Source: Halorubrum persicum (GTDB taxonomy: Archaea; Halobacteriota; Halobacteria; Halobacteriales; Haloferacaceae). Taken from it: 41,740 bases of DNA. The stretch spans positions 1-41,740 of the forward strand of contig NZ_NHOA01000039.1 of the NCBI RefSeq assembly GCF_002727125.1, in the 5' to 3' direction. The position numbers were made by a program, and so were the translations under genes. Under the pieces are notes generated by a model. That model made no database searches. It worked only from the letters and a program-made list of their open reading frames with translations, and was not told the origin of the DNA. Positions within the stretch are counted from its first letter, which is position 1. Every line of letters begins with the position of its first letter. Shown here one piece after another: positions 1 to 41,740 of this stretch.

Positions 1-333
1 GAGGCGGGTCGGTCGAGACCGTCGCCGTTCGCCGCCGAACACGACGAGGTCGGCCGTGTCGCCGAGGGCCGCCCCCTCTGCGGGGACGCGTGTCAGCGCC
101 GGGGCGTCCTCGACCGCCTCCGCGTAGGGCGAGTCGCGGTCGACCCCCACGCGGTACACGTCGCGGTCGACGTCGAGTCCGACGACGCCGGCCGCGAGCC
201 CCCCGCCGAGAACGACGCCGGCGACGAGCAGGAGCGCGAGCGCCGCGAGCAGGGTTCGGCGGTCGACGCCGCCGCTCGCCCGCGCCGTCTCCCAGCGAGC
301 GACCCGGAGGATCCGCCGAAGTCGGTCGATCAC
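1..333 (-). CDS. ABC-2 type export permease, partial (N-terminus only)
   Basis: The reading frame opens with GTG at 333 and runs off the left edge, so only about 111 N-terminal residues are visible. A basic, amphipathic N-terminus (IDRLRRILRVARWETARAS) is followed by one clear membrane segment at about residues 27-50, then an acidic, soluble stretch typical of the large extracytoplasmic loop of ABC-2 permeases. The GTG overlaps the TGA of the upstream ATPase gene as GTGA, which indicates translational coupling and a transporter pair. The substrate cannot be read from this fragment. Family assignment rests mainly on the coupled ATPase and the single early helix followed by a large loop, so it is moderately sure. 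Confidence 0.7.
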   Translation of the reverse strand, partial: MIDRLRRILRVARWETARASGGVDRRTLLAALALLLVAGVVLGGGLAAGVVGLDVDRDVYRVGVDRDSPYAEAVEDAPALTRVPAEGAALGDTADLVVFGGERRRSRPTRL

Positions 334-1376
334 TCGGCGCCCTCCGGCGGCTCCGTCGGTCGCGCCCCGTCGCGCTCGCTCCCCGTCGGCGCGGTCTCAT
401 CACCCGCTTCGCCGTCCGAACTCCCGGCGGCCCCGCCGCCACCGGTGTACCGCCCCGGCATCGGCCGGCCGACGATATCGAGGAACACGTCCTCCAAACT
501 CGGCTCTCGGGTGCGGATGTCGACGACCTCGCCGCCCGCGGCCGCCGCGGCCTCGCGGACCGCCTCGACGGCGTCCATCGTCGGCACGGTCGTGCGGAAC
601 CGGTCGCCGACCTCCTCGGTCGCGGCGTCGAGGTCGTCGCCGTCGCCGAAGACCCCGACCAGCGCGTCGGTCCGCGCGGGCGACACGTCGGTGAACACGC
701 GGTACGTCGTCTCCCCGTGTCGCTCGCGGATCCCGCCGACGCTCCCGCGGGCGACGATCCGTCCCTCGTTCATCACCGCGACCCGATCGCAGACGGACTC
801 GACGTGGTAGAGGTTGTGCGCCGAGAACACGACGGTCTTTCCGGTCTCGCGCAGCTCGCGGGTGAACTCCAGCACGGAGTTCGTCGTCACCGGGTCGAGC
901 CCCGAGGCCGGCTCGTCGTACACGAGCACGTCGGGGTCGTTGACGAGCGACCGGGCGATGGCGACCTTGCGTTTCATCCCCTTCGACATGTCGCCGAGCC
1001 GGCGCTCGCGGTGGTCCAGTTCCAGCCGGTCGAGCGCGGCCTCGATCCGCTCGTTCGCGGCCTCGTGCGGCACGTCGTACAGGTCGGCGAAGAAGCGCAG
1101 GTACGACAGTGGCGTCATCTCCTCGTACAGCGGCGACTCCTCGGGGAGGAACCCCAACCGGCGGCGCATCTCCGGGTCGTCGGAGGCGAAGCCGGCGACC
1201 TCCACCTCGCCGTCGGTGGGGTCGACGAGCCCGGCGAGCACCTTTAGCGTCGTCGTCTTCCCGGCGCCGTTCGGGCCGACGATGCCGAACACCTCGCCCT
1301 CCGCCACGGAGAAGGTGCTGTCGACGACGGCGGCGAACTCCCCGTACGTCTTCCGCAACCCCTCCACTTCGATCAT
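330..1376 (-). CDS. ABC transporter ATP-binding protein (ABC-2 exporter type)
   Basis: This 348-residue protein is a single nucleotide-binding domain that would energise the membrane partner at 1-333. The Walker A motif GPNGAGKT is at residues 34-41, the Q-loop region near 76-80, the signature appears as SKGMKRK at 131-137 and Walker B LVYDEP is at 151-156, with an H-loop SAH near 186. The SKGM signature and the early ATPase core fit the drug/Na+ export (NatA/CcmA-like) group. The C-terminal 120 residues form a regulatory extension containing EPSLEDVFLDIVG, common in that group, and end in an acidic, low-complexity tail. The start ATG at 1376 precedes a conventional MIEVEGLRKTYG opening. The substrate is unknown. 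Confidence 0.92.
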   Translation of the reverse strand: MIEVEGLRKTYGEFAAVVDSTFSVAEGEVFGIVGPNGAGKTTTLKVLAGLVDPTDGEVEVAGFASDDPEMRRRLGFLPEESPLYEEMTPLSYLRFFADLYDVPHEAANERIEAALDRLELDHRERRLGDMSKGMKRKVAIARSLVNDPDVLVYDEPASGLDPVTTNSVLEFTRELRETGKTVVFSAHNLYHVESVCDRVAVMNEGRIVARGSVGGIRERHGETTYRVFTDVSPARTDALVGVFGDGDDLDAATEEVGDRFRTTVPTMDAVEAVREAAAAAGGEVVDIRTREPSLEDVFLDIVGRPMPGRYTGGGGAAGSSDGEAGDETAPTGSERDGARPTEPPEGAE

Positions 1377-1533
1377 GCGCTCGTGTCCGCCGTCGGGCGG
1401 GTTAAACTCACGCCCGCGGCTATCACCCGCGAGAACGCGGCGGGCGGTGTCGACCTAGGGGAAGGGAGGAGGTGACCCGTCGGGCCGGTGGGTCAACGGC
1501 GGTCGCGGGACGGCTGATTCCCCCGCCGGTAGC

Positions 1534-1539
1534 CTTACA
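1534..1539 (+). promoter_or_regulatory. Box A (CTTACA) for the 1565 gene
   Basis: CTTACA lies 26-31 nt before the ATG at 1565, the spacing expected for a leaderless haloarchaeal transcript. It supports using ATG 1565 rather than the upstream in-frame ATG at 1472. Confidence 0.45.
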
Positions 1540-1564
1540 GCGTCGCTTCGACAACACGTCCCGT

Positions 1565-2524
1565 ATGAGTGACCGACGGGGGGTCACGGATGGACGCGAC
1601 GACGCGCCCGACGGGGCCGGCGGCGGCGCCGCGTCCGATCATCCGGGCGAGCGGGCCGAGGACGCGGCGTCCGGACGCCGGAACGGCGACGCCGCGATCG
1701 ACCCCGCGGTCGCGGCGACGACCCGAGAGGAGCTGCGCACCACGTTCGACTATCAGGTCGAGCGGCTCCGCGAGATCGACAACAAAGCCATCGAGATCCT
1801 GAAGGCGAACCTCCTGCTCATCGGGATCGTCGTCACCGGCGGCTCGATCGTCGTCCAGACGACCGTGGACCTGGCCGTCTTCTTGAACCCCTTCACCGTG
1901 GTCGGGGGGCTCCTCCTCCTCGCGTCGACCGGGCTGGCCGCGGTCACCTACACCGCGTCGGACCTCCGCGGCGGGCTGGACCTCAAGGCCGTCGACGCGG
2001 TGATCACCGCCGAACGCGGGGAGGGAGAGGGGCCGCGGGACGCGGGCGACGGCGCTCCCGAGTTCGAGGAGCGACTCCTCCGGAGCTACGCCGAGTGGAT
2101 CGACTACAACGCGCGCGTCACCGCAGTCAACGACCTGTTAGCGACGGTGACGGTGTTGCTGATATTCGTCGCCTTCGTCTACGTGATCGCCGGCGTCGTC
2201 GTGGGGGCGGCGGGCCTCCCAGCGGTCGGGTCGTGGGTCTCCTTCGTCGCTCTCACGGCCGTTTCGGCCGCCTTCACGTGGGTCGCCGCGCACATGGACC
2301 ACCTCGGTCCCGAAACCACGCACCCGTCGGCGTCGTTCGCCGGGATCCCGATCTCGAAGGGCGGGGACAGGCGGCAGGCGTGGTCGTCGCTCCGGGCCAT
2401 GCTCGGGCGGGCCCCCACGGAGGAAGAAGCGCCCGGAATCGCGACGATCGAGACGGAAGCCGAGGCGGAAGGGGGCAGCGACTCCGAGCCCCCGGAGACG
2501 GAGGGAGAGGGTCCATCCCGGTAA
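1565..2524 (+). CDS. Four-helix membrane protein of unknown function
   Basis: The protein has 319 residues from ATG 1565; an in-frame ATG at 1472 exists but lies upstream of the likely promoter. A Gly/Ala/Asp-rich disordered N-terminus of about 50 residues leads into an amphipathic helix (VERLREIDNKAIEILKANLL) that runs directly into TM1, followed by TM2, a charged loop, TM3-TM4 and an acidic Glu/Ser-rich tail. The arrangement of a soluble helix with a K/A...N pattern feeding a paired-TM hairpin, repeated once, recalls the SLATT and Pycsar-type TM effector families, but I cannot demonstrate homology. It stands alone, with no nucleotidyl cyclase beside it. An ion-channel or stress-sensing role is only a guess. 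Confidence 0.75.
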   Translation: MSDRRGVTDGRDDAPDGAGGGAASDHPGERAEDAASGRRNGDAAIDPAVAATTREELRTTFDYQVERLREIDNKAIEILKANLLLIGIVVTGGSIVVQTTVDLAVFLNPFTVVGGLLLLASTGLAAVTYTASDLRGGLDLKAVDAVITAERGEGEGPRDAGDGAPEFEERLLRSYAEWIDYNARVTAVNDLLATVTVLLIFVAFVYVIAGVVVGAAGLPAVGSWVSFVALTAVSAAFTWVAAHMDHLGPETTHPSASFAGIPISKGGDRRQAWSSLRAMLGRAPTEEEAPGIATIETEAEAEGGSDSEPPETEGEGPSR

Positions 2525-2641
2525 GACGGAGACGACGGCCTACCGGCGGCTCACGAGCGCGGTCGAGCCGACTCACCCGCGGATACGGCTCCCCGATCGG
2601 TATGTTGCGCAAAAGTCGCAAGAAAACAGCGGTCGGGCGAG

Positions 2642-2761
2642 CTACTCCTCTTCTTCCTCTTCCTCGACGGGGGCGCGTCCTCGTTCCCAGACGCCTTTCG
2701 CCGATGTGTCGTTCGGGGCCGTGTGCGAGACGTCTTTCATGGTGTCGCGATCGTTTGCCAT
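2642..2761 (-). CDS. Acidic microprotein with polyglutamate tail
   Basis: A 39-residue protein starts at ATG 2761 (MANDRDTMKDVSHTAPNDTS) and ends with a run of seven glutamates after APV. A longer frame reaches an ATG at 2830, but its extra residues are hydrophobic and unlike the rest, and a TATA-like TTAATA sits about 30-36 nt before 2761. The composition is acidic and hydrophilic, with no membrane segment, no cysteines and no catalytic motif. Several short haloarchaeal proteins share a MKDVSHT-like opening from memory, so I think it is a real, conserved small gene. The function is unknown; binding to a basic partner through the Glu tail is speculation. Confidence 0.6.
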   Translation of the reverse strand: MANDRDTMKDVSHTAPNDTSAKGVWERGRAPVEEEEEEE

Positions 2762-2843
2762 CTTGGCATGGGGTAGCCAGGATCTCCGTATTAACCCTTC
2801 GTGGAAAGAGATAATGATACCTAGTACCATTTAAGGAATTAAT
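2762..2843. promoter_or_regulatory. AT-rich divergent promoter region
   Basis: This short region is clearly AT-richer than its surroundings. On the minus strand TTAATA (about 2790-2797) serves the microprotein. On the plus strand TTTAAG at 2831-2836 and again near 2852-2857 could serve the SRPBCC gene, the second one favouring a leaderless start at GTG 2883. Confidence 0.45.
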
Positions 2844-3353
2844 ATGTGTCGGTTTAAGCACGACGGGACCGTTGAACGGATCGTGAATTATCGGTCTCGT
2901 CTCGGCAGCGAATCGAACGGACGTTTCGATCTCCGGGAGTCCGACGAGGGGTCCGCGTCGACGGTGGTCCGGGAGGGAACGACACTCGCGGTGGGCCGCG
3001 ACATCGCGGTCTCACCGGCGGTCGCCGCCGAGACCCTCCGCGACACGCGCCGGTGGCCTGACTGGGGACCGGCGATCGACGCCGTGGAGAGCGACGACCG
3101 GTACGTGACTCGCGGGACGACCGGACGCGTTCGCGTCGGGGGCGCGTGGCTCCCGTTCCGGGTGACCGCGTGCAACGGCCGACGCTGGGACTGGCGCGTC
3201 GCCGGGATCCCGGCGACCGGGCATCGCGTCGACAGCTACGCCGGTGACGCGGACCGCAGCCGCGTCGTCGTCGAGGTGCCGGCGGTCGCGGCCTGGTACG
3301 TCCCCGTCTGCCGGCGCGCGCTCGACCGGTTCGCGGCGCTGGTCGAGTCGTGA
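2844..3353 (+). CDS. SRPBCC (START/polyketide-cyclase-like) family protein
   Basis: The protein is up to 169 residues from ATG 2844. The conserved fold begins near residue 50 (REGTTLAVGRDIAVSPAVAA) with a helix and the typical WPDWGPAIDAVES segment, then alternating beta strands (TRGTTGRVRVGGAWLPFRV) and a long C-terminal helix (PVCRRALDRFAALV). This is the helix-grip layout of ligand-binding SRPBCC proteins, which carry hydrophobic ligands or catalyse cyclisation. A start at GTG 2883 is also possible, because a box A-like TTTAAG at 2852 would place the transcript start close to it; the first 13 residues are unlike the rest. The gene is convergent with the VOC gene, whose stop is 10 nt away. 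The ligand is unknown. Confidence 0.75.
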   Translation: MCRFKHDGTVERIVNYRSRLGSESNGRFDLRESDEGSASTVVREGTTLAVGRDIAVSPAVAAETLRDTRRWPDWGPAIDAVESDDRYVTRGTTGRVRVGGAWLPFRVTACNGRRWDWRVAGIPATGHRVDSYAGDADRSRVVVEVPAVAAWYVPVCRRALDRFAALVES

Positions 3354-3363
3354 CCGGGACCGC

Positions 3364-3846
3364 TCAGCTCTCGTACCCCTCCTCGAACGGGTCGATCACG
3401 CTGCTGCCGGGCTCCGCCTCGTCGCGGGTGAACCCCGGCCCCGCCGTCGCCAGTTCGAAGACGAGCCCGTCGGGGTCGCTGAAGTAGATGCTCTTGAAGT
3501 AGGTCCGGTCTTTCACCTCGGAGACGCGCACGTCCTGCTCGCGGAGGTGCGCCTGCCACTCGCGGAGCGTCTCCTCGTCCTCGACGCCGAACGCGAAGTG
3601 GTGGCTCGCTCCCGGACCGGGCGCCCCCTGCGAGTTCGGATACTCGAAGTAGGTGACGTTCGTCCCCGGCTCGCCCTTCGGCGTCGGCGAGAAGTAGTAG
3701 TGGGGAGTCCCCGGATCGTCGTAGTTCTGCGTCCGCTTGACCGTGTGCCAGCCGAGCGCGTCCTCGTAGAACGCGACGGTCTCGTCCATGTCGGTGCAGA
3801 TGTTCGTCACGTGGTGCAGTCCGGTCGTCGGCGGAGCGTCGGTCAT
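3364..3846 (-). CDS. VOC-superfamily ring-cleaving dioxygenase/glyoxalase-like protein
   Basis: This 160-residue protein has the paired beta-alpha-beta-beta-beta repeats of vicinal oxygen chelate enzymes. The opening GLHHVTNICTDMDETVAFYE supplies a likely metal histidine (H12), SHHFAFGVED a second (H82/H83), and YFSDPDGLVFELAT the C-terminal glutamate (E131). The sequence style (TPHYYFSPTPKGEPGT) is closest to the extradiol dioxygenase/PcpA/MhqO-like branch rather than glyoxalase I. It follows the DoxX gene on the same strand, 80 nt downstream, and both are divergent from an HxlR regulator. In bacteria this trio handles quinones or electrophiles; that function is inferred here. The substrate is unproven. 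Confidence 0.85.
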   Translation of the reverse strand: MTDAPPTTGLHHVTNICTDMDETVAFYEDALGWHTVKRTQNYDDPGTPHYYFSPTPKGEPGTNVTYFEYPNSQGAPGPGASHHFAFGVEDEETLREWQAHLREQDVRVSEVKDRTYFKSIYFSDPDGLVFELATAGPGFTRDEAEPGSSVIDPFEEGYES

Positions 3847-3926
3847 GTCCGTGTGATCGGTTCTCGTGAAGAAAGTTAGTGGTACGGGTGACCGAGAGCG
3901 AGTCGGACTCCGTCAGCGCCGCCGGA

Positions 3927-4376
3927 TCAGAACAGCCCGAGGCCCACCGCGTACGGCCACGCGCTGCCGCCGACCGCCAGCAGCGCGAGCGCCGCGCCCG
4001 CGCCGTAGACGTTCTTGAGGAACCCCGTCATCTCGCTCTGCTTCTCCTCCGGGTCGTCGATCGACCAGAAGTCGTGCATCGTCACGGCGGAGACCAGCAG
4101 GAACGCCGCGAGCGCGCCGGCCGCGAGGACGGGGAACGCGCCCGCCGCGACCGCGGCCCCGCCGAGCACCAAGACGACCCCGGAGGCGACCACCGAGAAG
4201 CGCGGCGCCGGGAGCCCCTTGAACTCGGCGTAGCCGGCCATGGTGTCGACGTCCATGAAGTGGTTCAACCCCATGAACGCGAGCGTGGCGCCGAACAGGA
4301 TCCGACCGAGCAGGAACAGTTCACCCGCGAGCGGGGCGTCGAACTGGAGCGGTATCGTCGTGAATGCAGCTAACAT
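3927..4376 (-). CDS. DoxX family membrane protein
   Basis: The 149-residue protein has four hydrophobic segments (about residues 15-37, 60-80, 83-102 and 123-148) and the family hallmarks LGRILFGATLAFMGLNHFMD near the start and AAFLLVSAVTMHDFWSIDD before the last helix. DoxX proteins are small four-helix membrane proteins connected with quinone chemistry, thiosulfate oxidation or oxidative stress; MhqP of Bacillus is one member. The gene heads a likely two-gene unit with the VOC gene. A TATA element (TAAATA on this strand, 4404-4411) sits 28-35 nt upstream, so the mRNA is probably leaderless and the CGTATACG palindrome lies between TATA and the start. Confidence 0.88.
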   Translation of the reverse strand: MLAAFTTIPLQFDAPLAGELFLLGRILFGATLAFMGLNHFMDVDTMAGYAEFKGLPAPRFSVVASGVVLVLGGAAVAAGAFPVLAAGALAAFLLVSAVTMHDFWSIDDPEEKQSEMTGFLKNVYGAGAALALLAVGGSAWPYAVGLGLF

Positions 4377-4445
4377 CGTGTAACTACGTATACGGACGTA
4401 ACCTATTTATCGCTTCCCGGACAAGAGTGTAAGCAGGTAACCTCG
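4377..4445. promoter_or_regulatory. Shared divergent promoter and candidate HxlR operator
   Basis: The 69-bp gap separates doxX (minus) and the HxlR gene (plus). One AT element, CTATTTATC around 4403-4411, reads as a box A on both strands: about 30 nt from the doxX start and about 36-42 nt from the HxlR start. Between this element and doxX lies the perfect 8-bp palindrome CGTATACG (4387-4394), and GTAAC occurs three times (4380-4384, 4398-4402, 4437-4441). This suggests repression of doxX and autoregulation by one protein. Confidence 0.55.
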
Positions 4446-4835
4446 ATGTCATCGCAGGAACTCGCCGGCTCCGAACCGGCGGAGACGACCGACGCAGAGC
4501 CCGACACGGACGCGTCTTCCGCCCCGGACACGCCGTGTCCCGTCATCGACTCGCTCGAACAGATCGGCTCGCGCTGGCGGCTCGTCGTGCTCCACGAGCT
4601 GTTGAACGGCGAGTTGCGGTTCAACGAGCTCAAGCGCGAGACCGACGCCAACGCCCGGACGCTCTCGCGCGTGCTCGACGACCTCCAGGAGACCGGCTTC
4701 GTCGACCGCCGGTTGGAGGAGGATTCGCCGGTGGCGACGTACTACAGCCTCACGCCGAAGGGCGAGTCGCTGGCGCCGGTGTTCGAGGAGATCGACGAGT
4801 GGGCCCACGAGTGGCTCGCCGAGTGCAGCGGGTGA
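4446..4835 (+). CDS. HxlR family winged-helix transcriptional regulator
   Basis: The 129-residue protein has a disordered acidic N-terminus of 28 residues, then the HxlR domain: CPVIDSLEQIGSRWRLVVLH (31-50), the recognition region RFNELKRETDANARTLSRVL (58-77) and the wing around VDRRLEEDSPVATYYSLTPKG. HxlR proteins bind DNA as dimers; YodB/CatR/HypR members sense quinones and hypochlorite through a conserved cysteine preceding helix 1. Here C31 occupies that place and C127 near the C-terminus could be the disulfide partner. It is divergent from the doxX-VOC pair, fitting local regulation. Binding of its own promoter and redox sensing are inferences. Confidence 0.92.
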   Translation: MSSQELAGSEPAETTDAEPDTDASSAPDTPCPVIDSLEQIGSRWRLVVLHELLNGELRFNELKRETDANARTLSRVLDDLQETGFVDRRLEEDSPVATYYSLTPKGESLAPVFEEIDEWAHEWLAECSG

Positions 4836-4884
4836 CGCGCTCCCCGGCGAAACGTACTCCCCCCTCCGACCCGTACAGACCGGC

Positions 4885-5346
4885 GTGTACGCCGGACTGA
4901 AGAACACCCCGTGTTGCCTGTGCGGCCGCGACGACACCCACACCCGGATCGCGGTGCCGCCCCGGGCGATCCGGCTGCTGAAGAACGGCGGGCCGATCTC
5001 GTGGCGGGACGTTGTGGGGACGGTGACGCTCCGCTTCTGCGCCGACGACTGGGACCTCGTGAGCGACCTGGCGATCGAGATGGACACCCACCCGCTTTCG
5101 CGGTGCAACGCGGCGCACGTCTCGCTCGACCTCCGCGAGGACCACGAGGCGCTGCTGTCGGCGACGAAGGAGGAGACGGACCAGACCGAACTGGAGGCGC
5201 GGCTCGAACGCGAGGCGGAGTCGACGCTCGACGCCGTCGACGACCCCTACACGGAGGCGCGCGACGTGGTCGAGGCGATCGTGGTGCTGCGCGCGCTGGA
5301 GGAGCTCGACGTGCGAGACCCGCCGGGCGACCCGGTCGCGCCCTGA
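4885..5346 (+). CDS. Conserved haloarchaeal protein with cysteine cluster
   Basis: The 153-residue protein begins at GTG 4885 (MYAGLKNTPCCLCGRDDTHT). C10/C11, C13 and C52 (in RFCADDW) could form a zinc site; the rest is mostly helical, with a charged helix (about 90-140) ending in VVLRALEEL. There is no enzymatic signature I recognise. The start is supported by the absence of any in-frame ATG nearby and by the gap of 49 nt after the HxlR gene, so it could be co-transcribed with it. The gene is convergent with acylphosphatase, the stops being 11 nt apart. Function is unknown; it looks like a family restricted to haloarchaea. Confidence 0.75.
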   Translation: MYAGLKNTPCCLCGRDDTHTRIAVPPRAIRLLKNGGPISWRDVVGTVTLRFCADDWDLVSDLAIEMDTHPLSRCNAAHVSLDLREDHEALLSATKEETDQTELEARLEREAESTLDAVDDPYTEARDVVEAIVVLRALEELDVRDPPGDPVAP

Positions 5347-5357
5347 CTCCCCCCGCC

Positions 5358-5636
5358 CTACCACCGGACCTCGAACCCGTCGAGCCCCTCCGGCGCCTCG
5401 TACTCGGCGTCGACCGCGTCGACGTCGGCGGCCTTGCTCCCCGTCTCGCACCACGCCACCATCTCGTCGACGGCCGCCGCTGGTCCCTCGAAGACGGCCT
5501 CGACGCGCCCGTCGTCGAGGTTGCGCACCCACCCGTCGACCCCCTTCTCGTGGGCGGTGTCGCGCGTCGTCGCGCGGTAGTAGACCCCCTGTACGCGCCC
5601 CGAGACGTACACGTGTGCTCGCGTTCGGTCGGTCAT
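5358..5636 (-). CDS. acyP: Acylphosphatase
   Basis: This 92-residue protein matches the whole acylphosphatase fold. It hydrolyses carboxyl-phosphate bonds, such as in acetyl phosphate or 1,3-bisphosphoglycerate, in the cytoplasm. The phosphate-binding loop GRVQGVYYRATTRDTA contains the catalytic arginine R21, and GWVRNLDDGRVEAVFEG contains the catalytic asparagine N39. The ATG at 5636 is chosen because it gives the standard length and lies 26-31 nt downstream of CTTAAC (5662-5667, minus strand), a good leaderless promoter; longer in-frame extension upstream is low-complexity arginine-rich sequence. It is divergent from the phosphohexomutase gene. Confidence 0.95.
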   Translation of the reverse strand: MTDRTRAHVYVSGRVQGVYYRATTRDTAHEKGVDGWVRNLDDGRVEAVFEGPAAAVDEMVAWCETGSKAADVDAVDAEYEAPEGLDGFEVRW

Positions 5637-5761
5637 CGGTGATGGCTGCGTCCGCCGTCCTGTTAAGCGTCGCGGGGACGGGGACCCCGTCTCGTCCGGC
5701 GGCTGGAACCTGGCGACTCGCAACCGACGACTTCTAACGGAACGCGGTCGACACCACGGGT
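5637..5761. promoter_or_regulatory. Divergent leaderless promoters for acyP and the phosphohexomutase gene
   Basis: On the minus strand CTTAAC (5662-5667) is 26-31 nt before the acyP ATG. On the plus strand TTCTAAC (5732-5738) is 24-30 nt before the ATG at 5762. Both spacings fit haloarchaeal box A elements with essentially no 5' leader. I see no shared palindrome. Confidence 0.5.
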
Positions 5762-7225
5762 ATGGACCTGTTCGGAACCGCGGGGATCCGCGGCAGCGCC
5801 GAGACCCGAGTGACGCCCGAGCTCGCGCTGGCCGTCGGTCGCGCGGTCGCGGCGGAAGTACGGGCGGCCGCTGACGGAGACGCACCCTCCGAAGTCGTGC
5901 TCGCCCGCGACGGGCGCGTGACCGGGCCGGCGATCGCGGCCGCGATGGAGTCGGGGCTCGCGTCGGGAGGCGTCCGGGTGCTCCGAGCCGGCCGGCTGCC
6001 GACGCCGGCGCTCGCGCACGCCTCGCGGGGGCGGTACGGCGTGATGCTCACGGCGTCGCACAACCCGCCGACCGACAACGGGATCAAACTGTTCCGGGAC
6101 GGCAGCGAGTTCGACCGGGACGCCGAGCGCGCCGTCGAGGACCGCGTCGCGGGCGAGGGCTCCCCGGCGCCGTGGGACGAGTGGACCGAGGCGGAGCGCG
6201 TCGACACCCTCGGCGGCTACCTCGACGCGGTCCGCGCGTACGCGGAGCGCTTCGGCGACGACCTCGACGGACTCCGGATCGCGGTCGACTGCGGGAACGG
6301 GATGTCCGCGCCCGCGACGCCGACCGTGCTGCGAGAGCTTGGCGCCGAAGTCGTCACGCTCAACGGGAACGTCGACGGCTACTTCCCCGGTCGCGGGAGC
6401 AAGCCGACGCCCGAGACCCTCCGCGACCTCCGGGCGTTCATCGCCGACGCCAACGAGGGCGTGGCCGCTCCCGGTCGCCCGACCGCGGACGGCGAGCGCG
6501 CCGGCGACGCCGAGGGGTTCGCCTTCGGGATCGGCCACGACGGCGACTCCGACCGCATCGTGATCGTCGACGCCGACGGCGACGTGGTCCACGAGGACAC
6601 CGTTCTCGCGCTGCTCGCGGAGCGGTACACTCGGGAGAGCGACGCCGCCGACCCGGTGGTCGTGACGACGCCGAACGCCTCGGGTCGGATCGACGAGCGC
6701 GTCCGCGAGGCCGGCGGTCGAGTCGACCGCGTTCGCCTCGGCGCGCTCCACGAGGGGATCGCGGCGGTGCGGGCGGACGCCGCCGAGACCGGCGGCGACA
6801 CGCGCGTCGTCTTCGCCGCCGAGCCGTGGAAACACATCCACGTCGGCTTCGGCGGGTGGATCGACGGCGTCGCCTCGGCGGCCGTGATCGCCCGGCTCGT
6901 GGCCGAATCGGGGCTCGACGCGCTCCGCGAGCCGATCGCGGAGCGCCCGTACCGCAAGGTCAGCGTCGACTGCCCGGACGAGGCCAAGCCCGGCGTGATG
7001 GAGCGACTGGCGACGGCCCTCCCCGACGCCTTCCCGGACGCGACGGTCGACACCGACCACGGCGTCCGCCTCGAGTTCCCGGACGCCTCGTGGACGCTGG
7101 TGCGCCCCTCCGGGACGGAGCCGTACGTGCGTGTGTACGCCGAGAGCGACGAGGTCGACGCGCTGATCGCGGACGCCGAGGCGGTCGTCGAGGACGCGGT
7201 GGCCGCTGTCGGCGGCGACGAGTAG
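5762..7225 (+). CDS. glmM: Phosphoglucosamine/phosphomannomutase-type phosphohexomutase
   Basis: The 487-residue protein is an alpha-D-phosphohexomutase that interconverts hexose 1- and 6-phosphates for sugar-nucleotide and glycan synthesis. The active-site phosphoserine loop is TASHNPPTDNG with S99; the metal loop is DGDSDR at 260-265; the C-terminal phosphate-binding motif RPSGTEPYVRVY starts at 448. The opening MDLFGTAGIRG is typical of archaeal GlmM/ManB proteins. Residues near 230-252 form an Ala/Gly/Asp-rich segment just before the metal loop that looks like an insertion. Whether glucosamine, mannose or glucose phosphate is preferred cannot be decided from sequence; haloarchaea carry several paralogues, so the symbol is tentative. 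Confidence 0.93.
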   Translation: MDLFGTAGIRGSAETRVTPELALAVGRAVAAEVRAAADGDAPSEVVLARDGRVTGPAIAAAMESGLASGGVRVLRAGRLPTPALAHASRGRYGVMLTASHNPPTDNGIKLFRDGSEFDRDAERAVEDRVAGEGSPAPWDEWTEAERVDTLGGYLDAVRAYAERFGDDLDGLRIAVDCGNGMSAPATPTVLRELGAEVVTLNGNVDGYFPGRGSKPTPETLRDLRAFIADANEGVAAPGRPTADGERAGDAEGFAFGIGHDGDSDRIVIVDADGDVVHEDTVLALLAERYTRESDAADPVVVTTPNASGRIDERVREAGGRVDRVRLGALHEGIAAVRADAAETGGDTRVVFAAEPWKHIHVGFGGWIDGVASAAVIARLVAESGLDALREPIAERPYRKVSVDCPDEAKPGVMERLATALPDAFPDATVDTDHGVRLEFPDASWTLVRPSGTEPYVRVYAESDEVDALIADAEAVVEDAVAAVGGDE

Positions 7226-7272
7226 TCCCCCCCGCGGGCCGGCGGCGCTCGCGTCCCCCGGAAATGTCTCCC

Positions 7273-7322
7273 GATCGTTCTTGACACACCACGAATATGG
7301 AACGATCCCCGATCGATCGGGG
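7273..7322. repeat. Nested inverted repeats upstream of the nucleoside transporter
   Basis: GATCGTTC (7273-7280) is matched by its exact reverse complement GAACGATC (7300-7307), and this runs into a perfect 16-bp palindrome CCCCGATCGATCGGGG (7307-7322). They lie after the phosphohexomutase stop and about 70-115 nt before the TATA of the BMP gene, so they could be a terminator-like structure, an operator, or both. Confidence 0.6.
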
Positions 7323-7389
7323 CGTATCGGCGAGGATGTTTCCGCCGGATCGCGCGAACGTGCAACGCAGGGGCGGCGAGAGCGACGAA

Positions 7390-7395
7390 TTTATG
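7390..7395 (+). promoter_or_regulatory. Box A (TTTATG) for the BMP lipoprotein gene
   Basis: TTTATG is 28-33 nt before the ATG at 7423 in a GC-rich background, giving a near-leaderless start. It argues against the upstream in-frame ATG at 7297. Confidence 0.5.
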
Positions 7396-7422
7396 CCGTG
7401 TACCGACCCCGTTGTAGGTGAC

Positions 7423-8505
7423 ATGGCATCCGACTTCGAACGGCGGCGGTTCCTCAAGGCGGCGAGCGCGGCGGGCCTCGTGGGCCTCGCCGGCTGTAGC
7501 GGCGGACCGGGGAGCGACGGCTCCGACGGGTCTGACGGCTCCGACGGCTCGACGAACATCGGGATGGTCTACGCGACCGGCGGCCTCGGTGACGGGTCGT
7601 TCAACGATCAGGCCCAAGAAGGCGCGATCCAGGCGGAAGAGGACCTCGGCATCGCGTACCGCGAGTCTCAGCCCGACGAGGTGTCGCAGTTCAGCACGTT
7701 CCAGCAGCAGTTCGCGGAGTCGACCGACCCGAACTACGACCTGGTGTGCTGTGTCGGCTTCCTCCAGGCGGACTCGCTCTCGGAGACCGCCGAGTCGTAC
7801 CCCGACCAGGACTTCATGATCGTCGACTCGGTCGTCGAGGGAGACAACGTCGCGAGCTACACGTTCCGCGAGCACGAGGGGTCGTACCTCGCGGGCCTGA
7901 TGGCGAGCCTGCTCACCACCCGCGACTTCACCGCGGGCGGGGGTTCGACCGCGGGCGACTCCACGAACGTCGGCTTCGTCGGCGGCGTCGAGTCCGACCT
8001 GATCCAGAAGTTCCAGGCCGGCTTCGAGGCTGGCGTCTCCGCCGGCAGCGACAACGTCGACGTCAGCGTCAACTACACCGGTAGCTTCAACGACCCCGCC
8101 GCGGGCCGCGAGGCGGCGACCGCGATGTACAACAGCGGCGCCGACATCGTCTACCACGCCGCGGGGAACAGCGGCACCGGCGTCTTCCAGGCCGCACAGG
8201 AGCAGGACGGGTTCGCGATCGGCGTCGACCGCGACCAGTCGATCACGCGCCCCGACTACGCCGATGTCATCCTCGGGAGCATGGTCAAGCGGGTCGACAC
8301 CGCCGTCTACAACGCGATCGAAGCGACGGTCGACGGCGAGTTCCCCGGCGGCTCGAACGTCGCGCTCGGCCTCGGCAACGAGGGCGTCGCGCTCGTCTAC
8401 GGCGACCAGCTCGGCTCCGAGATCCCCGACGACGTCGCCGACGAGGTCGCGGCCGCACGCGAGAGCATCATCGCCGGCGATGTCTCCGTCCCCTCCGAAG
8501 TCTAG
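7423..8505 (+). CDS. BMP-family nucleoside-binding lipoprotein of an ABC importer
   Basis: This 360-residue substrate-binding protein captures nucleosides (or a related ligand) at the outer membrane face for the transporter encoded downstream. Twin arginines (ERRRFLKAA, residues 6-14) and the lipobox LAGC with C25 give a Tat lipoprotein signal. A Ser-Asp-Gly repeat linker (about 31-42) follows, then the BMP/PnrA domain: NIGMVYATGGLGDGSFND, ADIVYHAAGNSGTGVFQAA and FAIGVDRDQ are family hallmarks. The ATG at 7423 is chosen because it starts the Tat signal directly. A strong stem-loop follows the stop. BMP proteins commonly bind purine nucleosides, but the ligand here is not proven. Confidence 0.95.
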   Translation: MASDFERRRFLKAASAAGLVGLAGCSGGPGSDGSDGSDGSDGSTNIGMVYATGGLGDGSFNDQAQEGAIQAEEDLGIAYRESQPDEVSQFSTFQQQFAESTDPNYDLVCCVGFLQADSLSETAESYPDQDFMIVDSVVEGDNVASYTFREHEGSYLAGLMASLLTTRDFTAGGGSTAGDSTNVGFVGGVESDLIQKFQAGFEAGVSAGSDNVDVSVNYTGSFNDPAAGREAATAMYNSGADIVYHAAGNSGTGVFQAAQEQDGFAIGVDRDQSITRPDYADVILGSMVKRVDTAVYNAIEATVDGEFPGGSNVALGLGNEGVALVYGDQLGSEIPDDVADEVAAARESIIAGDVSVPSEV

Positions 8506-8525
8506 CGGAGCGCTCGCACGCTCCG
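8506..8525 (+). other. Stem-loop between binding protein and ATPase genes
   Basis: CGGAGCG (8506-8512) pairs perfectly with CGCTCCG (8519-8525) around a 6-nt loop, beginning immediately after the TAG stop. Such a hairpin could stabilise the abundant binding-protein mRNA or attenuate read-through. It has no U-tract, so termination is uncertain. Confidence 0.6.
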
Positions 8526-8562
8526 GTCGAATTGTCGCCTGTTTGACCGTCTGATCGGGCCG

Positions 8563-8580
8563 AAACATATCCAAACATAT
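8563..8580 (+). promoter_or_regulatory. Tandem AAACATAT repeat in the promoter of the ATPase gene
   Basis: AAACATAT occurs at 8563-8570 and 8573-8580, exactly 10 bp apart, i.e. the same face of the helix. The second copy lies 34-41 nt before the ATG at 8614 and could be the box A with a 10-nt leader; the first may be a BRE or activator site. It would give the ATPase/permease genes their own promoter. Confidence 0.45.
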
Positions 8581-8613
8581 TCAGCCGCCCTGAAACCAGG
8601 GAGTAGTAGACCA

Positions 8614-10221
8614 ATGGCCTCAGCCGTCCATCTCGACGGGATCACGAAGCGGTTTCCGGGGGTCGTGGCGAACGATAACGTCGATCTCGAAGTCGAACCC
8701 GGCACCGTTCACGCCCTCTTAGGCGAGAACGGGGCCGGCAAAACGACGTTGATGAACGTTCTCTACGGCCTCTACGAACCGACGTCGGGGACGGTTCGGC
8801 TAGACGGGGAGCCGCAGACGTTCCGCTCGCCGCGAGACGCTATCGACGCCGGGGTCGGGATGATCCACCAGCACTTCATGCTCGTGGACCCGATGACCGT
8901 CACCGAGAACATCACGCTGGGCAACGAGCCGCGGAAGTGGGGCGGACTCGCGGTCGACCGATCGGCGGCGCGCGAGGCCATCGTCGACCTCGCCGACCGA
9001 TACGGCTTCGACGTCGATCCGGACGCGCGGGTCGAAGACATCTCCGTCGGCGAGCAACAGCGCGTCGAGATCCTCAAGGCGCTGTACCGCGGCGCCGACA
9101 CGCTGATCCTCGACGAGCCGACGGCCGTGTTGACGCCCCAAGAGGTCGACGAGCTGTTCGACGTGCTCGAGGAGCTGACCGCCCAGGGAAAGACGATCAT
9201 CTTCATCACCCACAAGCTCGGCGAGGCGATGCGCGCGGCCGACGAGATCTCGGTCCTCCGAGACGGGCGGAAGGTCGGGAGCGTCGACGCGGACGGCACC
9301 ACCCAAGAGGAGCTCGCGGAGCTGATGGTCGGCCGCGAGGTCCTCTTGGATGTCGACCACGGGACCGCGGAAACGGGCGACGTCGTCGCGTCGGTCTCGG
9401 ACATCGTCGTCGAGGACGACCGGGGAGTCCCGGCTGTCAACGGCGTCTCCTTCGAGATTCGGGGCGGTGAGGTGTTCGGGATCGCCGGCGTGGACGGCAA
9501 CGGCCAGTCCGAACTCGTCGAGGCGGTGACCGGCCTCCGGACCCCCGACACCGGCGAGATCCGGTTCCGCGGTGAGGACGTCACGTCCGCCTCGCGGCGG
9601 GACCGGATCGACGCCGGGATGGCGTACGTTCCCGAGGACCGCCAGGAGCGCGGGTTGGTGATGGAGTTCGACCTCGTCGAGAACGGGCTGTTGGGGAGCC
9701 AACACGACCCGGAGCTCGCCGCAAACGGGCGGATCGACTGGTCGAAGACCCGCGGGCACGCGGACGCCATCATCGACGAGTACGACGTGCGCCCGCCGGA
9801 CGCCGACGCCGAGGCGCACTCCCTGTCCGGCGGCAACCAGCAGAAGTTCATCGTGGGCCGGGAGTTCGAGCGCGACCCCGAGCTGGTCGTCGCCTCCCAT
9901 CCGACGCGGGGCGTCGACGTCGGCTCGATCGAGTTCATCCACGAGCGGCTGTTGGAGCTCCGCCAGCAGGGCGTGGCGATCCTCCTCGTCTCCTCGAAGT
10001 TAGAGGAGGTACAGGGGCTCTCGGACCGGTTGGCCGTCGTCTACGAGGGCGAGTTCATCGACGTGGTCGACCCGGACGAGACGACGGAGGAAGAGCTCGG
10101 TCTGCTGATGGCCGGCGAGCGCCCGGGAGACGGGGGCAGACCGGAGGCGACCGAAAGCGAGGCGACGGAGCGAGACGAGCCGGCGGACCTCACGGACTCC
10201 GCGGACGGTGAGCGAGCGTGA
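8614..10221 (+). CDS. Nucleoside ABC transporter ATP-binding protein (tandem NBD)
   Basis: The 535-residue protein contains two fused nucleotide-binding domains and powers the BMP-type importer. The N-terminal domain has Walker A GENGAGKT (37-44), signature SVGEQQRVEILKALYRGA and Walker B LILDEPTAVL. The C-terminal domain (from about residue 250) has a degenerate Walker A GVDGNGQSE, signature LSGGNQQKF and Walker B LVVASHPTRGVDVG, where the catalytic glutamate is replaced by histidine; this asymmetry is normal for the CUT2/BMP class. The tail after about 505 is acidic and low in complexity. Its TGA overlaps the GTG of the permease gene by GTGA. Confidence 0.95.
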   Translation: MASAVHLDGITKRFPGVVANDNVDLEVEPGTVHALLGENGAGKTTLMNVLYGLYEPTSGTVRLDGEPQTFRSPRDAIDAGVGMIHQHFMLVDPMTVTENITLGNEPRKWGGLAVDRSAAREAIVDLADRYGFDVDPDARVEDISVGEQQRVEILKALYRGADTLILDEPTAVLTPQEVDELFDVLEELTAQGKTIIFITHKLGEAMRAADEISVLRDGRKVGSVDADGTTQEELAELMVGREVLLDVDHGTAETGDVVASVSDIVVEDDRGVPAVNGVSFEIRGGEVFGIAGVDGNGQSELVEAVTGLRTPDTGEIRFRGEDVTSASRRDRIDAGMAYVPEDRQERGLVMEFDLVENGLLGSQHDPELAANGRIDWSKTRGHADAIIDEYDVRPPDADAEAHSLSGGNQQKFIVGREFERDPELVVASHPTRGVDVGSIEFIHERLLELRQQGVAILLVSSKLEEVQGLSDRLAVVYEGEFIDVVDPDETTEEELGLLMAGERPGDGGRPEATESEATERDEPADLTDSADGERA

Positions 10222-11465
10222 GCGCGGCCGACCGCGCGCGGAAGGCGCTCTCTCGGCTCGTCGACGCGTCCGCGACCGAGCGGATCCTGATCAGCACGGC
10301 GGCGCTCGTCCTCTCCGTCCTCATCGGGGCGGTGCTGGTGCTGGTGGCCGGACGCATGACGACGTGTACCGCCGGCGAGGCGGTGTACTACTTCGGCACC
10401 GGGTTCTGTTACGACCCCGTCGTCGTCTTCGACCGGCTGTTCCTCGGGGCGCTCGGCGACCCGCTCAGCGGGAGCTGGTCGCCCAACGGCCAGTTCGCGG
10501 TCACGCTCCGAGAGACGACGCTGCTGATCTTCACCGGCCTCTCGGTCGCGCTGGCGTTCCGCACCGGGATCTTCAACATCGGGACGCAGGGGCAGATGGT
10601 CGTCGGGGCGTTGGCGACCGCGCTCGGCGTCCTCTGGGCGTCGTCGCTGGTGTCGGGCGTCGTCGGCACCGTCGTGCTGATCCCGTTCGGGCTCCTCGTC
10701 GGCGGGGTGTTCGGCGGCCTCTACGGCGCGGTGCCGGGGCTGTTGAAGGCGTACGCCGACGCCAACGAGGTGATCACGACGATCATGCTCAACTTCATCG
10801 CCACCGGCGTCGCGCTGTACCTGGTCAGCGGCGTGTTCAAGGACCCCGAGAGCGCCGCGAACCAGACCGTTCCGCTCCCCGAGTTCGCGCAGTTCCCGGC
10901 CCTGCTGTTCGGCGGCCGGCAGGACTTCTCCCTCGTCGCGCTCGCCTTCGGACTCCTCGCCATCGGCGGGCTGTACTACGTCCTCGAGCACACGGCGTTC
11001 GGGTACGACATCCGCACGAGCGGCGTCCAGCCCGAGGCGGCCGAGTACGGCGGCGTCGACGCCAAGCGCACCGTCGTCGCGAGCCTGACGCTCTCGGGTG
11101 CGCTTGGCGGCATCGCCGGCGCGATGTACGTGATGATGGTGCTCGGGACGTTCCAGACGGGGATCCCCTCCTACGGCTTCGACGGGATCACCGTCTCGAT
11201 CCTCGCCGGCAACAACCCGCTCGGCGTCGGCGTCGCCGCGCTGCTGTTCGGCGTGCTCAAGAGCGGGACGACGGTGGTCCAGTTCGCGACCGACGTGCCG
11301 CCCCAGCTCGTCGGCGTCCTCCGCGGGCTCATCATCCTGTTCGTGGCGATGCCGGAGTTCTTCCGGCTGCTGGGCCGCGGGCTGCCGGGCGCGGGATCGA
11401 AGCCGGAGGCGGTCGCGACCGACGGCGGGACCGTGACGGAGAGCGGGGGTGAGACCGATGAGTGA
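10218..11465 (+). CDS. Nucleoside ABC transporter permease 1
   Basis: This 415-residue integral membrane protein (about 9-10 hydrophobic segments) belongs to the branched-chain/ribose/BMP permease superfamily. It starts at GTG 10218, overlapping the ATPase stop, with no better ATG upstream. Family motifs include AFRTGIFNIGTQGQMVVGA in the first third, NEVITTIMLNFIATGV in the middle and GIPSYGFDGITVSILAGNNPLGVGVAALLFG near the end, as in NupP/YufP proteins. A large extracytoplasmic loop between TM1 and TM2 (about 48-95) contains C54 and C69. It pairs with the product of the next gene to form the pore; the C-terminal tail is soluble and Gly/Glu-rich. Confidence 0.93.
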   Translation: MSAADRARKALSRLVDASATERILISTAALVLSVLIGAVLVLVAGRMTTCTAGEAVYYFGTGFCYDPVVVFDRLFLGALGDPLSGSWSPNGQFAVTLRETTLLIFTGLSVALAFRTGIFNIGTQGQMVVGALATALGVLWASSLVSGVVGTVVLIPFGLLVGGVFGGLYGAVPGLLKAYADANEVITTIMLNFIATGVALYLVSGVFKDPESAANQTVPLPEFAQFPALLFGGRQDFSLVALAFGLLAIGGLYYVLEHTAFGYDIRTSGVQPEAAEYGGVDAKRTVVASLTLSGALGGIAGAMYVMMVLGTFQTGIPSYGFDGITVSILAGNNPLGVGVAALLFGVLKSGTTVVQFATDVPPQLVGVLRGLIILFVAMPEFFRLLGRGLPGAGSKPEAVATDGGTVTESGGETDE

Positions 11466-12525
11466 CGCCGACCGAAGCGAGGGCGAGAGCCTCTTAAAGC
11501 GATATTCGACCCGCGCGCTGGTCGCTGGCGTGACGATCGCCTCGGTCGTCGCGCTGCTGCTGGCGGGTCTGCTGTTCCCCGACTCGCTCGCCGGGACGCT
11601 CTCGGACGCGCTCACCAGCCGGAACACGCTCGCGTCGGCGCTGCGGCTCTCCGTGCCGATCGCCTTCGCCGCCCTCGGCGGGATCTTCGCGGAGAAGTCG
11701 GGCGTGATCAACATCGGACTGGAGGGACTCCTGATCATCTCGGCGTTCAGCGCCATCTACGTCGCCGACATCACCGGCGGCGTCTGGATCGGCTTCGCCG
11801 GCGGCGTGGTCGCGAGCACGCTGCTCGCGGCGCTGTTCGCCGTCGTCACGATCGGGTTCCGCGCCGACCAGATCATCGCCGGGCTCGCGGTCTGGCTCAT
11901 CGCGCTCGGGCTCGCGCCGTTCGCCTCGCAGGTGATCTACTCCAGCCCGAACACCCCGACCGTCGCGACGACGGGGTCGATCACGGTGCCGGTGCTCGCC
12001 GACCTCCCGTTCTTCGGCGCGCTCTTCTCGGCGTCGCCGTCGGTGTACATGCTGTTCGCCGCGGTGTTCGGCTCGTGGTACGTCTTCGAGCGGACGGCGT
12101 TCGGCCGGTGGATCCGCGCCAGCGGCGAGAACCCGAAGGCGCTCGACACCGCCGGCGTGAGCGTCACGCACGTCCGGTACGCGGCGGTGCTGATCTCGGG
12201 CGTGCTCGCCGGGATGGGCGGGGCGGCGCTGTCGCTCGACCTCGGCCAGTTCACCGGGAACGGCCCGACGATGGTCAACGGGAAGGGGTTCATCGCCATC
12301 GTGGCGTACCTGTTCGGGAACTACAACCCGGTCGGGGCGTTCCTCTCGACGATGCTGTTCGCTGGGCTGGACGCGCTGCAGACGGTGCTCCAGCTCCAGG
12401 GGATCGGGATCCCGCGTCAGCTCATCCGGATCACCCCGTTCGTGGTCGTGATCCTCGTGCTCGCGCTGGTCGGCCGGACGCGGCTCCCGGAGGCGGCCGG
12501 GGAGCACTACGACACCGAGGAGTGA
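11458..12525 (+). CDS. Nucleoside ABC transporter permease 2
   Basis: The 355-residue protein is the second pore subunit. ATG 11458 (MSDADRSEGE) overlaps the previous gene by 8 nt; a GTG nine bases earlier is possible. It has about eight or nine membrane segments and the hallmarks AFAALGGIFAEKSGVINIGLEGLL-type signature near 65-88 (read in two parts: ALGGIFAEKSGVINIGLEG and LLIISAFSA), RADQIIAGLAVWLIALG, and NGKGFIAIVAYLFGNYNPVG towards the end, as in NupQ/YufQ. It completes a canonical binding protein-ATPase-permease-permease order. No other catabolic gene follows directly, so uptake is probably not dedicated to one local pathway. Confidence 0.93.
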   Translation: MSDADRSEGESLLKRYSTRALVAGVTIASVVALLLAGLLFPDSLAGTLSDALTSRNTLASALRLSVPIAFAALGGIFAEKSGVINIGLEGLLIISAFSAIYVADITGGVWIGFAGGVVASTLLAALFAVVTIGFRADQIIAGLAVWLIALGLAPFASQVIYSSPNTPTVATTGSITVPVLADLPFFGALFSASPSVYMLFAAVFGSWYVFERTAFGRWIRASGENPKALDTAGVSVTHVRYAAVLISGVLAGMGGAALSLDLGQFTGNGPTMVNGKGFIAIVAYLFGNYNPVGAFLSTMLFAGLDALQTVLQLQGIGIPRQLIRITPFVVVILVLALVGRTRLPEAAGEHYDTEE

Positions 12526-12699
12526 CGGCTCCGGCGGCTCGACCGCTCAGGTAGTCGGGTCGCTCTGACGACTCGGTCGCGCGGTCGGACGGCGCGTCCG
12601 ACCTGACGCGCTTCGTTTCCCAGATCGCTTCCCTGTCGTCCCCGAGGCGACCGAATCGGGAACAAAGAGTTTTGCCACAGGGGCGACCACGCACGAGGT
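12526..12699. other. Intergenic region with strong hairpin
   Basis: GGTCGGAC (12583-12590) pairs perfectly with GTCCGACC (12596-12603) around GGCGC. It lies about 60 nt after the permease stop and about 100 nt before the next start, so it may end the transporter transcript. A weak box A-like GTTTTG occurs near 12669. No small gene is evident. Confidence 0.45.
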
Positions 12700-14070
12700 A
12701 TGAGCATCGACGAGTACGACGTCGTCGTGGCGGGCGCCGGGACCGCCGGCTGTTACGCGGCCGCGACGATCGCGAACGAGGGGCTCGACGTCGTCATCGT
12801 CGAGCGGAAGGACGCGGAGGAGGCCGGCCACATCGCCTGCGGCGACGCGCTGAAGGGCGCCGACGCCTTCCCGGAAGCGATCCCGAAAGACCGGCTGGAG
12901 CCGGCGTTCACGAACACCGGCGTCGACCACGGCCGCTTCGAGATCCCGCAGGAGGACACCGTCCTCGAGATACCCGTCCCCGGCGAACTCGCAGTCATCG
13001 ACCGCTGGGAGTACGGCCGACGGATCATCGACGCCGCCGCGGACGCCGGGGTCGAGTTCCACTACGACACCGTGATCAACGACGTGATCCAGACCGACGG
13101 CGGTCGGGTCACGGGGCTGCGGGCCAAGCGCAACGGCGACGCGGTCACCTACGAGGCGGACCTCGTCATCGACGGTGCCGGGTCGCTGTCGCTGCTGCAG
13201 GACAAGGCGGACTTCGAGGAGACGACGTTCGACACCAACGTCCGGTACTCGCAGTTCTGCTCGGCGTACCGCGAAATCGTCGAGGTCCCGGAGCCGGTCG
13301 AGTGGGACGACGCCCTCGTGTTCAAGGCGACCGACCGCGCCGCGGGCTACCTCTGGTACTTCCCGCGGACGAGCACCGAGATCAACGCCGGGCTCGGCTT
13401 CCAGATGAACGAGGAGCCGATGCAGCTCGTCGAGGCGCTGAAACGCGACCTCCGCAACCGCCCCGAGTTCGAGGGGGCCGAGGTCACGGACAAGCTCGGC
13501 GCCGCGCTCCCGACCCGTCGCCCCTACGACTCGGCGGTCGCACCGGGGTACATGGCGGTCGGCGACGCCGCGGGCCACGTCAACCCGACCACCGGCGGCG
13601 GCATCGCCGGGGCGGCGTACGCGGGCAAGTACGCCGGCGAGCAGGCGGTGAAGGCGGTCTCCGACGGCGACGTGAGCGAGGAGAACCTCTGGCGGTACAA
13701 CACCCGCGTGATGGACCACTTCGGCGGCCGGTACGCCGGCCTCGACGTGTACAACGTGCTCTCGACCGCGGTCGACGTGGACGACCTGATGGGGCTGCTG
13801 GCGGCGCTCCCGGGCGAGAAGCTCGCCGAGGCGCTGTACGAGGGGTCGACCTCGATGTCCTTCGGCCTGAAGCTGAAGGCGGCGGTCAAGAGCTTCGGCT
13901 ACTGGGGGACGATCCGGAACTTCTACCAGACGAAGACGCTCGCGGACGAGCTGCTCGACCACTACGGCTCGTACCCCACCAGCCCCGCCGCGATGGCGAA
14001 CTGGACCCGCGAGCGCGACGCGATCATGGACCGGATCTACGAGACGACCGGCGCGGACGCGAAGTACTGA
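12700..14070 (+). CDS. Geranylgeranyl reductase family FAD-dependent enzyme
   Basis: The 456-residue protein begins with an FAD-binding Rossmann motif, VVVAGAGTAGCYAAATIAN (glycines 12, 14, 17), followed by VIVERK. The segment IACGDALKG and the later GDAAGHVNPTTGGGIAGAAY are characteristic of geranylgeranyl reductases, which saturate isoprenoid chains of archaeal membrane lipids (digeranylgeranylglycerophospholipid reductase) or of quinones. The C-terminal 150 residues are helical and include WRYNTRVMDHFGGRYAGLD. It is longer than the 400-residue minimal reductases. The substrate is inferred by family; haloarchaea encode several paralogues, so I do not assign one. It is convergent with the amidohydrolase gene. 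Confidence 0.88.
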   Translation: MSIDEYDVVVAGAGTAGCYAAATIANEGLDVVIVERKDAEEAGHIACGDALKGADAFPEAIPKDRLEPAFTNTGVDHGRFEIPQEDTVLEIPVPGELAVIDRWEYGRRIIDAAADAGVEFHYDTVINDVIQTDGGRVTGLRAKRNGDAVTYEADLVIDGAGSLSLLQDKADFEETTFDTNVRYSQFCSAYREIVEVPEPVEWDDALVFKATDRAAGYLWYFPRTSTEINAGLGFQMNEEPMQLVEALKRDLRNRPEFEGAEVTDKLGAALPTRRPYDSAVAPGYMAVGDAAGHVNPTTGGGIAGAAYAGKYAGEQAVKAVSDGDVSEENLWRYNTRVMDHFGGRYAGLDVYNVLSTAVDVDDLMGLLAALPGEKLAEALYEGSTSMSFGLKLKAAVKSFGYWGTIRNFYQTKTLADELLDHYGSYPTSPAAMANWTRERDAIMDRIYETTGADAKY

Positions 14071-14155
14071 GCCGGGCGTTCCTCGCCGCCGCTTCGTTGC
14101 CAACGACGCACTGTTCGCCGAGCTTTTGCCGAGCGGTTCGCCTTCCCCTCCCCGC

Positions 14156-15436
14156 TCAGGGACGCGTCTCCGCGACTCGCCGAATCGCCCCGGAAAGCAC
14201 GTCGATCCCGACCGCGATGTCGGATTCCACCACGTCGAACGCGCTCGTGTGGTGGCCGCCGGGGTGGTCGGTGCCGACGCCGACGTAACAGGCGAGCCCG
14301 CCGCGCTGCTGGACCGACTGCATCAGGTAGGTCGCGTCCTCGGAGCCGCCCAGGTCGTCGCGATCGACGATCCGCGTGACCCCGTCGACGCCGCCGGCGA
14401 CCTCGCCGACGATCCCGGCGAGCGCGTCGTCGCTCGTCGCGCTCGGGGCCTCCCCCTTCGTCGCGACCTCGACCTCGCAGTCGTGCATCCCCGCCGCCGA
14501 CTCCAGGACCCGGTCGGCGTGCTCGGACATGTAGTCGGCCAGCTCCGTCGTCGCGCCGCGGAGCTCGCCCTCGATGTACGACTCCTCCGGGATGACGTTC
14601 GTCGCCGTGCCCCCGCCGACCAGCCCCGCGTTCACCCGGGTCGGCCCGTCGGCGTGGCGGGGGATCGCGTAGAGGTTCTGGACCGCCGCCGCCATCGCCT
14701 GCACCGCGTTCCGCCCCTGTTCGGGGCGCGCGCCAGCGTGCGACGGCTCGCCGGTGAACTCCGCGAGGAAGTGCCTGACCGCGAGGAACCCGTCGACGCC
14801 GCAGACGACCTCGCCAGAGGGGTGATCGAGGCCGACGTGGACCGCGTAGAGGTAGTCCACGTCGTCGAGGTGGCCCGACTCCGCCATCGGCTTGGCGCCC
14901 GCGACCTGCTCTTCGCCCGGCTGGAAGAACACCTTGAGGGTGCCAGAGAAGTCCGAGTCGAGCACCGCGTCGAGGGTTCCGAGCCCCATCGTCGCGTGCG
15001 CGTCGTGACCACACGCGTGCATGTACCCCTCCCGCTCCGAGCGGAACCCCTCGGCGGCGGGGACGTGGTCGTCGTCCGCGGACTCGCGAACGGGGAGTGC
15101 GTCGATGTCGACGCGGAGCCCGACCACGGGACCCGGACCCCGCTCGGCGACCGCGACGCAGCCGGTGTAGCCGCCAGAGAGCCGGTCGACGATCTCCGGA
15201 TCCGCGCCCGCGTCGCGGGCCCGCCGTTCCCACTCCGCGAGCTCCTCGTCGTCGGGGACGTTCATGCGGTCCTCGGTCGCCAGCGCGTCCGGGCCGACGT
15301 ACAGCTCCGTGAGGTCGCGCTCGCGGAGCTCCTCGGCGATCCGGGCGGTGGTGTAGAACTCGCGCCACGCGGGCTCGGGGTGGCGGTGCAGGTCGCGGCG
15401 GAACGCGCGGTACGCGTCGTCGTCGAGAGCGCTCAT
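14156..15436 (-). CDS. M20 family amidohydrolase/peptidase (HipO-like)
   Basis: The 426-residue protein is a di-metal amidohydrolase of the aminoacylase/hippurate hydrolase group. FRRDLHRHPEPAWREF opens the catalytic domain, HACGHDAHATMGLGTLDAVL contains metal-binding histidines, and FFQPGEEQVAGAKPMAESG contains the catalytic glutamate pair. The lid domain holds HFLAEFTGEPSHAGARPEQGRNAV. Between the first strand and the metal site there are about 40 extra residues (DRMNVPDDEELAEWERRARD) not usual in HipO. It probably cleaves N-acyl or N-carbamoyl amino acids, but the substrate is unknown. TTTAAG on this strand (15460-15465) is 24-29 nt before the ATG, so the message is leaderless. Confidence 0.9.
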   Translation of the reverse strand: MSALDDDAYRAFRRDLHRHPEPAWREFYTTARIAEELRERDLTELYVGPDALATEDRMNVPDDEELAEWERRARDAGADPEIVDRLSGGYTGCVAVAERGPGPVVGLRVDIDALPVRESADDDHVPAAEGFRSEREGYMHACGHDAHATMGLGTLDAVLDSDFSGTLKVFFQPGEEQVAGAKPMAESGHLDDVDYLYAVHVGLDHPSGEVVCGVDGFLAVRHFLAEFTGEPSHAGARPEQGRNAVQAMAAAVQNLYAIPRHADGPTRVNAGLVGGGTATNVIPEESYIEGELRGATTELADYMSEHADRVLESAAGMHDCEVEVATKGEAPSATSDDALAGIVGEVAGGVDGVTRIVDRDDLGGSEDATYLMQSVQQRGGLACYVGVGTDHPGGHHTSAFDVVESDIAVGIDVLSGAIRRVAETRP

Positions 15437-15459
15437 ATCGGCGGGAGGCCGCGGCCGGG

Positions 15460-15465
15460 CTTAAA
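15460..15465 (-). promoter_or_regulatory. Box A (TTTAAG) for the amidohydrolase gene
   Basis: TTTAAG on the minus strand stands 24-29 nt before ATG 15436, in otherwise very GC-rich DNA. Confidence 0.5.
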
Positions 15466-15575
15466 CGATCGCGTGGCGGTGGTGTTCGCGGCGAAGGTGA
15501 TCCAGCCGGAGATCGCGGCGCGTGCGACCGGCGACGACGACTGAGCCGCGCCTCGCCTCGCGGTCGCTTACAAAA

Positions 15576-15908
15576 TCAGTCCCGCCGGTGACCGAGCGGC
15601 TTCTTCTGGTCGACCTCGACCTCGACGTGGATCGAGTCGGGGAAGTCGCGGGCGACGACCTCGCGGGCGATGTCGTCGGAGCCGTGGATCTCCATCGAGC
15701 GCTTGTACACGTCGTAGCTCCACGGCGGGAACTCGTCGCCGGCGCGGAGCTGCTTATACAGCGGCACGCGCACGGTCTCGGCGGGCGTGGCGTGCGGGCC
15801 CTTACACTCGGCGCCCTTGCGTTCGAGCGTCGACTTGAGGTCCTGGACGGTTTCGGCGAGCACGTCGTGGTCGCCGGAGGTGAAGGAGAGTTTCGTGACG
15901 AAGGTCAT
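15576..15908 (-). CDS. uS10-type ribosomal protein family, second paralogue
   Basis: This 110-residue protein (MTFVTKLSFTSGDHDVLAET) has the S10 layout: a first strand with basic residues, a helix (VLAETVQDLKSTLERKGAEC), a proline-rich loop (GPHATPAETVRVPLYK), then the YDVYKRSMEIHG segment and a final strand (SIHVEVEVDQKK). It differs from the canonical haloarchaeal S10, which opens with MQQARVRL from memory and sits beside the elongation factor gene; neither applies here. It therefore looks like the divergent S10 paralogue annotated in haloarchaea as uS10/mL48 family. The ATG at 15908 is chosen as the first residue of the fold. Whether it joins ribosomes is unknown. Confidence 0.82.
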   Translation of the reverse strand: MTFVTKLSFTSGDHDVLAETVQDLKSTLERKGAECKGPHATPAETVRVPLYKQLRAGDEFPPWSYDVYKRSMEIHGSDDIAREVVARDFPDSIHVEVEVDQKKPLGHRRD

Positions 15909-16112
15909 GGCTGGGGGTCGTCCGGGTATGGTCGCCCGAGGAGTAAAAACGCATCTACCGCGAACGGAGCGCTCCATCCGCCGCCGACACCGACGTAAAA
16001 AACCGCGGTGAAGGGCAACCAACACCGGACAAATCGGCCGAAGAAGGCCGCAGCAGCCGATGCGTTCACGACTCCGACACCCTCTTTAGGGGTGATTGCT
16101 TACCTGACGATA
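15909..16112. promoter_or_regulatory. Divergent region between uS10-like and Nudix genes
   Basis: TTTAGG (16085-16090) is 23-28 nt before ATG 16113, a leaderless promoter for the Nudix gene. For the uS10-like gene a TTTTTAC element (minus strand, about 15944-15950) lies 36-42 nt upstream. Small palindromes GGAGCGCTCC (15966-15975) and CGGCC-N6-GGCCG (16035-16050) also occur. No additional gene is convincing. Confidence 0.45.
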
Positions 16113-16559
16113 ATGACGGTCGAAGCGACCAGTGCTGGAGCCATCCTCTTCCGCGACACCCGCGGCGAACGGGAGTACTTACTCCTGAAGAGCCGTCCGG
16201 GGGACTGGGAGTTCCCCAAGGGCGGGGTCGAGGGGGACGAGGAGCTCCAGCAGACGGCGATACGGGAAGTCGGCGAGGAGGCCGGGATCGAGGATTTCCG
16301 GCTGATCGACGGCTTCCGCAAGGAGTACGACTACGTGTTCGAGGCGAACGGCGACACCATCCACAAGACGGTTCACCTGTTCATCGCGCGCTCGTTCGAG
16401 GCGAGCGCCGAGATCTCGAACGAACACCGCGACCTGCAGTGGCGCGACTACGATCAGGCGCTCAACACGATCACCCAGACCGGGCCCCGAGAGATCCTCG
16501 AAGACGCCCACGACTACCTCGACGAGCGGAAAGACGAGGAGACGGGCGAGTACGTCTAA
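16113..16559 (+). CDS. Nudix hydrolase (Ap4A hydrolase-like)
   Basis: The 148-residue protein is a Nudix pyrophosphohydrolase. The Nudix box GGVEGDEELQQTAIREVGEE plus AGI spans residues 38-60 with all catalytic glutamates present. The preceding WEFPKGGVE and the tail organisation (HLFIARSF, LQWRDYDQALNTIT) resemble bis(5'-nucleosyl)-tetraphosphatases, which degrade Ap4A-type alarmones or clean up nucleotides. The start ATG 16113 follows a leaderless box A and gives MTVEATSAGAILFRD, the usual beginning of the fold; an upstream in-frame extension lacks homology. Exact substrate is uncertain, because Nudix specificity cannot be read from the box. Confidence 0.93.
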   Translation: MTVEATSAGAILFRDTRGEREYLLLKSRPGDWEFPKGGVEGDEELQQTAIREVGEEAGIEDFRLIDGFRKEYDYVFEANGDTIHKTVHLFIARSFEASAEISNEHRDLQWRDYDQALNTITQTGPREILEDAHDYLDERKDEETGEYV

Positions 16560-16614
16560 CCGTCGGGGTTCCCGTGGCGCTTCGTTTTTCAATCCGGCGT
16601 CGACTCCCGCGACC

Positions 16615-17616
16615 GTGACTCCGGACGCCGAGTTCGGCTACGAGCTCCTGGTCTGTCGGTACGCCGAGCTGGCGTGGCACCCGAACGAGGGCCCCCGCCC
16701 CGCGATCGTTTCCCGCCAACTCGGCACCGCGGAGCGCCGCTGGGACACGGTCGTGATCGAGGTCGACCCGGCGGCGTTCGCGGCGCGGCGCGCCTTCGGC
16801 GAGCGCACGATCGACTCCGACCTCCTCCACGTCGTGCGCAACGCCCCCGCCGAGTGGGCGTGGTACCGCGACGCCCTCCCGCACCCGGGCTACCCGTGGC
16901 GCTACGTCCGACAGGCGGTCCACCGGGCCGCGGGGCGGGACCTGATCGAGAAGCGCCGCCGGAACAACCGGATCCAGCTTCGCCGAAAGCGACCGTACCC
17001 GGAGTGGGTCCAGCGAATCGTCGCGATCGAGAACAAGCCGGACCTGGATCGCTCCGCGGCCGACCGCCTCGCCGACCAGCTCGTCCACGACGTGGAGACC
17101 GGCCTCGCCGACGAGGCGTGGCTCGCCACCGAGACGACCGGCGACCGCGTCGAGCCGGCGCTGCTCCGCGAGATGCCGGTCGAGGCCGGCATCCTCGCGA
17201 CCGACTTCGCCGACGGCGTCGACGCCGACGCGGCCGAGGTGGCGTGGCACCCGAGCGATCTGGCGCCCGCGGAACACGAACGCCGCGCCTCCGACACCGA
17301 GACCCTCCGGCTGGAGATCGCCGAGCGAGCCTACGGGAAGGGGTGGCGCTCGTTCCACGACACGATGCGACCGGACTGCCGCCACTTCGAGCTCCGCGGC
17401 GAGGGGCGAGCGCTCGTGCCGCACTGCGCGGCGAAGGCGAAGTCACCGACGGCGCGCGAGTGTTCGGGCTCCTGCCCGGAGTTCTCGCCCGAGCCGCCCC
17501 AGTGGCGGACGAAGGGGTGGCCGATCGAGGGCGGTCCGGGGAAGGGGCTCGAACTGGTCCTCGACCGGCGTCGGGATCGAGCGCGCGATCGGATCGCCGA
17601 CGACGAGAGCGAGTGA
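16615..17616 (+). CDS. Haloarchaeal DUF5787-like protein; possible Fe-S PD-(D/E)XK nuclease
   Basis: The 333-residue protein starts at GTG 16615, 55 nt after the Nudix gene, and matches what I remember as the haloarchaeal DUF5787 family. Residues 44-49 (WDTVVIEV region with D44 and E49) and strand IVAIENKPDL with E139 and K141, followed by the helix AADRLADQLVHDVETGLADE and strand AWLATE, follow the beta-ExK-alpha-beta order of PD-(D/E)XK nucleases. One cysteine lies near the N-terminus (C14) and four near the C-terminus (C255, C271, C283, C287), a distribution like Cas4/AddB Fe-S nucleases. The family membership is fairly likely; nuclease activity is only a hypothesis. The gene is convergent with the dehydrogenase gene. 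Confidence 0.8.
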   Translation: MTPDAEFGYELLVCRYAELAWHPNEGPRPAIVSRQLGTAERRWDTVVIEVDPAAFAARRAFGERTIDSDLLHVVRNAPAEWAWYRDALPHPGYPWRYVRQAVHRAAGRDLIEKRRRNNRIQLRRKRPYPEWVQRIVAIENKPDLDRSAADRLADQLVHDVETGLADEAWLATETTGDRVEPALLREMPVEAGILATDFADGVDADAAEVAWHPSDLAPAEHERRASDTETLRLEIAERAYGKGWRSFHDTMRPDCRHFELRGEGRALVPHCAAKAKSPTARECSGSCPEFSPEPPQWRTKGWPIEGGPGKGLELVLDRRRDRARDRIADDESE

Positions 17617-17646
17617 GTCGGCGACCCCGTCCGGATCGCCCCTCCC

Positions 17647-20600
17647 CTACGCCAGCGCGCCCGCCAGCTTTTCGACCGGGTGCGGCGGCTCCGGCGCGTC
17701 GCCGTCGCGCTCCTTCAGTTGGCTCCGGCAGGAGGCGCCCGGCGCGACCACCTCGTCGCCGTCACTCTCGTCGACCTGATCGAAGAGGATGCGCCCGATG
17801 GACTTGCTCATCGAGTAGTGCTCGGCCTCGTAGCCGAACGAGCCCGCCATCCCGCAACACGAGGAGTCGAGGGGATCGACGCCGTAGCCGGCGCGCCGGA
17901 GCACCCCCACCGCGTGGTGGTCCTTCTTCGTCGCCTTCTGGTGGCAGTGGCCGTGGTAGGTGAGCGACTCGGTCGGCGCGTCGAGGTCGATCCCCTCGTC
18001 GAGCCGGTGGGCGTCGACGTACTCCATGATCCCGTACGTGTTCCCGGAGACGGCCGCCACGTCGTCGTCGGGCACGTCGCTGGCGTCGCCGTCGAGCAGG
18101 TCGTGGTAGTCGCTCTGGAGCATCACGGCGTCAGTCGGCTCCACGACGACGATCTCCCACCCGTCACGTACGTCGGGCGCGAGCGCCTCCACGGCGTCTT
18201 CCGCCGCCGCCCGCGACTTGTCGAGCATCCCCTTCGAGTGCGGCGGCCGCCCGCTGCCGTCGACGTCGGGTATCCGGACGTGGCAGTTCGCGGCCTCCAA
18301 CACGCGCACCGCGGCCTTCCCCGCGCCGGGGTTCGTGTAGGTGGTGTACACGTCGGGGAACAACAGCACGTCGCGGTCGGCCTCGGCGCGGGGGACGCCG
18401 GCGCCGCCGCGGGCCTCGAACCAGTCGGTCAGGCTCTCCGAGCGGAACGTGGGGAGGTCCCGCTCCTTCGCGATACCGAGGACCTTCTCCATGACGAGGC
18501 CGCCGCCGGGGAGCTTTCCGGGGAGGTTCGAGAGGGGCGCGAGCTTCGAGCCGAGCGGCGCCAGCTTCTCGAAGTTCCCGAGCAGTCGCGTCCGCAGGTC
18601 GATCCCGTGTTCCTCGTGGTGGGCGTGTTCGACCTCGGCTTTGAGCTTCGCCATGTCGACGCCGCTGGGGCAGTCCTTCGTACAGCCCTTACAGCCGACA
18701 CAGAGGTCCATCACCTCGGTGACGAACTCGTCGTCGGTCGGGTCGTCGGGGAGCTCGCCGTTCATGGCGCCACGGAGCATGTTCGCCCGGCCGCGCGTCG
18801 CCTGGATCTCCTCCTCGGAGGCGCGGTAGGTCGGACACATCACGCCGCCCGTCGTCTCTTGCGGGCCGCGACAGCCGCCGCAGCCGTGGCAGAGCTCGAC
18901 CATCCCCTGCATTCCGTTGTCGATCGCCCACTCCATCGCGGGGTCGAAGCCGGCGTCGTGCTCGTACTCCGCGTCGAACCGGAGGTTCTCGCGCATGTCG
19001 AACTCGCCGCAGACGTTGCCCGGATTGAGCAGCCAGTCGGGGTCGAACGCGGTCTTCAGCTCGCGGAACGCATCCCACAGGTCGTCGCCGTACAGCTTCC
19101 GGTTCCACTGGGTCCGAGCGCGGCCGTCGCCGTGCTCGCCCGACACCGACCCGCCGAGCCGGACCACGGCGTCGGTGACGCGGTCGGCGATGTCGACCAT
19201 CGCGTCCACGTCGTCGACGTCCTTCGTGTTGATCAGCGGTCGGATGTGGAGGACGCCCGGTCCCGCGTGGGCGTAGAAGGTCGCGAACGTGTCGTTGTCG
19301 TCGAGGATCTCCTGAAACTCCCGGGTGTACTCGGGGAGGTGCTCCGGCGGGATCGCGCAGTCCTCGATGAACGAGATGTGTTTCTCGTCCGTGGTCCGCG
19401 ACAGGAGGATCGGGAGCCCGGACTTGCGCATCTTCCAGAACCGGTCGCGTTGCTCGGGGTCGTGCGCCTCCATCGCGTCGACCGCGCGGCGCGGCTGGCT
19501 CGTTATCTCGGCGGCGCCCTCCCCCGGATCGACCTCGGTCTCGGGGACGATCGCGTCGGCCGCGCCGTCGTCGCCCACCCGGTCCGCGATCAGGTCAGCG
19601 ACCTTCTGTTTCCCCTCGGCGTCGCTCTCGGCGTAGAACTCGACGAGGAGGACGGACTCGGTCCCCTCGGGCAACATCCCCACGACCTCCTCGAACTCCG
19701 GCGTGTCGGCGGCGAGGCCCAACAGCACGTCGTCCATCACCTCGACGGCGGCGGGGTCGTGGTCGAGGATCGGCGACACGTCCTCCATCGCGTCGAGGAG
19801 GTCGTCGTAGGTGAGCAGCGCCACCGCCTTCGTCTCCGGAATCTCGACGAGCGAGACGGTCGCCTCCGTCACCGTCGCGAGGGTCCCCTCGCTGCCGGCC
19901 ATGAGCCGCCCGAGGTTGACGACGCCCGCCTCGCCGTACTCGCCGCGGTACTCGGCGAGCAGGCGGTCGAGGTTGTAGCCGGAGACGTTCCGCTTCATCT
20001 CGGGGAAGCGCTCGTCGATCGCGGCCTCCTCCTCGTCGAGTATCCGGACGACCTCGGCGTGGATTCGCGGCAGGAGCGCGTCGGCGTCGGCGTCCGCCGA
20101 CTCGCGCAGCTCCTCGACGGCGACGTCACCGAACGTCGTCACCGTCCCGTCCGCGAGCACGACCTCGACCTCCTCGACGTAGTGGTCGGTCTTCCCGTAC
20201 TTCAGCGAGTGCGACCCGGTGGAGTTGTTGCCGATCGCCCCGCCGATCGCGGACTTGTCGCGCCACGCCGGGTCGGGCGCGAACTTCAGCCCGTGCGGCT
20301 CGACCGCGGCGTTGAGGTCGCCGACGTACGCCCCCGCCTGCGCCCGGGCGGTCCCCGCTTCCGCGTCGGTCGACAACACCTCGTCCATCGAGTCGGTGAG
20401 GTCGAGGACCACCGCCTCGTTGACGGTCTGTCCGGCGAGCGACGTGCCGCCGCCGCGGGGTAACACGGGAATCCCCTCTCGGTAGCAGTACTCCTGGACC
20501 GCCGCCACGTCCGCCGTCGACTCCGGCATCACGACCCCGATCGGCGTGACCTCGTACGCCGAGGCGTCGGTCGCGTACAGCCGCTTCGAGTAGTCGTCGA

Positions 20601-20724
20601 ACCGCACGTCGCCGTCGACGCGGTCGTCCAGCGCCTCGACGAGGTCCGGGCGCTCTACCGCCCCTCCCGTGTAGTCGAAGTCTCCCCCGTCCCGCGGATC
20701 CGGGCCCGGCGTGTTGGTCGCCAT
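17647..20724 (-). CDS. dld: FAD-linked D-lactate/2-hydroxyacid dehydrogenase with Fe-S and CCG domains
   Basis: The 1025-residue protein oxidises a 2-hydroxyacid, most likely D-lactate, to the keto acid and passes electrons to the membrane quinone pool. Residues 58-200 form the PCMH FAD domain (VLPRGGGTSLAGQTVNEAVV; IGGAIGNNSTGSHSLKYGKT), 230-580 the FAD-oxidase cap and catalytic part (SGEHGDGRARTQW). Two 4Fe-4S sites follow: C612-C615-C618 with C630, and C675-C678-C681-C685. The C-terminus is a CCG/heterodisulfide-reductase-like domain with HGHCHQK (924-930) and SCCGMAG (955-961). It is a GlcD-GlcF-type fusion. It is divergent from lutC-lutB across 116 bp with two matching palindromes. Glycolate is an alternative substrate. 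Confidence 0.92.
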   Translation of the reverse strand: MATNTPGPDPRDGGDFDYTGGAVERPDLVEALDDRVDGDVRFDDYSKRLYATDASAYEVTPIGVVMPESTADVAAVQEYCYREGIPVLPRGGGTSLAGQTVNEAVVLDLTDSMDEVLSTDAEAGTARAQAGAYVGDLNAAVEPHGLKFAPDPAWRDKSAIGGAIGNNSTGSHSLKYGKTDHYVEEVEVVLADGTVTTFGDVAVEELRESADADADALLPRIHAEVVRILDEEEAAIDERFPEMKRNVSGYNLDRLLAEYRGEYGEAGVVNLGRLMAGSEGTLATVTEATVSLVEIPETKAVALLTYDDLLDAMEDVSPILDHDPAAVEVMDDVLLGLAADTPEFEEVVGMLPEGTESVLLVEFYAESDAEGKQKVADLIADRVGDDGAADAIVPETEVDPGEGAAEITSQPRRAVDAMEAHDPEQRDRFWKMRKSGLPILLSRTTDEKHISFIEDCAIPPEHLPEYTREFQEILDDNDTFATFYAHAGPGVLHIRPLINTKDVDDVDAMVDIADRVTDAVVRLGGSVSGEHGDGRARTQWNRKLYGDDLWDAFRELKTAFDPDWLLNPGNVCGEFDMRENLRFDAEYEHDAGFDPAMEWAIDNGMQGMVELCHGCGGCRGPQETTGGVMCPTYRASEEEIQATRGRANMLRGAMNGELPDDPTDDEFVTEVMDLCVGCKGCTKDCPSGVDMAKLKAEVEHAHHEEHGIDLRTRLLGNFEKLAPLGSKLAPLSNLPGKLPGGGLVMEKVLGIAKERDLPTFRSESLTDWFEARGGAGVPRAEADRDVLLFPDVYTTYTNPGAGKAAVRVLEAANCHVRIPDVDGSGRPPHSKGMLDKSRAAAEDAVEALAPDVRDGWEIVVVEPTDAVMLQSDYHDLLDGDASDVPDDDVAAVSGNTYGIMEYVDAHRLDEGIDLDAPTESLTYHGHCHQKATKKDHHAVGVLRRAGYGVDPLDSSCCGMAGSFGYEAEHYSMSKSIGRILFDQVDESDGDEVVAPGASCRSQLKERDGDAPEPPHPVEKLAGALA

Positions 20725-20840
20725 GAGGAACCCTCACGGTCGAACCGTGAAAAAGCTCCCCCAGTCGGCGAATCCTGAGCGCTCCTGCGAGCCGGTGAAA
20801 CCGACACAAAACCCAAATACTCGCCGCCTGACCACCCCGT
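20725..20840. promoter_or_regulatory. Divergent lactate-locus promoter with two CGGT-N3-ACCG palindromes
   Basis: Palindrome 1, CACGGT-CGA-ACCGTG (20735-20749), lies 11-25 nt upstream of the dehydrogenase ATG, between a T-rich possible TATA (minus strand, 20750-20755) and the start. Palindrome 2, CGGT-GAA-ACCG (20793-20803), has the same core and spacing and sits just upstream of the plus-strand box A-like CAAATAC (about 20814-20820), which is about 21-27 nt before lutC. One dimeric regulator could control both arms. Confidence 0.6.
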
Positions 20841-21395
20841 ATGTCACTCGCCGACCGATCGGCGTTCAAGCGCCGGCTCGACGCCCTCGGTGTGACGGTC
20901 ACCGAAGGCCCCGAGAGCGCGTGCTCGGAACTGGTAGACGAGGCCGCCGGAGAGCCGGCCGTCGGCGTCGCGCTCAGCGACGCCCCGTCAGCGGGCGCCG
21001 CGCTCCCCGACCGGATCGAGACCGAACCGACGACCGCCGACCTCCGTGCGGCTCACACCGGGGTCACCGCGGCGGAACTCGGCGTCGCCGCCTACGGCAG
21101 CGTCGCGATCGAGGCCGACCGGGACGGCACCGAGCCGGTGAGCCTCTTCGTCGACCGCCACGTCGTGGTCCTCCGTGAGGCCGACCTCGTCCCCGACATG
21201 GCCGACGCGTTCGAGTGGCTCGGCCCCCGAGCGCGCGACGAGTCGGTCGACGTGGTGTTCGCCACCGGCCCCAGCGCCACCGCCGACATGGGCGGGCTGG
21301 TCCACGGGGCGCACGGGCCGAAAGCGGTGCACGTGGTGTTGCTTCGGGCGGACGACGAGGATGCCGCCGAATCGGAGGTGACCGCCGATGAGTAG
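20841..21395 (+). CDS. lutC: LutC-like LUD-domain protein
   Basis: The 184-residue protein belongs to the LUD (lactate utilisation) domain family. Hallmarks are VTAAELGVAAYGSVAIEADR near the middle, a strand-helix segment HVVVLREADLVPDMADAFEW and FATGPSATADMGGLVHGAHG (about 142-161), ending in the LLR strand and an acidic tail. In Bacillus, LutC works with LutA and LutB in oxidising L-lactate to pyruvate. Here it is followed by a LutB-LutA fusion whose ATG overlaps this gene by 8 nt, so the two are coupled. LUD proteins have no fully defined chemistry, so its exact role in the complex is unknown. Confidence 0.9.
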   Translation: MSLADRSAFKRRLDALGVTVTEGPESACSELVDEAAGEPAVGVALSDAPSAGAALPDRIETEPTTADLRAAHTGVTAAELGVAAYGSVAIEADRDGTEPVSLFVDRHVVVLREADLVPDMADAFEWLGPRARDESVDVVFATGPSATADMGGLVHGAHGPKAVHVVLLRADDEDAAESEVTADE

Positions 21396-23622
21396 CGACG
21401 CCGCGAAGGCCGACCGCATCCGCGAGCTGATGGCGACCGAGGGCGACGCGGTCGCCGCGAACACTCGGGGGTTCAACGAGGGGCGCTACGAGTCGACGGG
21501 GCGGCTGGACGACTACGACGAGCTGAAAGACGAGGCCCGGGCGATCAAGGAAGACGCGATCGGTCGGCTGCCGGAGCTCGTCGACGAGGTGCGCGAGTCG
21601 GTGGAGGCCAACGGTGGGACCGTCTACGTCGCCGACGACGCCGCCGACGCGAACCGATACATCACGGAGCTGACCGCCGAGGAGCGCGACGCCGACCGCC
21701 TCGTCAAGTCCAAGTCGATGACCTCGGAGGAGATCGAGGTGAACGAGGCGCTCGCGGACGCGGGCGTCGACGTGCTGGAGACCGACCTCGGCGAGTGGGT
21801 GCTCCAGCTGGCCGACGAGGCGCCCTCGCACATCGTCGCGCCGGCGATCCACAAATCCCGCGAGGGCATCTCGGAGCTGTTCGCGGAGCAATTCGACCTC
21901 GACGAGCCGCCGGAGACCGCCGAGGAGCTCACGATGTTCGCCCGCGAGCGCCTCGGCGAGCTGATCGAGGACGCCGACGTGGGGATGACCGGCGCGAACT
22001 TCATCGCGGCCGACTCCGGCACGATGCTCCTCGTCACCAGCGAGGGGAACGCCCGGAAGACGGTGACGGCGACCGACACGCACGTCGCGGTGGCCGGCGT
22101 CGAGAAGCTCGTCCCGACCGTCGAGGAGTTCTCCCCGTTCGTCGAGCTGATCGGGCGCTCCGGCACGGGACAGGACGTGACCTCCTACATCTCGACGCTC
22201 ACCCCGCCCGTGGACTCGCCGGTGCCCGACTTCGAGGCGGACGAGACCCCGCTGGCGGACGACTCGGGCGCCGACCGCGACTTCCACCTCGTGCTCATCG
22301 ACAACGGTCGCATGGCGATGCGCGACGACAAGGAGCTGCGAGAGACGCTGTACTGCATCCGGTGCTCCGCCTGCTCGAACGCCTGCGGTAACTTCCAGAG
22401 CGTCGGCGGCCACGCCTTCGGCGGCGAGACGTACTCCGGCGGGATCGCCACCGGCTGGGAGGCGGGCATCGAGGGGCTCGACGTCGCCGCCGAGTTCAAC
22501 GACCTCTGTACCGGCTGTTCGCGCTGCGTTCCGGCGTGTCCGGTCGGGATCGACATCCCGTGGATCAACACGGTGGTCCGCGACCGGATCAACCGCGGCG
22601 AGGTCGACTCCCGCCAGACCGACTGGCTGTTCGAGGAGCTGGTCCCCGACGAGGAGCCCGCCGGCCTCGATCTCGGAACCCGGATCGTCGGCAACTACGA
22701 AACGGTCGCGAAGCTCGGGAGCCTCACCGCGCCGGTCGCGAACCGGCTGGCCGACGCCGGACCGCTGCGCGCGCTCGCCGAGCGCGTGACCGGCATCGAT
22801 CGCCGACGCGACCTCCCCGAGTTCGCGAGCGAGTCGCTCGTCGACTGGTTCGAGCGCCGGGGCGGCGCCGCGGTCCCGAGCGGCGAGGCGGCGCGAACCG
22901 TCGTGCTCTACCCCGACACCGCGACCAACTACGTCGACGTCGAGCGCGGGAAGGCGGCGGTGCGCGCGCTCGAGGCGCTCGACGTTCACGTTCGCGTTCC
23001 GGACCTTCCGGGGAGCGGTCGCCCGCCGCTCTCGCAGGGGATGATCTCGACCGCGGCGGCGGCGGCCGAGGACGCGTACGCCGGGCTCGTCACCCACGTC
23101 GACGCCGGTCGCGACGTGGTCGTGATCGAGCCGAGCGACCTCGCGATGTTCCGGAGCGAGTACGAGAAGCTCCTCCCGGAGCGCTCGTTCGAGCGCCTCG
23201 CCGACGCCAGCTACGATATCATGGAGTACCTCTTCGGCCTGCTGGAGAACGGCGGGGACCCGGGGGCGCTCCGGGCGCCGGCGGCGGGGACCGGGCCGGT
23301 GGCCTCGGGGAACCGGATCGCCTACCACCCGCACTGTCAGGCGCGGACGATCGGCGTCGGCGAGCACGCGACCGCCGTGATGGAGCGGCTCGGCTACGAC
23401 GTGCGCGTCTCCGAGACGGAGTGTTGCGGGATGGCCGGGTCGTTCGGCTACAAGGAGGACTACTACGAGCTGAGCATGGACGTGGGCGAACCCCTCCGCG
23501 AGCAGTTCGGCGACACCGACCGGACCGTCGTCGCCGCCGGCACCTCCTGTGGCGAACAGCTCGACGCGCTGTTGGGATCGTCGCCGATGCATCCCGTGGA
23601 GCTGGTCGCACCGCGCGAGTGA
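21388..23622 (+). CDS. lutB: LutB-LutA fusion: LUD domain, ferredoxin and CCG domains
   Basis: The 744-residue protein joins a LUD domain (about 60-300; KSKSMTSEEIEVNEAL, GMTGANFIAADSGTMLLVTS), two 4Fe-4S motifs (C323-C326-C329-C333 and C374-C377-C380-C384) and a CCG-type domain (HPHCQAR at 647-653, ECCGMAGSFG at 678-687). In Bacillus LutB supplies the first two parts and LutA the CCG part as separate proteins. The fusion should oxidise lactate and deliver electrons to the respiratory chain. Its C-terminal half closely resembles that of the divergent dehydrogenase. Residues 623-642 are a Gly/Ala/Pro-rich linker. The start ATG overlaps lutC by 8 nt. Confidence 0.92.
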   Translation: MSSDAAKADRIRELMATEGDAVAANTRGFNEGRYESTGRLDDYDELKDEARAIKEDAIGRLPELVDEVRESVEANGGTVYVADDAADANRYITELTAEERDADRLVKSKSMTSEEIEVNEALADAGVDVLETDLGEWVLQLADEAPSHIVAPAIHKSREGISELFAEQFDLDEPPETAEELTMFARERLGELIEDADVGMTGANFIAADSGTMLLVTSEGNARKTVTATDTHVAVAGVEKLVPTVEEFSPFVELIGRSGTGQDVTSYISTLTPPVDSPVPDFEADETPLADDSGADRDFHLVLIDNGRMAMRDDKELRETLYCIRCSACSNACGNFQSVGGHAFGGETYSGGIATGWEAGIEGLDVAAEFNDLCTGCSRCVPACPVGIDIPWINTVVRDRINRGEVDSRQTDWLFEELVPDEEPAGLDLGTRIVGNYETVAKLGSLTAPVANRLADAGPLRALAERVTGIDRRRDLPEFASESLVDWFERRGGAAVPSGEAARTVVLYPDTATNYVDVERGKAAVRALEALDVHVRVPDLPGSGRPPLSQGMISTAAAAAEDAYAGLVTHVDAGRDVVVIEPSDLAMFRSEYEKLLPERSFERLADASYDIMEYLFGLLENGGDPGALRAPAAGTGPVASGNRIAYHPHCQARTIGVGEHATAVMERLGYDVRVSETECCGMAGSFGYKEDYYELSMDVGEPLREQFGDTDRTVVAAGTSCGEQLDALLGSSPMHPVELVAPRE

Positions 23623-23623
23623 T

Positions 23624-23652
23624 CCCGGCCACGAGCAACCCCGGCCACGAGC
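23624..23652 (+). repeat. Direct repeat CCCGGCCACGAGC x2
   Basis: A 13-bp unit occurs at 23624-23636 and 23640-23652 with a 3-nt spacer, immediately after the lutB stop. It may be a slippage duplication; no function is evident. Confidence 0.75.
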
Positions 23653-23682
23653 GACCCGGCGCTCGCCGCGTCTGACGGGCGT

Positions 23683-23706
23683 CGTTCGACAACGAACGCT
23701 TAATAG
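23683..23706 (+). promoter_or_regulatory. Palindrome abutting TATA of the PRC-barrel gene
   Basis: CGTTCG-ACAA-CGAACG (23683-23698) is a perfect 16-bp inverted repeat, followed at once by CTTAATAGG (TTAATA at about 23700-23705). The TATA is 25-30 nt before ATG 23730, so transcription is nearly leaderless and the palindrome occupies the BRE/upstream site, a typical position for an archaeal activator or TFB-blocking repressor. Confidence 0.6.
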
Positions 23707-23729
23707 GCGCGCTCGCGACCGTATCGCAT

Positions 23730-24032
23730 ATGAACGCTGCTCCGGAGGAGATCACGTCTCTCGTCGGTCGCGAGGTGTACTCGAACAACGGCGTCTTCGT
23801 CGGTGAGATCGAGGACGTGCGCCTCGATCTGGACGCGCAGGCGGTGACCGGGCTCGCGCTCGCGGAGCTCAACCACGAGCTGTTCGCCGGTCGCGTCGGC
23901 GGAAACACGGGCGTCATCGTTCCGTACCGCTGGGTCAGAGCCGTCGGCGACGTGGTGTTGATCAACGATATCATCGAGCGTCTCGACACCGGGAGCGACG
24001 AGCCCGAGGCGGAAGCCGAAGTGGAAGTGTAG
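23730..24032 (+). CDS. PRC-barrel domain protein (CdpB-like)
   Basis: The 100-residue protein is essentially one PRC barrel: ITSLVGREVYSNNGVFVGEI (8-27), DVRLDLDAQAVTGLALAEL and GVIVPYRWVRAVGDVVLIND, followed by an acidic tail. Haloarchaeal PRC-barrel proteins of this size include CdpB1 and CdpB2, which tether the division protein SepF/FtsZ system at midcell. The REVYSNNGVFVGE opening is in that style, so a division role is a reasonable guess, but other PRC proteins bind RNA-processing factors. The ATG 23730 follows a clear TATA box. The neighbours (lutB upstream, an orphan gene convergent downstream) give no further hint. Confidence 0.85.
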   Translation: MNAAPEEITSLVGREVYSNNGVFVGEIEDVRLDLDAQAVTGLALAELNHELFAGRVGGNTGVIVPYRWVRAVGDVVLINDIIERLDTGSDEPEAEAEVEV

Positions 24033-24067
24033 GCGCCCCGGACGGCGGCTCGCCGACGCCCCGCAGT

Positions 24068-24394
24068 TCAGAAGGGGAGTGCGTCTCGCAGGCTCGTCAG
24101 GAATCCGCCGCCCTCTCGTCGCTTTCGGTCGAACACCGGGTACAGCGCGTCGAGGAGTTCCGTCTCGTTTTCGAACCGCTCCTGCGGCACCTGATCGAGC
24201 GCCTCGTCGAGCGCGATCGTCCGCCCCTTGGCGTCGTAGGGGACCTCGCGGTCGTCGAGCGCGTCGCGTACCTCTCGGGCCGTCGCCGGGAACGACACGT
24301 CCGCCTCCTCGATCCGCTCGCCGAGCACGGCGATGCCGAACTCGATCGCGTCCGGCTCCGAGGACCCGCCGCCGCCGGGTGGGCGTGCTGCCAT
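24068..24394 (-). CDS. Haloarchaeal protein of unknown function
   Basis: The 108-residue protein begins with a Gly/Pro-rich segment and continues as AIEFGIAVLGERIEEADVSF, PATAREVRDALDDREVPYDA, TIALDEALDQVPQERFENET and a basic C-terminus RKRREGGGFLTSLRDALPF. The middle part looks like two short helix-strand units, reminiscent of small haloarchaeal DUF proteins that adopt a helix-turn-helix-like fold, but I cannot name it. A minus-strand box A, GTTAAAAAG (24418-24426), lies 24-32 nt before the ATG, supporting both reality and start. It converges on the PRC-barrel gene with 35 nt between stops. Confidence 0.7.
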   Translation of the reverse strand: MAARPPGGGGSSEPDAIEFGIAVLGERIEEADVSFPATAREVRDALDDREVPYDAKGRTIALDEALDQVPQERFENETELLDALYPVFDRKRREGGGFLTSLRDALPF

Positions 24395-24477
24395 TGCGGC
24401 GTGATACTCGCTCGGGGCTTTTTAACCCAATGCTCGGAGCGGGCGGTCTGCGCTCGTCGTCCGCCTGCCGAGGCCCG

Positions 24478-24894
24478 TTACTCCGGGAGCGACTCCTCCG
24501 GCGGCGCGGCGTCGAGAACCGCGAGTTCGATCCCGTCGCCGGCGCGGTCGAACGCGGCGACCCCGTCGTCGTCGTAGGGCGGAATGGCCACGAGCACCAC
24601 CGCCGCGAGGTCGTCCGTCTTCGACACGCCGAGGAACCCGTCCGGGTGCGAGACGAACCGCGCCCCGCCCCGACCCGCGGGCGTTCCGATGTCGACGCCG
24701 AACACCGCGTTCACCGATCCGCCGACGCCCGCCGGCGTGAAGTGGGTCAACACCGGCGTCTCCGGGTCCAGTCCCGTCTCCTCGTCGAACTCGCCGGCGC
24801 GGGTGGCCGAGAGCCGCAGGCTCGTCGCCTCGGGGTCGCTCTCGGCGGCGTGCTCGAGCAGCACCGTCAGCAGGTCGCGCGTGACGTGGATCAC
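24478..24894 (-). CDS. Haloarchaeal protein of unknown function
   Basis: The 138-residue protein starts at GTG 24894 (MIHVTRDLLTVLLEHAAESD). It alternates a helix with beta strands (SLRLSATRAGEFDEE; PVLTHFTPAGVGGSVNAVFG; VDIGTPAGRGGARFVSHPDG; LAAVVLVAIPPYDDD) and ends AVLDAAPPEE. The opening resembles Jab1/MPN proteins at first sight, but the HxH...D metal motif is absent, so a catalytic JAMM peptidase is not supported. It follows the upstream gene on the same strand by 22 nt and is probably co-transcribed with it. I do not recognise a function; the even codon use and acidic composition say it is a true gene. Confidence 0.72.
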   Translation of the reverse strand: MIHVTRDLLTVLLEHAAESDPEATSLRLSATRAGEFDEETGLDPETPVLTHFTPAGVGGSVNAVFGVDIGTPAGRGGARFVSHPDGFLGVSKTDDLAAVVLVAIPPYDDDGVAAFDRAGDGIELAVLDAAPPEESLPE

Positions 24895-24916
24895 GAGCAG
24901 ACAGAGACCGACACGG

Positions 24917-25609
24917 TCAGATCCCGAGCGCCGAGCGCAGGGTCTTCGCGTACAGCCCGGGCGCCTTGCGGCGCGATCCGGAGAGCGCGTCCTCGACGGC
25001 GAGCGCGCCCCGCTCCTCCACGCCGACGCCGTGACCCACGCGCACCCGCTCCGGGTTCAGCCCGGAGAGCGCCTCGGTCGGGGGGGTCAGTCGCAACATC
25101 GGGTGGACGCCGAGCCGCTCGCGGTCGCCCCGGAAGTACGAGGCGGAACCGAGCGACTCGGGGACGATCAGCGTCTCGCCGTCGAAGAACCCGACCTCCT
25201 GCCACGGCGGGACCGTCGAATCGCGGATCCGGAACGCCTCGAACCCCGACTCCGCCACCTCCGAGTCGAACCGCTCGACCGGCGCGTCGAGTTCGTCCGC
25301 GACGCCGGTCATCCACTCGGCGACGTAGACGGGCGCGTCGTGACGGGTCGCGATCGCGGCGCTGTCGCGCTTGTGGCGGTCGAGGCCGATCACGACGCCC
25401 GCGACCGTGCCGAGCTCCGCCAACAGCTCGTCGAGGCCGGGCGCGTCGACCGGATCGAACACCCACACGTCGTCCGTCTCGTCCCCCTCGTTCGGGACCG
25501 CTATCGCGTGGCTCGCCCGCTCCATCTCCTCGCCCGGGTACGCGATCCAGCCGACGCCGCGGCCGAAGCGATCGATCTCGTGGAGCTCCGCCTCGCCGTC
25601 ACCTTTCAT
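24917..25609 (-). CDS. MBL-fold-like protein with degenerate metal site
   Basis: The 230-residue protein is arranged like a metallo-beta-lactamase domain: WIAYPGEEMERASHAIAVPN, VWVFDPVDAPGLDELLAELG, GVVIGLDRHKRDSAAIATRH (71-90), DAPVYVAEWM, EVGFFDGETLIVPESLG, and RVRVGHGVGVEERGALAVED (190-209). The position of the HxHxDH metal motif holds D77-R-H79-K-R-D82, so most ligands are lost and it is probably not a normal hydrolase. ATG 25609 is preferred because a minus-strand TTGAAAAGG (about 25640-25648) lies near -30; ATGs at 25615 and 25624 are alternatives. Assignment is by strand pattern only. Role unknown; coupled to the orphan gene downstream. Confidence 0.72.
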   Translation of the reverse strand: MKGDGEAELHEIDRFGRGVGWIAYPGEEMERASHAIAVPNEGDETDDVWVFDPVDAPGLDELLAELGTVAGVVIGLDRHKRDSAAIATRHDAPVYVAEWMTGVADELDAPVERFDSEVAESGFEAFRIRDSTVPPWQEVGFFDGETLIVPESLGSASYFRGDRERLGVHPMLRLTPPTEALSGLNPERVRVGHGVGVEERGALAVEDALSGSRRKAPGLYAKTLRSALGI

Positions 25610-25714
25610 TCCCATACCGCGCATTCGGTCCGGACCCTTTTCAACCCGTCTCCGCCGGAACCGGCGTCGCGACCGGCCGGCGGCGGTCGGGTCGACGCTG
25701 CCGACGCCCGATCG

Positions 25715-26167
25715 CTATCCCGAAAGCTCGGACTCGCTCACCCGCACGATCACCGTCTCGTCGACGTCGCGGAGGTCGTACTCGGGCGTCTCCCCCTGCG
25801 TCCGGCGGACGTAGAGGGGTTCGACCGGTCGGCCGTCGACGAGACCGAACACCTTCAGGCGCTGGTCCGTCTCCTCCGGGGGGACCGCGCCGTCGCGCAC
25901 CTCGCGGGCGAGGTCGCGAGAGAGCCACTCGTCGGGGGAGACGGAGGGTTCACGCACCAGCGCCTCGTCGACGAAGCGCACGAGGTACCAGTTGAGATCG
26001 TTCAACAGCGCGACTGCGGCGCCGAGGCTCACCGTGTCGACGGCGACGCTGTTCTCGAAGGGCTCCTCGATCTCGTAGGTCGCGAGCGCGTCCCGGGCGG
26101 TCTCGCGAGACAGCAGCTCGTAGGTGAGGTTCACGTCGGAGTCGCCGAGGAGACACACCCGCGTCAC
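25715..26167 (-). CDS. Haloarchaeal DUF5804-like protein
   Basis: The 150-residue protein starts at GTG 26167 (MTRVCLLGDSDVNLTYELLS). Recognisable conserved stretches are LSRETARDALATYEIEEPFE, SLGAAVALLNDLNWYLVRFV, EPSVSPDEWLSRDLAREVRD and the end YDLRDVDETVIVRVSESEL. I associate these with the haloarchaeal family DUF5804 from memory, without a known function. It is mixed alpha/beta with no cysteine cluster, membrane segment or nucleotide-binding loop. The next gene downstream on the same strand begins 106 nt away and has its own promoter-like sequence, so it may be monocistronic. The convergent/tandem neighbour upstream is metK. Confidence 0.75.
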   Translation of the reverse strand: MTRVCLLGDSDVNLTYELLSRETARDALATYEIEEPFENSVAVDTVSLGAAVALLNDLNWYLVRFVDEALVREPSVSPDEWLSRDLAREVRDGAVPPEETDQRLKVFGLVDGRPVEPLYVRRTQGETPEYDLRDVDETVIVRVSESELSG

Positions 26168-26234
26168 ACGCTATCGGAGTCAGTCGCTCCACAAATCGGT
26201 TGCGGTCGGCGTCCCGCGCCCCTCGCCCGCCGGA

Positions 26235-27437
26235 TCAGAACGTCGACACGTCGCCGTCGATGACGCTCCGCGTCACGTCCGTGACGTTCGCCAGCTCCTC
26301 GTCGACGATCGCGACGACCTCGTCTTCGATGTCGGCGATGTCGAGCCCCTCCTCGGTGACGAGCTGCGCGTCGGCGACGTGGGGCTCGTCGATCGGGCGT
26401 CCGATCTGCGACAGCAGGCGGACCTGTAGGTCGCGGATCCCGTCGACCTCGTCGGTGACGGACTCCGCGATCCGCGTCGACAGGAGGTTGTAGATCTTCC
26501 CGATGTGGTTGACGGGGTTCTTGCCGGAGGTCGCCTCCATCGACATGGGGCGGTTCGGGGTGATGAGCCCGTTCGCGCGGTTGCCGCGCCCCACGGAGCC
26601 GTCGTCGCCCTGCTCGGCGGAGGTGCCGGTGACGGTGAGGTAGACGGAGCCCTCGTCGTAGTCGTCGGCGGTGTTGACGTCGACGTGGACCTCACGGTCG
26701 GTGCGCGCCTCGGCCAGTTCGGTGACGAACTCGCGCACGTCGGCGACGGCGTCGTCGTAGTCGTCGAGGTCGTCGACGTACCGGTCGACCATCGCGGCCG
26801 CGACGGTGATGTCGATGCGGTCGCCCTCGCGCTTGCCCATGATCTTCACGTCCGGCCCGAGCTCGGGGTGGTCGGAGTGGTAGGTCGTGTTGAGCTCGTG
26901 CTCGGCCTCGTGGACGATCGCCTCCGTCTCGGTCAGCGGGGCGTGTCCGACGCCGAAGGAGGTGTCGTTGGCCATCGGTACCTGCTGGGTGTCCTCGCCG
27001 AACACGTCCTGCAGGTCGCCCGACCCCTCGCCGAGCTTCACGTCGACGATCACGTCGGTGCCGTACTCGAGCTCCGGGATCGCCTCGGAGAGGTAGTCGC
27101 GGGCGGCGGCGAGCGCGGTCGAGTCGACCGGGAGCTGCTCGCCCTCGTACTCCTTCGTCGCGCGCCCGACGATGAGCACGTAGAGCGGCTCGACGACCTC
27201 GCCGCCGCCGTAGGCGGGCGCGGCGCGACCGGCGACCAGCTGCGTCTCGTCGGTGTTGTAGTGGAGTACCTTCCCGACGCGGTCCAAGTAGAGCTGCGAG
27301 AGCGCGCGCGACACCGACTCCGCGATACCGTCGCAGATCGAGTCCGGGTGTCCGATACCCTTCCGCTCGACGATCTCGACCTCCTGGTCCTCGACCGCTC
27401 GGCGGTCGAGACGGCTGACCTGTATGTTCCGGTCCAT
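26235..27437 (-). CDS. metK: Archaeal-type methionine adenosyltransferase
   Basis: The 400-residue protein makes S-adenosylmethionine from methionine and ATP. It belongs to the archaeal class: [20 protein letters not shown] near the N-terminus, [40 protein letters not shown] in the C-terminal third, and [23 protein letters not shown] 27437 is chosen because it gives the family-standard [10 protein letters not shown] start and a leaderless TATA (TTATAC, minus strand, 27464-27469) is 27-32 nt upstream; the longer frame back to 27521 would include the promoter. SAM from this enzyme feeds the methyltransferases and radical SAM protein seen elsewhere in the window. Confidence 0.97.
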
Positions 27438-27463
27438 TATGCGTCGGTACTTCGCCGGCGGCA

Positions 27464-27469
27464 GTATAA
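27464..27469 (-). promoter_or_regulatory. TATA box (TTATAC) of metK
   Basis: TTATAC on the minus strand, 27-32 nt before ATG 27437, is one of the clearest box A elements in the window and fixes the metK start. Confidence 0.6.
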
Positions 27470-27541
27470 CTTGCGGAAACCTCCCGACGCCGGCTAATGC
27501 TCTCGGGTTATCGTTCGGCAAAAGTGGCCGTTATCTTGCGC

Positions 27542-28663
27542 CTACTTCGCCGCCTCGTAGGCGTCCGCCATCACGTCGAGGGCGTCGTGGAGCTCGCTCT
27601 CGTCGGTCGCGTACGAGATCCGAGCGTGGCCGCGCCCGCCCTCGCCGAACGCCTCGCCGGGGACCACCACGACCCCGCGGTCGAGGCACTCGTCGACGAA
27701 CCCCTCCGGAACCCGCGGCATCGCGTAGAACGCGCCCTGGGGCGTCGGGCAGTCGATCCCGATCTCGTCGAAGCCGTCGAGGAGGAGGTCGCGGCGGCGC
27801 TCGAAGGAGGCGGTCATCTCGTCGACGACCCCGCGGTCGCCCCGCAGGGCGGCCTCGGCCGCGTACTGCGCGGGCGCCGACGCGCAGGCCTGCGCGTACT
27901 GGTGGACCCGCAGCATGCGGTCGACGCGCTCCGCGGAGCCGTACACCCACCCGAGCCGCCACCCCGTCATCGAGAACAGCTTCGAGGCGGAGTTGACCAC
28001 GACGACGCTGTCGGTCTCGGCGAACTCCATCGGCGAGCGGTGTGTCCCGTCGAAGACGGTGTACTCGTACACCTCGTCGGAGATGCAGAGCACGTCGTGC
28101 TCGTCGGCGATCCGCGCGAACTCGCGCACGTCGTCCGCCGAGGAGACCGCGCCGGTGGGGTTGCCCGGCGAGTTCACCACGAACGCCGCGGTGTCGTCGG
28201 TGATCGCCGCCTCGATCGCGGCGGGGTCGATGGTGAGGTCGTCGCGCAGCGGGACCGGCACCGGCTCCGCGCCCGTCAGCTTCGTCAGCGCGTCGTAGGA
28301 GACGAACCCCGGGTCCGGGATCAACACCTCGTCGCCGGCGTCGACGTGCGCCTCCAGGGCGACGTGGAGCGCCTCGCTGCCGCCAGCGGTGGCGATGACG
28401 TTGCCCGGATCGAGGTCGACCCCCTGATCCGCCCGGTGTTTCTCGGCGATCGCCTCGCGGAGCGGCCGGGTGCCCTTGTTCTCGGTGTAGGCGTCGGCCT
28501 TCCCGCTCTCGATGGCGTCGACAGCCGCCCGTCGCGCGTGGTCCGGCGTCGGGAAGTCGGGCTGGCCGAGCCCGAGGTTGATCGCGTCGTCGCCGGCCGC
28601 CTCGAACACCTCGCGGATCCCGCTGATGGAGATCCGCTCGACCCTGTCGGAGAAGTTCGGCAT
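27542..28663 (-). CDS. Class I/II PLP-dependent aminotransferase
   Basis: The 373-residue protein is an aspartate-aminotransferase-fold (subgroup I-gamma) enzyme. The PLP-lysine is K228 in [17 protein letters not shown]; other cofactor contacts are GGSEALH (95-101), N168 in NSPGNPTG, D196 and Y199 in ISDEVYEY. The opening [20 protein letters not shown] and [17 protein letters not shown] are typical of archaeal AspC/aromatic aminotransferases. ATG 28663 gives the canonical [14 protein letters not shown] start. The substrate may be aspartate, aromatic or branched amino acids; sequence alone does not decide. It follows the TbsP-like gene by 25 nt on the same strand and may share its transcript. 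Confidence 0.93.
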
Positions 28664-28688
28664 ACCCGTTCGGGGGCGCCGCCGGGAG

Positions 28689-29723
28689 TTAGTTCTTGTC
28701 ACGTCGCGGCCGGTCCCACACCGGCCGCCGCTCGTCGCCTCCGGGTAGGTCGCGGACCCGGCCGTCCTCGTCGACCGGGAGCGCGAACCGCCCCCGGAGC
28801 ACGCTGAGCACCTCCTCGGGCGTCGCGCGGAGCAGCGCGTCGTCGATCGCCCGGAGCCGGAGCCGCGGTCGCCCGGCCCCCGCGGGCACCTTGATCGCCT
28901 CGATCAGGCCGCGCTGCACGAGGACCCGCCGGTCTCCGGTGAGGTCCTGTCCCGCGGCGATCCCGACGCCCTCGCCCTCGCCGCTTCCGTCGTCCGGCTC
29001 CGTCCCGGTACCGATCCACCGCCGCAGATCCCACAGCAGGTGGTCGTGGCGCGCCGCCAGCGCCGTGAGGAGCGTCCGGTCGGTGAGCTCGCCGGTTCGA
29101 CCGACCGCGCCGTACGGCAGCGCGCCGAGCACCGCCGCCACGTCGTCCGCGAACCGGTCGTCGAGCGTCTCTCGGGCGCCCGCGAGCAGGCGGCTCCGGC
29201 CGGGCATCTCGACGCTCGCCGGCGCCGCGGCCGCGAACCGTTCGCGCATCGATCGGGCGGCCGGAGCGACCCGCGCCGGCGCCGCCTCGGTCACGAGCGT
29301 CCGATCCCCCTCCGGCCCCGCGACCGCGTCGACGCGCTCAGCCGACGCGAACAGGATCCGTCCGGCGTCGCTCTCGGCCGCTCTCGCCCGCGGTTCGGCC
29401 TCCGTCCGCAGTTCGATAGCCCCCCCATCGATCGCTTCGGCGACCGCGGTGCCGAGGACGAGCGCCCGACCGAGCGCGTCGGCGACGCCGGGTCGGCAGG
29501 CGACCCGCCACGGCGCGTCGGCCTCGGTCCGTTCCCTCGCGTCGAGTATCGGCGGGAGCAACGCCAGCGGAACGCCGACGGCGACGAGGTCGGACCGCCC
29601 GGCGAGCGCCGATTCGATCGCCTCGGCGAGCCCGTCGTCGGCCTCGTTGAGCGCGACGGCGACCTCGGAGGGGGTGTCGCTGTCGAGAGACGACGCGCCG
29701 TCGTCGCCCGTCGATCGAGCCAT
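28689..29723 (-). CDS. TbsP-like haloarchaeal transcriptional regulator (DUF5821 type)
   Basis: The 344-residue protein resembles the TbsP family of haloarchaeal DNA-binding regulators. The N-terminal two-thirds looks like a degenerate alpha/beta sensor domain (SDLVAVGVPLALLPPILDAR; RILFASAERVDAVAG). The C-terminal part has a winged-helix-like end: HDHLLWDLRRWIG, then RRVLVQRGLIEAIKVPAGAG and RPRLRLR, matching the conserved ending KVP...GRPR of TbsP. Extra Gly/Glu-rich residues (about 260-275) interrupt the domain. The known TbsP of Haloferax acts in glucose/gluconeogenesis control with TrmB; this paralogue is more alanine-rich and its targets are unknown. Confidence 0.7.
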   Translation of the reverse strand: MARSTGDDGASSLDSDTPSEVAVALNEADDGLAEAIESALAGRSDLVAVGVPLALLPPILDARERTEADAPWRVACRPGVADALGRALVLGTAVAEAIDGGAIELRTEAEPRARAAESDAGRILFASAERVDAVAGPEGDRTLVTEAAPARVAPAARSMRERFAAAAPASVEMPGRSRLLAGARETLDDRFADDVAAVLGALPYGAVGRTGELTDRTLLTALAARHDHLLWDLRRWIGTGTEPDDGSGEGEGVGIAAGQDLTGDRRVLVQRGLIEAIKVPAGAGRPRLRLRAIDDALLRATPEEVLSVLRGRFALPVDEDGRVRDLPGGDERRPVWDRPRRDKN

Positions 29724-29767
29724 ACGCTCCGTGGCGTCGGAATCGGAAAGAACGTTGCGCCGGTCCG

Positions 29768-30508
29768 CTACGGCGCCCGGCCGAACACCAGGTAGCCGGT
29801 GTGGCCGACGCCCGCGGTGGAGGGGCGGGAGCCGCGGTCGGAGAAGTCCATCTCGCGCTGGATCGTTTCGAGGGTCTCGATGCCCTCGAATCCGGCCTCA
29901 CGGGCGGCGAGCGCGGCCTCGCGGGTCCCCTCGACGAACGGTGAGTAGACGGCGAGATACCCGCCGGAGACCAGCAGGTCGTCAGCGCGCTCGACGATCG
30001 CCGGGGCGTCGCCCGTGTCGAGCGTCAACACGTCGAAGGGCTCCTCGTCGGCCAGCGCGTCGAGCTCCTCGGTGAGATCGCCGGTACGGACCTCCACGCG
30101 GTCGGCCACGCCGGCGGTCGCCATGTTCCCGCGGGCGACCTCGGCGAAGTCGGCGTCGATCTCGTAGGTGGTCACGTCGGCGCCGGCGCGACCGAGGTAG
30201 GCGGCGAGGATCCCCGACCCCGTGCCGGCGTCGAGCACGCGGTCGCCGCCCGAGGCGCCGGTGTGGCCCATCACGAGCCCCACGTCGCGGGGCATCATCG
30301 GCGCGCCGGTGCGTTCGAGGTGGTTGAACAGGTCCGGGCCGCGGAGCTCCCGGACCTCGAAGGCGGTGCCGAGATGGGTCTCGACGGTGTCGCCGCCCTC
30401 GACGTCTTCGGGGACCTCGAGCACGCCGAGGTCGGTGCCGAACTCCTCGCCCGGCTCCAGCAGGTACTCCCGGTCGTCGTGAACCAGCAGGTACGCGGCG
30501 TCCGTCAC
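29768..30508 (-). CDS. trmI: tRNA (adenine-N1)-methyltransferase, TrmI family
   Basis: The 246-residue protein methylates N1 of adenosine in the T-loop (positions 57/58 in archaea). An N-terminal small beta domain (YLLVHDDREYLLEPGEEFGT) leads into the SAM-binding Rossmann fold: GPDLFNHLERTGAPMMPRDV, VLDAGTGSGILAAYLGRAGA with the glycine loop, TYEIDADFAEVARGN and FDVLTLDTGDAP. The tail RGSRPSTAGVGHTGYLVFGR is diagnostic of TrmI. It starts 10 nt downstream of the NAC gene on the same strand, so the two form an operon joining translation-related functions. The archaeal enzyme is normally tetrameric; that is family knowledge. Confidence 0.93.
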   Translation of the reverse strand: MTDAAYLLVHDDREYLLEPGEEFGTDLGVLEVPEDVEGGDTVETHLGTAFEVRELRGPDLFNHLERTGAPMMPRDVGLVMGHTGASGGDRVLDAGTGSGILAAYLGRAGADVTTYEIDADFAEVARGNMATAGVADRVEVRTGDLTEELDALADEEPFDVLTLDTGDAPAIVERADDLLVSGGYLAVYSPFVEGTREAALAAREAGFEGIETLETIQREMDFSDRGSRPSTAGVGHTGYLVFGRAP

Positions 30509-30518
30509 GCCGGATCAG

Positions 30519-30926
30519 TCACTCCAGCTCCGCGATCGCGGCCGCGAGGTCGCCGTCGGCGTCCTCGAGGGCCTCGCGGGCCGTCGACTGCGGGACGCCC
30601 GCGCGCTCGGCGACGAGCGCCACGTCCTCGTCGGGGATACCGGCGTCGTCGCTGTCGCCGTCCTCGATCGCCGCCGCGCCCGACTCGCCCTCGACCGCCG
30701 AGGCGCTTCCGCCGGCGTCGGCGACCGCGTCGGGCGAGCCGACGATCTGGTACGTCTCCTGCCCTTGGGCGTCCATCTTGGTCACCTGGGCGCCGTCGAA
30801 GACGAGATCGTCGCCGTCGGCCGTCTCGATGACGACCCGCTCGGCGTCGAGCTCCTCGACGTCGATCCCCATCTGTTTCATCATCTGTTTCATCTTCCGC
30901 GGGTTCATACCGCCGCCTCCAAACAT
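30519..30926 (-). CDS. nac: Nascent polypeptide-associated complex (NAC) protein
   Basis: The 135-residue protein binds nascent chains at the ribosome exit as a homodimer. It starts with the archaeal signature [20 protein letters not shown] (1-20), followed by the NAC barrel ([20 protein letters not shown] region; [20 protein letters not shown]), an acidic linker of about 40 residues and a UBA domain ([20 protein letters not shown] to the end). ATG 30926 begins the signature, so longer frames upstream are not used. The Glu/Asp-rich linker between NAC and UBA is longer than in methanogen homologues. Operon with trmI follows directly. Confidence 0.96.
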
Positions 30927-31086
30927 ACGCCGGATTTCGGTGGGAGGACACAAAAAGGGTGGCGACACGGGCCGACGGCCTCGTTCGGGTCGTTCGGCGT
31001 CGCTCTCACCGGGGTTCGAGGCTGCCGCTCCCGGCGAACGCGACCGCGAGAGCGGGGTTCATACGTCCCCGAGCCCGAGATCAAGT

Positions 31087-31860
31087 ATGTATCTCGCCGA
31101 CCACACGTGGCCGGAGCTCAGCGAGGCGTTGTCGGACGGGTCGGTCGCGCTCGTCCCGCTCGGCTCCACCGAACAGCACGGTCCGCACCTGCCGCTGGCG
31201 ACCGACCACCTGATCGCCGAGGCGCTCGCGACCGCGGCCGCAGAGGAGACGGACGCCGTCCGCACTCCCACGATCACGGTCGGGGTCAGCCCGCACCACC
31301 GGCAGTTCCCGGGGACGATGTGGGTCGATCCGCCGGAGTTCCGCGACTACGTCGAGTCGTTCACCCGGAACCTCGCGTACCACGGGATCGACCGCGTCGT
31401 GTTCGTGAACGCCCACGGCGGCAACGTCCAGCACCTCCGAGAGGTCGGCCGCCGACTCCACGAGGACGAGGCGGCATACGCGATCGAGTGGATGTGGGAC
31501 GAGTCGATCCCGGAGCTCGTCGACGACCTGTTCGAGCACAACGGGCCGCACGCGGGCCCGAAGGAGACCGCGATGATCACGCACATCGCCCCGGAGCTCG
31601 TCGACACGGACCGGCTGGCGGACGCCCGCGACGACGGGCTCGTCCACCTCAGCGAGTCGGACGCGATGGTCCACGGCGCCCGGACGTTCTACGACGCGAT
31701 CGAGAACTCCGCGAACGGGGCGTTCGGCGACCCGACCGACGTGACCCCGGAGAAGGCCGAGCGGCTGTTCGAGGCCGCGAGCGACCAGCTCGTTCAGCTG
31801 GTCGAGTGGCTCGACGCCCGCGACCGATCCGAGCTACTGCCGGCAGATCGCGTGGCATAG
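31087..31860 (+). CDS. Creatininase family amidohydrolase (ArfB-like)
   Basis: The 257-residue protein has the metal-dependent creatininase fold. The family motif PLGSTEQHGPHLPLATDH gives E29, H31 and D40 as metal ligands; FVNAHGGN gives H110; GPHAGPKETAM gives E160. In archaea a member, ArfB, deformylates an early intermediate of riboflavin/F420 synthesis (FAPy), and this protein has the short length and compact sequence of that group; creatinine hydrolysis is less likely in haloarchaea. ATG 31087 starts the fold directly (MYLADHTWPELSEAL). It is convergent with mptE, whose stop is 18 nt away, so pterin-type metabolism is adjacent but not in one operon. Confidence 0.85.
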   Translation: MYLADHTWPELSEALSDGSVALVPLGSTEQHGPHLPLATDHLIAEALATAAAEETDAVRTPTITVGVSPHHRQFPGTMWVDPPEFRDYVESFTRNLAYHGIDRVVFVNAHGGNVQHLREVGRRLHEDEAAYAIEWMWDESIPELVDDLFEHNGPHAGPKETAMITHIAPELVDTDRLADARDDGLVHLSESDAMVHGARTFYDAIENSANGAFGDPTDVTPEKAERLFEAASDQLVQLVEWLDARDRSELLPADRVA

Positions 31861-31877
31861 CTCCTTCTGAGGCCGTT

Positions 31878-32588
31878 TCACCCCCCGTCGCGTCCACGAA
31901 GGATCGGCTCGAGCGCCTCGTCGAGCCCCCCGCGGCGCCCGTCGAGGATCCCGAACCGTTCGTCGCGGCGGCGTTCCAACCACCGCAGCAGCCGCGCCGC
32001 CCAGTCGAGCTTCCGCGCCTTCATCGGGCCCACGTCCGGGTCGTCGAACTTCCACCCCGGGAAGACGAGCCGCCCGGCGCCGACGTGGTCCGCGAGGAAG
32101 GCGGCGCGGTCGCCGTCCGTGAACCCGCCGAGGTTTCGGACCGGACCGACGGGGACCGCCTGCGTCGTCGCCAGCGTCGCCGCGTCCGCGAATCGGGGGA
32201 GCCACTCGCGGACCGCGGGGATGTTGTCGCCGTGGGCGTGGGCCGCGACCGGGACTCCCTCTCGGGTCAGCTCCGCCGCGGTGTCGGGGTTCTTGTCGAG
32301 GTCGGTCACCATGCAGTCGACGGCGACGCCGCGCTCACGGAGCACGTCGACCGCGGTGGAGGCGGCGACGACCACGTCGGCCTCGCGGGCGATCCCGACC
32401 TCGTCCGCCAGAGTCGGAGCGGCGCCCGCGATCGCCACGGTGTCGCCCCGCCAGTCGCCGAGTCGGTCGAGCGGGAACGGCGTCGCGATCTCGGCCGCGG
32501 CGTCGCGGGCGCGCTCGTCGGCCGCCCGATCGAAGCCGAAGTCCGCGAGGATCGCCTCGTACACCGGCTCGAAGGTCTCGAAGTTCAT
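31878..32588 (-). CDS. mptE: 6-hydroxymethyl-7,8-dihydropterin pyrophosphokinase MptE
   Basis: The 236-residue protein is the archaeal (DUF115-type) pterin pyrophosphokinase, which transfers pyrophosphate to 6-hydroxymethyl-dihydropterin for folate/methanopterin synthesis. Supporting motifs are MNFETFEPVYEAILADFGFD at the start, VAIAGAAPTLADEVGIAREA for the nucleotide-binding core, DCMVTDLDKNPDTAAELTRE and FPGWKFDDPDVGPMKARKLD towards the end. ATG 32588 gives the usual start. The next enzyme of the pathway, dihydropteroate synthase, is encoded just upstream on the same strand with a 174-bp gap, strongly supporting the assignment. Confidence 0.93.
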   Translation of the reverse strand: MNFETFEPVYEAILADFGFDRAADERARDAAAEIATPFPLDRLGDWRGDTVAIAGAAPTLADEVGIAREADVVVAASTAVDVLRERGVAVDCMVTDLDKNPDTAAELTREGVPVAAHAHGDNIPAVREWLPRFADAATLATTQAVPVGPVRNLGGFTDGDRAAFLADHVGAGRLVFPGWKFDDPDVGPMKARKLDWAARLLRWLERRRDERFGILDGRRGGLDEALEPILRGRDGG

Positions 32589-32762
32589 CGGTTCTCGCTC
32601 ACCCCCAGCACGCCGACGCCGCGCCTCGGCCGCGGCGCCGGACGGCGCCGTCGCTGGCGGAGTCGAATATGGTATGGGCCGGAGTGGCACAGAGTACCCC
32701 TACCCGCGTGCCCCTCCGGCGTCCACTGAACGGGTTGTCTACACGACGGCATAAACTTTCTC
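32589..32762. other. Intergenic region between folP and mptE
   Basis: This gap contains a perfect GGCGCC-GGAC-GGCGCC inverted repeat (32634-32649), and a box A-like GTTTATGCC on the minus strand near 32748-32756, which would give mptE a leader of about 130 nt. A 55-codon frame from ATG 32752 overlaps mptE but is Arg/Pro-rich and unconvincing. A structured leader or terminator is possible. Confidence 0.35.
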
Positions 32763-34043
32763 TTACTTCGAGGTGTCGTCGATCGATTCGAGCGCGGCGT
32801 CGAGCGCCGACGAGACGCCCGAAACGGCCGATCGGACCGCTGACACACCGGTCGGCGTCCCGACGAGGAGCCCGGCGCCGCCCTCGGCGCCGATGCGGTC
32901 GGGCGACCCACCGTCCGTGGCGGAAGACGGCGTCGCGGCCTCGTGGGGGGCTGAGCCGGCGATAGCGAACGCCGCACCGGTGTCGGAGTCGGCGGTCGCC
33001 GCCCGGAGCGCGCCGACGGCCTCGTCGGTGAGCCCGCGGAGCTCGTAGGTACGGACGACGGCGTCGCCGGCGACGCCGCGGTCGGCGCCGAGCCGGTCGA
33101 GGTGGCGCTCGGCCTCTCGGACCGTCGTCACGTCGAGCTCCTCGAGGGTGACGGCGCCGGAGTCGGCGGTCGGGCGGACCCGGTCGCGGGCGAACTCCGC
33201 CCCGACCAGCGCCGCGTCGCGCGTCTCGGCCACGTCGTGGGTGCGGATCACGTGGGCGCCCCGCTCGACCGCCATCGAGGTGGCCGCCAGCGACACCGGC
33301 AGCGCCTCCTCGGTGCTCCGGCCCGCGATCGTCTTGAGGAAGCTCTTGCGGTTGATCGAGACGAGCAGCGGGCGACCGTACCCGCGGAACTCGCGTAGCC
33401 GGTGGAACGTCTCGCGGTCGTCGGCGTGGGTCTTCTCGACGGACCAGCCGCCGAACGCGGGGTCGAGGATCGTCTTGTCGGTGAACCCGTTCATCGACAG
33501 CGCCTCGTAGATGTCGTCCGCGTAGCTCCAGCTACGCTCTGGACTGGCGGCGCTTCGCGCCGCCCAGTCGACGTCCTCGATGGCCCCCGGCCGCTCCAGA
33601 TCCGGCGGCGAGGCCATCTTCGAGACCGCCGCGTCGTGCTCGCGGCAGACGCGGGGCATCTCGGGGTCCGCGAAGCCGCAGATGTCGTTGACCATGTCGA
33701 ACCCCCGCGCGAGCGCCTCGTCGGCGACCTCGTGGTAGCGGGTCTCGATCGACCAGACGGCGTCGCCCGAGGTCGACGCCAGCGTCTCGACCGCGGTGTC
33801 GAGCCGATCGAGCTCCTGCTCGGCGGAGAGCACGTCGAGGTCCTTGTTGGCCGACTCGAGTCCCACGTCGACGATGTCGGCGCCCTCGCCGATCAGCTCC
33901 TCGTCGACGTACTCCGCGGCCTCGCCGGGGTCGTCGTACACGCTCGGGTCGTACGGCGACTCCGAAGAGACGTTGAGTACGCCCATGATCCGGGGCGGGT
34001 GATCGTCGCCGATCCCGAGGCCCGCGGCGTCCACGTTTCGCAT
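32763..34043 (-). CDS. folP: Dihydropteroate synthase with C-terminal extension
   Basis: The 426-residue protein joins p-aminobenzoate to hydroxymethyl-dihydropterin pyrophosphate. The TIM-barrel part (1-290) has IMGVLNVSSESPYDPS (19-34), DIVDVGLESANKDL, DMVNDICGFADPEMPRV, KTILDPAFGGWS (190-201), LVSINRKSFL (227-236) and VIRTHDVAETRDA. The divergent DVGLES in place of DIGGEST is characteristic of haloarchaea from memory. About 135 residues follow with a second alpha/beta unit (VTLEELDVTTVREAERHL; AVVRTYELRGLTDE), and the end is a helical SALDAALESIDD. Residues 159-175 are encoded by a palindromic block likely inserted in frame. ATG 34043 starts MRNVDAAGLG. Confidence 0.93.
   Translation of the reverse strand: MRNVDAAGLGIGDDHPPRIMGVLNVSSESPYDPSVYDDPGEAAEYVDEELIGEGADIVDVGLESANKDLDVLSAEQELDRLDTAVETLASTSGDAVWSIETRYHEVADEALARGFDMVNDICGFADPEMPRVCREHDAAVSKMASPPDLERPGAIEDVDWAARSAASPERSWSYADDIYEALSMNGFTDKTILDPAFGGWSVEKTHADDRETFHRLREFRGYGRPLLVSINRKSFLKTIAGRSTEEALPVSLAATSMAVERGAHVIRTHDVAETRDAALVGAEFARDRVRPTADSGAVTLEELDVTTVREAERHLDRLGADRGVAGDAVVRTYELRGLTDEAVGALRAATADSDTGAAFAIAGSAPHEAATPSSATDGGSPDRIGAEGGAGLLVGTPTGVSAVRSAVSGVSSALDAALESIDDTSK
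33515..33576. repeat. In-frame palindromic element inside folP, flanked by CGTCC
   Basis: Two hairpins lie end to end: CGTAGC-TCCA-GCTACG (33521-33536) and GACTGGCGGCGC-TTC-GCGCCGCCCAGTC (33542-33569, one bulged base). The 5-mer CGTCC flanks them at 33515-33519 and 33572-33576, exactly 57 nt (19 codons) apart. The block encodes residues 159-175 of FolP, between the conserved RPGAIEDV and DDIYEAL. Confidence 0.6.
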
Positions 34044-34137
34044 ACGATCACCACGGGCGCGAGCGATATAAACGGGGCGAGTACCCGACGCGCTCGCCGG
34101 GGGTTCGGACCGGCGTCCCGACCGGGTCCGCCGGGGC

Positions 34138-34704
34138 TCACGGCGTGAACGCCAGTGAGTCCCCCACGTCGACGCCGCGCCGGTCGGTCCACTCGTAGGG
34201 GACTTCGAGCACGTACTGCCCCGAGCCGGAGTATCTCTGCTCGTTCCCGTCCTCGTTCGGTCCCGGCTCCGGCGCGTTGTGGATCTCGACGATCTCTCTG
34301 TCGCCGGCGACGTACACGATGTCAATCCCGAAGTCCATCTCGCGCATCACGTACGTCAGGGAGTCTCGAGGCGTGTCGTAGACGAACAGCATCCCGGCGT
34401 TTTCCGGGAGCGACGCCGCGTCGCTCAGTCCGAGATACCGCTTCTCGCCGGTGTCCGCGATCGCGGCGCGGACCGCTCCCAGCTCGTCGCCCTCGGCGGT
34501 CCAGGCGGTGACTGTGGTCACGTCGTAGTCGGCGTACGTCCCGGACGGCCAGTCGGTGGGGAGGGTGTCGGACTCGTCTCCGGCTCCTCCACTTCCGTCA
34601 CCGTCGTCGCCCCCGCCGCCCGCCGTGGGGGCGCTTCCGACACAGCCCGCGAGCCCGCCGATCGACGCGGCACCCATCGCCGAGAGAACTCCCCGTCGTC
34701 GCAT
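34138..34704 (-). CDS. DUF192 Tat lipoprotein
   Basis: The 188-residue protein opens with MRRRGVLSAMGAASIGGLAG followed by C21, a twin-arginine lipoprotein signal, so it is anchored outside the membrane. A Gly/Asp/Ser linker (22-50) is followed by the DUF192 domain: VRAAIADTGEKRYLGLSDAA, NAGMLFVYDTPRDSLTYVM, REMDFGIDIVYVAGDREIVE and YVLEVPYEWTDRRGVDVGDS. DUF192 is a small beta-rich domain of unknown function found in secreted proteins of bacteria and archaea. It is divergent from the zinc-protein gene at 34801; its downstream neighbour folP on the same strand begins 94 nt away, probably independently transcribed. Confidence 0.88.
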   Translation of the reverse strand: MRRRGVLSAMGAASIGGLAGCVGSAPTAGGGGDDGDGSGGAGDESDTLPTDWPSGTYADYDVTTVTAWTAEGDELGAVRAAIADTGEKRYLGLSDAASLPENAGMLFVYDTPRDSLTYVMREMDFGIDIVYVAGDREIVEIHNAPEPGPNEDGNEQRYSGSGQYVLEVPYEWTDRRGVDVGDSLAFTP

Positions 34705-34800
34705 TGTCCGCGATACGCGCCGCGTCGGTATATGCCTCGCGAACGGGGCGTTCGTCCCCGGAAGGACGCGTTTTTATCTGCGCCTCGCGTACCCCCGCCC

Positions 34801-35385
34801 ATGGCGAAAGTGAGCGTCGGCCTCCGCGGGTGGCGGTTCGACGAGGAGGAGATATTCACCGACGACGAGGAGCTGAAGCCCCTCGACGAGATCCCCGAAG
34901 AGCCCCGAGAGCGTCTCGTCCGGCTCGTCAGCCTCGTCGAGGAGCCCTGCGACGTCTGTTACCTCGAACACGGCGAGGACGAGGTCCACCGCTGTAATCA
35001 GGCCGAGATCGTCTACGGCGAGCCGAAGGGGGAGGTGCTGCTCTGCCCCGAACACGAGCCGGAGCTGATCTACTGGTTCCGCGAGGAGGGCGGCAGCGAG
35101 CACGCCGGCTCGCGCGAGTTCGGCGACCGGTTCCACGAGTGGGTCGCCGCGGGCAACGGCGCCCCCGAGGGGTACGGCTCGGTCGAGCACGTCGACGAGG
35201 ACCCGGACGGGCTTCCGGACCTGCCGGACCAGCAGGACATCCAGGAGCGCGTCGAACAGGACTTCGACGGCGACCGGATCGACATTCTCGAACTCGCCGG
35301 CAAGGACGGCGACGAGGAGGAGAAGCTGAGCGAGGACGACTTCGAGGACGTCGACCTCTCGACCGACTACCCGTCGAACCGATGA
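34801..35385 (+). CDS. Haloarchaeal zinc-binding-like protein
   Basis: The 194-residue protein starts at ATG 34801 (MAKVSVGLRGWRFDEEEIFT). Cysteines C50 and C53 (PCDVCYLEHG), C65 (HRCNQAEIVYGEPKGE) and C82 with H85 (LLCPEHEPELIYWFRE) form a plausible zinc site in the middle; the C-terminal third is very acidic and disordered. The pattern is conserved among haloarchaea from memory but has no named function. The stop codon overlaps the ATG of the SPOUT methyltransferase gene as ATGA, so they are translationally coupled; a role in RNA modification or ribosome function is a guess from that link. Confidence 0.8.
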   Translation: MAKVSVGLRGWRFDEEEIFTDDEELKPLDEIPEEPRERLVRLVSLVEEPCDVCYLEHGEDEVHRCNQAEIVYGEPKGEVLLCPEHEPELIYWFREEGGSEHAGSREFGDRFHEWVAAGNGAPEGYGSVEHVDEDPDGLPDLPDQQDIQERVEQDFDGDRIDILELAGKDGDEEEKLSEDDFEDVDLSTDYPSNR

Positions 35386-36239
35386 GCGGCGCAGACGAGA
35401 CCGACGCCGAGCGAGACGAGACCGACGCTGCCGCCGGTTCTGACGCTGATCCACAGGCCGACCGATCACCCCGCCGCAAGCCGGTCGTGGTCGTGGTCGA
35501 GCCCGAGACGCCGGGCAACGTCGGCACCATCGCCAGAGCGATGAAGAACTTCGGCCTCACCGACCTCAAGCTGGTCGACCCGCCGGAGCTGGCGGAGGAC
35601 GGCGAGGCGTACGGCTTCGCCGGCCACGCCCGCGAGGACGTGCTCCCGAACGCCGACGAGGTGACCTTCGACGAGGTCGTCGCGAACTACCACACGGTCG
35701 GCACCACCGCGATCACCGGCGAGGACGACCGGAGCCACGAGCGGTATCCCTTCAAGACGCCGGCCGAACTCCGGGCGTCGCTGAAGACGGTCGACGCGCC
35801 GACCGCCATCGTCTTCGGGCGAGAGGGACGCGGCCTCAACAACGACGAGCTCTCGCGGCTCGACGAGGTGTGTTCCATCCCGGCCGACGACGACTACCCC
35901 GTGTTGAACCTCGGGCAGGCGGCCACGGTCCTCCTGTACGAGCTCCGCGAGCTCACCGTCGACGAGACGCAGCTGCCCGACACCGAGGTCACCCGCGCCC
36001 CGGAGAGCGACGTGGAGCGCTTCCACGGGTTCTTCGACGAGTTCCTCGACGCGACCGGCCAGCGCGAGCACGTGCGAGAGAAGAACGCGCTGCTGATGCG
36101 CCGGCTGCTCGGCCGCGCCCACCCGACCGAGCGCGAGGTCCACTCCCTGCTCGGCACGTTCCGCAAGGCCAACGCGAAGCTGGAGCACGCCGACCACCTC
36201 GCGGCGAAGTACGACGAACCGGTTTACCCCAAAGAGTGA
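35382..36239 (+). CDS. trmJ: SPOUT family RNA 2'-O-methyltransferase (TrmJ-like)
   Basis: The 285-residue protein is a knotted methyltransferase; archaeal TrmJ methylates the ribose of nucleotide 32 in tRNA. Motif 1 VVVEPETPGNVGTIARAMKN (38-56), motif 2 IVFGREGRGLNN (143-154) and motif 3 PVLNLGQAATVLLYEL (173-188) form the trefoil knot and SAM site. The C-terminal helical extension (FHGFFDEFLDATGQREHVRE; LLMRRLLGRAHPTEREVHSL) is the TrmJ-type dimerisation and tRNA-binding tail. The N-terminal 30 residues are acidic, low complexity. It overlaps the upstream gene by ATGA and the downstream azlC by GTGA. Other SPOUT targets remain possible. Confidence 0.88.
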   Translation: MSGADETDAERDETDAAAGSDADPQADRSPRRKPVVVVVEPETPGNVGTIARAMKNFGLTDLKLVDPPELAEDGEAYGFAGHAREDVLPNADEVTFDEVVANYHTVGTTAITGEDDRSHERYPFKTPAELRASLKTVDAPTAIVFGREGRGLNNDELSRLDEVCSIPADDDYPVLNLGQAATVLLYELRELTVDETQLPDTEVTRAPESDVERFHGFFDEFLDATGQREHVREKNALLMRRLLGRAHPTEREVHSLLGTFRKANAKLEHADHLAAKYDEPVYPKE

Positions 36240-36931
36240 CCGTGGACGGGGACCTCCTCGACGCCGACCTCCGGGCCGGCGTCCGTGACGTGTCGCCGCT
36301 GCTGCTCGGGATCGCTCCCTTCGCGCTCGTCGCCGGCATCGCCGCCGTCGACGCCGGGCTCGGGCTCGCCGAGGCGGTCGGGATGTCGGTGATCGTGTTC
36401 GCGGGCGCCTCGCAGCTCGCCGCGCTCGACCTGCTCGGGTCCGGCGCCCCGCTCGCGGTCGTGGTCGGCACCGCGGTCGTGATCAACGTCCGGATGGTGA
36501 TGTACTCGGCGTCCATCGCGCCGCACTTCGCGGACTACGGTCGCCGGCTCCGCGCGGGGCTCGCCTACGTGCTCACCGACCAGGCGTACGCGCTCTCGCT
36601 CGCGGAGTTCGAGTCGAACCCGGAGCGTAGCCGCTGGCGCTACTACCTCGGGGCGGCCGCCTCCCTGTGGGTGGTCTGGCAGATCGGGACGGTCGCCGGC
36701 GTCGTCGTCGGCGCCAGCGTCCCCGACGCCTGGGGGTTGACCTTCGCGGTTCCGCTCGTGTTCCTCGCGCTCCTCGTCCCGGCGATGAAGGACCGACCGA
36801 CCACCGCCGCTGGCGTCGCCGGCGGCGCCATCGCGGTCGTCGCCGCCGGGCTCCCGATGAACCTCGGGCTGCTCGCGGGCGCCGTCTCCGGAATCGCCGT
36901 CGGGCTGGCGACGGAGGTGTTCGTCGAGTGA
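36236..36931 (+). CDS. azlC: AzlC family branched-chain amino acid exporter subunit
   Basis: The 231-residue membrane protein is the large subunit of an AzlCD-type exporter. Sequence features are GVRDVSPLLLGIAPFALVAG, SVIVFAGASQLAALDLLGSG, NVRMVMYSASIAPHFADYGR and LTDQAYALSLAEF, all hallmarks of AzlC, with about seven hydrophobic segments ending in GLPMNLGLLAGAVSGIAVGL. The start is GTG 36236, overlapping the TrmJ-like stop by GTGA; GTG 36242 is possible. The gene overlaps azlD by GTGA as well, so the three form a tight unit although the first is unrelated to transport. Substrate in haloarchaea is unproven. Confidence 0.9.
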   Translation: MTVDGDLLDADLRAGVRDVSPLLLGIAPFALVAGIAAVDAGLGLAEAVGMSVIVFAGASQLAALDLLGSGAPLAVVVGTAVVINVRMVMYSASIAPHFADYGRRLRAGLAYVLTDQAYALSLAEFESNPERSRWRYYLGAAASLWVVWQIGTVAGVVVGASVPDAWGLTFAVPLVFLALLVPAMKDRPTTAAGVAGGAIAVVAAGLPMNLGLLAGAVSGIAVGLATEVFVE

Positions 36932-37281
36932 CGGACGCCCCCGTTCTCGGCGGCTCGCTCGGGGTCTGGCTCGCCATCGTGCTCATCGGACTCGCGACCT
37001 ACGGGTTCCGCCTCTCGTTCATCCACCTGTTCGGCCGGATCGACGAGGTCCCCCCGCGCATCAAGCGCCCGCTCCGATACGTTCCGCCCGCGGTGCTCGC
37101 GGCGCTCGTGCTCCCCAAATTGCTGACGATCCGCCCCTCGGTCGTCGCGACGGTCGCCGACGAGCGGCTGATCGCTGGCGCCGTCGCCGGCGTGATCGCG
37201 TGGCGCACGGAGAACGTGATGGCGACCATCGCCGGCGGGATGGTCACGCTGTGGCTGTTCCGGGTCGTGGTGTTCGCCTGA
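36928..37281 (+). CDS. azlD: AzlD family exporter subunit
   Basis: The 117-residue protein has four hydrophobic helices and the AzlD pattern YGFRLSFIHLFGRIDEVPPR, followed by IKRPLRYVPPAVLAALVLPK and TENVMATIAGGMVTLWLF. AzlD is the small partner that, with AzlC, exports branched-chain amino acids or analogues. It starts at GTG 36928, overlapping azlC by GTGA (MTDAPVLGGSLG), so expression is coupled. After it comes a gap of 93 nt before the convergent membrane gene at 37375. No regulator of the Lrp/AzlB type is next to the pair. Confidence 0.9.
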   Translation: MTDAPVLGGSLGVWLAIVLIGLATYGFRLSFIHLFGRIDEVPPRIKRPLRYVPPAVLAALVLPKLLTIRPSVVATVADERLIAGAVAGVIAWRTENVMATIAGGMVTLWLFRVVVFA

Positions 37282-37374
37282 CGGCGTCGATAGGTTCGCG
37301 TTCTCCCGACATTTCCCGCCGATTCTTCGCTGCGACTCTCCCAACCGACTCACCTACCGACACCGCCCCCCGAC

Positions 37375-37743
37375 TCACGCGATCCGAGTCGCGTACCGAC
37401 GAGCGAGCAGGAACGCGGCGATCGCACACACCGCGGCGAACGGGACCGCGGTCTCGACGCTGACGAAGCGACGAGCCGGCGGCACCGAGTACGAGACCGC
37501 GGCGACGGCGAGGAGGGCGTAGCCGAACGCGGCGGTCCCGAGCAGATGCGGGCGGGCCCGCGAGACGCCCCAGAGGCGGGTCCACGTCGCGATCCCCGAC
37601 GCGGCGCCAGCGACGAGTCCGACGGGGAGACCGACGATCGCCGAAAACGCGATCCGCGCCGCGAGGAGGTCGGTGAGAAGCGCCGTAACGACGAGAAACG
37701 TCGTGAGCGCGACGCCCAGCGCCGCGACGGGACGGGCGTTCAT
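37375..37743 (-). CDS. Small four-helix membrane protein
   Basis: The 122-residue protein has four hydrophobic segments: ALGVALTTFLVVTALLTDLL, IVGLPVGLVAGAASGIAT, LLGTAAFGYALLAVAAVSYS and AVPFAAVCAIAAFLLARRYA. Arginine/serine-rich loops (TRLWGVSRARPH) lie between, consistent with an integral membrane protein. It starts at ATG 37743 and there is no promoter leader. No known domain is recognised; such short membrane proteins occur near EngB in some haloarchaea from memory, but I cannot confirm it. It could be co-transcribed with nothing; its upstream neighbour engB is on the same strand but ends at 37789, 45 nt away, so they may form a transcript. Confidence 0.75.
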   Translation of the reverse strand: MNARPVAALGVALTTFLVVTALLTDLLAARIAFSAIVGLPVGLVAGAASGIATWTRLWGVSRARPHLLGTAAFGYALLAVAAVSYSVPPARRFVSVETAVPFAAVCAIAAFLLARRYATRIA

Positions 37744-37788
37744 GAGCGTACCGTCGTCAGGTCGCTATATAAAACCGCAGCCGGCCTC

Positions 37789-38409
37789 TCAGGCGACGAA
37801 CTTCAGCAGGTCGTCGCGGTTGTGCTCGTGGAAGCGCGTTCGAAGGCACTCCTCCAGCGCCTCGATGTCGCCCCGCTTCGCGCAGATCGGAGCGATCCGA
37901 TCGGACCACTGCTGCCACGGCGGGTAGAGGCCGAGGCGGTCGCAGATCTCGTCGAGCCGCTCGTCGAGGTCGTCGATCTTGTCGGTCTTGTTGACGGCGA
38001 CGATGGGCTCGACGCCCACGTCCTCGAGGAAGCCGAACATCTCCACGTCGTGCGGGATGTTCCCGCGCTCGGCGTGGCGGTCGATGATGTCGACGGCGGC
38101 CTTCCCGTCCATCACGACGACGCCCGCCAGGATCGAGTCGGCGTTCTCCTCCAGGTAGCGGACGATGTTCGTCTTGATCGCCTCGCGGTGCTCCTCCTCG
38201 ACGCCGGACATGAACCCGAAGCCGGGCAGGTCGGTGAACATGAAGCTCTCGCTGGCCCAGTCGAAGTGGTTCGGCTGGCGGGTGACCCCCGGCTTGCCGC
38301 CGGTCGAGAAGTCGTGACCCGTCAGCTGGCGCATCAGCGTGGACTTGCCGACGTTCGATCGCCCCACGAGGACGACCTCGGCGTCGCGGTCCGGCCGGTC
38401 TTCGAACAT
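37789..38409 (-). CDS. engB: EngB/YihA-type GTPase
   Basis: The 206-residue TRAFAC GTPase is associated with ribosome assembly. G1 is GRSNVGKST (16-24), the G2 threonine lies in KPGVTRQ (39-45), G3 is DLPGFG (60-65) and G4 is NKTD (140-143). The spacing between G1 and G2 with the long [12 protein letters not shown] loop is standard for EngB. The ATG 38409 ([20 protein letters not shown]) gives the archaeal length, somewhat longer at the C-terminus than bacterial EngB, with a helical tail ([16 protein letters not shown]). The DUF4013 gene upstream on the same strand is 113 nt away. Confidence 0.95.
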
Positions 38410-38522
38410 ACTCCTACGTGGGTGGTTGAGCGGTTTAAAAGGCGCGTCGCGAGACGGGGTAACGGTCGGTCGGCCGTCGTATCCGATCTCAGTCGGGTAC
38501 GCGAAACCGTCCCGCCGCCGGT

Positions 38523-39227
38523 TCAGTACGCGAGGTCGTCGCCGCCGACCGCGCCGCCGACCGACCCCGTCTCGATCCGGTCGTTCACGGTCGCAAACGC
38601 GGCGCCGAACATCCGGAACACCGCGACCTGGCCGTAGAACTGGACGAACGGGACGAGCAGGAGGCCGACGACGGTGACGGCCAGCACCGCGGTGGCGATC
38701 CACGAGACCACCGCGACGACGATCGGCATGAGCACTGCGACGAGGTACTCGGTGCTGAACACCGCCGGCTTCAGCAGGTCGGGGTCGAACGCGGCGCTCA
38801 TCTCGCCGCGGGCCGCGTACGCCGACAGCGCGGCGGGAACCGCGTAGTAAATGAGGAACAGCACGGGGATGAACGCCAGCGCGAGCAGCACGCCGACAAC
38901 GCCGATGAGCGCGCCCGCGTCGCCGCCGATCGCGCCGCTCGTTCCCCCCACGACCGCGACGACGACGCCGTACACGACCACCGGGATGACCGTGTACGCG
39001 ATCGTGATGATCGTCCCGATCACGCCCTTCATCAGCAGGTCGCCCCAGTCGGTGAACTCCGGCGGCACGTCCTCGCCGCCGATCGTCTCTTCGAGCACCC
39101 GGACGAGATAGCCGACGATGATGAACGCCGGGAGGAGCAGCACCGAGAACAGCCCCAGTATCCCTCCGATAGCGATTCGGCCGATCCAATCGCCGCGAAC
39201 CGGATACGAGAGCCCGTCTTCAAGCAT
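38523..39227 (-). CDS. DUF4013 membrane protein
   Basis: The 234-residue protein has about six hydrophobic segments and matches the DUF4013 pattern common in haloarchaea and methanogens: [40 protein letters not shown] (residues 28-47), the [20 protein letters not shown] loop, and [20 protein letters not shown]. The function of the family is unknown. A minus-strand TTTATATAT (39249-39257) lies 22-30 nt before ATG 39227, so the mRNA is leaderless and longer frames upstream are excluded. It is divergent from the cyclo-ligase-like gene. The C-terminus is a Gly/Asp-rich cytoplasmic tail. Confidence 0.88.
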
Positions 39228-39397
39228 GAGAAAAATCACACACATCTGATATATAAACCCCGGCACTCCGCCGATCGCGAGACGGACGCACGACGAACGC
39301 GCGACGAGCGAACGATGAACACGCGACGGAAGCGCGACGAGAGCGCGACGGAGCCGGTGAGCGAGAGATACTTGTCGCCGCGCTTTTAACGCCGATC
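39228..39397. promoter_or_regulatory. Divergent region with TATA box and imperfect GCGACG repeats
   Basis: TTTATATAT (minus strand, 39249-39257) is the DUF4013 promoter. For the plus-strand gene, GATACTT near 39367-39373 is about 25-31 nt before ATG 39398; TTTTAAC at 39384-39389 is too close. Between them, variants of GCGACGA/G recur about every 10-18 nt from 39297 to 39352, an AG-rich low-complexity tract. Confidence 0.45.
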
Positions 39398-40270
39398 ATG
39401 GACAAACAGGCCGTTCGCGAGGCCGTCTGGGACGCCTTCGAGGACCGCGGCGAAGCCCGGTTCCCGTTCCCGCCCCACGACCGCATCCCGAACTTCGCGG
39501 GCGCCGCCGCCGCATGCGATCGGCTGACCGACACCGACGCGTGGGCCGCGGCGTCGACGCTGAAGTGCAACCCCGACGCGCCGCAGCTCCCCGTGCGCCG
39601 CGCCGCGCTCCGGGCCGGGAAGACCGTCTACGTCGCCCAACCGCGGCTCCGCGACGCCGACCCGTTCCTTCGGCTCGATCCCGAGTCGCTCGTCGACGCC
39701 GAGAGCGACGGCGACGCACCGTCCGACGCCCCGACCGTCGACGACGCCACGACCGTCTCCGGCATCTCCACCCACGGGACGCCGGTCCCGCCGGAGGAGG
39801 TCCCGCACGTCGACCTCGTGGTCGCCGGTTCGGTGGGCGTCACGACCGACGGCGCCCGGATCGGGAAAGGCGAAGGGTACAGCGACCTCGAGTGGGGCGT
39901 GCTCAGCGAGCTGGGCGCCGTCGACAGCGAGGCCCCCCGCGCCTCTGGCGGCGAGGGGCAGAGTCCCCCTGGCAACCGAACTTCGCCCGGTGACAGTCGG
40001 TCGGAGCCCGACGACGACGCGACCGTCGTGGCGACCACGGTCCACGAGCTATCGGTCCTCGACGGCCCCGAATCGCCGGTCGCCGACGCCGCGGAGCTTC
40101 CCGCGCCCGACGCTCACGACGTACCGCTCGACCTGGTGGTCACTCCCGAGCGGACGGTCCGTACCGACACGCCGCACACGCGTCCGACGGGAATCGACTG
40201 GGACGCGCTCGACGACGACAAACTGGACGCGATCCCGGTGTTGGCCGAACGAGCCCCGGAAAGGGAGTGA
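39398..40270 (+). CDS. 5-formyltetrahydrofolate cyclo-ligase-like protein
   Basis: The 290-residue protein belongs to the methenyltetrahydrofolate synthetase (cyclo-ligase) superfamily in its archaeal form. The first third (VREAVWDAFEDRGEARFPFP; PNFAGAAAACDRL) and the region VDLVVAGSVGVTTDGARIGK, GEGYSDLEWGVLSELG (residues 158-173) contain the nucleotide/folate-binding Gly-rich loop. It may recycle 5-formyl-THF to methenyl-THF. Two low-complexity inserts are present: residues 98-120 and residues 176-207, the latter including a 69-nt block (D176-G198) bounded by GACAG repeats. Catalytic competence of the haloarchaeal branch is uncertain. It ends in a short tail (VLAERAPERE). Confidence 0.8.
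   Translation: MDKQAVREAVWDAFEDRGEARFPFPPHDRIPNFAGAAAACDRLTDTDAWAAASTLKCNPDAPQLPVRRAALRAGKTVYVAQPRLRDADPFLRLDPESLVDAESDGDAPSDAPTVDDATTVSGISTHGTPVPPEEVPHVDLVVAGSVGVTTDGARIGKGEGYSDLEWGVLSELGAVDSEAPRASGGEGQSPPGNRTSPGDSRSEPDDDATVVATTVHELSVLDGPESPVADAAELPAPDAHDVPLDLVVTPERTVRTDTPHTRPTGIDWDALDDDKLDAIPVLAERAPERE
39923..39996. repeat. In-frame palindrome-rich block in the cyclo-ligase-like gene, flanked by GACAG
   Basis: GACAG at 39923-39927 recurs at 39992-39996, exactly 69 nt (23 codons) later. Between them lie CCTC-N7-GAGG (39942-39956), GGGG-N6-CCCC (39955-39968), CGAA-C-TTCG (39977-39985) and ACCG...CGGT (39975-39991). It encodes D176-G198, a Ser/Gly/Pro-rich linker. Confidence 0.55.
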
Positions 40271-40376
40271 GGCGCGGCGAAGGCGGACGCTGCGGGAAGG
40301 GCCGGAGGCGAGACGGGGGGACAGGAGGGTAGGAAAGCGAGAGCCGCGAAACCGACCGGCCGATCGGACCGCCCGT

Positions 40377-40577
40377 TCAGTCGGCCCTTGGCGCCGGGGC
40401 TGACCGCTCCGTCCGGTGGTCGGCGACGTGACCGCACTCCGGACAAACGATCGTGCGCTCGTCGCCGTCGCTGACGACGAGCCACCCCTCCGAAACGGGG
40501 TTTTCGAAGCTGCACTCCGCACAGAACAGGACCGACTTGCCGCGAACCGACCGGGGACCGTTGGCGTCTGCGTTCAT
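40377..40577 (-). CDS. Small zinc-ribbon protein
   Basis: The 66-residue protein has two CxxC knuckles: C19-C22 (LFCAECSFENP) and C45-C48 (IVCPECGHVADH), 22 residues apart, a classic zinc ribbon. Between them is a short strand (GWLVVSDGDERTIV). The N-terminus is hydrophilic and the tail basic/Pro-rich. A minus-strand CTTATA (40600-40605) is 23-28 nt before ATG 40577, indicating a leaderless message. Small zinc-ribbon proteins of this kind are abundant in haloarchaea and may bind nucleic acid or proteins; no specific function is known. A cluster of inverted repeats lies immediately upstream of its promoter. Confidence 0.85.
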   Translation of the reverse strand: MNADANGPRSVRGKSVLFCAECSFENPVSEGWLVVSDGDERTIVCPECGHVADHRTERSAPAPRAD

Positions 40578-40599
40578 GGATTACCTCAGTATCCGGAGG

Positions 40600-40605
40600 T
40601 ATAAG
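40600..40605 (-). promoter_or_regulatory. TATA box (CTTATA) for the zinc-ribbon gene
   Basis: CTTATA on the minus strand, 23-28 nt before ATG 40577, in a clearly AT-richer stretch. Confidence 0.55.
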
Positions 40606-40634
40606 GGTCTTTTTCGACCTGATCGTTCGGTATG

Positions 40635-40728
40635 GTCCGTATTGTCACGGACACATTGTGCACAAAATCGCCTGAAACGGATCGAACGTTTCGGAATGCC
40701 GGAGAATGGTGATCGCTGCGCTGCGCAG
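40635..40728. repeat. Cluster of four inverted repeats upstream of the zinc-ribbon promoter
   Basis: In 94 bp there are GTCCGT-N6-ACGGAC (40635-40652), TTGTGCACAA (40656-40665), GAAACG-N7-CGTTTC (40674-40692) and CTGCGC-T-GCGCAG (40716-40728). They fill the gap between the RaSEA stop and the zinc-ribbon TATA box. The last one could be the RaSEA terminator; the others look like operators or a structured RNA. Confidence 0.6.
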
Positions 40729-40749
40729 GACCTCTCGTTCCGGACGTAT

Positions 40750-41740
40750 CTACCGCGCGAGCGGCATGTTGTAGCTCGTCTCCTCCTCCATGACGAGATC
40801 CCATGTCGCCTCACACTCGCAGGACACCTGCTCGAAGACGCTCGGGTCCTGCCGCTTATCGAAGTCCTTGATCGCGGTCTGGACGCGGTCGTCGCACTCG
40901 CCGCAGTTGTGCGCGCCCCGGTCGGAGCCGTGACCGACCGGATCCGAGACGACGATGGCGTCGACGTCGGCGGTCGCTTCGAGGACGTGCGCGACCGACC
41001 AGAGCCACGGCGGACGGTACCCCCCCTCGAAGAACAGCTCGTCGACCATCGTGTACCGCTGGACGTTCGTCGGGTTCATCGAGACGGTGTGGCACCCCTC
41101 GACCGCGGCACAGCGCCGGATCGAGTCGATCATGTCGGCGGCGGCCTCCGGCTCCGCGAGGAAGGGCGGCTTCATCAGGAGGTACGCCTTGATCCCCACG
41201 TCGGCGTCGACTGTCTCGTCGGCCGCGGCCGCCTCGGCACAGGCGTCCTCGAAGTCGGCGAAGTCGAAGTACTTGTTCACGCAGTCGTGGCGGACGCGGT
41301 CGGTCGCGGTCTCCAGCCCGACCGCCACGTCGGTCGCGATGCCGCGGTCAGCGAAGTCGCGGACCTTCTCCCGACTCACGAAGTCCGGCAGCGACTCGAC
41401 GACGATCCGGTCCCGGTCCGCGAACGTCTCGGCGATGGCCCGTCGGGTCTCCGCGGGGACCTCGCGCTCGTCGAGGAACGAGCCGGAGGTGTAGATCTTG
41501 ATCAGCTCGGCGGGCGCGTCCGCCTCCTCGCGCTCGTGGTCGAGACACACCTCGATCTGGTTCATCAGGGCCTCGTGGCTCACGCTGCCGCCCTCGACCG
41601 ACTCCGCGACGTAGCCGCACATGGTACAGCCGCCGGCGCGGGCCCACCGACAGCCGCCCGTGTTGAGGATGATGGTCAGGGAGTTCACCACGCCGTCCGG
41701 CGTGTTGTCCTCGTCGATCCACACGCGGGTGGGCTGGGTC
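40750..41740 (-). CDS. raSEA: Archaeosine biosynthesis radical SAM protein RaSEA, partial at 5' end
   Basis: About 330 C-terminal residues are present and the frame is open to the right edge, so the start lies outside the window. A radical SAM motif C-x7-C-x2-C is in NTGGCRWARAGGCTMCGYVA, followed by IKIYTSGSFLDEREVPAETR, IVVESLPDFVSREKVRDFAD and VAVGLETATDRVRHDCVNKY. The C-terminus carries CGECDD and CECEATW, likely a second metal site. These are features of RaSEA, the radical SAM enzyme that with ArcS converts a lysine-modified preQ0 base to archaeosine at tRNA position 15. No ArcS gene is visible here. Function is known for close archaeal homologues and inferred here. Confidence 0.9.
   Translation of the reverse strand, partial: TQPTRVWIDEDNTPDGVVNSLTIILNTGGCRWARAGGCTMCGYVAESVEGGSVSHEALMNQIEVCLDHEREEADAPAELIKIYTSGSFLDEREVPAETRRAIAETFADRDRIVVESLPDFVSREKVRDFADRGIATDVAVGLETATDRVRHDCVNKYFDFADFEDACAEAAAADETVDADVGIKAYLLMKPPFLAEPEAAADMIDSIRRCAAVEGCHTVSMNPTNVQRYTMVDELFFEGGYRPPWLWSVAHVLEATADVDAIVVSDPVGHGSDRGAHNCGECDDRVQTAIKDFDKRQDPSVFEQVSCECEATWDLVMEEETSYNMPLAR

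Follow-up and report, generated by a model that had tools for sequence, protein, structure and literature searches.

The doxX-VOC gene pair of Halorubrum persicum and the hxlR gene facing it probably form a haloarchaeal electrophile- and quinone-detoxification module resembling the YodB, CatR and QsrR systems, with a ring-cleaving dioxygenase of half the usual size. The locus lies in a 41,740-nucleotide stretch of DNA, referred to here as the window (Table 1). The three open reading frames are found at the positions and on the strands given in the original prediction, with hxlR divergent from the pair, and each exceeds its curated Pfam cut-off, with E-values of 5.2e-22 for HxlR, 5.6e-10 for DoxX and 5.9e-20 for Glyoxalase/VOC. 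The intergenic region between hxlR and doxX is 69 bp long, and doxX and the VOC gene are separated by 80 bp. The idea of an archaeal quinone-stress module is partly supported, by the gene identities, their linkage and Cys31 of the regulator, but has to be revised in that the VOC protein is half-size, that Cys127 of the regulator is lineage-specific, and that the precedent is catDE and QsrR rather than MhqO.

Table 1. Genes and predicted regulatory elements of the locus, in window coordinates.
Feature	Position	Strand	Description
VOC gene	3364..3846	(-)	160 aa; ORF call and Pfam
doxX	3927..4376	(-)	149 aa; leads the divergent operon; ORF call and Pfam
Operator 1 (predicted)	4369..4385		GCTAAC-ATCGT-GTAACT, imperfect inverted repeat; covers the doxX start codon (4374-4376)
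Central TATA-like element	4402..4411		CCTATTTATC; between both operators, read from sequence
Operator 2 (predicted)	4429..4441		GTAAGCAGGTAAC; paired half-sites of the GTTACC/GGTAAC type, immediately ahead of the hxlR ATG
hxlR	4446..4835	(+)	HxlR/DUF24 winged-helix regulator, 129 aa; ORF call and Pfam

Two further genes lie beside the locus. An SRPBCC gene (Polyketide_cyc2; window positions 2844-3353, plus strand) adjoins the VOC gene, and in several VOC-less genomes (six loci) an SRPBCC gene is located directly upstream of hxlR on the same strand; the SRPBCC protein may be a further member of the module. Downstream of hxlR, an open reading frame at 4885-5346 (plus strand) encodes a protein with a CCLC motif and without a Pfam match, and such a frame is found again close to HxlR in some 15 of 70 loci.

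The regulator carries the HxlR domain PF01638, at 77.9 bits against a gathering score of 20.8, and MarR models stay under their cut-offs on this protein. Among solved structures in the PDB, its best relative is the quinone sensor YodB, followed by HypR. The two cysteines named in the original prediction, C31 and C127, are both present exactly as claimed. C31 is positioned at the start of helix 1, aligns with the N-terminal cysteine of YodB, and is shared by all 97 HxlR orthologues that could be read (locus L120 is left out of the cysteine counts), a degree of conservation on which the prediction had been made to depend. Yet an equivalent of C31 is also present in YodB, in HypR and in the only other HxlR protein of the same genome; the residue is thus typical of the family, and it speaks for a thiol sensor without proving one and is by itself no specific evidence.

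C127 is lineage-specific, occurring in 37 of the 58 VOC-linked HxlR orthologues and in 8 of the 39 others; in most orthologues that lack it, residue 110 or 118 is a cysteine. Counted at any of these positions, a second cysteine is present in all 58 VOC-linked orthologues and in 36 of the 38 other orthologues that could be read. In YodB, quinones alkylate Cys6, which also enters into a disulfide with Cys101' of the partner subunit (PMC8063818); in an extended alignment, C127 is located one residue off the Cys101 position. HxlR is a candidate thiol sensor.

A second cysteine towards the C-terminus, which nearly every orthologue has, would also fit a disulfide switch in a thiol-stress module with a non-quinone trigger, in which HxlR would sense hypochlorite, disulfide stress or aldehydes while VOC and DoxX handle the damage products. 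Such a trigger is further suggested by the rank of HypR among the solved relatives, by the HxlR protein of B. subtilis, which is a formaldehyde sensor (PMC7835342), and by the hypochlorite-type stress that haloarchaea face and answer with thiol switches (PMC9426492). However, YodB outscores HypR, and the partner genes seen among haloarchaea (DoxX, flavin reductase, ring-cleaving dioxygenase, and an MhqD-like or dienelactone hydrolase) make up a set for aromatic rings, not for peroxides or aldehydes. We regard a non-quinone trigger as unlikely.

The best PDB relative of VOC is MhqO (3oaj, 1.7e-32), followed by 1zsw and then by the hydroquinone dioxygenase PcpA, while a profile search places MhqO and 1zsw level. 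The finding that the best solved relatives of the two proteins are YodB and MhqO, with PcpA third, counts in favour of a quinone-detoxification module. MhqO dioxygenases comprise two VOC domains in about 310-335 residues, whereas the VOC protein of the window is a single domain of 160 residues that corresponds to modules 1 and 4 of two-domain MhqO. Specifically, in comparisons with two-domain MhqO homologues, its N-terminal half fits module 1 (z of 25.8 and 21.0) and its C-terminal half module 4 (33.4 and 28.9), with module 2 the next best (10.6 and 4.6). Its description as an MhqO-type enzyme is therefore right about the closest solved relative, but the protein is a half-size, single-domain one and no full MhqO.

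The putative metal ligands of VOC, H12, H83 and E131, are invariant in 62 of 62 orthologues. Residues H11, T14, H82, R114 and Y121 are likewise invariant in all 62, and their equivalents in PcpA are, we assume, second-sphere active-site residues. The ligands of MhqO are His11, His218 and Glu266 (PMC12673573), which align with H12, H83 and E131 of VOC, so that the His-His-Glu triad is complete in the shorter protein. Judged from these residues, VOC is probably a ring-cleaving dioxygenase with a 2-His-1-Glu site, in which the metal would be Fe(II). An AlphaFold2 model of VOC is mediocre (pLDDT of 72, TM score to 3oaj of 0.50) and too weak for an analysis of module packing, and hence only the ranking of structural matches was used; 3oaj ranks first, and the single-domain homogentisate 1,2-dioxygenase 9u42 ranks third.

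In a tree built from shared columns (FastTree only, with an assumed root), VOC is positioned outside the two-domain clade, a placement more in keeping with a single-domain relative that has survived than with a recent deletion. The origin of VOC as a haloarchaeal deletion derivative of MhqO is disfavoured, as the two-domain proteins, bacterial members among them, cluster without VOC (support 0.84, root assumed).

VOC folds also include glyoxalase I and Fos enzymes, and both give weak matches to the protein. VOC could accordingly work as a glyoxalase or thiol transferase that uses a low-molecular-weight thiol against methylglyoxal or some other electrophile, its likeness to MhqO being only family background; E68, an extra invariant glutamate that is missing from haloarchaeal MhqO paralogues, is compatible with such a role. 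But the scores are far under both cut-offs (24.2 against 120 bits for the glyoxalase I model TIGR00068, and 40.4 against 171 bits for FosB), MhqO stands about 80 bits above Fos among the solved structures, and full-length MhqO takes the place of VOC at the same locus in other genera, all of which makes this assignment very improbable.

The third protein, a membrane protein, is assigned to the DoxX family by PF07681, at 40.1 bits against a gathering score of 23.6. Its MHDFW and FLKN motifs are invariant in module-linked DoxX relatives, and a search for solved structures returned no meaningful relative of DoxX. CatD is a DoxX-family protein as well.

The regulator and the enzyme differ widely in distribution: of 292 haloarchaeal genomes searched, 281 have an HxlR orthologue (70 of 76 genera), and VOC is present, at about 75% identity or more, in 62 of the 292 (13 of 76 genera). 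Judged by VOC, the nearest named genomes belong to Halorubrum (97% in H. amylolyticum); the 63 relatives confirmed among named genomes are haloarchaeal or environmental-archaeal by title. The neighbourhood comparison that the original prediction had called for came out in its favour. VOC is located on the divergent side of HxlR in 58 of 58 fetched loci with a located HxlR, accompanied on that side by DoxX in 47 and by flavin reductase in 27, so the linkage is not due to chance, with the reservation that the loci are related by descent and do not count as independent trials. The four other VOC loci comprise one at a contig end (L032), two with no HxlR (L044 and L064), and one with a distant HxlR (L029/L128), for which a longer stretch places HxlR, with an adjoining DoxX, at a distance of 4.3 kb. 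DoxX was the only one of these genes to turn up downstream of HxlR, a side that served as the control, and it did so in five loci. In one lineage (five loci), another VOC protein, of a third type that shares about 39% identity with the window VOC, lies between HxlR and the single-domain VOC.

Among 39 sampled VOC-less genomes, 18 have quinone-toolkit genes divergent from HxlR, namely full-length MhqO with an MhqD-like hydrolase (6), DoxX alone (5), flavin reductase alone (3), and other single or mixed genes (4). Together with the divergent linkage in all 58 loci, these neighbours argue for a quinone-detoxification module. The other 21 of the 39 have no toolkit gene divergent from HxlR (two of them have DoxX 1.7 kb downstream), hinting that the conserved role of HxlR may be wider or different. 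In held-out, independently annotated plasmids of two Haladaptatus species and Halococcus, HxlR faces DoxX, a ring-cleaving dioxygenase and a dienelactone hydrolase in that order, and in a Natrononativus plasmid it faces DoxX and a ring-cleaving dioxygenase; the helix-turn-helix genes of these plasmids encode HxlR proteins with the conserved cysteine.

Dienelactone hydrolases that come next in several loci raise the possibility of a catabolic operon, in which HxlR would be a local regulator that switches on the cleavage of aromatic rings taken up from the environment as food (a hydroquinone, gentisate, homogentisate or lignin fragment), with no detoxification involved. The close solved relatives PcpA and 9u42 are catabolic hydroquinone and homogentisate dioxygenases, and mhqPOD of Paenibacillus has been tied to lignin-fragment degradation (PMC12673573). 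In the window, however, the operon consists of DoxX and VOC only, with no downstream catabolic enzymes; moreover, a near-universal HxlR that keeps its N-terminal cysteine in every orthologue resembles a stress function more than a niche food pathway. A catabolic role thus appears quite unlikely, and we retain detoxification as the favoured function.

A Gibbs search of 50 upstream regions recovered GGTATC-ATCGT-GTTACC at 20.5 bits, against 9.2 and 9.5 bits in shuffled controls, and the divergent promoters share the conserved inverted repeat GGTAWC-N5-GTTACC. Predicted operator 1 has the top motif score in the window and is the only exact match to GSTAWC-N5-GTWACY in the 3.58 Mb of the genome. 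Predicted operator 2 is a 0-mismatch match to a 13-mer pattern, and it recurs beside the start of hxlR in most loci that have the VOC gene. In 5 of 5 held-out plasmid loci, the operator model places its top site in the HxlR intergenic region (scores 26-31), which, along with the single exact genome match, counts in favour of the proposed module. Haloferax mediterranei has a second operator-type site ahead of a separate doxX. The TATA-like element is kept as CTATTTATC or CTATATATC in relatives, and possibly serves both divergent promoters. The placement of the sites over the start regions suggests that HxlR would act as a repressor, and the site before hxlR suggests autoregulation.

An earlier motif candidate, the 13-mer GTWAVCWGGTWAC, gave 14 matches at one mismatch, hardly more than the 11 of a reversed control, and the inverted-repeat motif took its place. 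Five loci have a further inverted repeat, GGTTCG-N4-CGAACC, upstream of hxlR and beside its BRE/TATA, which is retained even without operator 2.

Elsewhere in the same genome, contig C6 (L067:661-2369) encodes a full-length MhqO of 332 residues and an MhqD-like hydrolase (Abhydrolase_2); this pair is followed by a DUF2249-cupin gene, and a DoxX gene lies 1.4 kb away. Contig C48 (L002:1324-1938) encodes a second single-domain VOC of 205-230 residues followed by an alpha/beta-hydrolase frame, and related single-domain VOC genes occur in plasmid clusters of Haloferax and Halococcus. Both loci are without the operator motif, and one-mismatch matches to it in the genome number 52 against 27 for a control pattern; therefore, we claim no further HxlR targets.

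The original prediction had drawn on Bacillus, and the precedent applies insofar as YodB and MhqO are the best relatives of HxlR and VOC. However, MhqO is under the control of MhqR, a MarR-type repressor without a thiol switch (PMC6798810), while the HxlR/DUF24-type repressors YodB and CatR act on catDE (PMC6212828) and QsrR controls catE, catE2, azoR1, frp and yodC (PMC6798810), making catDE and QsrR the better analogues. The YodB/CatR-catDE system of B. subtilis likewise combines an HxlR/DUF24 regulator bearing an N-terminal sensing cysteine with a two-gene operon that includes ring-cleaving CatE (PMC6212828, PMC6798810), but CatE is a full-size catechol 2,3-dioxygenase, whereas the haloarchaeal VOC is half-size and its regulator gene is adjacent and divergent. 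The YodB box, TACT-N7-AGTA (PMC8063818), also differs from the haloarchaeal GGTAWC-N5-GTTACC repeat, and we therefore class HxlR as YodB-like, not as a YodB. In Staphylococcus aureus, QsrR is similarly an HxlR-type quinone sensor over the ring-cleavage dioxygenases catE and catE2 (PMC6798810), but its regulon has multiple targets, whereas the exact haloarchaeal operator occurs once in its own genome.

The MhqR-mhqNOP/mhqED system resembles the locus in that MhqO is nearest to the window VOC among solved structures and that MhqD-like hydrolases stand beside full MhqO in several haloarchaeal loci with the same HxlR; it differs in its MarR-type regulator, and the window VOC is single-domain with no mhqD alongside. 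PcpA, a 2,6-dichlorohydroquinone 1,2-dioxygenase, shares the HHxT, HH, R-x6-Y and E motifs, which align with H11/H12/T14, H82/H83, R114/Y121 and E131, but is a two-domain protein of 320 residues that serves pollutant catabolism. OxsR, MsvR and SurR are archaeal transcription factors with thiol switches (PMC9426492), but they belong to the TrmB and ArsR families and not to HxlR. Bacterial factors of the YodB, QsrR and HypR kind are reportedly not readily found in archaea (PMC9426492), and a literature search in a limited collection found no paper on a haloarchaeal HxlR/DoxX/VOC module.

In the mechanism that we propose, an HxlR dimer in unstressed cells would bind the GGTAWC/GTTACC inverted repeats and cover the start regions of doxX-voc and hxlR, keeping both repressed. 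A quinone or similar electrophile would modify Cys31 at the start of helix 1 or else bring about a disulfide between Cys31 and a further cysteine located in the C-terminal helix. The dimer would then leave the DNA and the operon would be expressed, whereupon single-domain VOC may open the ring of a hydroquinone or catechol, with DoxX as its putative membrane partner. Counting against this proposal are the 21 VOC-less genomes without toolkit genes, the family-typical nature of Cys31, the shifting second cysteine, the non-YodB operator and the mediocre model of VOC.

Known archaeal thiol-switch regulators were limited to MsvR, SurR and OxsR (PMC9426492). More tentatively, haloarchaea might possess a near-universal YodB-type quinone thiol sensor which governs, across no fewer than 13 genera, a single-domain hydroquinone dioxygenase preserving the state before the MhqO/PcpA domain duplication, a proposition that we consider doubtful. 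The cysteine-bearing HxlR of 281 of 292 haloarchaea, with its operator-like repeat and, in many of these genomes, quinone-toolkit neighbours, is a concrete and readily testable candidate, and a half-size VOC with all metal ligands would be a natural minimal MhqO/PcpA enzyme.
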